This document shows, piece by piece, positions 1 to 39,286 of a stretch of 39,286 nt of DNA. The stretch is from the NCBI GenBank assembly GCA_025997755.1, contig BNVA01000004.1:1-39286 (forward strand), in the 5' to 3' direction. The stretch's first letter is position 1. Each line of letters starts with the position of its first letter. The notes beneath the pieces are model-generated. The model made no database searches, had not been told where the DNA came from, and saw only the letters and a program-made list of their open reading frames with translations. Made by a program: the position numbers and the translations under genes. This DNA comes from Spirochaetia bacterium (GTDB lineage: Bacteria; Spirochaetota; Spirochaetia; Treponematales; Breznakiellaceae).

Positions 1-1
1 C

Positions 2-1042
2 GGCATTCAAAAGATGAAGTGTGAATCCTGCGACGCGGAGTTTGAACTCAGCGCTCTCGAGCAATACCAGAAGGAGCTGTCCGAGCCTAAAACCGATAAA
101 TTCGGCTGGGAAAAATACGGGGCGGCTTCAGGCAGCGGCGACTGGGAATCGGGCGAGCTTGACGCGATGGCAGTTAATTCCTGTTCATCTTGCGGCGCGG
201 AAATCGTCGGCGACAAAAACACCGTCGCCACAATTTGCCCATATTGCGGTAATACACAAATAGTTCAGGCAAGGGTTACCGATATGCTAAAGCCCGACTA
301 TGTTATCCCCTTTAAGCTGGACAAAAAGGCGGCAAAGGCTGCCCTAAAGAAATTTTATGCAAAAAAACGATTGTTGCCAAAATTCTTTGAGCAGGAAAAC
401 CACATAGACAGCATTACCGCTATTTATGTACCGTTCTGGCTATTCGATGCCGATACCACCGTCCATATCCACTACAACGCTACCAAAGTTACACATTCGT
501 CGGACTCAAACTACAACTATACCAAAACCGGCCATTATTCCTGCGTTAGGGACGGTTCCCTAAGTTTCAAACGGATTCCTGTTGACGGTTCTAAAAAAAT
601 GGACGACACCTACATGGACTCCATCGAGCCTTTCGATTACACGCAGATGAAAGAATTTTCCAGCGCATATCTATCCGGATATTTGGCGGATAAATATGAT
701 GTTGATGCCGAGCAGAGCAAACCCCGCGCAAACGAGCGGATCAAGGAGTCTGTAGAAACTGAATTCCGCAAAACGCTTTCCGGTTACACTTCGGTTGCGG
801 TTGCAAACACCCGCATACAATTTTCAGGCGGCACTGTACACTACGCTCTTTTACCCGTATGGATGCTTAACACAAAATACCAGGGGCAAATGTATGCTTT
901 TGCAATGAACGGTCAAACCGGAAAACTTATTGGAAAACTTCCAGTGGACAAGGGCAGATTTTGGGGTTATTTCGGGGGAATTGCCGGTATCATCGGCGGC
1001 ATTGCTACGGCGCTTATGGTGGCATTAAGGATATTCTTATGA
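2..1042 (+). CDS. Zinc-ribbon membrane protein, 5' end missing
   Basis: The frame is open from base 2, so the gene begins left of the window. The first visible residues (GIQKMKCESCDAEFE) look like the second half of an N-terminal zinc ribbon; relatives carry a further CxxC just upstream. A second ribbon follows, with CSSC and CPYC about 17 residues apart. The middle is a soluble domain with the conserved-looking stretch PDYVIPFKLDKKAA and a later PFWLFDA. A single hydrophobic, glycine-rich segment (FWGYFGGIAGIIGGIATALM) closes the protein. It resembles the TFIIB-type zinc-ribbon proteins often annotated as PriA-helicase-like, but I see no helicase motif. The stop overlaps the start of the TPM-domain gene (ATGA), so the two are translationally coupled and probably work together at the membrane. 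Exact function is unknown. Confidence 0.8.
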   Translation, partial: GIQKMKCESCDAEFELSALEQYQKELSEPKTDKFGWEKYGAASGSGDWESGELDAMAVNSCSSCGAEIVGDKNTVATICPYCGNTQIVQARVTDMLKPDYVIPFKLDKKAAKAALKKFYAKKRLLPKFFEQENHIDSITAIYVPFWLFDADTTVHIHYNATKVTHSSDSNYNYTKTGHYSCVRDGSLSFKRIPVDGSKKMDDTYMDSIEPFDYTQMKEFSSAYLSGYLADKYDVDAEQSKPRANERIKESVETEFRKTLSGYTSVAVANTRIQFSGGTVHYALLPVWMLNTKYQGQMYAFAMNGQTGKLIGKLPVDKGRFWGYFGGIAGIIGGIATALMVALRIFL

Positions 1043-2253
1043 AAAAAAGTTTTTCAATTTTCTGGACAATATTTGTTCTTATGTTCCTGCCTGCAGCTAT
1101 TTTTTCACAAGACAAGTATGTAATTGATAATGGAAACCGCTTAAACGAAAGTGAAATAAACGCTCTTAACGAAAGGCTTACCTCAATAAAAAATACCTAT
1201 AAATTTAATGTGGTAATTCTAACCGAAAAGGAAATGGCCGACTGGGAAGAGGAGGAACTTTTCGCAGACAATTTTTTTAATGATAAATTTGGCTACGAAA
1301 GCCCCGGCGTGCTTTTAATCTGGGGCGTGAATCTTGGCTGGCTAATCTTAACTTACGGCAGAGGGCCCATGGGCGGGAATGCTATAATAGACAGAGACGC
1401 ACTTATTGAGGCAGGCAAAGATTATCTTGTCAATTATCTTATTTCGGATACCAATAGAGCATTCAGCGCCTTTATTGACGATGTAGAAAAATATCTAGTT
1501 CATGCGGCACAAAAAATTTATGTCAATGACGGTCTGCATATTTTAACCGGCGATCAAATTAACGCGCTTAATGCAAGGATTACGGCAATTAAAAACGCCT
1601 ACGACTTTGATGTTGTTCTTGTTAGCGAAGAGAGCATATACGGCGAAGAACCAATGGTTTACGCCGATGACTTCTTCGATTACCGGTACGGCGGTTTTGG
1701 CAATGGTGAAAATGGCGGCGTACTAATGCTATGGGTAAAGGATATCAGGTGGGCATGGTTCAGCGGATTCGGCCTAACCCCGCTTGGCGGCGAAACCGTT
1801 TTTAACGATTTTACCATTGGGGTATGCGACAAACACATTGACAAGTATCTTAAAGCCGACGAGGGCGGCGTCGATGATATATACGGTATGTATAACCGCT
1901 TTCTTGACGATGCTGAAAAATTCCTAAAACTTGCGGCACAAGGAAAAAGCTATAACATTCTTTACGAATACCTGCATGTCTTTTTAATTATCCTATGGGC
2001 AATAGCCCTGCTCATTAGTCTTATTGTTGTAAATGTATGGAAAGTCGGAATGAATACCGCACTTGGAAGCAGGGAAGCCGCCGCCTACATAGTGCCGGGG
2101 AGTCTTAAAGTTACCAATAAAAACGACACCTTTTTATACAGCACCGTATCTAAAACAGCAAAGTCATCATCTTCTTCAAGCGGGGGAAGCAGCGGAGGTT
2201 CCCATCGCTCCAGTTCAGGAAGAAGCCACAGCGGCGGCGGCGGCAGACATTAG
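1039..2253 (+). CDS. Secreted or membrane protein with two TPM domains
   Basis: A 404-residue protein starting at the ATG that overlaps the upstream stop (ATGA). A longer in-frame ORF upstream is only the coding sequence of the previous gene read in another frame. Residues 1-24 form a signal peptide ending in IFSQ. Two TPM (YgcG-type) domains follow, at about residues 25-150 and 160-300. Each contains a version of the pattern YVxDxxxxLxxxEIxALNxRL and a later GVLLIWG or GVLMLWV strand. A transmembrane helix lies near residues 315-340 (FLIILWAIALLISLIVV). The last 30 residues are Ser, Gly, His and Arg rich, the usual TPM-family tail. TPM domains were named in part from a thylakoid phosphatase, but the bacterial role is not settled. 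Two domains in tandem is less common than one and suggests internal duplication. Confidence 0.85.
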   Translation: MKKSFSIFWTIFVLMFLPAAIFSQDKYVIDNGNRLNESEINALNERLTSIKNTYKFNVVILTEKEMADWEEEELFADNFFNDKFGYESPGVLLIWGVNLGWLILTYGRGPMGGNAIIDRDALIEAGKDYLVNYLISDTNRAFSAFIDDVEKYLVHAAQKIYVNDGLHILTGDQINALNARITAIKNAYDFDVVLVSEESIYGEEPMVYADDFFDYRYGGFGNGENGGVLMLWVKDIRWAWFSGFGLTPLGGETVFNDFTIGVCDKHIDKYLKADEGGVDDIYGMYNRFLDDAEKFLKLAAQGKSYNILYEYLHVFLIILWAIALLISLIVVNVWKVGMNTALGSREAAAYIVPGSLKVTNKNDTFLYSTVSKTAKSSSSSSGGSSGGSHRSSSGRSHSGGGGRH

Positions 2254-2271
2254 AAGTTATGCCGCGTTCCC

Positions 2272-2299
2272 TTTACAGAAAAGTTGTTTTGGGTGTAGA
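2272..2299 (+). promoter_or_regulatory. Candidate promoter for the tRNA-Ser pair
   Basis: TTTACA (2272-2277) and TGTAGA (2294-2299) are separated by 16 bases. Transcription would start about 10 bases before the first tRNA-Ser. The -10 match is only moderate. The pair is supported mainly by its position in the short gap between the TPM gene and the tRNA. Confidence 0.35.
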
Positions 2300-2315
2300 C
2301 TTGAACGGTAAATCT

Positions 2316-2400
2316 GGAGAGATGGCCGAGCGGTCGAAGGCGCACGCTTGGAAAGCGTGTGATCCGCAAGGATCCGAGGGTTCGAATCCCTCTTTCTCCG
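2316..2400 (+). tRNA. tRNA-Ser (anticodon GGA)
   Basis: An 85-nt class II tRNA. The acceptor stem GGAGAGA pairs with TTTCTCC with one G-T wobble, and the discriminator is G at 2400. The anticodon stem CACGC/GCGTG encloses the loop TTGGAAA, giving anticodon GGA, which reads UCC and UCU. A long variable arm (GATCC/GGATC) is typical of serine tRNAs. The T arm is GAGGG-TTCGAAT-CCCTC. CCA is not encoded. Confidence 0.96.
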
Positions 2401-2412
2401 AGAGTCGAATTT

Positions 2413-2499
2413 GGAGAGATGCGAGAGCGGTTGAATCGGACGGTCTCGAAAACCGTTGAACTCGCAAGGGTTCCGAGGGTTCGAATCCCTCTCTCTCCG
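2413..2499 (+). tRNA. tRNA-Ser (anticodon CGA)
   Basis: An 87-nt class II tRNA, 12 bases after the previous one. The acceptor stem GGAGAGA pairs perfectly with TCTCTCC, and the discriminator is G at 2499. The anticodon stem ACGGT/ACCGT encloses the loop CTCGAAA, giving anticodon CGA, which reads UCG. A long variable arm and the T arm GAGGG-TTCGAAT-CCCTC are clear. CCA is not encoded. The ATG of alr follows after only two bases. Confidence 0.96.
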
Positions 2500-2501
2500 G
2501 T

Positions 2502-3635
2502 ATGAGAGCTACAAAAGCATTAATCCATTTGGATAATTTCACCGCCAATATCAAAGCGGTACGCGATCATTTAAAGACCGCCGGTTCTTCGTCTCCGCTC
2601 CTATGCGTTCCGGTAAAAGCCGATGGATACGGACATGGCGCTGTTCCTGTTGCCCGCGCGGCATTGAAAGCCGGTGCGAACTTTCTGGCTATAGCTACGG
2701 TTGACGAGGGTGTAGAGCTGCGCGACGCGGGAATAGACAGCCCAATACTGCTATTATCGCAGGCTTTGCCATCCGAAATGGAAACCGTCGCGGAACATTC
2801 ACTTAGCCCTTTTGTTGCCGACAAAGATGCGGCAAAACTCATTGCCGATGCCGCGGCAATGACGCGGAAAGGCAAAAAACTGCCCGTTCATATAAAGATA
2901 GACACAGGCATGGGACGCATGGGCTGTTACCCCAACGAAGCGGCGGAATTGGCCGCCTGTATCGCCTCTTTCGGCAGCTTGGAGATTGCGGGAACAGCAA
3001 CCCACCTTGCCGTTTCTGATAGCGCTGTCCCGGACGACATCGCATACACAAAAAAACAGATCGAAAAGTTTAATCAGGCAGTAAATTCTATCAAGGCTGC
3101 CGGTTACAACCCGGGAATTGTTCATGCGGCAAATACAGGCGCAGCCATAGCTCACAGCGATGCATGGTTCGATATGGTACGCCCTGGAATACTCCTCTAC
3201 GGCTATCCGCCCGGCGGCATAACGCCCCGTTTGCTGGTAAGACCCGTAATGGAAGTGGTTACAAATATCGTTTTTATAAAACAGGTAAAAAAAGGCGACT
3301 CGATCTCTTACGGCAGAACTTGGACGGCTCCGCACGACACGGTAGTGGGCATAATTCCCATAGGTTACGGCGATGGACTGCCCCGCATTTTGAGTAAAGA
3401 TTTTGACTTTACGATAAACGGCATTCAGTATCCGCTCGCGGGACGTATCTGCATGGATCAGTGCATGATAGATTTAGGAGCGGACACAGACGTCAAACGC
3501 TGGGATGAGGTAAGCGTTTTCGGCGGGGCTTATCCTGCGGCGCATAACGCCGCCACCATAGCGGCAAGGATCGGCACCATACCCTACGAAATAACCTGTA
3601 ACATAAACAAACGTGTTGCAAGGGTTTATGTGTAA
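2502..3635 (+). CDS. alr: Alanine racemase
   Basis: A PLP enzyme of 377 residues, the usual length, that interconverts L- and D-alanine for peptidoglycan. The PLP lysine is K39 in PVKADGYGHGA, and the catalytic tyrosine is Y270 in SISYGRTW. The later block ICMDQCMIDLG is also characteristic. The family N-terminus aligns with MRATKALIHLDNF, so the ATG at 2502 is the right start. That ATG lies two bases after the tRNA-Ser discriminator, with no Shine-Dalgarno sequence other than bases inside the tRNA. The message is therefore probably made by 3' processing of the tRNA and would be nearly leaderless. It could in principle be a related fold-type III amino acid racemase. Ornithine is worth considering given the ornithine operon 26 kb away, but all visible motifs fit alanine racemase. 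Confidence 0.95.
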   Translation: MRATKALIHLDNFTANIKAVRDHLKTAGSSSPLLCVPVKADGYGHGAVPVARAALKAGANFLAIATVDEGVELRDAGIDSPILLLSQALPSEMETVAEHSLSPFVADKDAAKLIADAAAMTRKGKKLPVHIKIDTGMGRMGCYPNEAAELAACIASFGSLEIAGTATHLAVSDSAVPDDIAYTKKQIEKFNQAVNSIKAAGYNPGIVHAANTGAAIAHSDAWFDMVRPGILLYGYPPGGITPRLLVRPVMEVVTNIVFIKQVKKGDSISYGRTWTAPHDTVVGIIPIGYGDGLPRILSKDFDFTINGIQYPLAGRICMDQCMIDLGADTDVKRWDEVSVFGGAYPAAHNAATIAARIGTIPYEITCNINKRVARVYV

Positions 3636-3655
3636 ACGGCAACGCGAAATGTACG

Positions 3656-3684
3656 TTGACAAAAATACAATATTGAGCTAATAT
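3656..3684 (+). promoter_or_regulatory. Promoter for the secreted 155-residue protein
   Basis: TTGACA (3656-3661) is a perfect -35 box. TAATAT (3679-3684) is a good -10 box, 17 bases away. The gene has its own ribosome binding site AAGGAG (3695-3700), 6 bases before the ATG at 3707. This gives it a transcription unit separate from alr. Confidence 0.75.
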
Positions 3685-3706
3685 AATAACACTTAAGGAG
3701 TTTAAA

Positions 3707-4174
3707 ATGAAAAAAATAATTATTGCATTATTTATAAGCGTTTCTATGACGGCGCTGATATTTGCTCAAAATAAACAAATAGAAGAACCATTTACAGGAA
3801 CATCACTTGAAATTGCAAACTGGATAAATTCACATGACAAACAATTTCGATCAATCGCCAGTGATGTAAGTAAGGTTATTGCTTATTCCGGATCAACAGA
3901 AGCCTTAAATCAAGATAATTTTACTGCATCATTTTATGAATATAAAGATTTATCAAAAGACCAAATTGGTACCGTACTGGAATTGACTGATAATAAATCC
4001 GGCAAAGTTATTTATGTTGTTTGGACAAATGAGGCTATCGGGGATGATGCTGTATTTTATAACGATCCGGATAAGGCTCAGTTGGACGTTAGTGTTGCAT
4101 CACGAGGACGATCCTATGGCATGAGTAATGATACAAAAAAATATGTGCGTTCACTAATTAAAGAATTAAAATAA
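3707..4174 (+). CDS. Secreted protein of unknown function
   Basis: A 155-residue protein with a clean signal peptide (MKKIIIALFISVSMTALIFA, cleavage near AQN). The mature part is about 135 residues, hydrophilic, with no cysteine. Features include LEIANWINSHDKQF, then a beta-rich middle (GTVLELTDNKSGKVIYVVW). I do not recognise a family. It has its own strong promoter and ribosome binding site. The base composition is visibly richer in A and T than alr and dxr on either side, with many AAA, ATT and TTT codons, which may mean later acquisition or simply high expression. It is most likely periplasmic. Confidence 0.85.
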   Translation: MKKIIIALFISVSMTALIFAQNKQIEEPFTGTSLEIANWINSHDKQFRSIASDVSKVIAYSGSTEALNQDNFTASFYEYKDLSKDQIGTVLELTDNKSGKVIYVVWTNEAIGDDAVFYNDPDKAQLDVSVASRGRSYGMSNDTKKYVRSLIKELK

Positions 4175-4265
4175 TAACCGCCGCACCTCCCAATTACCGT
4201 GTTATACAAATATCATTACAGATTTTATTTGTATTGTTGTTATATTGCGCGGTGTAGTTATTTAT

Positions 4266-5411
4266 ATGAAAAAGAAAACAGCCGTTTTAGGCGCGACAGG
4301 TTCCATCGGAAAAAACACTCTTGATGTACTACGCGGCGCTTCCGGTAAATTCCAGCCGGTTTTATTTTCCGCAAACAGCGATGCTGCGGCATTACTGAAA
4401 CTTTCAAAAGAATTCCCGTGCGCCAAACTTGCTTTAACCGGAAAAACAAAAACGGAAGATAACATTCTTTCAGGCTTGCCGGCAGGTACGGTATTTTACG
4501 GAAAAGAAGGACTGTTAGACGCAATAAAAATCTGCGGAGCTGATATTGCGGTAAACGGAATAGCCGGCGCCGCAGGGCTTGTGCCGTCGATTGCCGTTTT
4601 AGAAAGCGGTGCAGACCTTGCCCTTGCAAACAAAGAGACAATCGTTATGGCAGCGCCGTTAGTTTTCAAAAAAGCAAAAGAAAACAATGCTAAGATCATA
4701 CCGGTTGATTCAGAACATTCCGCGATTTTTAATTTGATAAACGCTCACGGCAGGGAAGCGTTAGACGAAATAATTCTTACCGCATCAGGCGGCCCATTCC
4801 GCAATTACACAATCGAACAACTAAAAAACGTAACGGTGAAAGACGCACTCTCTCACCCTACTTGGAGCATGGGAACAAAGATAACGGTAGATTCGGCAAG
4901 TCTTGCAAACAAGGGGCTTGAGGTTATCGAAGCGGCGCGGCTATTTGATATGCCGGGCGAAAAAATAAAAGTTACCATTCATCCGCAAAGCATCGTTCAT
5001 TCGATGATCCGTCTTTCAGACGGTGCTGTATACGCGCAGCTTTCACGCCCCGATATGCGCCTGCCCATTCACGAAGCCCTAAATTATCCTGCCGTTACAA
5101 AATCCGCTTGGGGCGTTCTCGATTTTGAAAACCTCACTTTGACTTTTGAAAAACCAGATTACAAACGTTTCCCGCTTTTAAAATTTGCCTACGATGCACT
5201 TAACGCCGGCGGGCTTTGGACTGTGGCGTATAACGCGGCAAACGAGACGGTGGTTCACGCCTTTATCAATAAACAAATTTCCTTCCTTGAAATTCCTTCG
5301 ATAGTCGAGTATGTTTTAAATAAGGACTGGGGAGGTAAGCCGGATGACTTGCCTTCGATAATGGACGCAGATAGAAAAGCAAGGGAAGCTGCATTAGGGG
5401 TGTTATGTTAG
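4266..5411 (+). CDS. dxr: 1-deoxy-D-xylulose 5-phosphate reductoisomerase
   Basis: This enzyme makes 2-C-methyl-D-erythritol 4-phosphate from DXP with NADPH, the first committed MEP step; dxs is also in this window. I chose the ATG at 4266, which puts the NADPH motif GATGSIG at residues 9-15. A TTG at 4245 would add seven residues with no better support. Other signatures are LANKET, PVDSEHSAIFN (metal ligands), ASGGPFR, the loop HPTWSMGTKITVDSASLANKGLE and HPQSIVHSM. The length of 381 residues fits the family. The stop overlaps the rseP start by 7 bases, indicating coupling. No strong Shine-Dalgarno sequence is seen before 4266. TATATT at 4241-4246 could be a -10 box giving a very short leader. 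Confidence 0.95.
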   Translation: MKKKTAVLGATGSIGKNTLDVLRGASGKFQPVLFSANSDAAALLKLSKEFPCAKLALTGKTKTEDNILSGLPAGTVFYGKEGLLDAIKICGADIAVNGIAGAAGLVPSIAVLESGADLALANKETIVMAAPLVFKKAKENNAKIIPVDSEHSAIFNLINAHGREALDEIILTASGGPFRNYTIEQLKNVTVKDALSHPTWSMGTKITVDSASLANKGLEVIEAARLFDMPGEKIKVTIHPQSIVHSMIRLSDGAVYAQLSRPDMRLPIHEALNYPAVTKSAWGVLDFENLTLTFEKPDYKRFPLLKFAYDALNAGGLWTVAYNAANETVVHAFINKQISFLEIPSIVEYVLNKDWGGKPDDLPSIMDADRKAREAALGVLC

Positions 5412-6766
5412 TTGTAAAAATATTATTAGGTTTGGCAGGTCTTGGCGTAATTGTATTTGTCCATGAATTGGGACATTTTCTTGCAGCGCGCCTTGTGGGT
5501 ATTGATGTAGAAGCATTTTCCATAGGCTGGGGAAAACCCATCCTTACAAAAAAAGTAGGCGGCACCGAGTACAGACTGGGTATTTTTCCGGTGGGCGGCT
5601 ACTGCAAGATGCGCGGCGACAATGATTTTCAAAACGCCTATCAAAATAATCTTGACGCTATACCGGCGGAAAAAGGCAGCTTTTTTTCCGTAAAACCTGT
5701 AAGCCGTATTATTGTAGCCTTCGCCGGCCCTTTTTTTAATTTAATTTTCGCGGTTCTTGTCTTTTCCGTTATCTGGGGCGTTGGATTTGAATTTACAACA
5801 ATGGATAACAAAATTGTACTTGTTTCCGACATTCAGCATGAAGAAAGTTACCCTGCCGATAAAGCGGGCTTAAAATCCGGCGATAAAATTATTGCGATTA
5901 ACGGAAAACAAATTGATAACTACCGCGACATACAAAGTGCCATTGCCGTAAATGCGGAAAAAAAACTGCGTATAACGGCTCTGCGTAACGGCAGGGAATT
6001 TGAAGTACAGGCGGAGCCGGAGTTAGACAAAAATACCGGAGCAGGGCGGCTGGGCGTTTACTTCTGGGCAGACCCGCTTGTAGACAGCGTGCTGCCGGAC
6101 AGCGCCGCATCTATGGCGGGAATTAAAAGCGGGGATCGTATAACAAAAATAAACGGCGTTGATTTTCCTTATTCTGTTGCATTGTACTCAATTTTAAATG
6201 AACAGCCAGCTGTAAAAAGTCTGCAAATAGAGCTTGAGAGGGACGGAAAAATTATCAACACGGAATTAGTTCTGCCTGCGGAAGACGAAGACAGCCGTTT
6301 AGGAATTGTATGGCAGGCAGTTAAATACAAGACGCCGCGCTATTCAATTTTCACCGCCGCCGCAAAAGGTTTTAGCGAAACTTATGATACATTTATTGTT
6401 TCCATACGCAGTCTTGCGTTGTTGTTTAAAGGCATAGACCTTACTCAAGCGGTGTCGGGACCGGTGCGTATAACGTATATGGTCGGCGAGATTGCAACCG
6501 AAAGTTTTACAGACAGCATAGGGGAAGGACTGCGTAACATAGGAAACTTCCTTGCCCTAATCTCCATAGCGTTAGCCGTAATGAATCTTCTGCCTTTGCC
6601 GGTTCTTGACGGAGGCTTAATTGTTTTATTCATCATAGAAATAATAAGACGCCGCCCTTTACATCCACGCTTTATAAGCGTTTTTCAAACAGCCGGGGTG
6701 GTTATAATAGGCGGACTAATGTTATTTGCCGTTTTTGGGGATATTATTTTTTTAGTTAAACGTTAG
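5405..6766 (+). CDS. rseP: Site-2 intramembrane zinc metalloprotease, RseP family
   Basis: A 453-residue inner-membrane protease that cuts membrane-spanning substrates, such as anti-sigma factors or remnant signal peptides. The zinc motif H20-E-L-G-H24 sits in the first helix. The third metal ligand is D402, in the C-terminal motif NLLPLPVLDGG. Two PDZ domains lie between (about residues 125-205 and 210-285), each with a GLKSGDKI or GIKSGDRI carboxylate-binding loop. The C-terminal helices contain LISIALAVMNLLPLPVLDGG and a final hydrophobic segment. It overlaps dxr by 7 bases, a common spirochaete and general bacterial arrangement. The gene downstream begins 9 bases later and is probably in the same transcript. 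Confidence 0.95.
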   Translation: MLVVKILLGLAGLGVIVFVHELGHFLAARLVGIDVEAFSIGWGKPILTKKVGGTEYRLGIFPVGGYCKMRGDNDFQNAYQNNLDAIPAEKGSFFSVKPVSRIIVAFAGPFFNLIFAVLVFSVIWGVGFEFTTMDNKIVLVSDIQHEESYPADKAGLKSGDKIIAINGKQIDNYRDIQSAIAVNAEKKLRITALRNGREFEVQAEPELDKNTGAGRLGVYFWADPLVDSVLPDSAASMAGIKSGDRITKINGVDFPYSVALYSILNEQPAVKSLQIELERDGKIINTELVLPAEDEDSRLGIVWQAVKYKTPRYSIFTAAAKGFSETYDTFIVSIRSLALLFKGIDLTQAVSGPVRITYMVGEIATESFTDSIGEGLRNIGNFLALISIALAVMNLLPLPVLDGGLIVLFIIEIIRRRPLHPRFISVFQTAGVVIIGGLMLFAVFGDIIFLVKR

Positions 6767-6774
6767 GTACACTT

Positions 6775-8787
6775 ATGCGGATATTTATTTTTCTGCTTGT
6801 ATTTTTTGTTTTACCATGCGCTCATTCACAACAAATCAATGACTGGGCTATTCATCCTTCAAAAGATTTTGTCGCTGGTGCGCACAGGGGAAATATAACC
6901 GGCATTGTACAGACGGACAAAGATCATGTTTTAACAGGCGGCGCAGACGGCTTCTTAATCTTGTGGAACGAAATTACAAAAAAAGCGGAAGAACGCTTTC
7001 AGGTAAGTCCTTATTCTATAAATTCAATAGCTCTTAGAAAAGGGAAAAAAGAGATTGCTGCTGCGGAAAGTGATAACTTCGGATTAAATTATGTTTCCGT
7101 GTGGAATTATGAAAAAAAAGAAAAGTTATTTTCATTTGCCGTAAACAGTACAATTCTTTTCTGCGATTATTCGTATTTAGGTAATTTTATTATAATCACA
7201 ACATCGGGACAGGGTCTTTTGCTGTTAGATGCAAATACAGGAAAAGCAATCGAACATAGCATAAGTATAAATTCCGATGTTACCTTTGCGCTTACAAGCA
7301 ATTCCGAGCGTACCTTGATGACATATTCAAGCTCAGGAACAATTTCCTATTGGGATATGGAAAAGCAAATAGAAAAACAAAGCGTTTCCGTTCCGTCCAG
7401 ATTAAAGTCACCTGCGGTATTTGGAAAAAATATGTTTTTCGCAGGATTCAATAACGATGGTTTGGTGGTTTTTAATGTTGTTTCGGGCAAGGTCTTAGCC
7501 CGTCAACGCTCCGTTCCGCAGGGAATAATTATTTCACCTAACGTAGAAGATGTCTTATTTTCAACAATTTCCGGTAATTCCAAGGGTCAGGTAAGTATCC
7601 GCACTTGGACCATAGACAAAAATGGTACACTTGTAAGCGGCAGCACAAAAGACTATAAGCTGGATACTGCTTCCTTTGTATGTGCTTTGTTTTCCGGCAA
7701 TAACGAAGTTGTGTTAGGCACAAATAGCGGTACGCTTTATTTTACGCAAAACGGGGGCGGTAAGTTTGAGTTTAAAGAACAAAAACTTGTTAAGGACATT
7801 GCTGCATTCGATACGGCAATAGCATGGACAGGCAATAACAGCGGCGGATTTATTCCGGCGGATTTTTCAATACTTTTACGTACAAACGAAATAGATGTTT
7901 TTAATACAAATACGTCTAACAGGGTTTCTGTTAGTACTGTAAAAAAAGAAAACGAAGAATTTGATTTTTTATTTTGGCAAAACGAATCGTTGGTAACAAG
8001 CGAAAGAAATAATTTCCCGCTGGTTGCATCGGCAAATGGTTTTAAACAAGACGCCGACGGCACATATCAATATACAAAACCGGTAAAGTTTACCTCACGT
8101 TATGCGATACGTTCCGCATCGGTTTATGGAAGCAGCGCTCTTTTTCTTGATACTTCAGGCAATATCAGCGTTTATTCTACAGAGACAGGCGCTCTTTTAT
8201 TCACTTATAAATCCGTTATTGCATACGATGCCGTCTTTGCCGACAAAAAAACCATTATTGTGGCTCAAAACGCAAACAATAAAGGTTCAGGTTTTTTGCT
8301 TGTAAATACCGTTACGGGAGAGACACTCCCTTTGGATGTACCGTCTTCCATGGCATTGCAGGTGTACCGCAGTCCGCTTAACAATATTTACGGAGCAATA
8401 ATTACTTTACATCCGTCAAAAACAAGCATAATAAAACTAAACCTTGAAAATCCGAGCGACTTTACGGTTTTACAGGAGTATGAAGGAGAAGACTCCGACT
8501 TTTGTATGACGGAAACTAACGGCGTACTTTCAAGCACCCTTGGATCGAAGGAAAGCACTTTTATATACAGCGGCAATTTCAAAACGGCAGTGGAACAAAG
8601 CGCCGGTATGACCAGCCGTCTTGCCGCCGCATCATTTTATTTAATCAGTCTGGATGAGGACGGTTCTATATGCTGGCACGATACGTCAACAGGGAAACTG
8701 CTTGCCGTGCTGCGTTTATATGAAAACGAATGGCTGCTGTCAACTTCCAAGGGTGAGATAAAAAGAGGAACGCTGGAAATAAAATAA
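6775..8787 (+). CDS. Exported WD40-like beta-propeller protein
   Basis: A 670-residue protein with an N-terminal signal (MRIFIFLLVFFVLPCAHS). This may be cleaved after AHS, or lipid-modified at C15 if VLPC acts as a relaxed spirochaetal lipobox. The mature protein reads as repeated blades. Examples are HRGNITGIVQTDKDHVLTGGADGFLILW near residue 38, then blades with GTISYWDME, GLVVFNVVSGKVLA, GNISVYSTETGALL and GSICWHDTSTGKLLAVL. WD40 or PQQ-type propellers usually serve as binding platforms. A catalytic role cannot be read from the sequence. It follows rseP by 8 bases and probably belongs to the dxr-rseP transcript. The convergent hydrolase gene ends 76 bases after it. Confidence 0.82.
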   Translation: MRIFIFLLVFFVLPCAHSQQINDWAIHPSKDFVAGAHRGNITGIVQTDKDHVLTGGADGFLILWNEITKKAEERFQVSPYSINSIALRKGKKEIAAAESDNFGLNYVSVWNYEKKEKLFSFAVNSTILFCDYSYLGNFIIITTSGQGLLLLDANTGKAIEHSISINSDVTFALTSNSERTLMTYSSSGTISYWDMEKQIEKQSVSVPSRLKSPAVFGKNMFFAGFNNDGLVVFNVVSGKVLARQRSVPQGIIISPNVEDVLFSTISGNSKGQVSIRTWTIDKNGTLVSGSTKDYKLDTASFVCALFSGNNEVVLGTNSGTLYFTQNGGGKFEFKEQKLVKDIAAFDTAIAWTGNNSGGFIPADFSILLRTNEIDVFNTNTSNRVSVSTVKKENEEFDFLFWQNESLVTSERNNFPLVASANGFKQDADGTYQYTKPVKFTSRYAIRSASVYGSSALFLDTSGNISVYSTETGALLFTYKSVIAYDAVFADKKTIIVAQNANNKGSGFLLVNTVTGETLPLDVPSSMALQVYRSPLNNIYGAIITLHPSKTSIIKLNLENPSDFTVLQEYEGEDSDFCMTETNGVLSSTLGSKESTFIYSGNFKTAVEQSAGMTSRLAAASFYLISLDEDGSICWHDTSTGKLLAVLRLYENEWLLSTSKGEIKRGTLEIK

Positions 8788-8863
8788 TTATGCGCTTTGA
8801 AGAAAATAAAAACAGAATAATACAAAAACTATCTTTACGGTATGCGCCATACTTCACGGGCGT

Positions 8864-10153
8864 CTAACGGCTCAATATAACGCCGGCTGCTTCCCCATCC
8901 CATGTGATAAAAACCGGTGTCCTGTCTATGTTTATCTCCAAGGTTTCATGCAAGGGCAGGGCTTCGCCGGTCGCTATGTTATGCTGCTTTATGTTGGTTC
9001 CTTGCAGCGTTACGTTAAGTTTTTTTGCGCCTAACGCATTATTCCATAAGATTAAAGTGTTATTGCCGTTATCATCTTTAAAGATCATGCTTTCTATTGA
9101 TCCGCCGGCATTTTTTTTCTGTGCCGGATCCGGCAGGTATGTCCTGCCTTGTATATATTTACCGCATAACGCAAACGCCGCCGCGCCGTCTTTTCGTGAA
9201 TAATCAGGATATACAAGTCCAAAATAATCTTCCGAATTTAATTTTGATTTTTCCTTTCCCTTGTTATACGAATTAAATAGTTCATACCAAGCGGCAACAC
9301 GCACAGGACGCACGGCGAAACCTGCAAGGGTTTTTATGATATACTCCGGAAATCTTTTTTCACTTGCCTTATGCGGGTACCACCCGGCAGTCGGGTAACC
9401 GGTTTCCGTTACCCAAAGCTCTCCTTCAAAGTTACAGCTTGCCGCGATCTTTTCCATTTTATCGGCAAGGGCTACAACACGCCGGGGATTTAAATCGTAT
9501 GGATGAAAAGAAAAAGCGTCTGCGTTTTCCGCCGCGCCGCTCTTTAGCATACGTTTTACAAGTCCCGCAGGCACCCAGCTAAGGGCGCCGATAATTATTT
9601 TTGATTCGGGATCGAGTTCCCTAATCAGGCGCGCTGTATTTTTTGTAAGTTCAAAAAAATCCTTTTCGCTGCCCTTCCAAAAAACGCCGTTAGGCTCGTT
9701 CCAGATTTCCCAAGCGGCAACCTTGCCCTTGTAGCGCATAACGATAGTCTTAACAAAGTTTAAATAATGCGGCAATTCTTTTGCCGTAATGTTTTTGTGA
9801 TTTTTATTATCGGCATATATCCACGGCGTATCGTAATCCAATATGATGATTAGCTTTTTTCCATTCTGTAAATCGTTCTCGATATTTTTGTCCAGATCGG
9901 AAAAGTTCCATTCACCTTGAACCGGTTCTAACGAATTCCAGCCTGCGTCTCTGCGTAACCACACGATACCCAGATCGTCTAAAAGCTGCTTTCCGTTTTC
10001 TGTAAAATAATAACTGTGCGGCGAAATGCCCAAAAAATCTTGTGAAACCTTACGGCTTTCCTTAACTGCAAATCCCGAAGCGCAGGAACAAATCATGCAC
10101 GGAAAGATCATAACCGCTAAAAACCAAAAAACGGTATATCCATTTGTCTTCAT
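8864..10153 (-). CDS. Clan GH-A glycoside hydrolase, lipoprotein-like
   Basis: The protein has 429 residues if it starts at the ATG at 10153. A start at 10180 adds nine residues, but its codon is buried in a 12-bp palindrome. The N-terminus is a hydrophobic signal followed by a cysteine cluster (FPCMICSCAS) that can act as a spirochaetal lipobox. The catalytic domain is a (beta/alpha)8 barrel. The acid/base glutamate is E153 in AAWEIWNEPN, and the nucleophile is E250 in LWVTETGYPTAG (numbered from 10153). Near the N-terminus, LGIVWLRRDAGWNSLEPVQGEW is typical of GH39/GH5-like enzymes. The last 80 residues are beta-rich. The substrate is probably a plant or host polysaccharide but cannot be named. 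No Shine-Dalgarno sequence is visible. It lies behind tRNA-Lys and may be read from its promoter. Confidence 0.85.
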   Translation of the reverse strand: MKTNGYTVFWFLAVMIFPCMICSCASGFAVKESRKVSQDFLGISPHSYYFTENGKQLLDDLGIVWLRRDAGWNSLEPVQGEWNFSDLDKNIENDLQNGKKLIIILDYDTPWIYADNKNHKNITAKELPHYLNFVKTIVMRYKGKVAAWEIWNEPNGVFWKGSEKDFFELTKNTARLIRELDPESKIIIGALSWVPAGLVKRMLKSGAAENADAFSFHPYDLNPRRVVALADKMEKIAASCNFEGELWVTETGYPTAGWYPHKASEKRFPEYIIKTLAGFAVRPVRVAAWYELFNSYNKGKEKSKLNSEDYFGLVYPDYSRKDGAAAFALCGKYIQGRTYLPDPAQKKNAGGSIESMIFKDDNGNNTLILWNNALGAKKLNVTLQGTNIKQHNIATGEALPLHETLEINIDRTPVFITWDGEAAGVILSR

Positions 10154-10163
10154 TTTTTGTGCT

Positions 10164-10190
10164 ATAAATCTATATAACATATAGATTTAT
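10164..10190. repeat. Perfect 12-bp AT-rich palindrome between tRNA-Lys and the hydrolase gene
   Basis: ATAAATCTATAT (10164-10175) and ATATAGATTTAT (10179-10190) are perfect inverted copies around a 3-base loop. In RNA this forms a hairpin 2 bases after the tRNA-Lys 3' end. There is no following T tract, so it is a poor intrinsic terminator. It could be a tRNA processing signal, a weak attenuator or a protein site. It covers the alternative start at 10180. Confidence 0.7.
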
Positions 10191-10192
10191 TT

Positions 10193-10265
10193 TGAGCCGC
10201 CCGGAGATCGAATCCAGGACCCACGCCTTAAAAGGGCGTTGCTCTACCGACTGAGCTAGCGGCCC
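10193..10265 (-). tRNA. tRNA-Lys (anticodon TTT)
   Basis: A 73-nt cloverleaf on the minus strand. The acceptor stem GGGCCGC pairs with GCGGCTC, with one G-T pair. The anticodon stem ACGCC/GGCGT encloses the loop CTTTTAA, giving anticodon TTT. The D arm contains AGCTCAGTCGGTAGAGC, and the T arm GGATTCGATCTCC fits. The discriminator is A and CCA is not encoded. Confidence 0.95.
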
Positions 10266-10285
10266 GCAATTTCCACTTGCACAGC

Positions 10286-10314
10286 ATCTTATCAAAAATA
10301 AAAAAAAGCGTCAA
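10286..10314 (-). promoter_or_regulatory. Promoter of tRNA-Lys
   Basis: On the minus strand, TTGACG (10314-10309) and TAAGAT (10291-10286) are 17 bases apart, which places the start about 14 bases before the tRNA. Both boxes match the consensus well. It may also drive the hydrolase gene behind the tRNA. Confidence 0.75.
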
Positions 10315-10337
10315 GGCGCAAAAATACCTAGCTTTTT

Positions 10338-10366
10338 TTGCGAAAAATGATATGCTTTTATAGTAT
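10338..10366 (+). promoter_or_regulatory. Candidate promoter of the giant lipoprotein gene
   Basis: TTGCGA (10338-10343) and TAGTAT (10361-10366) are 17 bases apart. The predicted start of transcription falls at about the ATG at 10370, so the message would be leaderless. No Shine-Dalgarno sequence precedes the ATG. If the boxes are wrong, another promoter must lie in the same short gap. Confidence 0.3.
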
Positions 10367-10369
10367 AGT

Positions 10370-13300
10370 ATGCTGCGAATTTGCAGGATTTTGGGATGTT
10401 TTGCCGTTCTTGTTTTTGCTGCCTGCGACAGCTATAACCTGCCGCTTGCCCCGCGACTATTGGCGGACGAAAGGTATCTTGAGTCACTCCAGTATATTGA
10501 GATAACCAAACAGCCGGACAAGGTGTTTTACCAGCTTAACCAGCCCTTTGACAGGAGAGGACTTGTTATTACCGGATTTTTTGGCGATCACCATTCCGAA
10601 GACCTTACGGATGTTGCTATTGCCAACGGATTAACGGGTTTCGACAGCGCCTCCATAGGCACAAAGACTATCACGGCAACCGTAAACGAGTTTACCGCAA
10701 CTTTTAGGGTAGTTGTTTACGCTTCCCAAGCCCCCACCGGTTTTCTAAACTACAACGTTACGGTTCCGCTTATTGTGGACAGCGGTAGTTTGAGCGAGGC
10801 ATCCTCCTCGTTCAGGATGTTCAAGGTTGATCCTGCAACTCTGGCTGTAACCAGCACCGATATGCTGCCATACGGCAATTCGGCGCCGAATTGGATAACA
10901 TCGAGAGGCGGCACATTTACCGGAAACAGGACTCTTGATACCGGGCTCTATCTTATAAGACAGGAATTTAAAACCGATCTTAGGGGGCTTATAAAAGCGG
11001 ACTTTATTGATATTCAAGGCGGAAGGACAGTTTTATACACAAGGCACTGGGACGCGGGTGATTTTGTAAGCAGCGGCACAATGAACCCCAACTCAATTTT
11101 GGCTATCGCTGTAACGGTTCGCCCATCTAGGTATTATTTATCCGGCACATTCTCAACTCATGGTATTGAAGTAAAAGCCTTGCATCTTAACAACACGCTT
11201 ACTACTTTAAAAACTTCGAATGTTGATAATCCTGATATAAACTATTCCGTTGGCGGAACGCCTCTTACATCCGGTATGCCTTTTATGTCGGTTTCCGGTA
11301 TGTCGGTAGGCATGAAAGACATAGACGTTACCTTTACGGATTCGTCAACCGCCCCTCCCGGAACCTTTTCAACATCATTTTCCGTGCCTATAGAGATAGA
11401 CCCGAGCATCGTGGCTTCGCGGACGGAAACTTCAGGCGGCAGTGCGGCGGCTATTTATTATACATCGCTTGCCGCCGCCGTCGATGCGGGAACAAACGGA
11501 ACACCGGCAGACCCTGATTTTATCACACTATTGAATGACCATGACTTTGGCGGCGCGGTCATAGCCGGCGGCAGACACATAGCCCTTTGCGTTCCCGACG
11601 GTTTAATAAAAACGGTTAGCCGCAGCAGTCTATCCGGCAGCCTTTTCAATGTGCAGGCTGGGGCATCTCTAAAGATTTACGGCGGCACCGGCGGGGCATC
11701 TGGACAGCTTATAATTGACGGGAATACAACCGCGGATTCCCCTCTTATCAATGTGGAGAACGGCGGCACCGTAGCCGTTATGAACGGGGTAACGCTTCGT
11801 AACAACAGGAATACAGGGAATGGCGGTGCGGTATCGGTAAACGGAACTTTGGTTATGAACGGTGAAATTACCGGCTGCGAGGCGGCTAACGGCGGCGGTG
11901 TTTACATTGGTAACGGCGGCGCGCTTGATTTACACGGCGTCATATCGTTCTGCACTGCGCGGGATTCAGGCGGCGGCGTGTACGTAAAAGATAACGCGAT
12001 CCGGTTTGTACAAAACGGCGGTGAAATCAGATACAACAGGGCGAACGGTAGCGGCGATAACGGCGGCGGCGGCGTGTACGTCGAAATGACATCAAACGGC
12101 TATTCAATGGAAGGCGGCGTTGTTACAGGGAACATAGCAACAAACAACAAAGGTTCCGGCGTTTTTTTGAAAGGCGGCGGCGGCGGACAAAGTAGTAATT
12201 TTACCATAGGCAGCGCCAGCACCGCGTATATAGCGCAGAATAACGATGTCTGGCTCGGAGAGAACCGTTATATAAAGGTGGATATGCCCCCGCTTTCCGC
12301 AAAAGCGGCTTACATTACGGCGTTAAGCGCGGTTAGGGGCGGGACTATTGTTTCAGGCGGCGGTATTACCAATCAAGCCGATGTGAACAAGTTTGTTCTT
12401 ACCGACGGACGCGGCTTAGTGTTTAAATCCGATGTCCCATATAATAGCGGCATCGTTGAACAATCGGAGCTTTACATAAGCGGTTCCGGCAATGATACGA
12501 CAGGTGTGGGAACAAGTGTTTTGCCATACAAGTCTCTTGTTAAGGCGGCAGGACTTGTACCCGCAGGCAGCGCCATGACAATTCATGTCGTAGGCAACGC
12601 GCTTGCAGGAGGCTCAACAACCAATATCAGCGATAAAGTGATCACCCTGGTAGGCAACGGCGCGGGCGCGGCTATAGACGGCGAAAACGCACGGCGAATA
12701 CTTGAAATAGGCGCGGGCGGCTCTGTATCCATAGAAAACATAAAATTACACAATGGCAGTGTTGCTGGAAGCGGCGGCGCGGTACTCATAAACGGCGGTA
12801 CGCTTACCATGATTTCAGGCGAGATAAGCGGCAATAAAGCCGACGTCGGCGCGGGCGTGTCCATAAACAGCGGCGCATTTAATTTCCAAGGCGGCATAAT
12901 ACAGGGTAACACCTTTAATAACCCGTCCGCAGGTTCAGGCTCCGGCGTCTATGTCGGAACCGCATCGTCGGCTAACTTTTATATGAAGGGCTCCGCAAAG
13001 GTAACGCACGGCGCCGGTAACCCCGCCGGCAACGATGTATACCTTACACGGGGTAAATATATAAACGTAACCGGAACCATAACAGGCGGAGCGGGGATAA
13101 GCTCGGAAGACGGATTTGGCGGTACTGTTGCCATGCGCAGCGTCGGGGGTACACTAACTTACGCAGAGGCGGCAAAATTTGAAATGGCGGACGGACGCTT
13201 TGTACGCTTTAGCGGCGTCGCTACTCCCTCCGCTAAAATATTCCAGCAAACATTCTACATAGCGTCCGATTCGGTAAACTCCGCCGCCAGCGATACTTTA

Positions 13301-15586
13301 GGCAACGGCACTATAACAAGGCCATACAGATCGCCGCAAAAACCGGTAAATTTGATTAACCTTCCAGCTAACAGTGCTATACTCAATCGCTCCACAGATA
13401 ACTTTGACATAGTTATAGGCGGCTCAATATCAAGCGCCTATGCTATAAGTGACGGCACGCCTATAGGTACAGACGGCATGGTTGATATAAGCGGTCTGTC
13501 GGTTACGCTTCACGGCTATTCAGGCGGTATGTTAAACGCAAACAATTCACGCCGTGTCTTAAATATCAACGGAGCGCGTGTAACGCTTGCCAACGGACTA
13601 ACGCTTACAGGCGGCTCGGTAGCTAGCGGGAACGGCGGCGGCGTTCTTTTAACCGGCGGCACCCTTACCATGACAGGCGGAGAGATAAGCGATAATGGCG
13701 CGTACAAAGGTGGAGGAATCTATGTTGTAGGCAGTTCTGCTAGCAATCCATCGCTTGTAAAAATTACAGGCGGTTCAATTCGGAATAATACCGCTACAAT
13801 AAACTCAGGGAATACTGACGGAGGAGGTGGCATTTCTATATATAATAACGCAAAATTGGAAATGACAGGCGGGCGTATCGCAGATAATGAATCTAAACAC
13901 TATGGCGGAGGTGTTTATTTATACGATACGAGCGCAATTTTTGAAATGTCAGGTGGAGTAATTATCGGTAACAAGGCGCTCTGCGATTCTCAGGGCGGCG
14001 GCGGTGGTGTGATGGCGGATCAAGCTAGTAATTTTACTATTTCCGGCGGTACAATAACCGGAAATGGTATTTCTAGTGGCGAACAATACGGTAAAGGGGT
14101 ATATGTCTGGCAAGATACGATCAAAATGTCGGGTTCCGCAAAAATTGATACCGATGACGTACATCTTCATTCAAATCAAATCACCGTTACAGGCAACCTT
14201 ACCAATCATACCGAAGCGAAGCCGGTAAATATTACGCTTAATGACTACCCCAGTTCTTCTACTAGATTGAAACCAATTCTTAAAACTGATCCCTCTAACA
14301 ACGCACTAATTGCCAACAACTACAAGAAATTCTATGTATTACCTGTACAAACAACAGGCTATTTCTACACACAGCAAGGCTCCGCTCTAAATACCGATAT
14401 GGACAAGGGCTATGCGTATCTGCCGCAAACGGTGTATGTTAAGGGAGATAGTACTGGTGATACAGTAGCTAATACTGGTAGCACACCGGCTCTGGCAAAG
14501 AGAACATTGAATGGTGCATTTGGCGTAGTACCCGGAGGAGGAACTATAACAGTAATAGGACAGCTTACAAGTACATCGCCCGATCAATTAACTGGAGAAA
14601 ATGCTGCGTTTGCTATTCAATCTAAAGGATCAGCAGCATCGCCTATTACCATTACCGGTGTCCGTTCAGGCGGTACCGGCGCCGTAGCATCGCTAGTCAA
14701 ATCCGGCAACTACCGTACTTTGCTTTTAAAAAACTCGTACATCAATTTAGAAAACATTGTTATTTCCGATGCAACTTATAACGGAAGTTACGGCGGCGGC
14801 GGCATAAGGATTTACAGCGGAGGTAGTTTAACACTGGGAGAGGGTGTTATTGTCGGCACAAATTCGGCGCCCTATGGCGGTGGTATTCTGGTGGGCGGCA
14901 ATACAAGTGATTCAAATAACAGCACAGTCGTCATAAAATCCGGCGCAAAGATAATCGGCAATCGCTCAACGTATACCGGCACCGACAAAACAAAAGGCGG
15001 CGGCGGTATACATGTGGGTACTCGCGGCGTACTCATAATAGAAAACGGCGCGTTAGTACAAGGCAACTGGAGTACTTCGGATAGTGGTGGTGGTAATACT
15101 ACACCATCTACACGAGAATACGCTTACGGCGGGGGGATCCAACTAGTAGACGGCGGGCGGGCTGCAATGTCAGGCGGACTTATCACCGGAAACACATCAT
15201 TAACCGGCGGCGGCGTAGATGTTTATGCCGGTAGTTTTACCATGACCGGCGGCACAATAGGCGGAAACACAGCATGGAAGGAAGGCGGAGGCGTTCATCT
15301 TGAAGGAGTTGAATCGGGAGGGCAAAATTCATTTTTCATAATGACAGACGGCGCTATAATAAATAACATGGCGAAGAATACTAACTTATCAAATAATTAC
15401 CCCGCAGGCGGCGGTGGTATAGGTAATTTTGCCGGCAGTGTTTCGATTTCCGGTTCCGGCGTAGTTTCCGGCAACACAACTCAAAACAGCGGGGATGGAA
15501 GTCAGTTCTTCCAACAACATAGAACCTCAACAATTTACAGCGGCACACACACTGGCGCATGGTCGACAAACGACGCTATACCTTAG
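10370..15586 (+). CDS. Giant right-handed beta-helix lipoprotein with Ig-like N-terminus
   Basis: A 1738-residue putative surface lipoprotein. Residues 1-19 end in the lipobox VFAAC. Residues 45-120 look like a bacterial Ig-like domain (ITKQPDKVFYQLNQPFDRRG to ATFRVVVY), and residues 120-350 are beta-rich. From about residue 360 there are four similar super-modules, starting near residues 361, 700, 961 and 1354. Modules 2-4 open with a pattern like YISGSGNDTTG followed by PYKSLVKA, resembling the DUF1565 opening of beta-helix proteins. Each then runs through short repeats of the type GGAVSVNGTLTM, GGEISGN and GGGVYV, as in polymorphic (Pmp-like) proteins. There is no beta-barrel translocator and no sortase motif, so anchoring should be by lipid. 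The likely role is adhesion or glycan binding. The start has no Shine-Dalgarno sequence; the ATG at 10370 is kept because it supplies the basic signal-peptide residues. Confidence 0.88.
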   Translation: MLRICRILGCFAVLVFAACDSYNLPLAPRLLADERYLESLQYIEITKQPDKVFYQLNQPFDRRGLVITGFFGDHHSEDLTDVAIANGLTGFDSASIGTKTITATVNEFTATFRVVVYASQAPTGFLNYNVTVPLIVDSGSLSEASSSFRMFKVDPATLAVTSTDMLPYGNSAPNWITSRGGTFTGNRTLDTGLYLIRQEFKTDLRGLIKADFIDIQGGRTVLYTRHWDAGDFVSSGTMNPNSILAIAVTVRPSRYYLSGTFSTHGIEVKALHLNNTLTTLKTSNVDNPDINYSVGGTPLTSGMPFMSVSGMSVGMKDIDVTFTDSSTAPPGTFSTSFSVPIEIDPSIVASRTETSGGSAAAIYYTSLAAAVDAGTNGTPADPDFITLLNDHDFGGAVIAGGRHIALCVPDGLIKTVSRSSLSGSLFNVQAGASLKIYGGTGGASGQLIIDGNTTADSPLINVENGGTVAVMNGVTLRNNRNTGNGGAVSVNGTLVMNGEITGCEAANGGGVYIGNGGALDLHGVISFCTARDSGGGVYVKDNAIRFVQNGGEIRYNRANGSGDNGGGGVYVEMTSNGYSMEGGVVTGNIATNNKGSGVFLKGGGGGQSSNFTIGSASTAYIAQNNDVWLGENRYIKVDMPPLSAKAAYITALSAVRGGTIVSGGGITNQADVNKFVLTDGRGLVFKSDVPYNSGIVEQSELYISGSGNDTTGVGTSVLPYKSLVKAAGLVPAGSAMTIHVVGNALAGGSTTNISDKVITLVGNGAGAAIDGENARRILEIGAGGSVSIENIKLHNGSVAGSGGAVLINGGTLTMISGEISGNKADVGAGVSINSGAFNFQGGIIQGNTFNNPSAGSGSGVYVGTASSANFYMKGSAKVTHGAGNPAGNDVYLTRGKYINVTGTITGGAGISSEDGFGGTVAMRSVGGTLTYAEAAKFEMADGRFVRFSGVATPSAKIFQQTFYIASDSVNSAASDTLGNGTITRPYRSPQKPVNLINLPANSAILNRSTDNFDIVIGGSISSAYAISDGTPIGTDGMVDISGLSVTLHGYSGGMLNANNSRRVLNINGARVTLANGLTLTGGSVASGNGGGVLLTGGTLTMTGGEISDNGAYKGGGIYVVGSSASNPSLVKITGGSIRNNTATINSGNTDGGGGISIYNNAKLEMTGGRIADNESKHYGGGVYLYDTSAIFEMSGGVIIGNKALCDSQGGGGGVMADQASNFTISGGTITGNGISSGEQYGKGVYVWQDTIKMSGSAKIDTDDVHLHSNQITVTGNLTNHTEAKPVNITLNDYPSSSTRLKPILKTDPSNNALIANNYKKFYVLPVQTTGYFYTQQGSALNTDMDKGYAYLPQTVYVKGDSTGDTVANTGSTPALAKRTLNGAFGVVPGGGTITVIGQLTSTSPDQLTGENAAFAIQSKGSAASPITITGVRSGGTGAVASLVKSGNYRTLLLKNSYINLENIVISDATYNGSYGGGGIRIYSGGSLTLGEGVIVGTNSAPYGGGILVGGNTSDSNNSTVVIKSGAKIIGNRSTYTGTDKTKGGGGIHVGTRGVLIIENGALVQGNWSTSDSGGGNTTPSTREYAYGGGIQLVDGGRAAMSGGLITGNTSLTGGGVDVYAGSFTMTGGTIGGNTAWKEGGGVHLEGVESGGQNSFFIMTDGAIINNMAKNTNLSNNYPAGGGGIGNFAGSVSISGSGVVSGNTTQNSGDGSQFFQQHRTSTIYSGTHTGAWSTNDAIP

Positions 15587-15603
15587 TTGCCATAGCTGTG
15601 GAG

Positions 15604-15651
15604 GTACAAAATATTGTAATTCTTTACATTTGTACTTGTTTGTATTATATT
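15604..15651 (+). promoter_or_regulatory. Promoter and nested palindromes, likely autoregulated by the antitoxin
   Basis: TTTACA (15623-15628) and TATATT (15646-15651) form a promoter with a 17-base spacer. Two inverted repeats overlap the -35 box: GTACAAA (15604-15610) with TTTGTAC (15629-15635), and TGTAA (15615-15619) with TTACA (15624-15628). RelB/DinJ antitoxins repress their own operons through such palindromes, so this is a reasonable operator. The ribosome binding site AAGGA (15658-15662) precedes the ATG at 15673. Confidence 0.6.
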
Positions 15652-15672
15652 CACTGCAAGGATGGATAAATA

Positions 15673-15972
15673 ATGATACAATCAAGTGTAATTCAGGTGC
15701 GAATTGATACTAAACTAAAAGAAGATGCAGAGAGTCTTTTTTCTGATTTAGGACTGGATATTCCCTCCGCTGTCCGGCTCTTTCTCAAGCAGTCTATAGC
15801 AAGAAATGGCATTCCCTTTTCGGTTAAGCGTGCAAAATCAGAAAAAGAAAAATGGGAAGATGATTTTTATAATCCATATAATGTCGCTTACCTAAAGCAA
15901 GTCCTTGCCGAAATGAAAGATGGAAAAAACCTCGAACATCACGAGTTAATAGAAGTCTATGACGATGCGTGA
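15673..15972 (+). CDS. RelB/DinJ-family antitoxin
   Basis: A 99-residue protein. The N-terminal ribbon-helix-helix reads VIQVRIDTKLKEDAESLF, followed by LGLDIPSAVRLFLKQSIARNGIPF, the classic RelB/DinJ signature that ends in IPF. The C-terminal tail (YNVAYLKQVLAEMKDGKNLEHHELIEV) is the toxin-binding segment. It should bind DNA as a dimer at the palindromes just upstream. The expected toxin gene directly downstream survives only as a C-terminal fragment, so this antitoxin is probably an orphan. It may still act as a repressor or neutralise a toxin encoded elsewhere. Confidence 0.88.
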   Translation: MIQSSVIQVRIDTKLKEDAESLFSDLGLDIPSAVRLFLKQSIARNGIPFSVKRAKSEKEKWEDDFYNPYNVAYLKQVLAEMKDGKNLEHHELIEVYDDA

Positions 15973-15977
15973 TCTAA

Positions 15978-16139
15978 CAACGTAATGGTAATGTTGGAAT
16001 AGGTAAGCCTGAACCATTGAAAGGAGAACTTTCGGAATTCTACAGCCGTGAAATAGATAAAAAAAATCGCTTAGTATACAACGCAACTGATAAAGATTGT
16101 TTAATCGTCGAATGTCGTACTCACTACGGTGATAAATAG
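15978..16139 (+). pseudogene. Remnant of a YoeB/Txe-type mRNA interferase
   Basis: Directly after the antitoxin stop, 53 codons run open to TAG at 16137-16139. They translate as RNGNVGIGKPEPLKGELSEF, then YSREIDKKNRLVYNATD and LIVECRTHYGDK. This matches the C-terminal two-thirds of YoeB/Txe toxins (GIGKPEPLK, YSRxIxxxxRLVY, CxxHY). The N-terminal part, about 30-35 residues, and any start codon are missing. An in-frame TAA lies just before, so a deletion has fused the tail to the antitoxin end. It is too short and unstarted to be a working toxin. The catalytic-region residues that remain (Arg in YSR, His in THY) look intact. Confidence 0.8.
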
Positions 16140-16210
16140 CTGCAAAGGCTGCTGGTTTCCCGTGAGTTTTCTGAGAAAGCGCGTTTTGTAATTCTTATCG
16201 ATATTGATAT

Positions 16211-18238
16211 CTACATACCATACAAAAAGTTGTAGACAATTTCGTCCGCAAGTACTTTTTTTCCGTAATCGCGGGTTTCCGTAAGCTCTATTGTCTCCAA
16301 AAAAAGATCGTCGCTTAAAGTTGAATTACGCCGCCAACGGCTTACGCGGGTTATTCCACCGTTATACGCAAGCAGCGCCAACAGACGGTTTTTCATCCTG
16401 CCTTCAAGCTGTTTGTAGTATGCCGCGCCCAGATGTATGTTTACTTCAGGATTAAAAAGATCAACCTTTCCGAATTTAATGTAGTTGGCAATACCGTCCC
16501 GTGAAAGTTGTCTTGCCATCTCCGCTCCTGTTTCCGGCATAAGTTGGGTAAGACCGCTTGCTCCGGCATGGGATACAATGTCCGGTATACAGATGCTTTC
16601 CGTGCGTATCAATGCGTATAACAGGAAAATGTCCATTCCGGTTTCTTCGGAAAACCGTTCTACAATCTCTTGAAAAGCCCTTGGATAGCGTATTTCAAGG
16701 TCGCGCCTTGTAAGTGTATAGCCCGGGCGGTTCATATACAGAATGGAAAGCCGTATAGAGTCGCCCCAGCAGGCGTTATTCGCAAGATTTTCGGCAAAGC
16801 CGCGCAATTCCTCCGTGCTGAACTGTTCCTGCATAAGTTTGATGTAAGTATACGCATTTACGGCACAGCCGTATTTAAAAAAACCATCTATAAATTGAAA
16901 AGCCTGCGAAGGTGTTGTTTTAGAATCCTTCTTTTTATCTTTTGACTGCTTTGACGAAGTTTCCGCAGGCGGCGCTTTGGGTAAATTAAATTCCTTTTTT
17001 TTAGACAAACGCTCTGCGGCAAGAGATGAATAATAAAACGGCGGCAAGATCAAATCATCAAAATCATCGTTGGTGTAGGCAATCTTATAAAAATCTTCCG
17101 GACCCGCACCGCTGCCCTTTGGCAAACCTAACGCCGCAGCCGCATCTTCCACGCTTATTAAGCCGAAGTACAAGGTGCGTCCCAAAAGATAGGCGTATTT
17201 TGCTATTGTTGCTCCATCGGCGTATTTTTGAACGCAGGGAAAAAAGTAAGCAAGCCCTTCCCACCTCTTTCGGTTTGTGTAGTAAACCGAAATCCGCTCA
17301 AAAAGATCGGCAAAATAAGTTTTGTCCGTCCATTCGCCGCCGTATTTTTCTACTGCCGCGATAGCCTTTGCCCTGCTTTCCGTCCAAGCCATGTCCAGTA
17401 TATACCAAGCGCAGGCGTCCTTCTGCAAAAAATCCGGCGCTATGCCCATAGCCGCATCGAAATTTTCAGTTGCCGCCTTATAATTTCTTAACTGCCTGTT
17501 CATCCTTCCTGCGTAATATAGCAGCAAATACCGGTCTCCATTATTAGTTTCGTTTGAAAGTGAAAGCGATTTCAACTCATCTTCCCAGCGTAAAAATAAC
17601 TCCGTTCCTGTTTTTGCGCTGCCCGAATAAACAAAAGTCTTACCTAAATCTGTTATAAGCTCTTTTTTTGAAAGTATAAGACGTTCATTTTCTTTCAAAG
17701 TTATGTCGAATTGCTTTTTTGCCTCAGAATATGATGATTTTGCAACAAAAAAATGCCCTCTAATGGCGGCAAGTTCCCAATTTTCAAGAATATTTGCGGC
17801 AGGATCATCATCCGCAAGCTGTTTTACCCTTGAAAAAGCCCATTCACGGGCAGAATCAGGCTTTTCATCAAGAAAAAAGTCGATAGTTTCTTGATTTATA
17901 GACTTTTTCTCTCCGCTTAAACCGTTTGCATCCTCAATTTTTTTTATAAGATCAAAGGCAAGTCCCCAGTTTGTTCCGGCGGCTATCGAAGGGTCTTTTG
18001 CGTTTTTTTCGTAGTAAATATCCGGGGAAAAACCTATTAGTTTTTTTGCCGCATCGTTATGCGTAACAGGGTCTTTTAACGCGGTTTCCAAAAATTGAGT
18101 TATTCTTTCATCGTCCGGGTGTTCCTTTTCCAAGAGCAGGGCGGCATAAAACGGAGCCGCGTTGTCAATATTTGCACAGGCATTTAAGCCGGCTATGAAA
18201 AAAAGTAAAATGGAAATTAGACAGTTTCTTACAATCAA
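16211..18238 (-). CDS. Soluble lytic transglycosylase, lipoprotein-like
   Basis: A 675-residue murein transglycosylase that cleaves the MurNAc-GlcNAc bond with 1,6-anhydro product. The N-terminal signal ends in the lipobox GLNAC (C21). A long helical, TPR-like region fills residues 30-520, as in Slt70-type enzymes. The SLT domain is C-terminal, with catalytic E547 in LYALIRTES, then ASGLTQLMPETGAEMA, NPEVNIHLGAAYYKQL and LALLAYNGG. A low-complexity Lys/Ser linker (SSKQSKDKKKDSK) lies near residue 425. The gene begins one base after the stop of the LysM/SBD-like gene, so they are co-transcribed and probably act on the same peptidoglycan sites. Confidence 0.93.
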   Translation of the reverse strand: MIVRNCLISILLFFIAGLNACANIDNAAPFYAALLLEKEHPDDERITQFLETALKDPVTHNDAAKKLIGFSPDIYYEKNAKDPSIAAGTNWGLAFDLIKKIEDANGLSGEKKSINQETIDFFLDEKPDSAREWAFSRVKQLADDDPAANILENWELAAIRGHFFVAKSSYSEAKKQFDITLKENERLILSKKELITDLGKTFVYSGSAKTGTELFLRWEDELKSLSLSNETNNGDRYLLLYYAGRMNRQLRNYKAATENFDAAMGIAPDFLQKDACAWYILDMAWTESRAKAIAAVEKYGGEWTDKTYFADLFERISVYYTNRKRWEGLAYFFPCVQKYADGATIAKYAYLLGRTLYFGLISVEDAAAALGLPKGSGAGPEDFYKIAYTNDDFDDLILPPFYYSSLAAERLSKKKEFNLPKAPPAETSSKQSKDKKKDSKTTPSQAFQFIDGFFKYGCAVNAYTYIKLMQEQFSTEELRGFAENLANNACWGDSIRLSILYMNRPGYTLTRRDLEIRYPRAFQEIVERFSEETGMDIFLLYALIRTESICIPDIVSHAGASGLTQLMPETGAEMARQLSRDGIANYIKFGKVDLFNPEVNIHLGAAYYKQLEGRMKNRLLALLAYNGGITRVSRWRRNSTLSDDLFLETIELTETRDYGKKVLADEIVYNFLYGM

Positions 18239-18239
18239 T

Positions 18240-19262
18240 TTATCTTGGACGCGGCGGTATCTTTATGGTTGTCCCTGCTTTGATTTTGTTAGGATCCCGT
18301 ATTCCGTTGTCCCTCGCAAGGACTTTATAGTACCAGGGGTTCCTGTAAAACGCAGCGGAAACATCCCACAATGTATCGCCCCAGGCAAGTTTGTATGAAA
18401 CACCTTCTTTGGGTATCGTTGCGGGGACTTTGTAGGAAGTAACCGGAGCAGGCGCTCTTTTGCGGGAAGCGTTCGCGGCTTGCGGCGGAGGCGCAACCGG
18501 CTTTATCACCTGAGGAGGAGCTGCCGGTGTAGGCGGCGGAGGCGCTGCAGGCGGGTCTACTTTAACAACCGGAGGCGGCGTTACCGCAGGTTCCTCTTTA
18601 ACTTCGGGAACATTTTCAACAGCTTCTGCAGGCGGCTCATCAACCGGAACAGGCGGCGTTTCAACCGGATTTACCGGAGGCGCAGTCTGCTCGGTATTAA
18701 CAGGAGATGCATCGGTTATCTCTTGCGGGCTTTTTTTAAACACAAAAAACCAAAGCCCAAATCCAATAATCAAAAGGAGCAAGGCTGCCGCGCCTATAAG
18801 AAACAGCATATTTTTAGAAGACTTCTTTTTAGTTTGTTCATCCGCAGAATTTGAATCGCCTTCTTTATCGTCGAAACCCAAATCAAAATCCGGCAAATCT
18901 ACAATGTCGCTTTTTTCTTTCTGCAGTGATTTTAACGAAACCGCAAGACGATTATGTTCGGCATTATCCGCATCATCACTATTAAAGGCTTCCGCCGTTA
19001 TCTCGCCGTCTTCGGTAGAAAAAATGTCCAACTCTATGGAAGGTTCACCTTTTGGCTGTTCCGGTATATTTTCAACAACAACAGTGCCCATATACTGGGC
19101 TTTTTCCATCAACCCGGAAGGATTACGGTATAGGTCTATCTGAACACTTTTTTGATTATCATGCGCTGTAGTTAAAACCAGGCGTTTTTTCGCTACCGTG
19201 TTTTCCGCTAAAATGGGATAAAATTCACCATCAGCAACTTTTATTCCTATCATTGACGCCAT
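18240..19262 (-). CDS. DnaK substrate-binding-like domain, transmembrane helix and LysM
   Basis: A 340-residue bitopic protein. Residues 1-100 look like the beta-sandwich substrate-binding domain of DnaK without the ATPase. IGIKVADGEFYPILAENT, LTTAHDNQKSVQIDLY and GTVVVENIPEQPKGEPSIEL line up with Hsp70 blocks, including the IPxxPKGxPxIE strand. Residues 100-150 are acidic. One helix (152-175, LFLIGAAALLLLIIGFGLWFFVF) follows, then a proline-rich stretch (180-280). A LysM domain (about 290-338) has YKLAWGDTLWDVS and IKAGTTIKIPP. There is no signal peptide, so the N-terminus should be cytoplasmic and LysM periplasmic. The ribosome binding site AAGGAG lies 8 bases before the ATG. It sits between dxs and a lytic transglycosylase. 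A role linking peptide sensing to the wall is inference. Confidence 0.85.
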   Translation of the reverse strand: MASMIGIKVADGEFYPILAENTVAKKRLVLTTAHDNQKSVQIDLYRNPSGLMEKAQYMGTVVVENIPEQPKGEPSIELDIFSTEDGEITAEAFNSDDADNAEHNRLAVSLKSLQKEKSDIVDLPDFDLGFDDKEGDSNSADEQTKKKSSKNMLFLIGAAALLLLIIGFGLWFFVFKKSPQEITDASPVNTEQTAPPVNPVETPPVPVDEPPAEAVENVPEVKEEPAVTPPPVVKVDPPAAPPPPTPAAPPQVIKPVAPPPQAANASRKRAPAPVTSYKVPATIPKEGVSYKLAWGDTLWDVSAAFYRNPWYYKVLARDNGIRDPNKIKAGTTIKIPPRPR

Positions 19263-19315
19263 TAAAACCGCTCCTTGAAACTGCCATCCCTTCCTAATGG
19301 CATTATAGCCTTATT

Positions 19316-21184
19316 TTAGTTTTTTGTGCTAGTGCCAGACACTGCCGCCGCTATTCCTTGACCGTCAAGACCGGCTTCGGCAAGTAGTTCCGCGCGGGAG
19401 GCGTGAGCGTAGAATTTGTCGCCGGCATTCAGCGTAACAACAGATGCCGGACATTTTTTGCGCAGGGCAAGCTCTGCGGCTGCCTCTCCTATCCCGCCGT
19501 TTTTTATACCCTCTTCCACAAAAAATATTTTTTCGTAACTGTTCATTATCAAGGCAAGATGATCCTCGTCAAGCGGTTTTATAAAACGCAGATTATATAG
19601 GTCGGCATTTATCCCTTTTTTCTCAAGAATGTTTACCGCTTCAAACGCCTGCTCATAGAGGCTGCCTGTAAAAGCTATGCAGATTTTTCCGCCGCTCTGT
19701 TTTACAAAAACGCCCCGACCCTCAATCAATGGGATGGGAAAAGCCGCGTTATCGGGCGGCAAGGGCGCTTTCGGATAGCGGATCATACAGGGTCCTTCAC
19801 AGGCAAACGCCCAAGCAAGCATTAGGTTAAGCTCCGTTTCCGATGCCGGACAGAGTATCGTCATATTAGGGATGGTGCGGAACAGACTCAAATCAAAAAG
19901 CCCCTGATGCGTCTCCCCGTCGCCGGAAACAAAACCCGCCCTGTCAACTGCAAAAACAACGTTAAGATTTTGAAGCGCCGTGTCATGTATAAGCTGGTCT
20001 ACGGAGCGCTGGACAAATGTTGAGTATATCGCCGCCACCGGCTTCATTCCCGATGCGGCAAGCGCCGCCGCGAAACTTACGCAGTGTTCCTCCGCTATGC
20101 CTACGTCAAAGAAACGATCCGGAAATGCCTCCCTAAACTGGGAAAGTCCTGTCCCCTTCTCCATTGCGGCTGTCAACGCTACGATACGCTTATCTTTTTT
20201 TGCCGCCTCCAAAACCGCGCTGCCGAACGCGCTTGTCCATGAGGGAACAGGCGGTTTTATTTCGCCTGATTCCGCCAAAAAACTATTCGTCGAATGAAAG
20301 ACACCGGGCGCTTTTTCCGCAGGCTCATAGCCCTTGCCTTTTTGCGTAACAACATGAACGACAACAGGCCTGTCAAGATTTTTTACATCGCGCAGCACCT
20401 TTTCAAGCGCCTGCAAATTATGTCCTTCGATAGGACCCGCGTATTCAAAACCCAGATCGACAAAGAGGTTGTCATTGTAAAAGACGGCTTTTACCGCACG
20501 TTTAAGGCGCACAACAAGTTTAAAAAAGAATGCGCCCACAACCGGTATTTTTTGTACAAGCTGATCAAAACTACGCCTGAAATATTGATATTTTGCCTTC
20601 ATGGAAAGGCGGCTCAAATATTCCGAGATACCGCCGACGCTTTTTCCTATCGACATCTTGTTATCATTTAAAATGACAATGAGCGGCAATCTAAGCTGCC
20701 CCGCATGAGAGAGGGCTTCGTAGGCGAGTCCGCCCGTGATCGCACCATCCCCTATTACGGCGATACATTTTCCATCGCCGCCGTGCATAATCTCACCTAC
20801 AAGCAGCCCCAGGGCTATTGAGACCGAAGTGGAGGCATGTCCCGTGTTAAAGGCATCATGAGGGCTTTCAGATATTTTTGGAAATCCCGCTATGCCGCCT
20901 TTTTGCCTGAGCGTGGAAAATTGCCCAAACCTGCCGGTGAGCAATTTGTGCGCATAACACTGATGACCCACATCCCAGACTATTTTATCTTTTGGGGTAT
21001 CAAAAACACGGTGCAGAGCCAGTGTAAGCTCCACCGTTCCCAAATTTGATGAGAGATGACCGCCGTTTTTACTTACCGTCTCGACTATCTTACCGCGAAT
21101 CTCCTGCGCAAGCGTTATAAGCTGTGAGTGATCAAGACTCTTTAAATCGTGCGGATGCCGTATATTTTCCAGTAGTGAAAACAA
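19316..21184 (-). CDS. dxs: 1-deoxy-D-xylulose-5-phosphate synthase
   Basis: A thiamine diphosphate enzyme of 622 residues that condenses pyruvate and glyceraldehyde 3-phosphate to DXP, feeding both isoprenoid and thiamine/PLP synthesis. Signatures are GGHLSSNLGTVELTLALH, VWDVGHQCYAHKLLTGR, the ThDP-binding block GDGAITGGLAYEALSHAG with NDNKMSIG, then VGIAEEHCVSFAAALA and MIRYPK. The length fits the family and no key block is missing. It follows a tiny basic-protein gene by 4 bases and precedes the SBD/LysM gene by 53 bases. With dxr in the same window, the MEP route is used. TATAAT can be read on this strand in the gap after the gene (19307-19302), so the next genes may also have their own promoter. 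Confidence 0.96.
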   Translation of the reverse strand: MFSLLENIRHPHDLKSLDHSQLITLAQEIRGKIVETVSKNGGHLSSNLGTVELTLALHRVFDTPKDKIVWDVGHQCYAHKLLTGRFGQFSTLRQKGGIAGFPKISESPHDAFNTGHASTSVSIALGLLVGEIMHGGDGKCIAVIGDGAITGGLAYEALSHAGQLRLPLIVILNDNKMSIGKSVGGISEYLSRLSMKAKYQYFRRSFDQLVQKIPVVGAFFFKLVVRLKRAVKAVFYNDNLFVDLGFEYAGPIEGHNLQALEKVLRDVKNLDRPVVVHVVTQKGKGYEPAEKAPGVFHSTNSFLAESGEIKPPVPSWTSAFGSAVLEAAKKDKRIVALTAAMEKGTGLSQFREAFPDRFFDVGIAEEHCVSFAAALAASGMKPVAAIYSTFVQRSVDQLIHDTALQNLNVVFAVDRAGFVSGDGETHQGLFDLSLFRTIPNMTILCPASETELNLMLAWAFACEGPCMIRYPKAPLPPDNAAFPIPLIEGRGVFVKQSGGKICIAFTGSLYEQAFEAVNILEKKGINADLYNLRFIKPLDEDHLALIMNSYEKIFFVEEGIKNGGIGEAAAELALRKKCPASVVTLNAGDKFYAHASRAELLAEAGLDGQGIAAAVSGTSTKN

Positions 21185-21188
21185 AGAA

Positions 21189-21278
21189 TTATTTGTTCTT
21201 ATGCCTGTTTTTTCTTAGCTTTTTCTTTCTCTTATGGGTCGCAATTTTTTTTAGTTTTCTTTTTCTTCCGCAGGGCAC
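21189..21278 (-). CDS. 29-residue basic protein, bS22/AURKAIP1-COX24-like
   Basis: A short gene with a GTG start at 21278-21276. The evidence for this start is a strong ribosome binding site, AAGGAG (21290-21285), exactly 6 bases upstream. A longer reading from an ATG at 21404 would begin upstream of the predicted promoter and lacks such a site. The product MPCGRKRKLKKIATHKRKKK continues LRKNRHKNK. It is 29 residues, about 60 percent Lys, Arg and His. The pattern RKRKxKKxxxHKRKKKLRKNRHK matches the small bacterial relatives of mitochondrial mS38 (AURKAIP1/COX24), known as bS22, which sit in the small ribosomal subunit. It lies 4 bases before dxs and is likely co-translated with it. The family call is from pattern recognition only. 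Confidence 0.7.
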   Translation of the reverse strand: MPCGRKRKLKKIATHKRKKKLRKNRHKNK

Positions 21279-21333
21279 AACAAGCTCCTTACCTTTTATT
21301 TGAGCGATAAAACAGCTCAAGGCTATGCTATAT

Positions 21334-21362
21334 ATCATAACCATAACCAAAATAATGATCAA
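21334..21362 (-). promoter_or_regulatory. Promoter of the bS22-like/dxs operon
   Basis: On the minus strand, TTGATC (21362-21357) and TATGAT (21339-21334) are 17 bases apart. Transcription would start about 50 bases before the GTG at 21278. The site overlaps nothing coding and lies back to back with the C11 protease promoter. Confidence 0.6.
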
Positions 21363-21366
21363 GCTG

Positions 21367-21395
21367 TTTGATCTCCGGTGAAAAATGGTTATAAT
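21367..21395 (+). promoter_or_regulatory. Promoter of the C11 protease gene
   Basis: TTTGAT (21367-21372) and a perfect TATAAT (21390-21395) are 17 bases apart. The ribosome binding site AGGAG (21407-21411) lies 6 bases before the ATG at 21418. The -35 box is weak, and the leader would be only about 15 bases. Confidence 0.6.
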
Positions 21396-21417
21396 TGAAT
21401 CCATATAGGAGTACCAA

Positions 21418-23160
21418 ATGAAAAAAGTAAAAATCAAGTATTTCTTTGCTATCTTACTCTCTTTTATTCTATGTTGTCTTTTTTCCTGTGATAACGTAAA
21501 TAATGCAATACCTCGTAGTACTAATGAAAACCATTCTACGTACACCGTGCTTTACTATAACGCTACGGCAAACCCAGGAGATTATATCCTCATGCTGCCA
21601 TATCTTTTGCAGGTTCGTGATGTGGGTGCAAGCGACACCGTGAGTTTTGCGGCACAGACAAATTTTCAGATTGATTTGAAAGCGGGATCAGCGTGGAGTG
21701 CAAGTGAGCGCGTAACGCAGCGTTTTTGGTTAAAAAAAGGCAAAAGCGATGATTTTGAATTTGATAACCCGGACAGCCTTTTAAAACTTGCCGAACCTAA
21801 TACAATTGCGAATTTTATACGATGGGGAACGGAAAAATTCCCTGCGGATAAGTATATTTTAGTTATGATGGGACACGGAGCGGTGTGGAATCCTGCTTAT
21901 GACAAAAACGACGGCTGGGTAGCGCCTTCTAATGAGCCTGTAAGTTATATGCTGCAGCCGGATAGTTCCATGTCAGGGGGTATATTAGAACCGGATAGAG
22001 CGTCGTTATTTGACGATAGCTTTGCGGGAGAGCCGGCGGTTTCCAGTTTTGCCCTTGCCGAAGGTATAAAACGCGCCGGTAAAAAAATAGATTTGGTATA
22101 TCACCACGCATGTTTACAGAATATGCTGGAAAATCTTTGCGAACTTAAAGATACAGGGCTTGTTGATTATACGCTGGCTGCGGGACATAACACTTCTTCT
22201 GTCGGCGGTGACTACGGCAGTTTATTGAAAATTTTAAACACAGGTGCGGATATAGAAAGCGTAATATCTGAATATTGTTACTACAATGTTAAACACATGG
22301 ATGTTGAATTGAAGCAGTCGGAATTAATCTTTACGGATTTGCGTAAATTGGATCCGGTACTTGCAAGTATCAAAAATATTGTTGAATTATTTAAAAATCA
22401 TCCAGGCATAGGCAACTTGACTTCATTACCTGTAAAAATAAATGAAAGTACAAGCGGCGTTTATTTTTATGACGCAATGGTAAATCCGCTTACCGGAATA
22501 CCGGAGGTTAACCCTGCAAACTGGAAAAGCGCCGATCTTAATTCATATATTCAGTATATGGGTATGCTTCTTACCCAAAGCACAGTAATTCCGACTCATG
22601 CCACCGATTTACTAAAGGCTATTAATGAAGCTATTGTTTGGGGCGAGGATACCAGCAGTATTCCGATTTATACAACATTTGGCGTAACGGTTATGCCCAA
22701 TACCATGTATACTACTACCCCGGGTGGTTATTCTACTTATTATCCCCAAACCGCTTTTGACAAGGCAACCGGCTGGTCTACATGGTTAAGCTCGGCTAAA
22801 AATGTTGCGGTACACGTATTGAATCCTACGTGGGCTTTTTCGGGACAGGTAATGTATTCTGATGCAAATAAAAAATTGATTGTGGTTGATAGTAATATCA
22901 CGGCAAATTCTAAGGTGGATCCAACAAAGTTACGCATTGGCGGCACCGATTTAGTGGACGGAGTTAATTATGAAGCCGCAAAAACTAATGTTGTAAACGG
23001 GTATGTTGAAATTTACCTAGACACAGTTGGGCTTTTATCACCTATAGCAGCTTCAATTACAGTAGGTTCAACAACTATTGACATTGGCGCCGGTTTTGTT
23101 ACCACAAATAGCAAGCCGAATGCTCCTACTACAAATCTGACGATAACAAACTATCCTTAA
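21418..23160 (+). CDS. Clostripain-like (C11) cysteine peptidase lipoprotein
   Basis: A 580-residue protein. The signal ends in the lipobox CCLFSC, so it is probably anchored to a membrane. Family C11 peptidases cleave after Arg or Lys using a His-Cys dyad. Here H153 lies in YILVMMGHGAVWNPAYD, and C232 in IDLVYHHACLQNMLENL, where most relatives have DACLM. The following TLAAGHNTSSVGGDYGSLL also fits the family. The last 120 residues, after about 460, are beta-rich and look like a separate binding domain (HVLNPTWAFSGQVMYSD onward). It has its own promoter and a good ribosome binding site. A short frame related to glycine-rich surface proteins follows, then a terminator. Confidence 0.88.
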   Translation: MKKVKIKYFFAILLSFILCCLFSCDNVNNAIPRSTNENHSTYTVLYYNATANPGDYILMLPYLLQVRDVGASDTVSFAAQTNFQIDLKAGSAWSASERVTQRFWLKKGKSDDFEFDNPDSLLKLAEPNTIANFIRWGTEKFPADKYILVMMGHGAVWNPAYDKNDGWVAPSNEPVSYMLQPDSSMSGGILEPDRASLFDDSFAGEPAVSSFALAEGIKRAGKKIDLVYHHACLQNMLENLCELKDTGLVDYTLAAGHNTSSVGGDYGSLLKILNTGADIESVISEYCYYNVKHMDVELKQSELIFTDLRKLDPVLASIKNIVELFKNHPGIGNLTSLPVKINESTSGVYFYDAMVNPLTGIPEVNPANWKSADLNSYIQYMGMLLTQSTVIPTHATDLLKAINEAIVWGEDTSSIPIYTTFGVTVMPNTMYTTTPGGYSTYYPQTAFDKATGWSTWLSSAKNVAVHVLNPTWAFSGQVMYSDANKKLIVVDSNITANSKVDPTKLRIGGTDLVDGVNYEAAKTNVVNGYVEIYLDTVGLLSPIAASITVGSTTIDIGAGFVTTNSKPNAPTTNLTITNYP

Positions 23161-23164
23161 TTAA

Positions 23165-23452
23165 ACTTCGGCATTTATTGGCGGGGGCTTGTTTACAGGT
23201 TTGGCTGATATTACAACAGGAACGGGCGGCAATGGTGTAGCTAATAGCGGCGGCGCTGCCGAAGCTGCAGGCGGCGGCGGAGGCGGCTGGAGAGGCGGGG
23301 GAGCGCAACAAGGCGGATATAACACAGATTGGACATCCTCAGGCGCCGGCGGCATAAGCTACATTGAGCCTACATTTACCGGTACAAGCAGTACCCTTTC
23401 CGACATATATGGCAACGGCAAAGCAATGATTAAATGGTCGCCAAGTAATTAA
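23165..23452 (+). pseudogene. C-terminal remnant of a glycine-rich surface protein
   Basis: An open frame of 95 codons runs from just after the TAA at 23162-23164 to the stop at 23450-23452. It contains no ATG or GTG start near its beginning; only TTG codons at 23189 and later are available, without a Shine-Dalgarno sequence. The translation has GGAAEAAGGGGGGWRGGGAQ, then GISYIEPTFTGTSS and GNGKAMIKWSPSN. This is the recognisable end of glycine-rich secreted proteins, where a Gly-rich loop is followed by a strand ending in GNGxAxIxW. It therefore looks like the 3' stub of a larger gene whose front was lost. An alternative is a short translated protein starting at TTG 23189. Confidence 0.55.
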
Positions 23453-23492
23453 AGAGTAAAGGCCGCCTATAAAGCTAAAATCTGAGAATTTG

Positions 23493-23534
23493 AAAGCTAA
23501 GTACTATCCCAAAGCGGTGGTACTTAGCTTTTTT
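23493..23534 (+). terminator. Intrinsic terminator after the C11 protease/glycine-rich unit
   Basis: AAGCTAAGTAC (23494-23504) and GTACTTAGCTT (23520-23530) form a perfect 11-bp stem with a 15-base loop. The 3' arm runs into a T tract. This ends the transcript before the foldase gene. Confidence 0.88.
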
Positions 23535-23622
23535 CATCGTTAATCCTATGTTGCTCTCTTTACCAATTCTTGTTTTTGTGATAGTTTCAAGTAATTTTAA
23601 TGCGTAGATAAAGGCGGATAAA

Positions 23623-25158
23623 ATGGCTTCCAACGATAAAAAAACAATAGTTAAAAACGAAGATTCATCAAATAAAAATGAGCTTATAAAACGGTTTAAG
23701 GCAAATCCTTTTATTTTTATTGGTACTTTTGTGGTTTTGATTATCGTAATAATCGCTTTTGTGCTGGTACCGGCTATAGTACCGGGGGCAGCCGATGCGA
23801 ATATTGCAAAATTAACTTTCGGTAAATGGGATAAAACGCCCATCGTTTATACGGGTAACAATTATTTTTCCAAGATGAGGGAACAATATTCGCGTTACGC
23901 AGAGGTTTACCGGTTAAACGATTATCAGGTTTGGCTTTACTCTTATCAGTCTACTGTTGTACGCACCGCCATTCTGGACATCATGCAGAAGTCAAAGTAC
24001 GATCCGCCCGCCGAATTGATCGACAAAAGGGTTGCCGAATTGCCGGATTTTCAGGAAAACGGACGTTTTTCCGCCGTTAGGTATAACGAGATTGATCCTG
24101 CGCGCCGTTTGGCTTTGTGGCAGGATGTCAGGAATGACACCATAGCAACCCGCTACATAGACGATATTTTTACAATTCAATACTCAAAAGCTGAGTCGGA
24201 TTTCATAGGCGGCATGGCTTCAAATCAGCGTAAGTTTAAAATGGTATCCTATCCGTACGAAAAGTATCCCGATAGCGAAATTGCCGCTTTTGTTGAAAAA
24301 AATCCCGATCTTTTCCGCCTTCTACACTTGTCGCAGATCAGCATAAATTCCGACGAACTTGATGCAAGAAAGGTATGGGAAGCCGTCAGCGCCAATCCGG
24401 CAAGTTTTGAGGATACGGCGCGTTCCCGGTCGGAGGACAACTTCTCGGAACGGGGCGGAGACGCGGGCACCCGTTACTTTTTTGATCTTGTAGGCGTAGT
24501 AAACGATGATGCCGACAGACGCTCACTTTTGAGCTTAATTAAAGGCTCCATAAGCCCCGTCTACAAAACTCCGTCCGGGTGGGCGTTCTTTAGGGCGGAA
24601 GAAAATGCGGTAAACGCAGACACAAAAGATGCGGCGGCATTGGAAAGAATACGCGCTTATATGATGGACAGTGAGCGGGGAGCTATAGAGGACTGGCTTG
24701 TTGAACAGGCGGAAAGTTTTGCGGCTAGGGCAAAAATCGTAGGGTTTGAATCTGCCGCCGTGGTTAGAAACCTTCAGGTTTCCGAATTCGGGCCCCTGCC
24801 CATAAACTATGGAGATGCAGGAATATTCGCCACGTTATCGTCGTTTTCTGCGCCGGAATTGCAATCGGCGGCTTACAACGATAATTTTTGGAAAACTGCA
24901 TGGTCAACACCCATAGGTCAGCCTTCCGCGCCTATAGTGGTGAGCGGCAGCGAAAGCAGCGTGATCGTTATCTACCCTGTTGAAGAAATTTCAGGCGACG
25001 AAACGGCGGCGGAAAATTCAAGCGAAAGTTTCCTGTCGTATTGGGCGGAAAATGAAAAAAGCAACAGTATAGAAAGTACTATAGTCAACAGTTCAAAATT
25101 TTCCGATAATTTCTTTTCAACCTATATAGGTTTGTTCAGCAATTTACAGGGGTTTTAA
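23623..25158 (+). CDS. Membrane-anchored PpiD/SurA-like peptidyl-prolyl isomerase
   Basis: A 511-residue protein with a short basic cytoplasmic N-terminus and one helix near residues 28-52 (FIFIGTFVVLIIVIIAFVLVPAIV), as in PpiD. A SurA_N-like helical region follows. A parvulin-type domain (about 225-330) has LLHLSQISI, then SFEDTARSRSEDNFSERGGD, ISPVYKTPSGWAFFRAE. The C-terminal helical part completes the chaperone. PpiD and SurA help fold exported proteins at the periplasmic face. Isomerase activity is uncertain because the parvulin active-site residues are only partly recognisable. It begins after a terminator, so it has its own promoter, and ends 9 bases before the glycosyltransferase gene. 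Confidence 0.82.
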   Translation: MASNDKKTIVKNEDSSNKNELIKRFKANPFIFIGTFVVLIIVIIAFVLVPAIVPGAADANIAKLTFGKWDKTPIVYTGNNYFSKMREQYSRYAEVYRLNDYQVWLYSYQSTVVRTAILDIMQKSKYDPPAELIDKRVAELPDFQENGRFSAVRYNEIDPARRLALWQDVRNDTIATRYIDDIFTIQYSKAESDFIGGMASNQRKFKMVSYPYEKYPDSEIAAFVEKNPDLFRLLHLSQISINSDELDARKVWEAVSANPASFEDTARSRSEDNFSERGGDAGTRYFFDLVGVVNDDADRRSLLSLIKGSISPVYKTPSGWAFFRAEENAVNADTKDAAALERIRAYMMDSERGAIEDWLVEQAESFAARAKIVGFESAAVVRNLQVSEFGPLPINYGDAGIFATLSSFSAPELQSAAYNDNFWKTAWSTPIGQPSAPIVVSGSESSVIVIYPVEEISGDETAAENSSESFLSYWAENEKSNSIESTIVNSSKFSDNFFSTYIGLFSNLQGF

Positions 25159-25167
25159 CAGCGGTTG

Positions 25168-26805
25168 ATGAGGTATGAAAGCCCCCTGCTCGTAAACGCG
25201 CACAGGGGCTTTTCCGTAACGTATAATGGCAAGACACTTCTATCAACAGTTGACCCGATAAGACAGGCGGAGCGCGCCGCAGAGCGATCCCTGCCTTTAA
25301 AAGACCGCACCCTATATTTCTGCCCCTCCCCGCTTTTGGGCTACGGGCTTGCTATACTTCTGGACAACCTGCCTCCGGCGTCGGCTGTCATCTGTGTCGA
25401 GGCGGATAAGGCGTTGGCAAAGCTCTCAAACGAAAATATAAAAATTCCTTCAGGCGAAAAAATCCGTGTTATACATTCCGAGGATGCAATGCAACTCTGT
25501 GATTTTGTGAACCAAACATGGGGGCGGCGGTTTTTCAGGCGTGTGGAGGAGATTAGGCTTGGAGGCGGAAGACAGCTCTGGACAGAAAAATACGATGACA
25601 TGCTGGAGACTCTGCGCCGGGCTATAGCCATTGACTGGTCGAATGCCATGACACTGACGCGGCTCGGCAGGCTCTATATGCGTAATGCCGTGAAAAACCT
25701 GCCTTTGCTTGGAAGTGCCGAAAGTGTGGAAAAAATTGATTTTGGACACCGGAATGTTTTTGTCGCCGGAGCGGGACCGTCTTTAGACGAGGCTGTTTTT
25801 CATCTTGGAAGCTGCCTGAAAGGTGAAAACCGCTGTCCTGTTATTTGTGTTGATACCGCGCTCCCTCCGCTTATGGCGCATGGAATTATACCCGATATTG
25901 TTGTCGCTCTGGAGGCGCAGCACTGGAATTTACGGGATTTTGTAGGAATAAACGGTAAAAAGCCCTCACTGGCTATGGATTTTTCATCTTTACCGGCGGT
26001 AAAACGCTGTTTTAATGAGTCTGTCTATATTTTTTGGACGGAATGGACACCGTTAAGGTTTTTTTGCAGGTTAAAAGAGAGAAATTTGCTGCCTCTGGAG
26101 CTTCCCGCGTTGGGATCGGTGGGTTTAAGCGCTGTTTATCTTGCGTTACGGCTTACAAAAGGTAAAATTCTTAGCGCCGGAATTGATTTTTCTTTTACCA
26201 TCGACAAATATCACTGCAAAGAAAGTCCCGGATACAAGGAAAATATGCGCCGGACAAACAGGTTTGTAAGCCCCCTGCCGTTTGCGCCATCGTTTAGGAA
26301 AGGAGTGTCGCCCGCAATATCAAAATCGGGCGGTAGTGTACGTACCGATCCTGCAATGAAAAATTACCGCAGCCTGTTTGAAGAAGAATTCGCCGCAACC
26401 GGGCGTGTCTTCGACATGGAAGGTTCAGGACTTACGCTTGGACTTACCACCCTGCCCTATTCTTACGCATTACAACTGTTAGAAGCGACAGACCCAACCA
26501 AACCGGAAAACGGTACTTCAAAAACCGAACCCCCCATGGATAAGGCGCAAGTATTGCGTACTTTTATCAAAGACGAGATAGCGCATCTTTCCGAATTACG
26601 CGGTATCTTGACAAAAGAAATTACTGCGCCGCCCGATAGACTTAACTTTCTGCTGGACGAACTTGACTATTTATGGGCGCATTTCCCGGACTGCGCCGGC
26701 GCTGGCGGAAGGCGTCCATCACCGGAGAACACAGGCTTTTTAAAACGTGTCCGTGCCGAAATAGACCCCTTTTTACGCCTGTTTACCCGTACGGCAAACG
26801 CATGA
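25168..26805 (+). CDS. DUF115/Maf-type motility-associated glycosyltransferase
   Basis: About 545 residues from the ATG at 25168; a TTG at 25165 directly before it is an alternative start. The core resembles the DUF115 (MptE-like) domain. NVFVAGAGPSLDEAVFHL is the nucleotide-sugar binding loop. It is followed by VICVDTALPPLMAHGIIPDI, VALEAQHWNLRDF and later LSAGIDFSFTIDKYHCKESP. In flagellated bacteria, Maf proteins of this type add nonulosonic-type sugars to flagellin and are called motility-associated factors. The same role on periplasmic flagella is an inference. A C-terminal helical extension has repeated leucines. It is close behind the foldase gene and convergent with marC, 19 bases away. 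Confidence 0.85.
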   Translation: MRYESPLLVNAHRGFSVTYNGKTLLSTVDPIRQAERAAERSLPLKDRTLYFCPSPLLGYGLAILLDNLPPASAVICVEADKALAKLSNENIKIPSGEKIRVIHSEDAMQLCDFVNQTWGRRFFRRVEEIRLGGGRQLWTEKYDDMLETLRRAIAIDWSNAMTLTRLGRLYMRNAVKNLPLLGSAESVEKIDFGHRNVFVAGAGPSLDEAVFHLGSCLKGENRCPVICVDTALPPLMAHGIIPDIVVALEAQHWNLRDFVGINGKKPSLAMDFSSLPAVKRCFNESVYIFWTEWTPLRFFCRLKERNLLPLELPALGSVGLSAVYLALRLTKGKILSAGIDFSFTIDKYHCKESPGYKENMRRTNRFVSPLPFAPSFRKGVSPAISKSGGSVRTDPAMKNYRSLFEEEFAATGRVFDMEGSGLTLGLTTLPYSYALQLLEATDPTKPENGTSKTEPPMDKAQVLRTFIKDEIAHLSELRGILTKEITAPPDRLNFLLDELDYLWAHFPDCAGAGGRRPSPENTGFLKRVRAEIDPFLRLFTRTANA

Positions 26806-26824
26806 AAAAAAATTATTGATTAAG

Positions 26825-27457
26825 CTATTTGCCGATTATGCCTAGGGAAAGCAAGCCGTTGTAGATAAACTGAACGGAAAAGCCGCCGAGAATTAGTCCC
26901 ATTATTTTTTCCACAACGAATATTCCGATTGTGCCGATCACGCGCAAGACGAGGTTGCTGCCTTTTAGGACTATAAAGGTAACCGCAAGCGCAATGATAA
27001 TTGCCGGTAGAAGCAGCGAAAACGAATAGAACCAGTTATTGCCGTTTGACATATACATAATTATAACTGTCAAAAGCCCGGGTCCGGCCATTAGAGGCAC
27101 CGCCAACGGGAACATCGCTACGGAGGCGCTTGCCATTTTGTCTTGCTCTTGTACAGGCGTGTTGCGGGCGCGCGGTTTGTTGTAGATCATTTCAAGCGCT
27201 ATGCCGAAAAACAGTATGCCGCCTGAGATATAAAAGGTTCCCGGCATTATTCCGAAAAAGTCGAGCAGGAACTTCCCCGAAAGCAAAAAGATGATGAGTA
27301 CGACCGAGGCTATTAAAACCGCTTTTGCTATGATTGAATTGCGTGTCTTTTGGTCAAAAGCGGAGGTAACGGAAATATACTGCGGGATCATTCCTATTGG
27401 ATCCATAACCAGCAATACTGTAAAAAGCACTTGGATAAAGTCTGTAACAATATTCAT
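26825..27457 (-). CDS. MarC-family integral membrane protein
   Basis: A 210-residue protein with six hydrophobic helices. The family blocks are VLLVMDPIGMIPQYISVT near the N-terminus, the middle stretch VAMFPLAVPLMAGPGLLTVI, and the final IGIFVVEKIMGLILGGFSVQF. MarC (YhgN/YchE) was once linked to multiple antibiotic resistance, but that was not confirmed; the transported solute is unknown. The length is usual for the family. It is convergent with the DUF115 gene and divergent from the toxin-antitoxin pair. No clear Shine-Dalgarno sequence precedes the ATG. Confidence 0.92.
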   Translation of the reverse strand: MNIVTDFIQVLFTVLLVMDPIGMIPQYISVTSAFDQKTRNSIIAKAVLIASVVLIIFLLSGKFLLDFFGIMPGTFYISGGILFFGIALEMIYNKPRARNTPVQEQDKMASASVAMFPLAVPLMAGPGLLTVIIMYMSNGNNWFYSFSLLLPAIIIALAVTFIVLKGSNLVLRVIGTIGIFVVEKIMGLILGGFSVQFIYNGLLSLGIIGK

Positions 27458-27563
27458 ATTTTAGTGTATAAGGGATGATGGGAAGGAGGGAATAGGGCGC
27501 ATTGCCTCATAAAAAATCTAACCCAAGAGTGGTGAAACGAGAATATCTTTGCGGATAGATATA

Positions 27564-27572
27564 TGCTATTAT
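27564..27572 (+). promoter_or_regulatory. Extended -10 element before the toxin-antitoxin pair
   Basis: The 9 bases TGCTATTAT match the extended -10 pattern TGnTATnnT. No good -35 box sits 17 bases upstream, which such promoters can lack. Transcription would start near 27579, about 20 bases before the antitoxin ATG. Confidence 0.35.
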
Positions 27573-27600
27573 TGGTAAAATTGAATATTTGGGGGTCGAT

Positions 27601-27840
27601 ATGTTATTAACATTTCCGGGTTTTTTTGAAAAGGGTCAATTTGTGCCGGAAGAACCGGTAAAAATTGCAGGCAAAAAAAAAGCTGTTCTGAGTATTTTGG
27701 ATGCGGAAGAAACTGAAGAAGAACGTATAGCAAGACAACTAAAATCATTGGAAGAAATGCGGGAACTTCTTGATGACAGTGTAGAGGAAGAATTGCCTGA
27801 ATTCAAAAGAGCGAATCTCCACCGCGAGGCTGATATATGA
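27601..27840 (+). CDS. VapB-like antitoxin
   Basis: A 79-residue protein from the ATG at 27601, preceded by a G-rich site (GGGGG, 5 bases away); a TTG at 27589 would add four residues. The N-terminal beta part, LLTFPGFFEKGQFVPEEPVK, then KKKAVLSILD, is typical of small antitoxins paired with PIN toxins. The acidic helical C-terminal part (EETEEERIARQLKSLEEM) is the likely toxin-binding segment. The exact antitoxin superfamily cannot be fixed, because the DNA-binding fold is not clearly AbrB, RHH or Phd. The stop overlaps the vapC start by ATGA, so translation is coupled. Confidence 0.8.
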   Translation: MLLTFPGFFEKGQFVPEEPVKIAGKKKAVLSILDAEETEEERIARQLKSLEEMRELLDDSVEEELPEFKRANLHREADI

Positions 27841-28247
27841 CAACTTATGCACTCGATACGAATATTGTTTCATACTATCTTCGTAAAAGCAGAAATAATA
27901 TTATCGATAAGAGAATTGATGCTGAAATTCATTTAGAAAATAAAATTGTTATTCCCAATGTTGTATACTATGAAATACGGCGAGGTTTGCTATCGGTTTT
28001 TTCTCCGATAAAAACAAAATTGTTTAATCAGTTTTGTACAACATTCAAAGTTGGTTTAATGGATTGTAAAACAAGTGAGATAGCGGCTTCTATATATGCA
28101 AAGCTTAAAAAGTTAGGATCTGCGGTTGAGGATGCAGATATATTCATTGCCGCATTCTGTTTACAAAATGATTATACACTTGTTACCAACAATGTTAGAC
28201 ACTTTGAAAATATCGATACACTAAAAATTGTTAATTGGATTGAATAA
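27837..28247 (+). CDS. vapC: VapC-like PIN-domain toxin
   Basis: A 136-residue PIN-domain ribonuclease, the usual VapC length. The acidic metal-binding residues are in place: D7 in YALDTNIVSYYL, E46 in YYEIRRGL, and D99/D101 in VEDADIFIAAF. The terminal block LVTNNVRHFENI is the PIN ending. VapC toxins cleave specific RNAs such as initiator tRNA; the target here is not known. It is coupled to the antitoxin by an ATGA overlap and looks intact. The DNA is A+T rich compared with the neighbouring nhaC, in line with mobile toxin-antitoxin modules. Confidence 0.92.
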   Translation: MTTYALDTNIVSYYLRKSRNNIIDKRIDAEIHLENKIVIPNVVYYEIRRGLLSVFSPIKTKLFNQFCTTFKVGLMDCKTSEIAASIYAKLKKLGSAVEDADIFIAAFCLQNDYTLVTNNVRHFENIDTLKIVNWIE

Positions 28248-28363
28248 TTTTACATATCATTATGCCATATATAAGGAGTAAGGAGTAGGTAGTAAGGAGT
28301 AGTGATTCCGATCTGAATTCGTAGTACAAACTACTTGACAAATTACTTAGACCTCAAATAATT

Positions 28364-28405
28364 ACTCACTACTCACTACTCACTACTCACTACTCACTAC
28401 TCAAC
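28364..28405. repeat. 7-bp tandem repeat ACTCACT overlapping the nhaC 3' end
   Basis: Five perfect head-to-tail copies of ACTCACT (28364-28398) are followed by one degraded copy. The last perfect copy contains the TAG stop of nhaC (28399-28397, minus strand). The stretch at 28272-28303 is rich in AAGGAGTA-like units, and its AGTAGTGA is the reverse complement of TCACTACT in the array, so a hairpin is possible. Copy number may vary by slippage. Confidence 0.85.
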
Positions 28406-29836
28406 AGTTTCTTTCGCTTTAATTACGGTGTCAGGCTCATCACTGATCTTTACAGTAAGTAAACCCATAGCTGTCATAACTAAAACAGTTATAGGCATAA
28501 GCCAGTTAAAGAATGCCCACGGTGCATATTGAAAAGTGGATATGCCTAGTATTCCTGCCATGTAAACGCCGCAGGTGTTCCATGGGATAAGGGCGCTTGT
28601 TACCGTGCCGGAACCTTCAAGTGCATTACTCAACATCTTTGGATGCAGACCGAATTTGCGGTACGAAGCGTTGTACATACGTCCGGGAACGACTATCGAA
28701 ATGTACTGTTCCGGCATACAGGCGTTGCTGGCAACGCAGGTTCCAAGGGTAAGTCCCACGAGGCTCGTGGTGCCTTTTGCAAATTTTACTAACTGGGCTA
28801 CTATGACTTCAAGTTGTCCTGTTTTTTCCATTATGCCGCCGAACATCATCGCCAGTATTGTCAACGAGATCGAGAACATCATGTTTTCAAGTCCGCCGGA
28901 ACTTAGTAGATCATCTATTGCCTCGATGCCGGTTTCGCTGAGGTAGCCTGAGTAAGCGCAGTTAAGAAGATCGCCGAAGTTGTTACCTTGCACTATCACT
29001 CCGAGTATACCGCCTGAAACTATGCCTAAGAATATGCCGGGAATTGCGGGCACTTTTAAAGCTATTGTAACTATAACTACGATTGGCGGTATAAATAACA
29101 CCGGATTGATATTAAAGCTGCTGCGTATGCCGTCAGTTAGTTCTTGAACGCCGCTCAAGTCTGTTCTGCCGCCGCCGAACCGGAACCCGATTATTAAATA
29201 CGCTATCAACACGATTATATAAACCGGAACTGTTGATTTTAGCATGAATTTAACGTGGGTAAAAACATCGGTGCCTGCCATAGCAGGGGCAAGATTTGTG
29301 GTGTCGCTTAACGGGGACATCTTGTCGCCAAAGTATGCGCCGCTTAGTATTGCGCCGGCTGCCATCGGCAACGGTATACCGAGTCCTACCGCTACGCCCA
29401 TTAACGCTATGCCGATAGTACCTGCCGTTCCCCACGAGGTACCTGTTGCCAGCGACGTGATAGAACAGGTAAGAAGCGCGGCCACTAGGAAGAAGCTCGG
29501 CGATATTATTTTTAGTCCGTAATAGATCATCGTGGGGACAACGCCCGCCACAAGCCATACGCCTATAAGTACGCCGATAATCGCAAGAATAATAACAGCC
29601 TGCAATGCCTGATGAATGCCGTCAAACATGGCATTCTCAATTTGTTTCCAACTAAAACCCAGCCATAGAGACACACATGCCGCAAATGCCGCGCCGATTA
29701 TCATAGGAATATGCGGGTCTACGTGGAATACCGCAATTCCTATCGACATTACGCCGATTAAGATGATAAATGAGAGCAATGCTTCCCAAACCTTAGGTTT
29801 ACGTGGTATACGAGCCACTTTTTGTCCTTTGTCCAT
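28397..29836 (-). CDS. nhaC: NhaC-family sodium/proton antiporter
   Basis: A 479-residue membrane protein with about 11-12 helices. The NhaC/ArsB-superfamily signature is strong: SLATGTSWGTAGTIGIALMG, then AAGAILSGAYFGDKMSPLSD and TTNLAPAMAGTDVFTH. Members exchange Na+ for H+ or couple organic solutes. Here the gene is the last of the ornithine operon, 18 bases after the MutL-like gene and with a good site (GAGGAG) before its ATG. In amino-acid fermenters such a position often means transport of the substrate or product or maintenance of ion balance, so an ornithine-related role is possible but not shown. Its stop codon lies inside a short tandem repeat. Confidence 0.92.
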   Translation of the reverse strand: MDKGQKVARIPRKPKVWEALLSFIILIGVMSIGIAVFHVDPHIPMIIGAAFAACVSLWLGFSWKQIENAMFDGIHQALQAVIILAIIGVLIGVWLVAGVVPTMIYYGLKIISPSFFLVAALLTCSITSLATGTSWGTAGTIGIALMGVAVGLGIPLPMAAGAILSGAYFGDKMSPLSDTTNLAPAMAGTDVFTHVKFMLKSTVPVYIIVLIAYLIIGFRFGGGRTDLSGVQELTDGIRSSFNINPVLFIPPIVVIVTIALKVPAIPGIFLGIVSGGILGVIVQGNNFGDLLNCAYSGYLSETGIEAIDDLLSSGGLENMMFSISLTILAMMFGGIMEKTGQLEVIVAQLVKFAKGTTSLVGLTLGTCVASNACMPEQYISIVVPGRMYNASYRKFGLHPKMLSNALEGSGTVTSALIPWNTCGVYMAGILGISTFQYAPWAFFNWLMPITVLVMTAMGLLTVKISDEPDTVIKAKETVE

Positions 29837-29854
29837 TTTTTTCTCTCCTCGAAT

Positions 29855-31222
29855 TCATTTTTGATTGATACAGAGACTTTTCATTAAAAGCCTCTGAGCC
29901 GATTCCGGGTACTTTTTTGACAGCACTCCTAAAGATGCCATTATATAATCGTTATCCACAAGTATTTGTGCCGATTCCGGCGGGAAGAGCAAAACTCCCG
30001 TTTCGTTGTGAAGTGCAATAGCCTTTATCATCTCTACGCGATGAGGCAGCCGTGTGAGTGCGCCGCCTGTGCCGATGATGTATTTAACTTTTGAAAGGTC
30101 TTTGCCCTCCGCCACCGTACTACGTCCCTGTGGTCCATAAATATAACGAATGTGTCCGGCGTGCCGTTCCGTTGCCCGCAAGGCGGCTTCCAGTGTAAGC
30201 CGCTCCACAAATTTAATCTCGTTTGCTGTTTTTGGCAGAGCTTTGTATGTCTGTGTAACCTCCTCAAGCGAAAAATTCAGTTCGGCTTCCAGTTTTTCAT
30301 AACCGATTAGTTCAATGACATTTCTCATGTTTACATAAACGCCCAAATCGCCTTCCACCGTACGTTTTGCCAATGGTTCCGGGCTTATGGATATGCGGGA
30401 AATTTCTTCGCTGCCCGCCGTTATCGAATGAATGTCGGTTGTCGCCCCGCCTACGTCGATGGTCATAAGATCGCCTAACGTATTGTAAAGCAGTTTTGAG
30501 GCTTCCATAACCGCGCCCGGCGTAGGACTGATAGGCCCGCTTACCATGTCGCGGACTCTTTCCATACCCGGCGCCTGTACTATGTGAACCTCAAAAGCAT
30601 CCTGTATCACCTTGCGGGCAGGCTCCACGTTGAGGTCGTCGATCTTAGGGTAGACGTTTTCCACGAGGTAGAGGGGCATACCGCTTTCTTCAAATATGAG
30701 TTTTATCTCATCCTGATTGTCGATATTTCCTGCGTAGATTACCGGCGTTTTAAGCCCCAATCCGCTCAAGGCTTCCGCGTTAGCCAACGCCGTGTCACTC
30801 TCCCCGTGGTCAACGCCGCCGGCAAGCATGATGAGGTTGGGCTTTATCGCCTTGATTTTTTCGAGATTGCTTTTGCGCAATACTCCTGCCGTTACAAGGT
30901 GTATGTTTGCGCCCGCCCCCAGAGCCGCTTCTTTTGCCGCACGTGCCGTCATGTCATAGACAAGCCCGTGTACAGTCATTTTAAGACCGCCCGCCGCACT
31001 TGATGTTGCCAACATTTCGCCATAGTCAAGCGAGGTAATATTCGCATTCCGGCATAGATCGTCAACTGCCCCTTTTAGCCCGATACGCACATCACCCTCC
31101 AGCACCGAAGTAGCCGCCTGTCCCTGTTTCCAGAGGCTGGGCGTGTCGGTGCCTATACCGGTAAAAGCGTTCACAAGCGTGGTGGTCGAGCCGATTTCGG
31201 CAACAAGCAGGTCTACGGTCAT
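29855..31222 (-). CDS. MutL/GlmL-like ASKHA protein of the B12 mutase operon
   Basis: A 455-residue protein of the glutamate mutase MutL/GlmL family, which has an actin/Hsp70-like (ASKHA) nucleotide fold. LVAEIGSTTTLVNAFTG is the phosphate-1 motif and GDLMTIDVGGATTDIHSI the phosphate-2 motif. IMLAGGVDHGESDTALANAE is another signature, and the family ending around IIGTGGALTRLP is present. In glutamate and ornithine mutase clusters the product is thought to keep the B12 enzyme active, but its biochemical role is not firmly established. The ATG follows the oraE stop with no gap, which indicates tight coupling to the aminomutase large subunit. It should not be confused with the DNA mismatch-repair MutL. 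Confidence 0.88.
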   Translation of the reverse strand: MTVDLLVAEIGSTTTLVNAFTGIGTDTPSLWKQGQAATSVLEGDVRIGLKGAVDDLCRNANITSLDYGEMLATSSAAGGLKMTVHGLVYDMTARAAKEAALGAGANIHLVTAGVLRKSNLEKIKAIKPNLIMLAGGVDHGESDTALANAEALSGLGLKTPVIYAGNIDNQDEIKLIFEESGMPLYLVENVYPKIDDLNVEPARKVIQDAFEVHIVQAPGMERVRDMVSGPISPTPGAVMEASKLLYNTLGDLMTIDVGGATTDIHSITAGSEEISRISISPEPLAKRTVEGDLGVYVNMRNVIELIGYEKLEAELNFSLEEVTQTYKALPKTANEIKFVERLTLEAALRATERHAGHIRYIYGPQGRSTVAEGKDLSKVKYIIGTGGALTRLPHRVEMIKAIALHNETGVLLFPPESAQILVDNDYIMASLGVLSKKYPESAQRLLMKSLCINQK

Positions 31223-33439
31223 CTACTTATATACTGTTTTCCGCATCTCCCTGCGGCGCTTTACCAAAAACGTTGCCACGTCGATACCGTGCGTACCGCG
31301 TCCGAAACCGGCATCCATGCCTGCCTCTACCGCCAATTTTGGGACAACCTGTGTACCACCTGCGATAATGATGATCTTACCACGGATGCCTTTTTCGATG
31401 GCAAGCTCGTGTATCCGCTTCATGCTCTTGTAGTGAATGTCATCGTGACTGATTATAGTCGATGCCATGATCACGGAGGCATTCATCTCAATGGCGGCAT
31501 CGACAAGCTTTTCCACCGGAACCGATGTACCAAGGTAACTAACTTCTATGCCGAAGCGTTCTATGCCGCCGTGCTTTATGTCGATGATTTCGCGTAATCC
31601 TACGGAATGTTCGTCCTGTCCCACGGTACCGCAGACAATTTTAAGCGGGTACGCCGATACATCGTCACGTATTTCGTCATCGGATAGAATTTCAGGGATG
31701 GGCGGAATTTCCAGTTTGCCGGTATCAATATCAAAATTTACCTTACCCTTTAACTCAATGCGCGTTCCCTCAGCTTCCTGCATAACCTCGGCGTTGATAA
31801 CTTCCGGCTCTTGGAGATTCATCTTTTTTGCAAATTCGATAGCCGCCGCCTCCGCAACGCGCTTTTCCACCGGCAGGAACATATTGATCATTACAATGCC
31901 GTCTGCCGCCCATTCCATCTCCGGCTTCAAGAGGTTTGTATTGCGGTACTTTGCGTTTTCCGCCATACGCGCCGTAACTGAATCCGACGGGTCAAGTTCA
32001 TCAATATAAACGATCTTTTCCGGCTTCTCGAAGGTACAGCCGTCTATCAATTTAGAAGGATCGTTTTTTGCGGAAGGATCGTATTGCTCTACATTGTTGT
32101 ATCCGAAGTGGGCTGTTACCGGCGCAAAGTAGTCTTTTTCACGTTTATAAACCGTGTCCGCACCTACACCCGCATCCGCCTTGCGGACAATCGCATCGCC
32201 ATTACGCTCAGGGTATAAACCTGAATCCACAAAAAAGCCTTCTTCCACCGCCTTGAAATAACCGCCCGCTTCAATTATCTCCTCCATAAATAGACAAGCG
32301 CGTTCTTCTATTTCGCGCACCTTTTCGCGCAAGGGACCATCTTTTTTTAGCTCAACCATGTCCATAAGTCCGTCAAGCCCCATGAACGTTTGTTTTGCCG
32401 TATCACAGGCTTCGATATTGTAGATATGCCACGGCACGTTGCGTCCCTCGTCCGGCGTTATCGTAGACTGAATGTCTGCGCTGGTTAGCTTGGAGACCAG
32501 CATATTTAGGACATGAGTTACCGTACTTTCACGGGCGGAGGCTTCCATATATTTCGTGTTCATCTGCGCCCTCATACGGTATTTGCGGCATAGGTCGCGC
32601 AGGGCTACGGCGTAGGGCAGATCCATGAACACGCAGGGAGCGGGCGGCGCTGTAGGCGGCACTGTGGAAAGACAGATATTGCCGGGCTTTATTCCCGCTT
32701 TTTCGGAAAAAAGGCTGTTTATCGAATGTTGAACAATGAGTTCCGGCATTACCTTCCAAGCCTCGCGGGCTGTCGCGTTTGCGTTATGCGCACCGTCAAT
32801 CTGCGCCATATCCGCCCATGCCATAATTTTTTTTGATTCGCAGGCATCGACAAAGGAACGCACCATATTGATATTGCGGTAAAGCACATTGTACTGCGGG
32901 TCTTGGTGAGCGCCGTTTATGCCCTCCTCGGCAAACAGTACAGCCACCTCGGGTCCCGCCACACCGGAAACATAGGAGTGGTAGTTGATTGGTCTGCCGA
33001 CTTCTTCCTCGATAAGGTCTAGCGCTTTTCTTTGGGCGCGTATCTGCTTTCGGGTTATAGGCACCCCGCCCACACCCTGAGGGGTACCTTCCATAAGACC
33101 GTCGATGTGAGACTGCCCCGCCGTGCGTATGACCATGATATGATCCGCGCCATGCCATGCCGCCATGCGCATACGGCGTATGTCGTCCTCAAAACGTCCG
33201 CTGGCTATCTCCGTCGTGATAACAGGCTGAGGCTGCGGGTCTATGCTTTCAAAGTACTTAGCCGACGGCAGCGGAACATCATTTTTGAGCGGGCTTGACG
33301 CATCTCTGTATGTAAACGGCCCCATTACCAGCTTCGTCTCCGGTTTACGCCATGTCCAGCCCTTGCGTTTAGGCTGATACTTATCTAAATCTTTTAAGAT
33401 ATTCTCGATGTCGAGTTTTTTGTTCGGTTCCAATTTCAT
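31223..33439 (-). CDS. oraE: D-ornithine 4,5-aminomutase, large (E) subunit
   Basis: A 738-residue subunit that uses adenosylcobalamin and PLP to move the terminal amino group of D-ornithine, giving 2,4-diaminopentanoate. The B12 domain is C-terminal. The base-off motif DxHxxG is D-E-H-S-V-G with H611, followed 11 residues later by K622. The same H-to-K spacing is known in the Clostridium sticklandii enzyme, where the lysine holds PLP. Later blocks are SYLGTSVPVEKLVDAA, VIMASTIISHD and IIIIAGGTQV, typical of B12 Rossmann folds. The N-terminal part is a TIM-type barrel, including VITTEIASGRFEDDIRRMRM. The ribosome binding site AGGAGA precedes the ATG. Length and context leave little doubt. Confidence 0.96.
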   Translation of the reverse strand: MKLEPNKKLDIENILKDLDKYQPKRKGWTWRKPETKLVMGPFTYRDASSPLKNDVPLPSAKYFESIDPQPQPVITTEIASGRFEDDIRRMRMAAWHGADHIMVIRTAGQSHIDGLMEGTPQGVGGVPITRKQIRAQRKALDLIEEEVGRPINYHSYVSGVAGPEVAVLFAEEGINGAHQDPQYNVLYRNINMVRSFVDACESKKIMAWADMAQIDGAHNANATAREAWKVMPELIVQHSINSLFSEKAGIKPGNICLSTVPPTAPPAPCVFMDLPYAVALRDLCRKYRMRAQMNTKYMEASARESTVTHVLNMLVSKLTSADIQSTITPDEGRNVPWHIYNIEACDTAKQTFMGLDGLMDMVELKKDGPLREKVREIEERACLFMEEIIEAGGYFKAVEEGFFVDSGLYPERNGDAIVRKADAGVGADTVYKREKDYFAPVTAHFGYNNVEQYDPSAKNDPSKLIDGCTFEKPEKIVYIDELDPSDSVTARMAENAKYRNTNLLKPEMEWAADGIVMINMFLPVEKRVAEAAAIEFAKKMNLQEPEVINAEVMQEAEGTRIELKGKVNFDIDTGKLEIPPIPEILSDDEIRDDVSAYPLKIVCGTVGQDEHSVGLREIIDIKHGGIERFGIEVSYLGTSVPVEKLVDAAIEMNASVIMASTIISHDDIHYKSMKRIHELAIEKGIRGKIIIIAGGTQVVPKLAVEAGMDAGFGRGTHGIDVATFLVKRRREMRKTVYK

Positions 33440-33448
33440 GTATGTCTC

Positions 33449-33805
33449 CTATTTGAACAATGACACTGCCTCATCCCAAATTTTACCGCCCGAAACCAGC
33501 AATAAGCTGGCATCTTTTACCGGTATTTTTTTGATCTTTGCCAGTTTATAAACCACATGTCCCGCCCCGTGTCCGATAAGTCCCTTGCCTATACAGCCGT
33601 CCACGATAACTTTGGCGTCGATTGACGAAATACCCATGCGTAAAAGCACCGAGCGTTCTATCGAAGGCGAGGTATTTGTCCTGCCAAGTTCCAAAAGCGG
33701 GTCTACAACCTTGCCCGTAAGTTCCCAAAAATACTTGTATAAATCGTCGCCGCTCAATGAGGCGATTTTTTTCCTGCGCTGTAAGTAATCATCTTGTCGT
33801 TTCAT
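33449..33805 (-). CDS. oraS: D-ornithine 4,5-aminomutase, small (S) subunit
   Basis: A 118-residue partner of OraE; the two form the active heterotetramer. Typical segments are YKYFWELTGKVVDPLLELGR, SPSIERSVLLRMGISS and GCIGKGLIGHGAGHVVYKLA. The length matches the known S subunit. Its stop lies 9 bases before oraE and its start 9 bases after ortB, so it is within a tight operon. The subunit binds no cofactor itself but is needed for activity and stability of the complex. Confidence 0.94.
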   Translation of the reverse strand: MKRQDDYLQRRKKIASLSGDDLYKYFWELTGKVVDPLLELGRTNTSPSIERSVLLRMGISSIDAKVIVDGCIGKGLIGHGAGHVVYKLAKIKKIPVKDASLLLVSGGKIWDEAVSLFK

Positions 33806-33814
33806 AATTTTCTC

Positions 33815-35230
33815 CTATAAATCCGCTATCGCTTTTCTTACAAAGTCCTCGTCCTTCTTAGTTTCCACAGCTAAGAACGCTATGTCTGCCTCCGTCGGCT
33901 TGTTGCCGTAGGTGTTTATCGCCGTTTTTATCAGAGATTTACGGATATGATCCAAATCAAGCTCCGTTGCTTTGATAAGCGATGGATGCGAGGGCAAAAT
34001 AAGATTTTTCCCAGGCGTCTCGTCTTTGGGGTCTCCAAACGAAACTTCTATCCCGTTGTTCCTTGCAAACGAAAGTTGAGGCTGAACATGCTTACCCGCG
34101 CCCGTGTACTCCGTTTCCTGCACAAGGATCATCTTGTCTTCGCTCATATCCTGAGAGAGGGCGAAGGCGGCTGCAAGCGATGTGTTTCCGGCGGGACCTT
34201 TTTCAAGACCTTCAAGACTTGCCAAAGTTTCCGTCATGTAGAAGACGCTGCCCTGAGTTACCGTTACATAGCGATCCATGTAGCGTAGAGGGCGCGCCGC
34301 CGAGCGCGGTACATCGGAACGGTCAGGCCATGCGGCAAATGGAACGCCGAAACCGGTGTGTCCTGTTGTAAAAGACTTCTTGTTAAACTGACCGTCGCTT
34401 GCCATGTGCAGTCCCGACAAATTAACGCTTGCCCCAATAACCTGTCCCTTGAAACCCGACTGAAGCAAACCGCGCGCCGTGCCTGTAAGGTTACCGCCGC
34501 CCGCATTGGTGCAGACCACCGCATCCGGGTCGCATCCGTACTTAGACCTGCACTGAGAGACAATTTCCACACCCAAAGTTTCGATACCTGCAATACCGAA
34601 CGGCGTGTAAAGTGAGGCGTTAAAGTAGCCAGTCTCCTCCAAAAGCAGCAAAAATTTGTAAAAAAGTTCAGGTCCTACGGAAAGTTGAACAACTTCCGCT
34701 CCAAGCGCCTCGCATTTTCTAGCCTTTTCGATGATTTCCGGCTGTCCCAAGCCTTTTGAATCGTAACATTCCTGTACGACTATGCACTTTAAGCCGAGCA
34801 TAGCCGCCTGCGAGGCGACCGCCGCACCATAATTGCCGCTCGTTGCCGAAATTACGCCCTTAAAGCCTAATTCTTTTGCATGATATACGGAATTTGCCGC
34901 CCGTCTAACCTTAAAACTGCCTGACGGGTTCGCCGCTTCGTCTTTTATCACGATACGCGCCCCCATTCCATTTTTTCCTGCGGCGGCGGCGCATTTACGC
35001 GCAAGCGTTGTGATATTCCTCATCTCGATTAAAGGAGTATTCCCTACATGGACTTTTGCCTGAATATCCTGCATTTGCTTTAAGGTATAACCGGTCTCTT
35101 TCATCATTCTTTCATAGTCAAAGGCGATGGAGCCGCTCTCAAAAATACCGTAGTCAATGCCCACGGACTTTTTCATGATCTCCGCCTTGCGCGCCATAAC
35201 CGATGTGTAATCATTATTTTTTGCCGTCAT
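33815..35230 (-). CDS. ortB: 2-amino-4-oxopentanoate thiolase, beta subunit
   Basis: A 471-residue PLP protein of the threonine synthase/tryptophan synthase beta fold. The PLP lysine is K107 in EAANPSGSFKVRRA. The glycine-rich phosphate loop is probably VCTNAGGGNLTGTARG. It works with OrtA to cleave 2-amino-4-oxopentanoate with CoA, giving acetyl-CoA and D-alanine. The N-terminal region (IMKKSVGIDYGIFESGSIAF) also fits the OrtB family. The start overlaps the ortA stop by ATGA. Simple annotation often mislabels such proteins as threonine synthase or cysteate-type synthases; the operon context decides the call. Confidence 0.93.
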   Translation of the reverse strand: MTAKNNDYTSVMARKAEIMKKSVGIDYGIFESGSIAFDYERMMKETGYTLKQMQDIQAKVHVGNTPLIEMRNITTLARKCAAAAGKNGMGARIVIKDEAANPSGSFKVRRAANSVYHAKELGFKGVISATSGNYGAAVASQAAMLGLKCIVVQECYDSKGLGQPEIIEKARKCEALGAEVVQLSVGPELFYKFLLLLEETGYFNASLYTPFGIAGIETLGVEIVSQCRSKYGCDPDAVVCTNAGGGNLTGTARGLLQSGFKGQVIGASVNLSGLHMASDGQFNKKSFTTGHTGFGVPFAAWPDRSDVPRSAARPLRYMDRYVTVTQGSVFYMTETLASLEGLEKGPAGNTSLAAAFALSQDMSEDKMILVQETEYTGAGKHVQPQLSFARNNGIEVSFGDPKDETPGKNLILPSHPSLIKATELDLDHIRKSLIKTAINTYGNKPTEADIAFLAVETKKDEDFVRKAIADL

Positions 35231-35526
35231 GCCGCGCCTCCAAACACTATGTCCCGCACCTGCTCGCTAATAACAAGCAACTCCGGTACATAGCCGCCGA
35301 ACCCGTGCTTGTAGCTGGGATTCGCCTCAAGCAGCTTTCCCGATTCAAGCCGCCCTGTACGGGTGATAACCTCTACCTGTGCGCCGATTTCGGCATCCGC
35401 CTGTAAGCGGCCTTTTACCCACATCTCAAGCGGCACGCATTTTGTATCCTGCGGTACCTGCGGCGCCCTTTCGGAAGACTGCAGAATAATTTTGTGTATC
35501 AATACCCAAGTACCTTTAGTTACCAT
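35227..35526 (-). CDS. ortA: 2-amino-4-oxopentanoate thiolase, alpha subunit
   Basis: A 99-residue protein. It has GTWVLIHKIILQSSERAPQV, PLEMWVKGRLQADAEIG and the terminal part HGFGGYVPELLVISEQVRD, as in OrtA of Clostridium sticklandii-type pathways. It has no cofactor motif, and pairs with OrtB to form the thiolase. Its stop is shared with the ortB start (ATGA), and the ord gene ends 9 bases upstream. Small proteins like this are easy to miss, but the overlap and order are diagnostic. Confidence 0.93.
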   Translation of the reverse strand: MVTKGTWVLIHKIILQSSERAPQVPQDTKCVPLEMWVKGRLQADAEIGAQVEVITRTGRLESGKLLEANPSYKHGFGGYVPELLVISEQVRDIVFGGAA

Positions 35527-35535
35527 GTTTTCCTC

Positions 35536-36594
35536 CTACTTAACTATCTTTGCCTCTTCGCAGATCATATCCCGCATATCACCCATTATCGCGTGAGGAA
35601 CCGGCAGCGTGATCATAGTTTGCAGTCCGGGACGGGCGTTTATGATGTGAGGGATCATGTTTACTATCATAGCTATAGTTCCGATGCCGCCCGGGACTTC
35701 AGGAGAATTCACCATGTTGATTGAAGGCGTTCCCTTGATGATCACATAATCGCCGGTTTTTACGCCCACTTGTTCCGGTTCGATCTGCTGAGGGTGATCC
35801 ATCTCGATCATGAGTTTGCCGTCAATGTAGCCCTCGCCTTTCATTGCGCAGCCCGCGACATTGCCCGCCTTGGCAAAGCCGTATGGCGATTTTCTGTCAA
35901 CATCGGTGATTATTGGCTCCATCGACTGCTTAACTTCGCCTGCTTTCCAGCCCAATGCCTCGCTAATCATGCCGATTGATTCCGCAAAACCGACGTGTCC
36001 GGCGAGCTTGCCCGATTTGACATCGGCGCGGAATTGGTCGGGCGTCATGCCTATGCCCTGCTCCTCCATAACTGCCGGTCCAAATGGTGAAAGGCTGTTT
36101 ACCCGCCTTGAAACGATGTGATCAACACTCTTGCAGCAACCCGTCATAAGAATAACGAGCAGATCCATGATAAGCCCCGGGTTTATACCCGTACCCAGCA
36201 CGGAAACGCCGTTTGCTTTTGCTATCGCATCGATTTTTTTGGTAAGCTCAGGCTCCTTTGCCGCAGGATACGCCATCTCCTCGGCACTTGTAACTATGTT
36301 AATTTTCTTTTCCAGAATGAATTTAATTTTATCAAACGCCTTGGCGGTAAAGGAGTCGGTACAAAGAATAACCACATCGGCGGCTTTTTCTTTTATCACA
36401 TCATTCTCGGAGCCGATTATCACATCGGGACGGTTACCGCGCTTAACCGAAAGAAAATCGTACATACTCTTTCCGATTTTCCCCCCGCGTCCTACCGCGC
36501 CCACAATGTCAACGCCCTTCTTTTCGAGCAGCATTTCCGCAATACCGGAACCCATGGCGCCCAGCCCCCAGATGATTACCTTTACGTTCTGCAT
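35536..36594 (-). CDS. ord: 2,4-diaminopentanoate dehydrogenase
   Basis: A 352-residue NAD(P)-dependent oxidoreductase that oxidises 2,4-diaminopentanoate and releases ammonia to give 2-amino-4-oxopentanoate. A Rossmann fold opens the protein, with VIIWGLGAMGSGIAE near residue 6. Later segments, GTGINPGLIMDLLVILMTGC and FGPAVMEEQGIGMTPDQF, fit the Ord family and resemble dihydrodipicolinate reductase-like folds. It is the first gene of the operon. The ATG at 36594 follows AGGGGGT, a good ribosome binding site, and a clear promoter lies about 80 bases upstream. Confidence 0.94.
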   Translation of the reverse strand: MQNVKVIIWGLGAMGSGIAEMLLEKKGVDIVGAVGRGGKIGKSMYDFLSVKRGNRPDVIIGSENDVIKEKAADVVILCTDSFTAKAFDKIKFILEKKINIVTSAEEMAYPAAKEPELTKKIDAIAKANGVSVLGTGINPGLIMDLLVILMTGCCKSVDHIVSRRVNSLSPFGPAVMEEQGIGMTPDQFRADVKSGKLAGHVGFAESIGMISEALGWKAGEVKQSMEPIITDVDRKSPYGFAKAGNVAGCAMKGEGYIDGKLMIEMDHPQQIEPEQVGVKTGDYVIIKGTPSINMVNSPEVPGGIGTIAMIVNMIPHIINARPGLQTMITLPVPHAIMGDMRDMICEEAKIVK

Positions 36595-36672
36595 AATTAC
36601 CCCCTGGTAAAAAGTATTTTAGTCGATGTACGGTTTAATCCTGCGCCGCTCTGCGGTGCGGGTTCATTGATG

Positions 36673-36701
36673 ATATTAACACTGCGGGCGCTGTTTGTCG
36701 A
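36673..36701 (-). promoter_or_regulatory. Promoter of the ornithine operon
   Basis: On the minus strand, TCGACA (36701-36696) and TAATAT (36678-36673) are 17 bases apart. Transcription would start about 70 bases before the ord ATG. The leader contains a short GC-rich inverted repeat (CCGC-AGA-GCGG). I see no B12 riboswitch pattern. Confidence 0.6.
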
Positions 36702-36844
36702 AATAATTCATTTTTTTAAAAAAGTTCAAAATAAAACTTCCCTTTTTGGAAAATCCGTGTTATAATGCCGGATTTTTGTTGAATCTTGCGAAAGTTTTTA
36801 TTTGACAACCGGCGCCGAATAAGTTCACGGCTATCCAAAAGACT

Positions 36845-37447
36845 TTACCATTGGCGTGGAATAAATCCGGCAGGAGGTTCCGCAAGACTAACGGATTCGC
36901 CTGTTAATTCCAACACAAAAAAACCGGCGCTATGTGCGCGATCCCGTATTTCCGCCTTCACAATACCGCCTGCCAAAGCTCCAAGCAATATTTTGCCTTT
37001 ACAGTCGGCTGGAGGATATTTTAGTATAAGTTCCATTCGCTTTAGATGATAGTCAACATCGTCTTCTCTATGTAAAGATGCCTTTACTTCCACAGCCATA
37101 GCATACTCGCCGTTTGCAAGTAAAATATCTATGTCGGAACGTATGCGGTTGTTTTCATCGTAGATAGGGAGACGCTGGTATGCACGTTTAAGATTATATG
37201 GGTAGGCGTCAAATTTTTCCCACAATCTGGCGGCGATTAGCGTTTCTATGAGTTCCCCCAGTGAACGGTTAAGCCCGCCGACATTTGCGGTTACGCGATC
37301 AACTCTTTCGCACATCTTGTCCACCCGTTCGTCCATTTCTTTAGAAATACGTGCTGCTTCTTTTAGTTCTTCACGATTTTCCATTAGCGCCGCCCAGACT
37401 TTCTCAAAGGTAAGTCCCATTTGCGGTTTATGCATTTCCATTGCCAT
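36845..37447 (-). CDS. PD-(D/E)XK nuclease-like protein with helical N-terminus
   Basis: A 200-residue protein. Residues 12-60 are strongly helical, with heptad-like spacing (EKVWAALMENREELKEAARI). A restriction-endonuclease-like core follows: SDIDILLANGEYAMAVEVK gives D107 and the E120-x-K122 pair, the classic D...ExK metal site. GKILLGALAGG and AGFFVLELTGESV are the later strands. The C-terminus ends in FIPRQW. Proteins of this kind are common in Treponema and related bacteria and are usually called DUF3782-like or PD-(D/E)XK-like; their role is unknown. The ATG at 37447 follows GGAGG by 6 bases. It is divergent from a similar gene at 37642. Confidence 0.82.
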   Translation of the reverse strand: MAMEMHKPQMGLTFEKVWAALMENREELKEAARISKEMDERVDKMCERVDRVTANVGGLNRSLGELIETLIAARLWEKFDAYPYNLKRAYQRLPIYDENNRIRSDIDILLANGEYAMAVEVKASLHREDDVDYHLKRMELILKYPPADCKGKILLGALAGGIVKAEIRDRAHSAGFFVLELTGESVSLAEPPAGFIPRQW

Positions 37448-37461
37448 ATACTACCTCCGTA

Positions 37462-37513
37462 ACGGCTTTATATTACACCAAAAAGCCGTAGTACACTAGA
37501 TATTACGGTGTAA
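37462..37513. repeat. Two interleaved inverted repeats between the divergent nuclease-like genes
   Basis: ACGGCTTT (37462-37469) and AAAGCCGT (37482-37489) form an 8-bp stem with a 12-base loop. TTACACC (37473-37479) and GGTGTAA (37507-37513) form a second, overlapping pair. On the minus strand the first hairpin ends just before the ribosome binding site of the gene at 37447, so it could hide or expose that site, or it may be an operator. Confidence 0.6.
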
Positions 37514-37588
37514 ATGTTCGCGGCGCTTGTATTGTGGTAGGCGTCTATGATGAATGTCATAAATTTGACATTATCCTTGAGTTTTTCA

Positions 37589-37617
37589 TTGACTTTTCCA
37601 TAAACCGGTACTAAATT
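37589..37617 (+). promoter_or_regulatory. Promoter of the plus-strand nuclease-like gene
   Basis: TTGACT (37589-37594) and TAAATT (37612-37617) are 17 bases apart. The G-rich site GGGGGTGCT ends directly before the ATG at 37642. Confidence 0.6.
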
Positions 37618-37641
37618 CACAATATAAATGTTGGGGGTGCT

Positions 37642-38340
37642 ATGCCAAAACTAGCAGAACGAAAAACCAAAAAAGAAATAACACTTGCGGACTTAAACCG
37701 TCAATTGTATGAAAGCCGAAAGGAATGGGACAGACAAATCGCCGCTGAACGGAAGCGCCGTGAGGAATCTGTAAGGGAATGGAAAGAGCAGATGTCTGCA
37801 GAACGAAAAGCGAGATCCGAACTAAGCGCCGAGCTTGAAAAAAAAGCTGCGGAATCACGCGCCCAGCTTGATAAGGAAATCGCGGAATCAAACAGGGAAT
37901 TAAACAAAAAAATGGGCGATTTGGGTATAACACTCGGTGATATTACGGAGTTTTCTTTTAACCCAGATGTTGTTATGCAAAAGTTTTGCGATATGGGCTA
38001 TGAACTTGAATCGGCAGCGCGTGATGTTATATTCAAAAATGAAAAAAACGAGCGGTTAGCGGAAGTCGATATTCTCTTACAAAACGGCAAAGATGTTATT
38101 TTTGTTGAAATAAAAACTAAAGCGAGAAAAAAAGATATTGATGAGTTAATTGAAAGAATAAAGACATTTCATACCCGCTTTTTTACCGAAAAGAGAATTA
38201 TCGGGGCGATAGCAGGCTCTGTTATACCGGAGAGCGTTAAAAATTATGCACTAAATCAAGGGGTTTATGTTATCGAACAAACCGGAGAAACAATAAAAAT
38301 CGAAACACAAAACAATAAATTCAAACCAAAAAAGTGGTAA
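37642..38340 (+). CDS. PD-(D/E)XK nuclease-like protein with coiled-coil N-terminus
   Basis: A 232-residue protein. Residues 15-95 form a long charged coiled coil (for example REESVREWKEQMSAERKARS). The nuclease-like core has D143 in AEVDILLQNGKDVIFVEIK, with E156 and K158, so the D...ExK site is complete. GAIAGSVIPESVKNYALNQG and VYVIEQTGETI correspond to the last strands. It ends in KFKPKKW, close in layout to the FIPRQW end of its divergent neighbour. The two are therefore probably distant paralogues or partners. No methyltransferase, helicase or immunity gene is seen nearby. The substrate, and whether it cuts DNA at all, are unknown. Confidence 0.83.
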   Translation: MPKLAERKTKKEITLADLNRQLYESRKEWDRQIAAERKRREESVREWKEQMSAERKARSELSAELEKKAAESRAQLDKEIAESNRELNKKMGDLGITLGDITEFSFNPDVVMQKFCDMGYELESAARDVIFKNEKNERLAEVDILLQNGKDVIFVEIKTKARKKDIDELIERIKTFHTRFFTEKRIIGAIAGSVIPESVKNYALNQGVYVIEQTGETIKIETQNNKFKPKKW

Positions 38341-38392
38341 AAACCTTCGTGCGCCGTCGTGTCCGTTGTGGTTAAATTATGTACACCCGCCC

Positions 38393-38432
38393 AAAAAAGA
38401 AACCCCCGCAGGTGCGGACACCTGCGGGGGTT
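38393..38432 (-). terminator. Strong intrinsic terminator facing the right-end gene
   Basis: AACCCCCGCAGGTG (38401-38414) and CACCTGCGGGGGTT (38419-38432) form a perfect 14-bp GC-rich stem with a 4-base loop. On the minus strand the stem is followed by TCTTTTTT (38400-38393). It should end the gene at 38512. For the plus-strand gene the tail is poor, so it would work mainly in one direction. Confidence 0.88.
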
Positions 38433-38463
38433 GTTGTAACAATAAGTTAGCTAATGCTGCTTA

Positions 38464-38496
38464 TTAACCGTAAGCGCTTTAAGCGCCTATGGTTAA
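38464..38496. repeat. Imperfect inverted repeat after the right-end gene
   Basis: TTAACCGTAAGCGC (38464-38477) pairs with GCGCCTATGGTTAA (38483-38496), allowing one G-T pair and one A-C mismatch, around a 5-base loop. It lies between the stop of the right-end gene and the strong terminator. It may be an mRNA stabilising hairpin. Confidence 0.5.
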
Positions 38497-38511
38497 GTTA
38501 GCAAATTAATT

Positions 38512-39286
38512 TTATTGCCAGTAATAAGAGCCGCTTCCAGCAGGTATTTGCGTCCAAGTGAAACTAGGCCTATTAATAGCGCTGAAAACTGTTCCTCCAC
38601 TTATGGCTGCTCTAGTAGTACTATCCCAGAAGTTTGTACCAGCTCCGCTGGCAATTGTTAAGGTGCCTCCAGGAGGAATCTTAAGTGTTACACCTTGTTT
38701 ATCACCTACTATACCACCACCGGCGGCTAAAGTACCTGCTGTAGTAAGAGATCCGCCCCAAACAGCGTTTTTAGCAACACGTATCTGCTTATTAACAACA
38801 AGAGCCACCGGACCATCTCCATCTAACTCACCAAGTGTTGCTCCATCGCTGTCGATAGTAATAGATGTTATTACGTTAATAACAGGAGATGCCGTTCCTC
38901 CAGATATTGTACCACTTACTATGTTTACAATACCACCGGTGCCAGGCAGGGTAATAAACGGTCCTTTATAGCTCGGAGGTGTAGTATAGTCGCTGGCTGC
39001 AACCAATACCGTTGGGTCCGGATAATTACCCAAAATAGTGGCAATACCGTCTATTTTGATGCTGGATGCTGTTCCCAGCCATCCTAAATTAACAGAAGAA
39101 CCATTAATTCCACCAGAGATTGAGATTCCGTTAATAACAGCGCCGCCTGTCAATGTTACAGTGCCGCCTAAGGAGACAGCAGAATCAGTACCAGCAAAGT
39201 TAATTTTACCGCCATTAACAGTCAAAACAGCCCTACTGTCGGCAACAAATGAACCGGAACCAGCTACTGAAACCACTGCATTTGGT
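38512..39286 (-). CDS. Repetitive beta-rich surface protein, N-terminal part outside the window
   Basis: The frame is open to the right edge, so the start lies beyond the window; a GTG at 39276 is just an internal codon. The visible 257 residues are Gly, Ser, Thr, Ala and Val rich. Repeated strands read LTVNGGKINFAGTDSAVSLG, GTVTLTGGAVINGISISGG, then TISGGTASPVINVITSITID and GVTLKIPPGGTLTIASG. This suits a right-handed beta helix of the adhesin type. The end is SFTWTQIPAGSGSYYWQ, with no barrel or sorting motif. The codon choice (GGT, GGA, ACT) differs from the GGC-rich giant lipoprotein, so the two are not recent copies. The strong terminator at 38432-38393 belongs to this gene. Confidence 0.75.
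   Translation of the reverse strand, partial: PNAVVSVAGSGSFVADSRAVLTVNGGKINFAGTDSAVSLGGTVTLTGGAVINGISISGGINGSSVNLGWLGTASSIKIDGIATILGNYPDPTVLVAASDYTTPPSYKGPFITLPGTGGIVNIVSGTISGGTASPVINVITSITIDSDGATLGELDGDGPVALVVNKQIRVAKNAVWGGSLTTAGTLAAGGGIVGDKQGVTLKIPPGGTLTIASGAGTNFWDSTTRAAISGGTVFSAINRPSFTWTQIPAGSGSYYWQ

Follow-up and report, generated by a model that had tools for sequence, protein, structure and literature searches.

The window, a 39,286-nucleotide stretch of a Spirochaetia contig taken as a whole, carries on its minus strand a gene whose product joins an Hsp70 beta-substrate-binding domain (beta-SBD) to a LysM domain through a single transmembrane (TM) helix (Table 1). The open reading frame (ORF) matches the Hsp70 model PF00012 at residues 5-100 (profile positions 394-491), and both this match and the LysM match exceed the curated Pfam cutoffs. 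The gene lies between a dxs-like gene and the gene for SltF, which is above the NF047373 family cutoff, starts 1 nt after the SBD gene, and has an N terminus that looks lipoprotein-like by eye.

Table 1. The SBD gene, its parts, and the adjacent genes (positions in the window)
Feature	Positions	Strand	Basis
SBD-TM-LysM gene, 340 aa	18240..19262	-	ORF translation
Hsp70 beta-SBD (residues 1-112; eight strands; predicted cytoplasmic)	18927..19262	-	
LPDFD linear motif, residues 123-127, cytoplasmic linker	18882..18896	-	recurs or is repeated in relatives
Transmembrane helix, single, residues 150-175, preceded by KKKSSK	18738..18815	-	AlphaFold helix, hydropathy
Proline-rich spacer spanning residues 180-283, predicted periplasmic	18414..18725	-	sequence, low pLDDT
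LysM region spanning residues 284-340, with the Pfam match at 295-336	18243..18413	-	
SltF, BB0259-type flagellar lytic transglycosylase	16211..18238	-	NF047373 390 bits, PF01464
dxs-like gene, upstream of the SBD gene, same strand	19316..21184	-	identity by eye

Several other genes lie on the plus strand of the window. A lipoprotein-like, repeat-rich protein of 1738 aa (10370-15586) has no Pfam match at E 1e-5, and a RelB-type antitoxin gene (PF04221) is found at 15673-15972. On the other side are a lipoprotein-like protein of the clostripain family (C11; 21418-23160) and an ORF with weak, below-cutoff SurA_N/rotamase matches (23623-25158), directly followed by an MptE-like protein (PF01973; 25165-26805). 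The anti-phage models searched gave no match.

Domain architecture and predicted topology

A sequence-only reading of this DNA had described an N-terminal Hsp70 beta-SBD without an ATPase, followed by a TM helix and a LysM domain, and PF00012, LysM, and AlphaFold confirm that description. In the AlphaFold models, residues 4-112 contain eight strands, residues 150/151-175 form a helix, and a LysM fold is also predicted. Sequence searches of PDB structures recovered solved Hsp70 SBDs from E 1.1e-6, or from E 2e-13 with a profile built on 41 relatives. A structure search with the predicted model returned DnaK and BiP as top matches, plus other Hsp70 SBDs. As modeled, the domain is an Hsp70 beta-SBD. 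No nucleotide-binding domain was found in the ORF, and a DnaK query had no match anywhere in the window; because the upstream gene is dxs-like, we could exclude an ATPase domain before the SBD, including the missed upstream gene whose possibility the reading had raised.

The SBD starts at residue 1 and so leaves no room for a DnaK-type LLLDVTP linker. The same start is seen in 23 of the 41 aligned ORFs, and the rows of the other 18 were trimmed at the domain start, so that the gap over the LLL columns in 41/41 arises partly by construction. The NTTIP loop of three spirochaete DnaKs is shorter by two residues in the window protein and in all 41 relatives. No helical lid (SBD-alpha) is predicted; the stretch between the SBD and the TM helix is disordered apart from a single short helix (114-117 or 110-122). 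Without a nucleotide-binding domain, linker, or lid, the protein is therefore not an Hsp70 chaperone, although the Hsp70 peptide clamp is present. It shares with DnaK the beta-SBD fold and hydrophobic or identical residues at groove positions and, unlike DnaK, is membrane bound.

The reading had also placed the SBD inside and the LysM domain outside the membrane, and prediction supports this layout. The window protein lacks a signal peptide and shows by hydropathy one helix, with four K/R residues before it and one after. Across 48 relatives, such charges are more numerous before the TM helix (N-in) in 31, equal in 12, and more numerous after it in 5. Based on these two features, the N terminus is predicted to be inside, so that the SBD and linker motifs would be cytoplasmic and the LysM domain would face the wall.

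This layout is reminiscent of HubP and FimV, which also have LysM outside and one TM helix and whose own cytoplasmic part is acidic, with repeats in HubP (PMC12918733). The LysM-like domain of P. putida FimV is reported to be needed for polar anchoring (PMC12918733). However, the order is reversed in the window protein, with the N terminus inside and LysM at the C terminus, there is no signal peptide, and the SBD replaces the C-terminal TPR (FimV) domain. The likeness is one of layout and not of demonstrated sequence kinship.

Conservation of the peptide groove and linker motif

Window residues I7, V40, Q37, and I76 align with I, V, Q, and I of spirochaete DnaK, which we take to be equivalent to DnaK I401, V436, Q433, and I472. 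We compared ten groove positions, assigned from the peptide contacts of DnaK, with the remaining columns of the alignment. Among 41 diverse relatives, information averaged 3.63 bits at the groove and 2.62 over all columns; none of 20,000 random draws reached the groove mean, and P was 0.00035 against hydrophobic columns. Among 119 close relatives, the groove reached 4.10 bits versus 3.44 (P 0.0024 for random and 0.00135 for hydrophobic columns). Q37 is invariant in both sets. At nine positions that presumably face the ATPase domain in DnaK, conservation fell below chance in the close set (P 0.019) but not among the diverse relatives (P 0.29). K8, F14, P16, Y57, and D94, all outside the groove list, are also among the best conserved columns.

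Groove conservation thus suggests, rather than proves, a working peptide site, and it bears on two other explanations. The SBD could be an inert relic of the fold that spaces or dimerizes the protein. A structural use of this kind occurs in the PDB: the eukaryotic protein FAP363, chain 5F in the structure of a ciliary doublet (6u42), matches the SBD and is judged from its length to lack the Hsp70 motor. Given that the groove ranks with the most conserved columns and that Q37 is kept in 41/41 diverse relatives, we regard a relic as scarcely probable at all. Alternatively, the protein could be a sensor that reports cytoplasmic peptide or unfolded-protein load to the wall, a link to peptide status that the sequence-only reading had proposed. 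The conserved site would suit a sensor, and a CHASE2-guanylate cyclase, a signaling protein, is a neighbor in 5 of 52 SBD loci. However, the protein has no output domain and the cyclase is not a constant neighbor. The link gained no direct support; conservation suggests that the site is still used, and a sensor is very unlikely.

Between the SBD and the TM helix, the linker ranges from 24 to 526 aa in 48 relatives and is mostly acidic, with clear acidic repeats in long relatives (e.g., L061, L064, and L079). The window linker has 41 aa, 27% D/E, and one copy of LPDFDL, of which P124, D125, and F126 show little or no variation in A1 and A4. The 48 linkers contain 71 instances of the pattern [ILVMF]PD[FMLI], spread over 29 of them, compared with a mean of 2.9 and a maximum of 10 in 1,000 shuffles, for a pattern picked after viewing the alignments and in rows from related genomes, whose copies are not independent. 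It appears once in periplasmic spacers and nine times in the L064 linker. The other 19 linkers lack it, as do 29 of the 30 Borrelia-like proteins. Persistence of a short motif in a linker that barely aligns points to a binding partner. Binding of the motif to its own SBD in cis was considered and rejected, as AlphaFold did not place residues 121-130 confidently (mean pLDDT 46 and 56); these values neither show nor exclude binding between molecules. By eye, a second motif, [DGN]LY[DEN], lies 20-35 residues before the TM helix in several relatives (L061, L065, L069, L072, L076, L083, and others).

Distribution and coupling to sltF

Of 7,994 candidates scored in the protein search, 1,349 reached E<=1e-3, and both Pfam domains are present in 118 of the best 120 of these homologs. 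The reading had suggested seeking this architecture in other spirochaetes; among the matches listed, names given with an organism are "Hsp70 family protein" or "LysM ... protein" from Treponema. At E<=1e-18, a threshold set after seeing that DnaK-sized long ORFs begin at 1.5e-16 and one that misses the Borrelia-like form, 78 of 296 Spirochaetota genomes encode a stand-alone SBD. FliG is present in 278 of these genomes, and the stand-alone SBD occurs in 78/278 FliG-positive versus 0/18 FliG-negative genomes (Fisher P 0.005, which is too hopeful because the genomes are related, with kinship uncorrected and the cutoff chosen afterwards). A clostridial match covering residues 147-177 only (L012) was excluded, and L013-L048, short or duplicates, are outside the neighbor counts. 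Literature searches, with most subscription journals outside their scope, gave no listed title on the SBD protein and no paper on BB0260 or TP0042/TP0043.

The LysM matches that the first profile gave in small genomes of Borrelia-like type and in large ones (5-6 Mb) proved to be other proteins, namely, a lipoprotein-like, BB0323-like LysM protein and LysM proteins with different N-terminal parts. L091 and L092 hold a different single-TM LysM protein with its own N-terminal part; in their genomes, the SBD search gave no more than weak, DnaK-level matches.

The reading had noted a lytic transglycosylase beside the gene, and this pairing was borne out, with the neighbor being the flagellum-assembly transglycosylase. 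At E<=1e-10, 275 of the 296 genomes have a match to the BB0259-type model NF047373, which is above its cutoff in 99 of them, compared with 0 of 14 control genomes; the coupling count covers solely these 99. An SBD ORF lies upstream of SltF on the same strand in 92 (91 scripted, plus G003 read from L003), two of which (G183 and G247) have SBD E-values of >1e-3. A first count had found SltF following the SBD gene in 46 of 52 loci. The SltF ORF start was readable in 86 of the 91 re-measured pairs, and the distance from SBD stop to SltF start is <=120 nt, or an overlap, in 84 of them. The exceptions are G276 (780 nt, with a LysM ORF between) and G260 (329 nt, with a short ORF); in the remaining 5 pairs, the SltF model match begins 49-68 nt downstream of the SBD stop. 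Only three genomes have SltF in an intact context without an upstream SBD gene: in G281 a different LysM protein occupies this place, in G272 the SBD-LysM gene lies elsewhere, and G298 has none. In four others (G224, G194, G255, and G271), contig ends interrupt the locus.

SltF, unlike the SBD protein, is an enzyme. In Borrelia, BB0259 activity is reported to be required for the hook to cross peptidoglycan, and BB0259 to interact with FlgJ (PMC8517470). Gene pairing can, however, reflect shared expression alone. TP0046-TP0048 have been tied to motility (Titz et al., PMC2386257), and TP0048 is called CcmA (PMC5015957). Counting ORFs in L088 from a bactofilin-like ORF puts the SBD gene near TP0042, and as the TP0046-TP0048 cluster lies some genes away from the SBD gene, its motility link is only suggestive.

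Because the SBD gene ends close to sltF or overlaps it, its product could act on nascent SltF. Together with the conserved groove, this would suit a membrane-bound, ATP-free holdase or targeting chaperone that binds SltF, or other proteins destined for export, ahead of translocation. Such a protein would have neither a lid nor an ATPase for a release cycle and would not need the LysM domain or linker motifs, and we consider it rather unlikely.

The chief alternative to a flagellar scaffold is a broader role in the envelope. The protein may be a general factor for division, polar growth, or wall anchoring, inherited within an old SBD-SltF-UppP-FtsK cluster. Of 52 SBD loci, many of which are too short for this count, 17 have FtsK downstream in the same orientation (16 at 2.2-3.2 kb; L087 at 31 nt), and a UppP-like ORF is seen by eye between SltF and FtsK in L104, L105, L109, L111, L114, and L173. 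In G241, G269, and G152, SBD-LysM adjoins FtsK with no SltF at E 1e-10. FliG_C matches are weak in these three, but FliF is present in all of them, and a reading of them as nonflagellate was rejected; the absence of SltF stands. Against a general envelope factor, the stand-alone SBD is missing from all 18 FliG-lacking genomes at E<=1e-18 and the neighbor is flagellar in 92 of 99, which leaves it unlikely, though with a real share of probability.

The order SBD, SltF, UppP-like, and FtsK recurs far from the lineage of the window and may mark a wall, flagellum, and division cluster. A divergent neighbor of the SBD gene clusters in 17 of 52 loci. Its example at L082:8749-10098 has an N-terminal hydrophobic stretch, TPR, and an Mrr_cat match, and similar divergent ORFs are seen by eye in L103, L114, L108, L111, L170, L173, and L175.

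LysM is variable: of the 92 SBD ORFs adjoining SltF, 52 have it in the same ORF and 40 have no match. The latter comprise 30 Borrelia-like proteins, G276 (LysM in a separate adjacent ORF), and nine others. The Borrelia-like relative was found only through gene order, its genomes being judged Borrelia-like by size and gene order, and its N-terminal domain aligns with the SBD profile with an hhalign probability of 95.3 (P 2.1e-8, 76 columns, 20 sequences). Twenty-nine of the 30 have at least one predicted TM helix, the last near the C terminus after a long acidic stretch; G260, a short ORF, has none. Two genomes (G052 and G145) encode two SBD proteins, with the LysM-less one beside SltF and the LysM-bearing one elsewhere. 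The SBD, linker, and TM helix therefore form the constant unit, to which LysM has been added or from which it has been lost.

A candidate scaffold for flagellum assembly

Our best explanation, which we hold with even confidence for and against, is that the SBD-TM-LysM protein is a spirochaete membrane scaffold for flagellum assembly at SltF. The cytoplasmic beta-SBD would act as an ATP-independent, lidless clamp on a short stretch of a partner protein, and the acidic linker, often with more docking motifs of the LPDFD type, would hold another partner. One helix would span the inner membrane, and LysM, in the many lineages that have it, would grip peptidoglycan, a binding predicted from the domain. 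The SBD gene and sltF probably share one transcript. Such a scaffold would most likely tie a flagellar or polar cytoplasmic part to the wall patch that SltF opens for the hook, with LysM or the membrane keeping the assembly where SltF acts. The sequence-only reading had also offered a scaffold for wall enzymes; this idea fits best and is here made specific to the flagellum, although LysM is dispensable, being absent from 40 of the 92 ORFs.

We see a slim chance that the protein is a self-assembling counterpart of HubP, in which each molecule would take up, in its SBD groove, LPDFD-type motifs from other copies, forming a wall-anchored membrane patch that collects parts for flagellar assembly. 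Motif number, one in the window and several in long relatives, would then tune the patch beside SltF.

The SBD protein encoded beside SltF is probably an undescribed assembly scaffold. If so, the Hsp70 peptide clamp would have been reused without ATP as a docking module within a membrane scaffold. A factor tied to opening the wall for periplasmic flagella would also have been overlooked in spirochaetes, including in genomes resembling those of the syphilis and Lyme disease agents.
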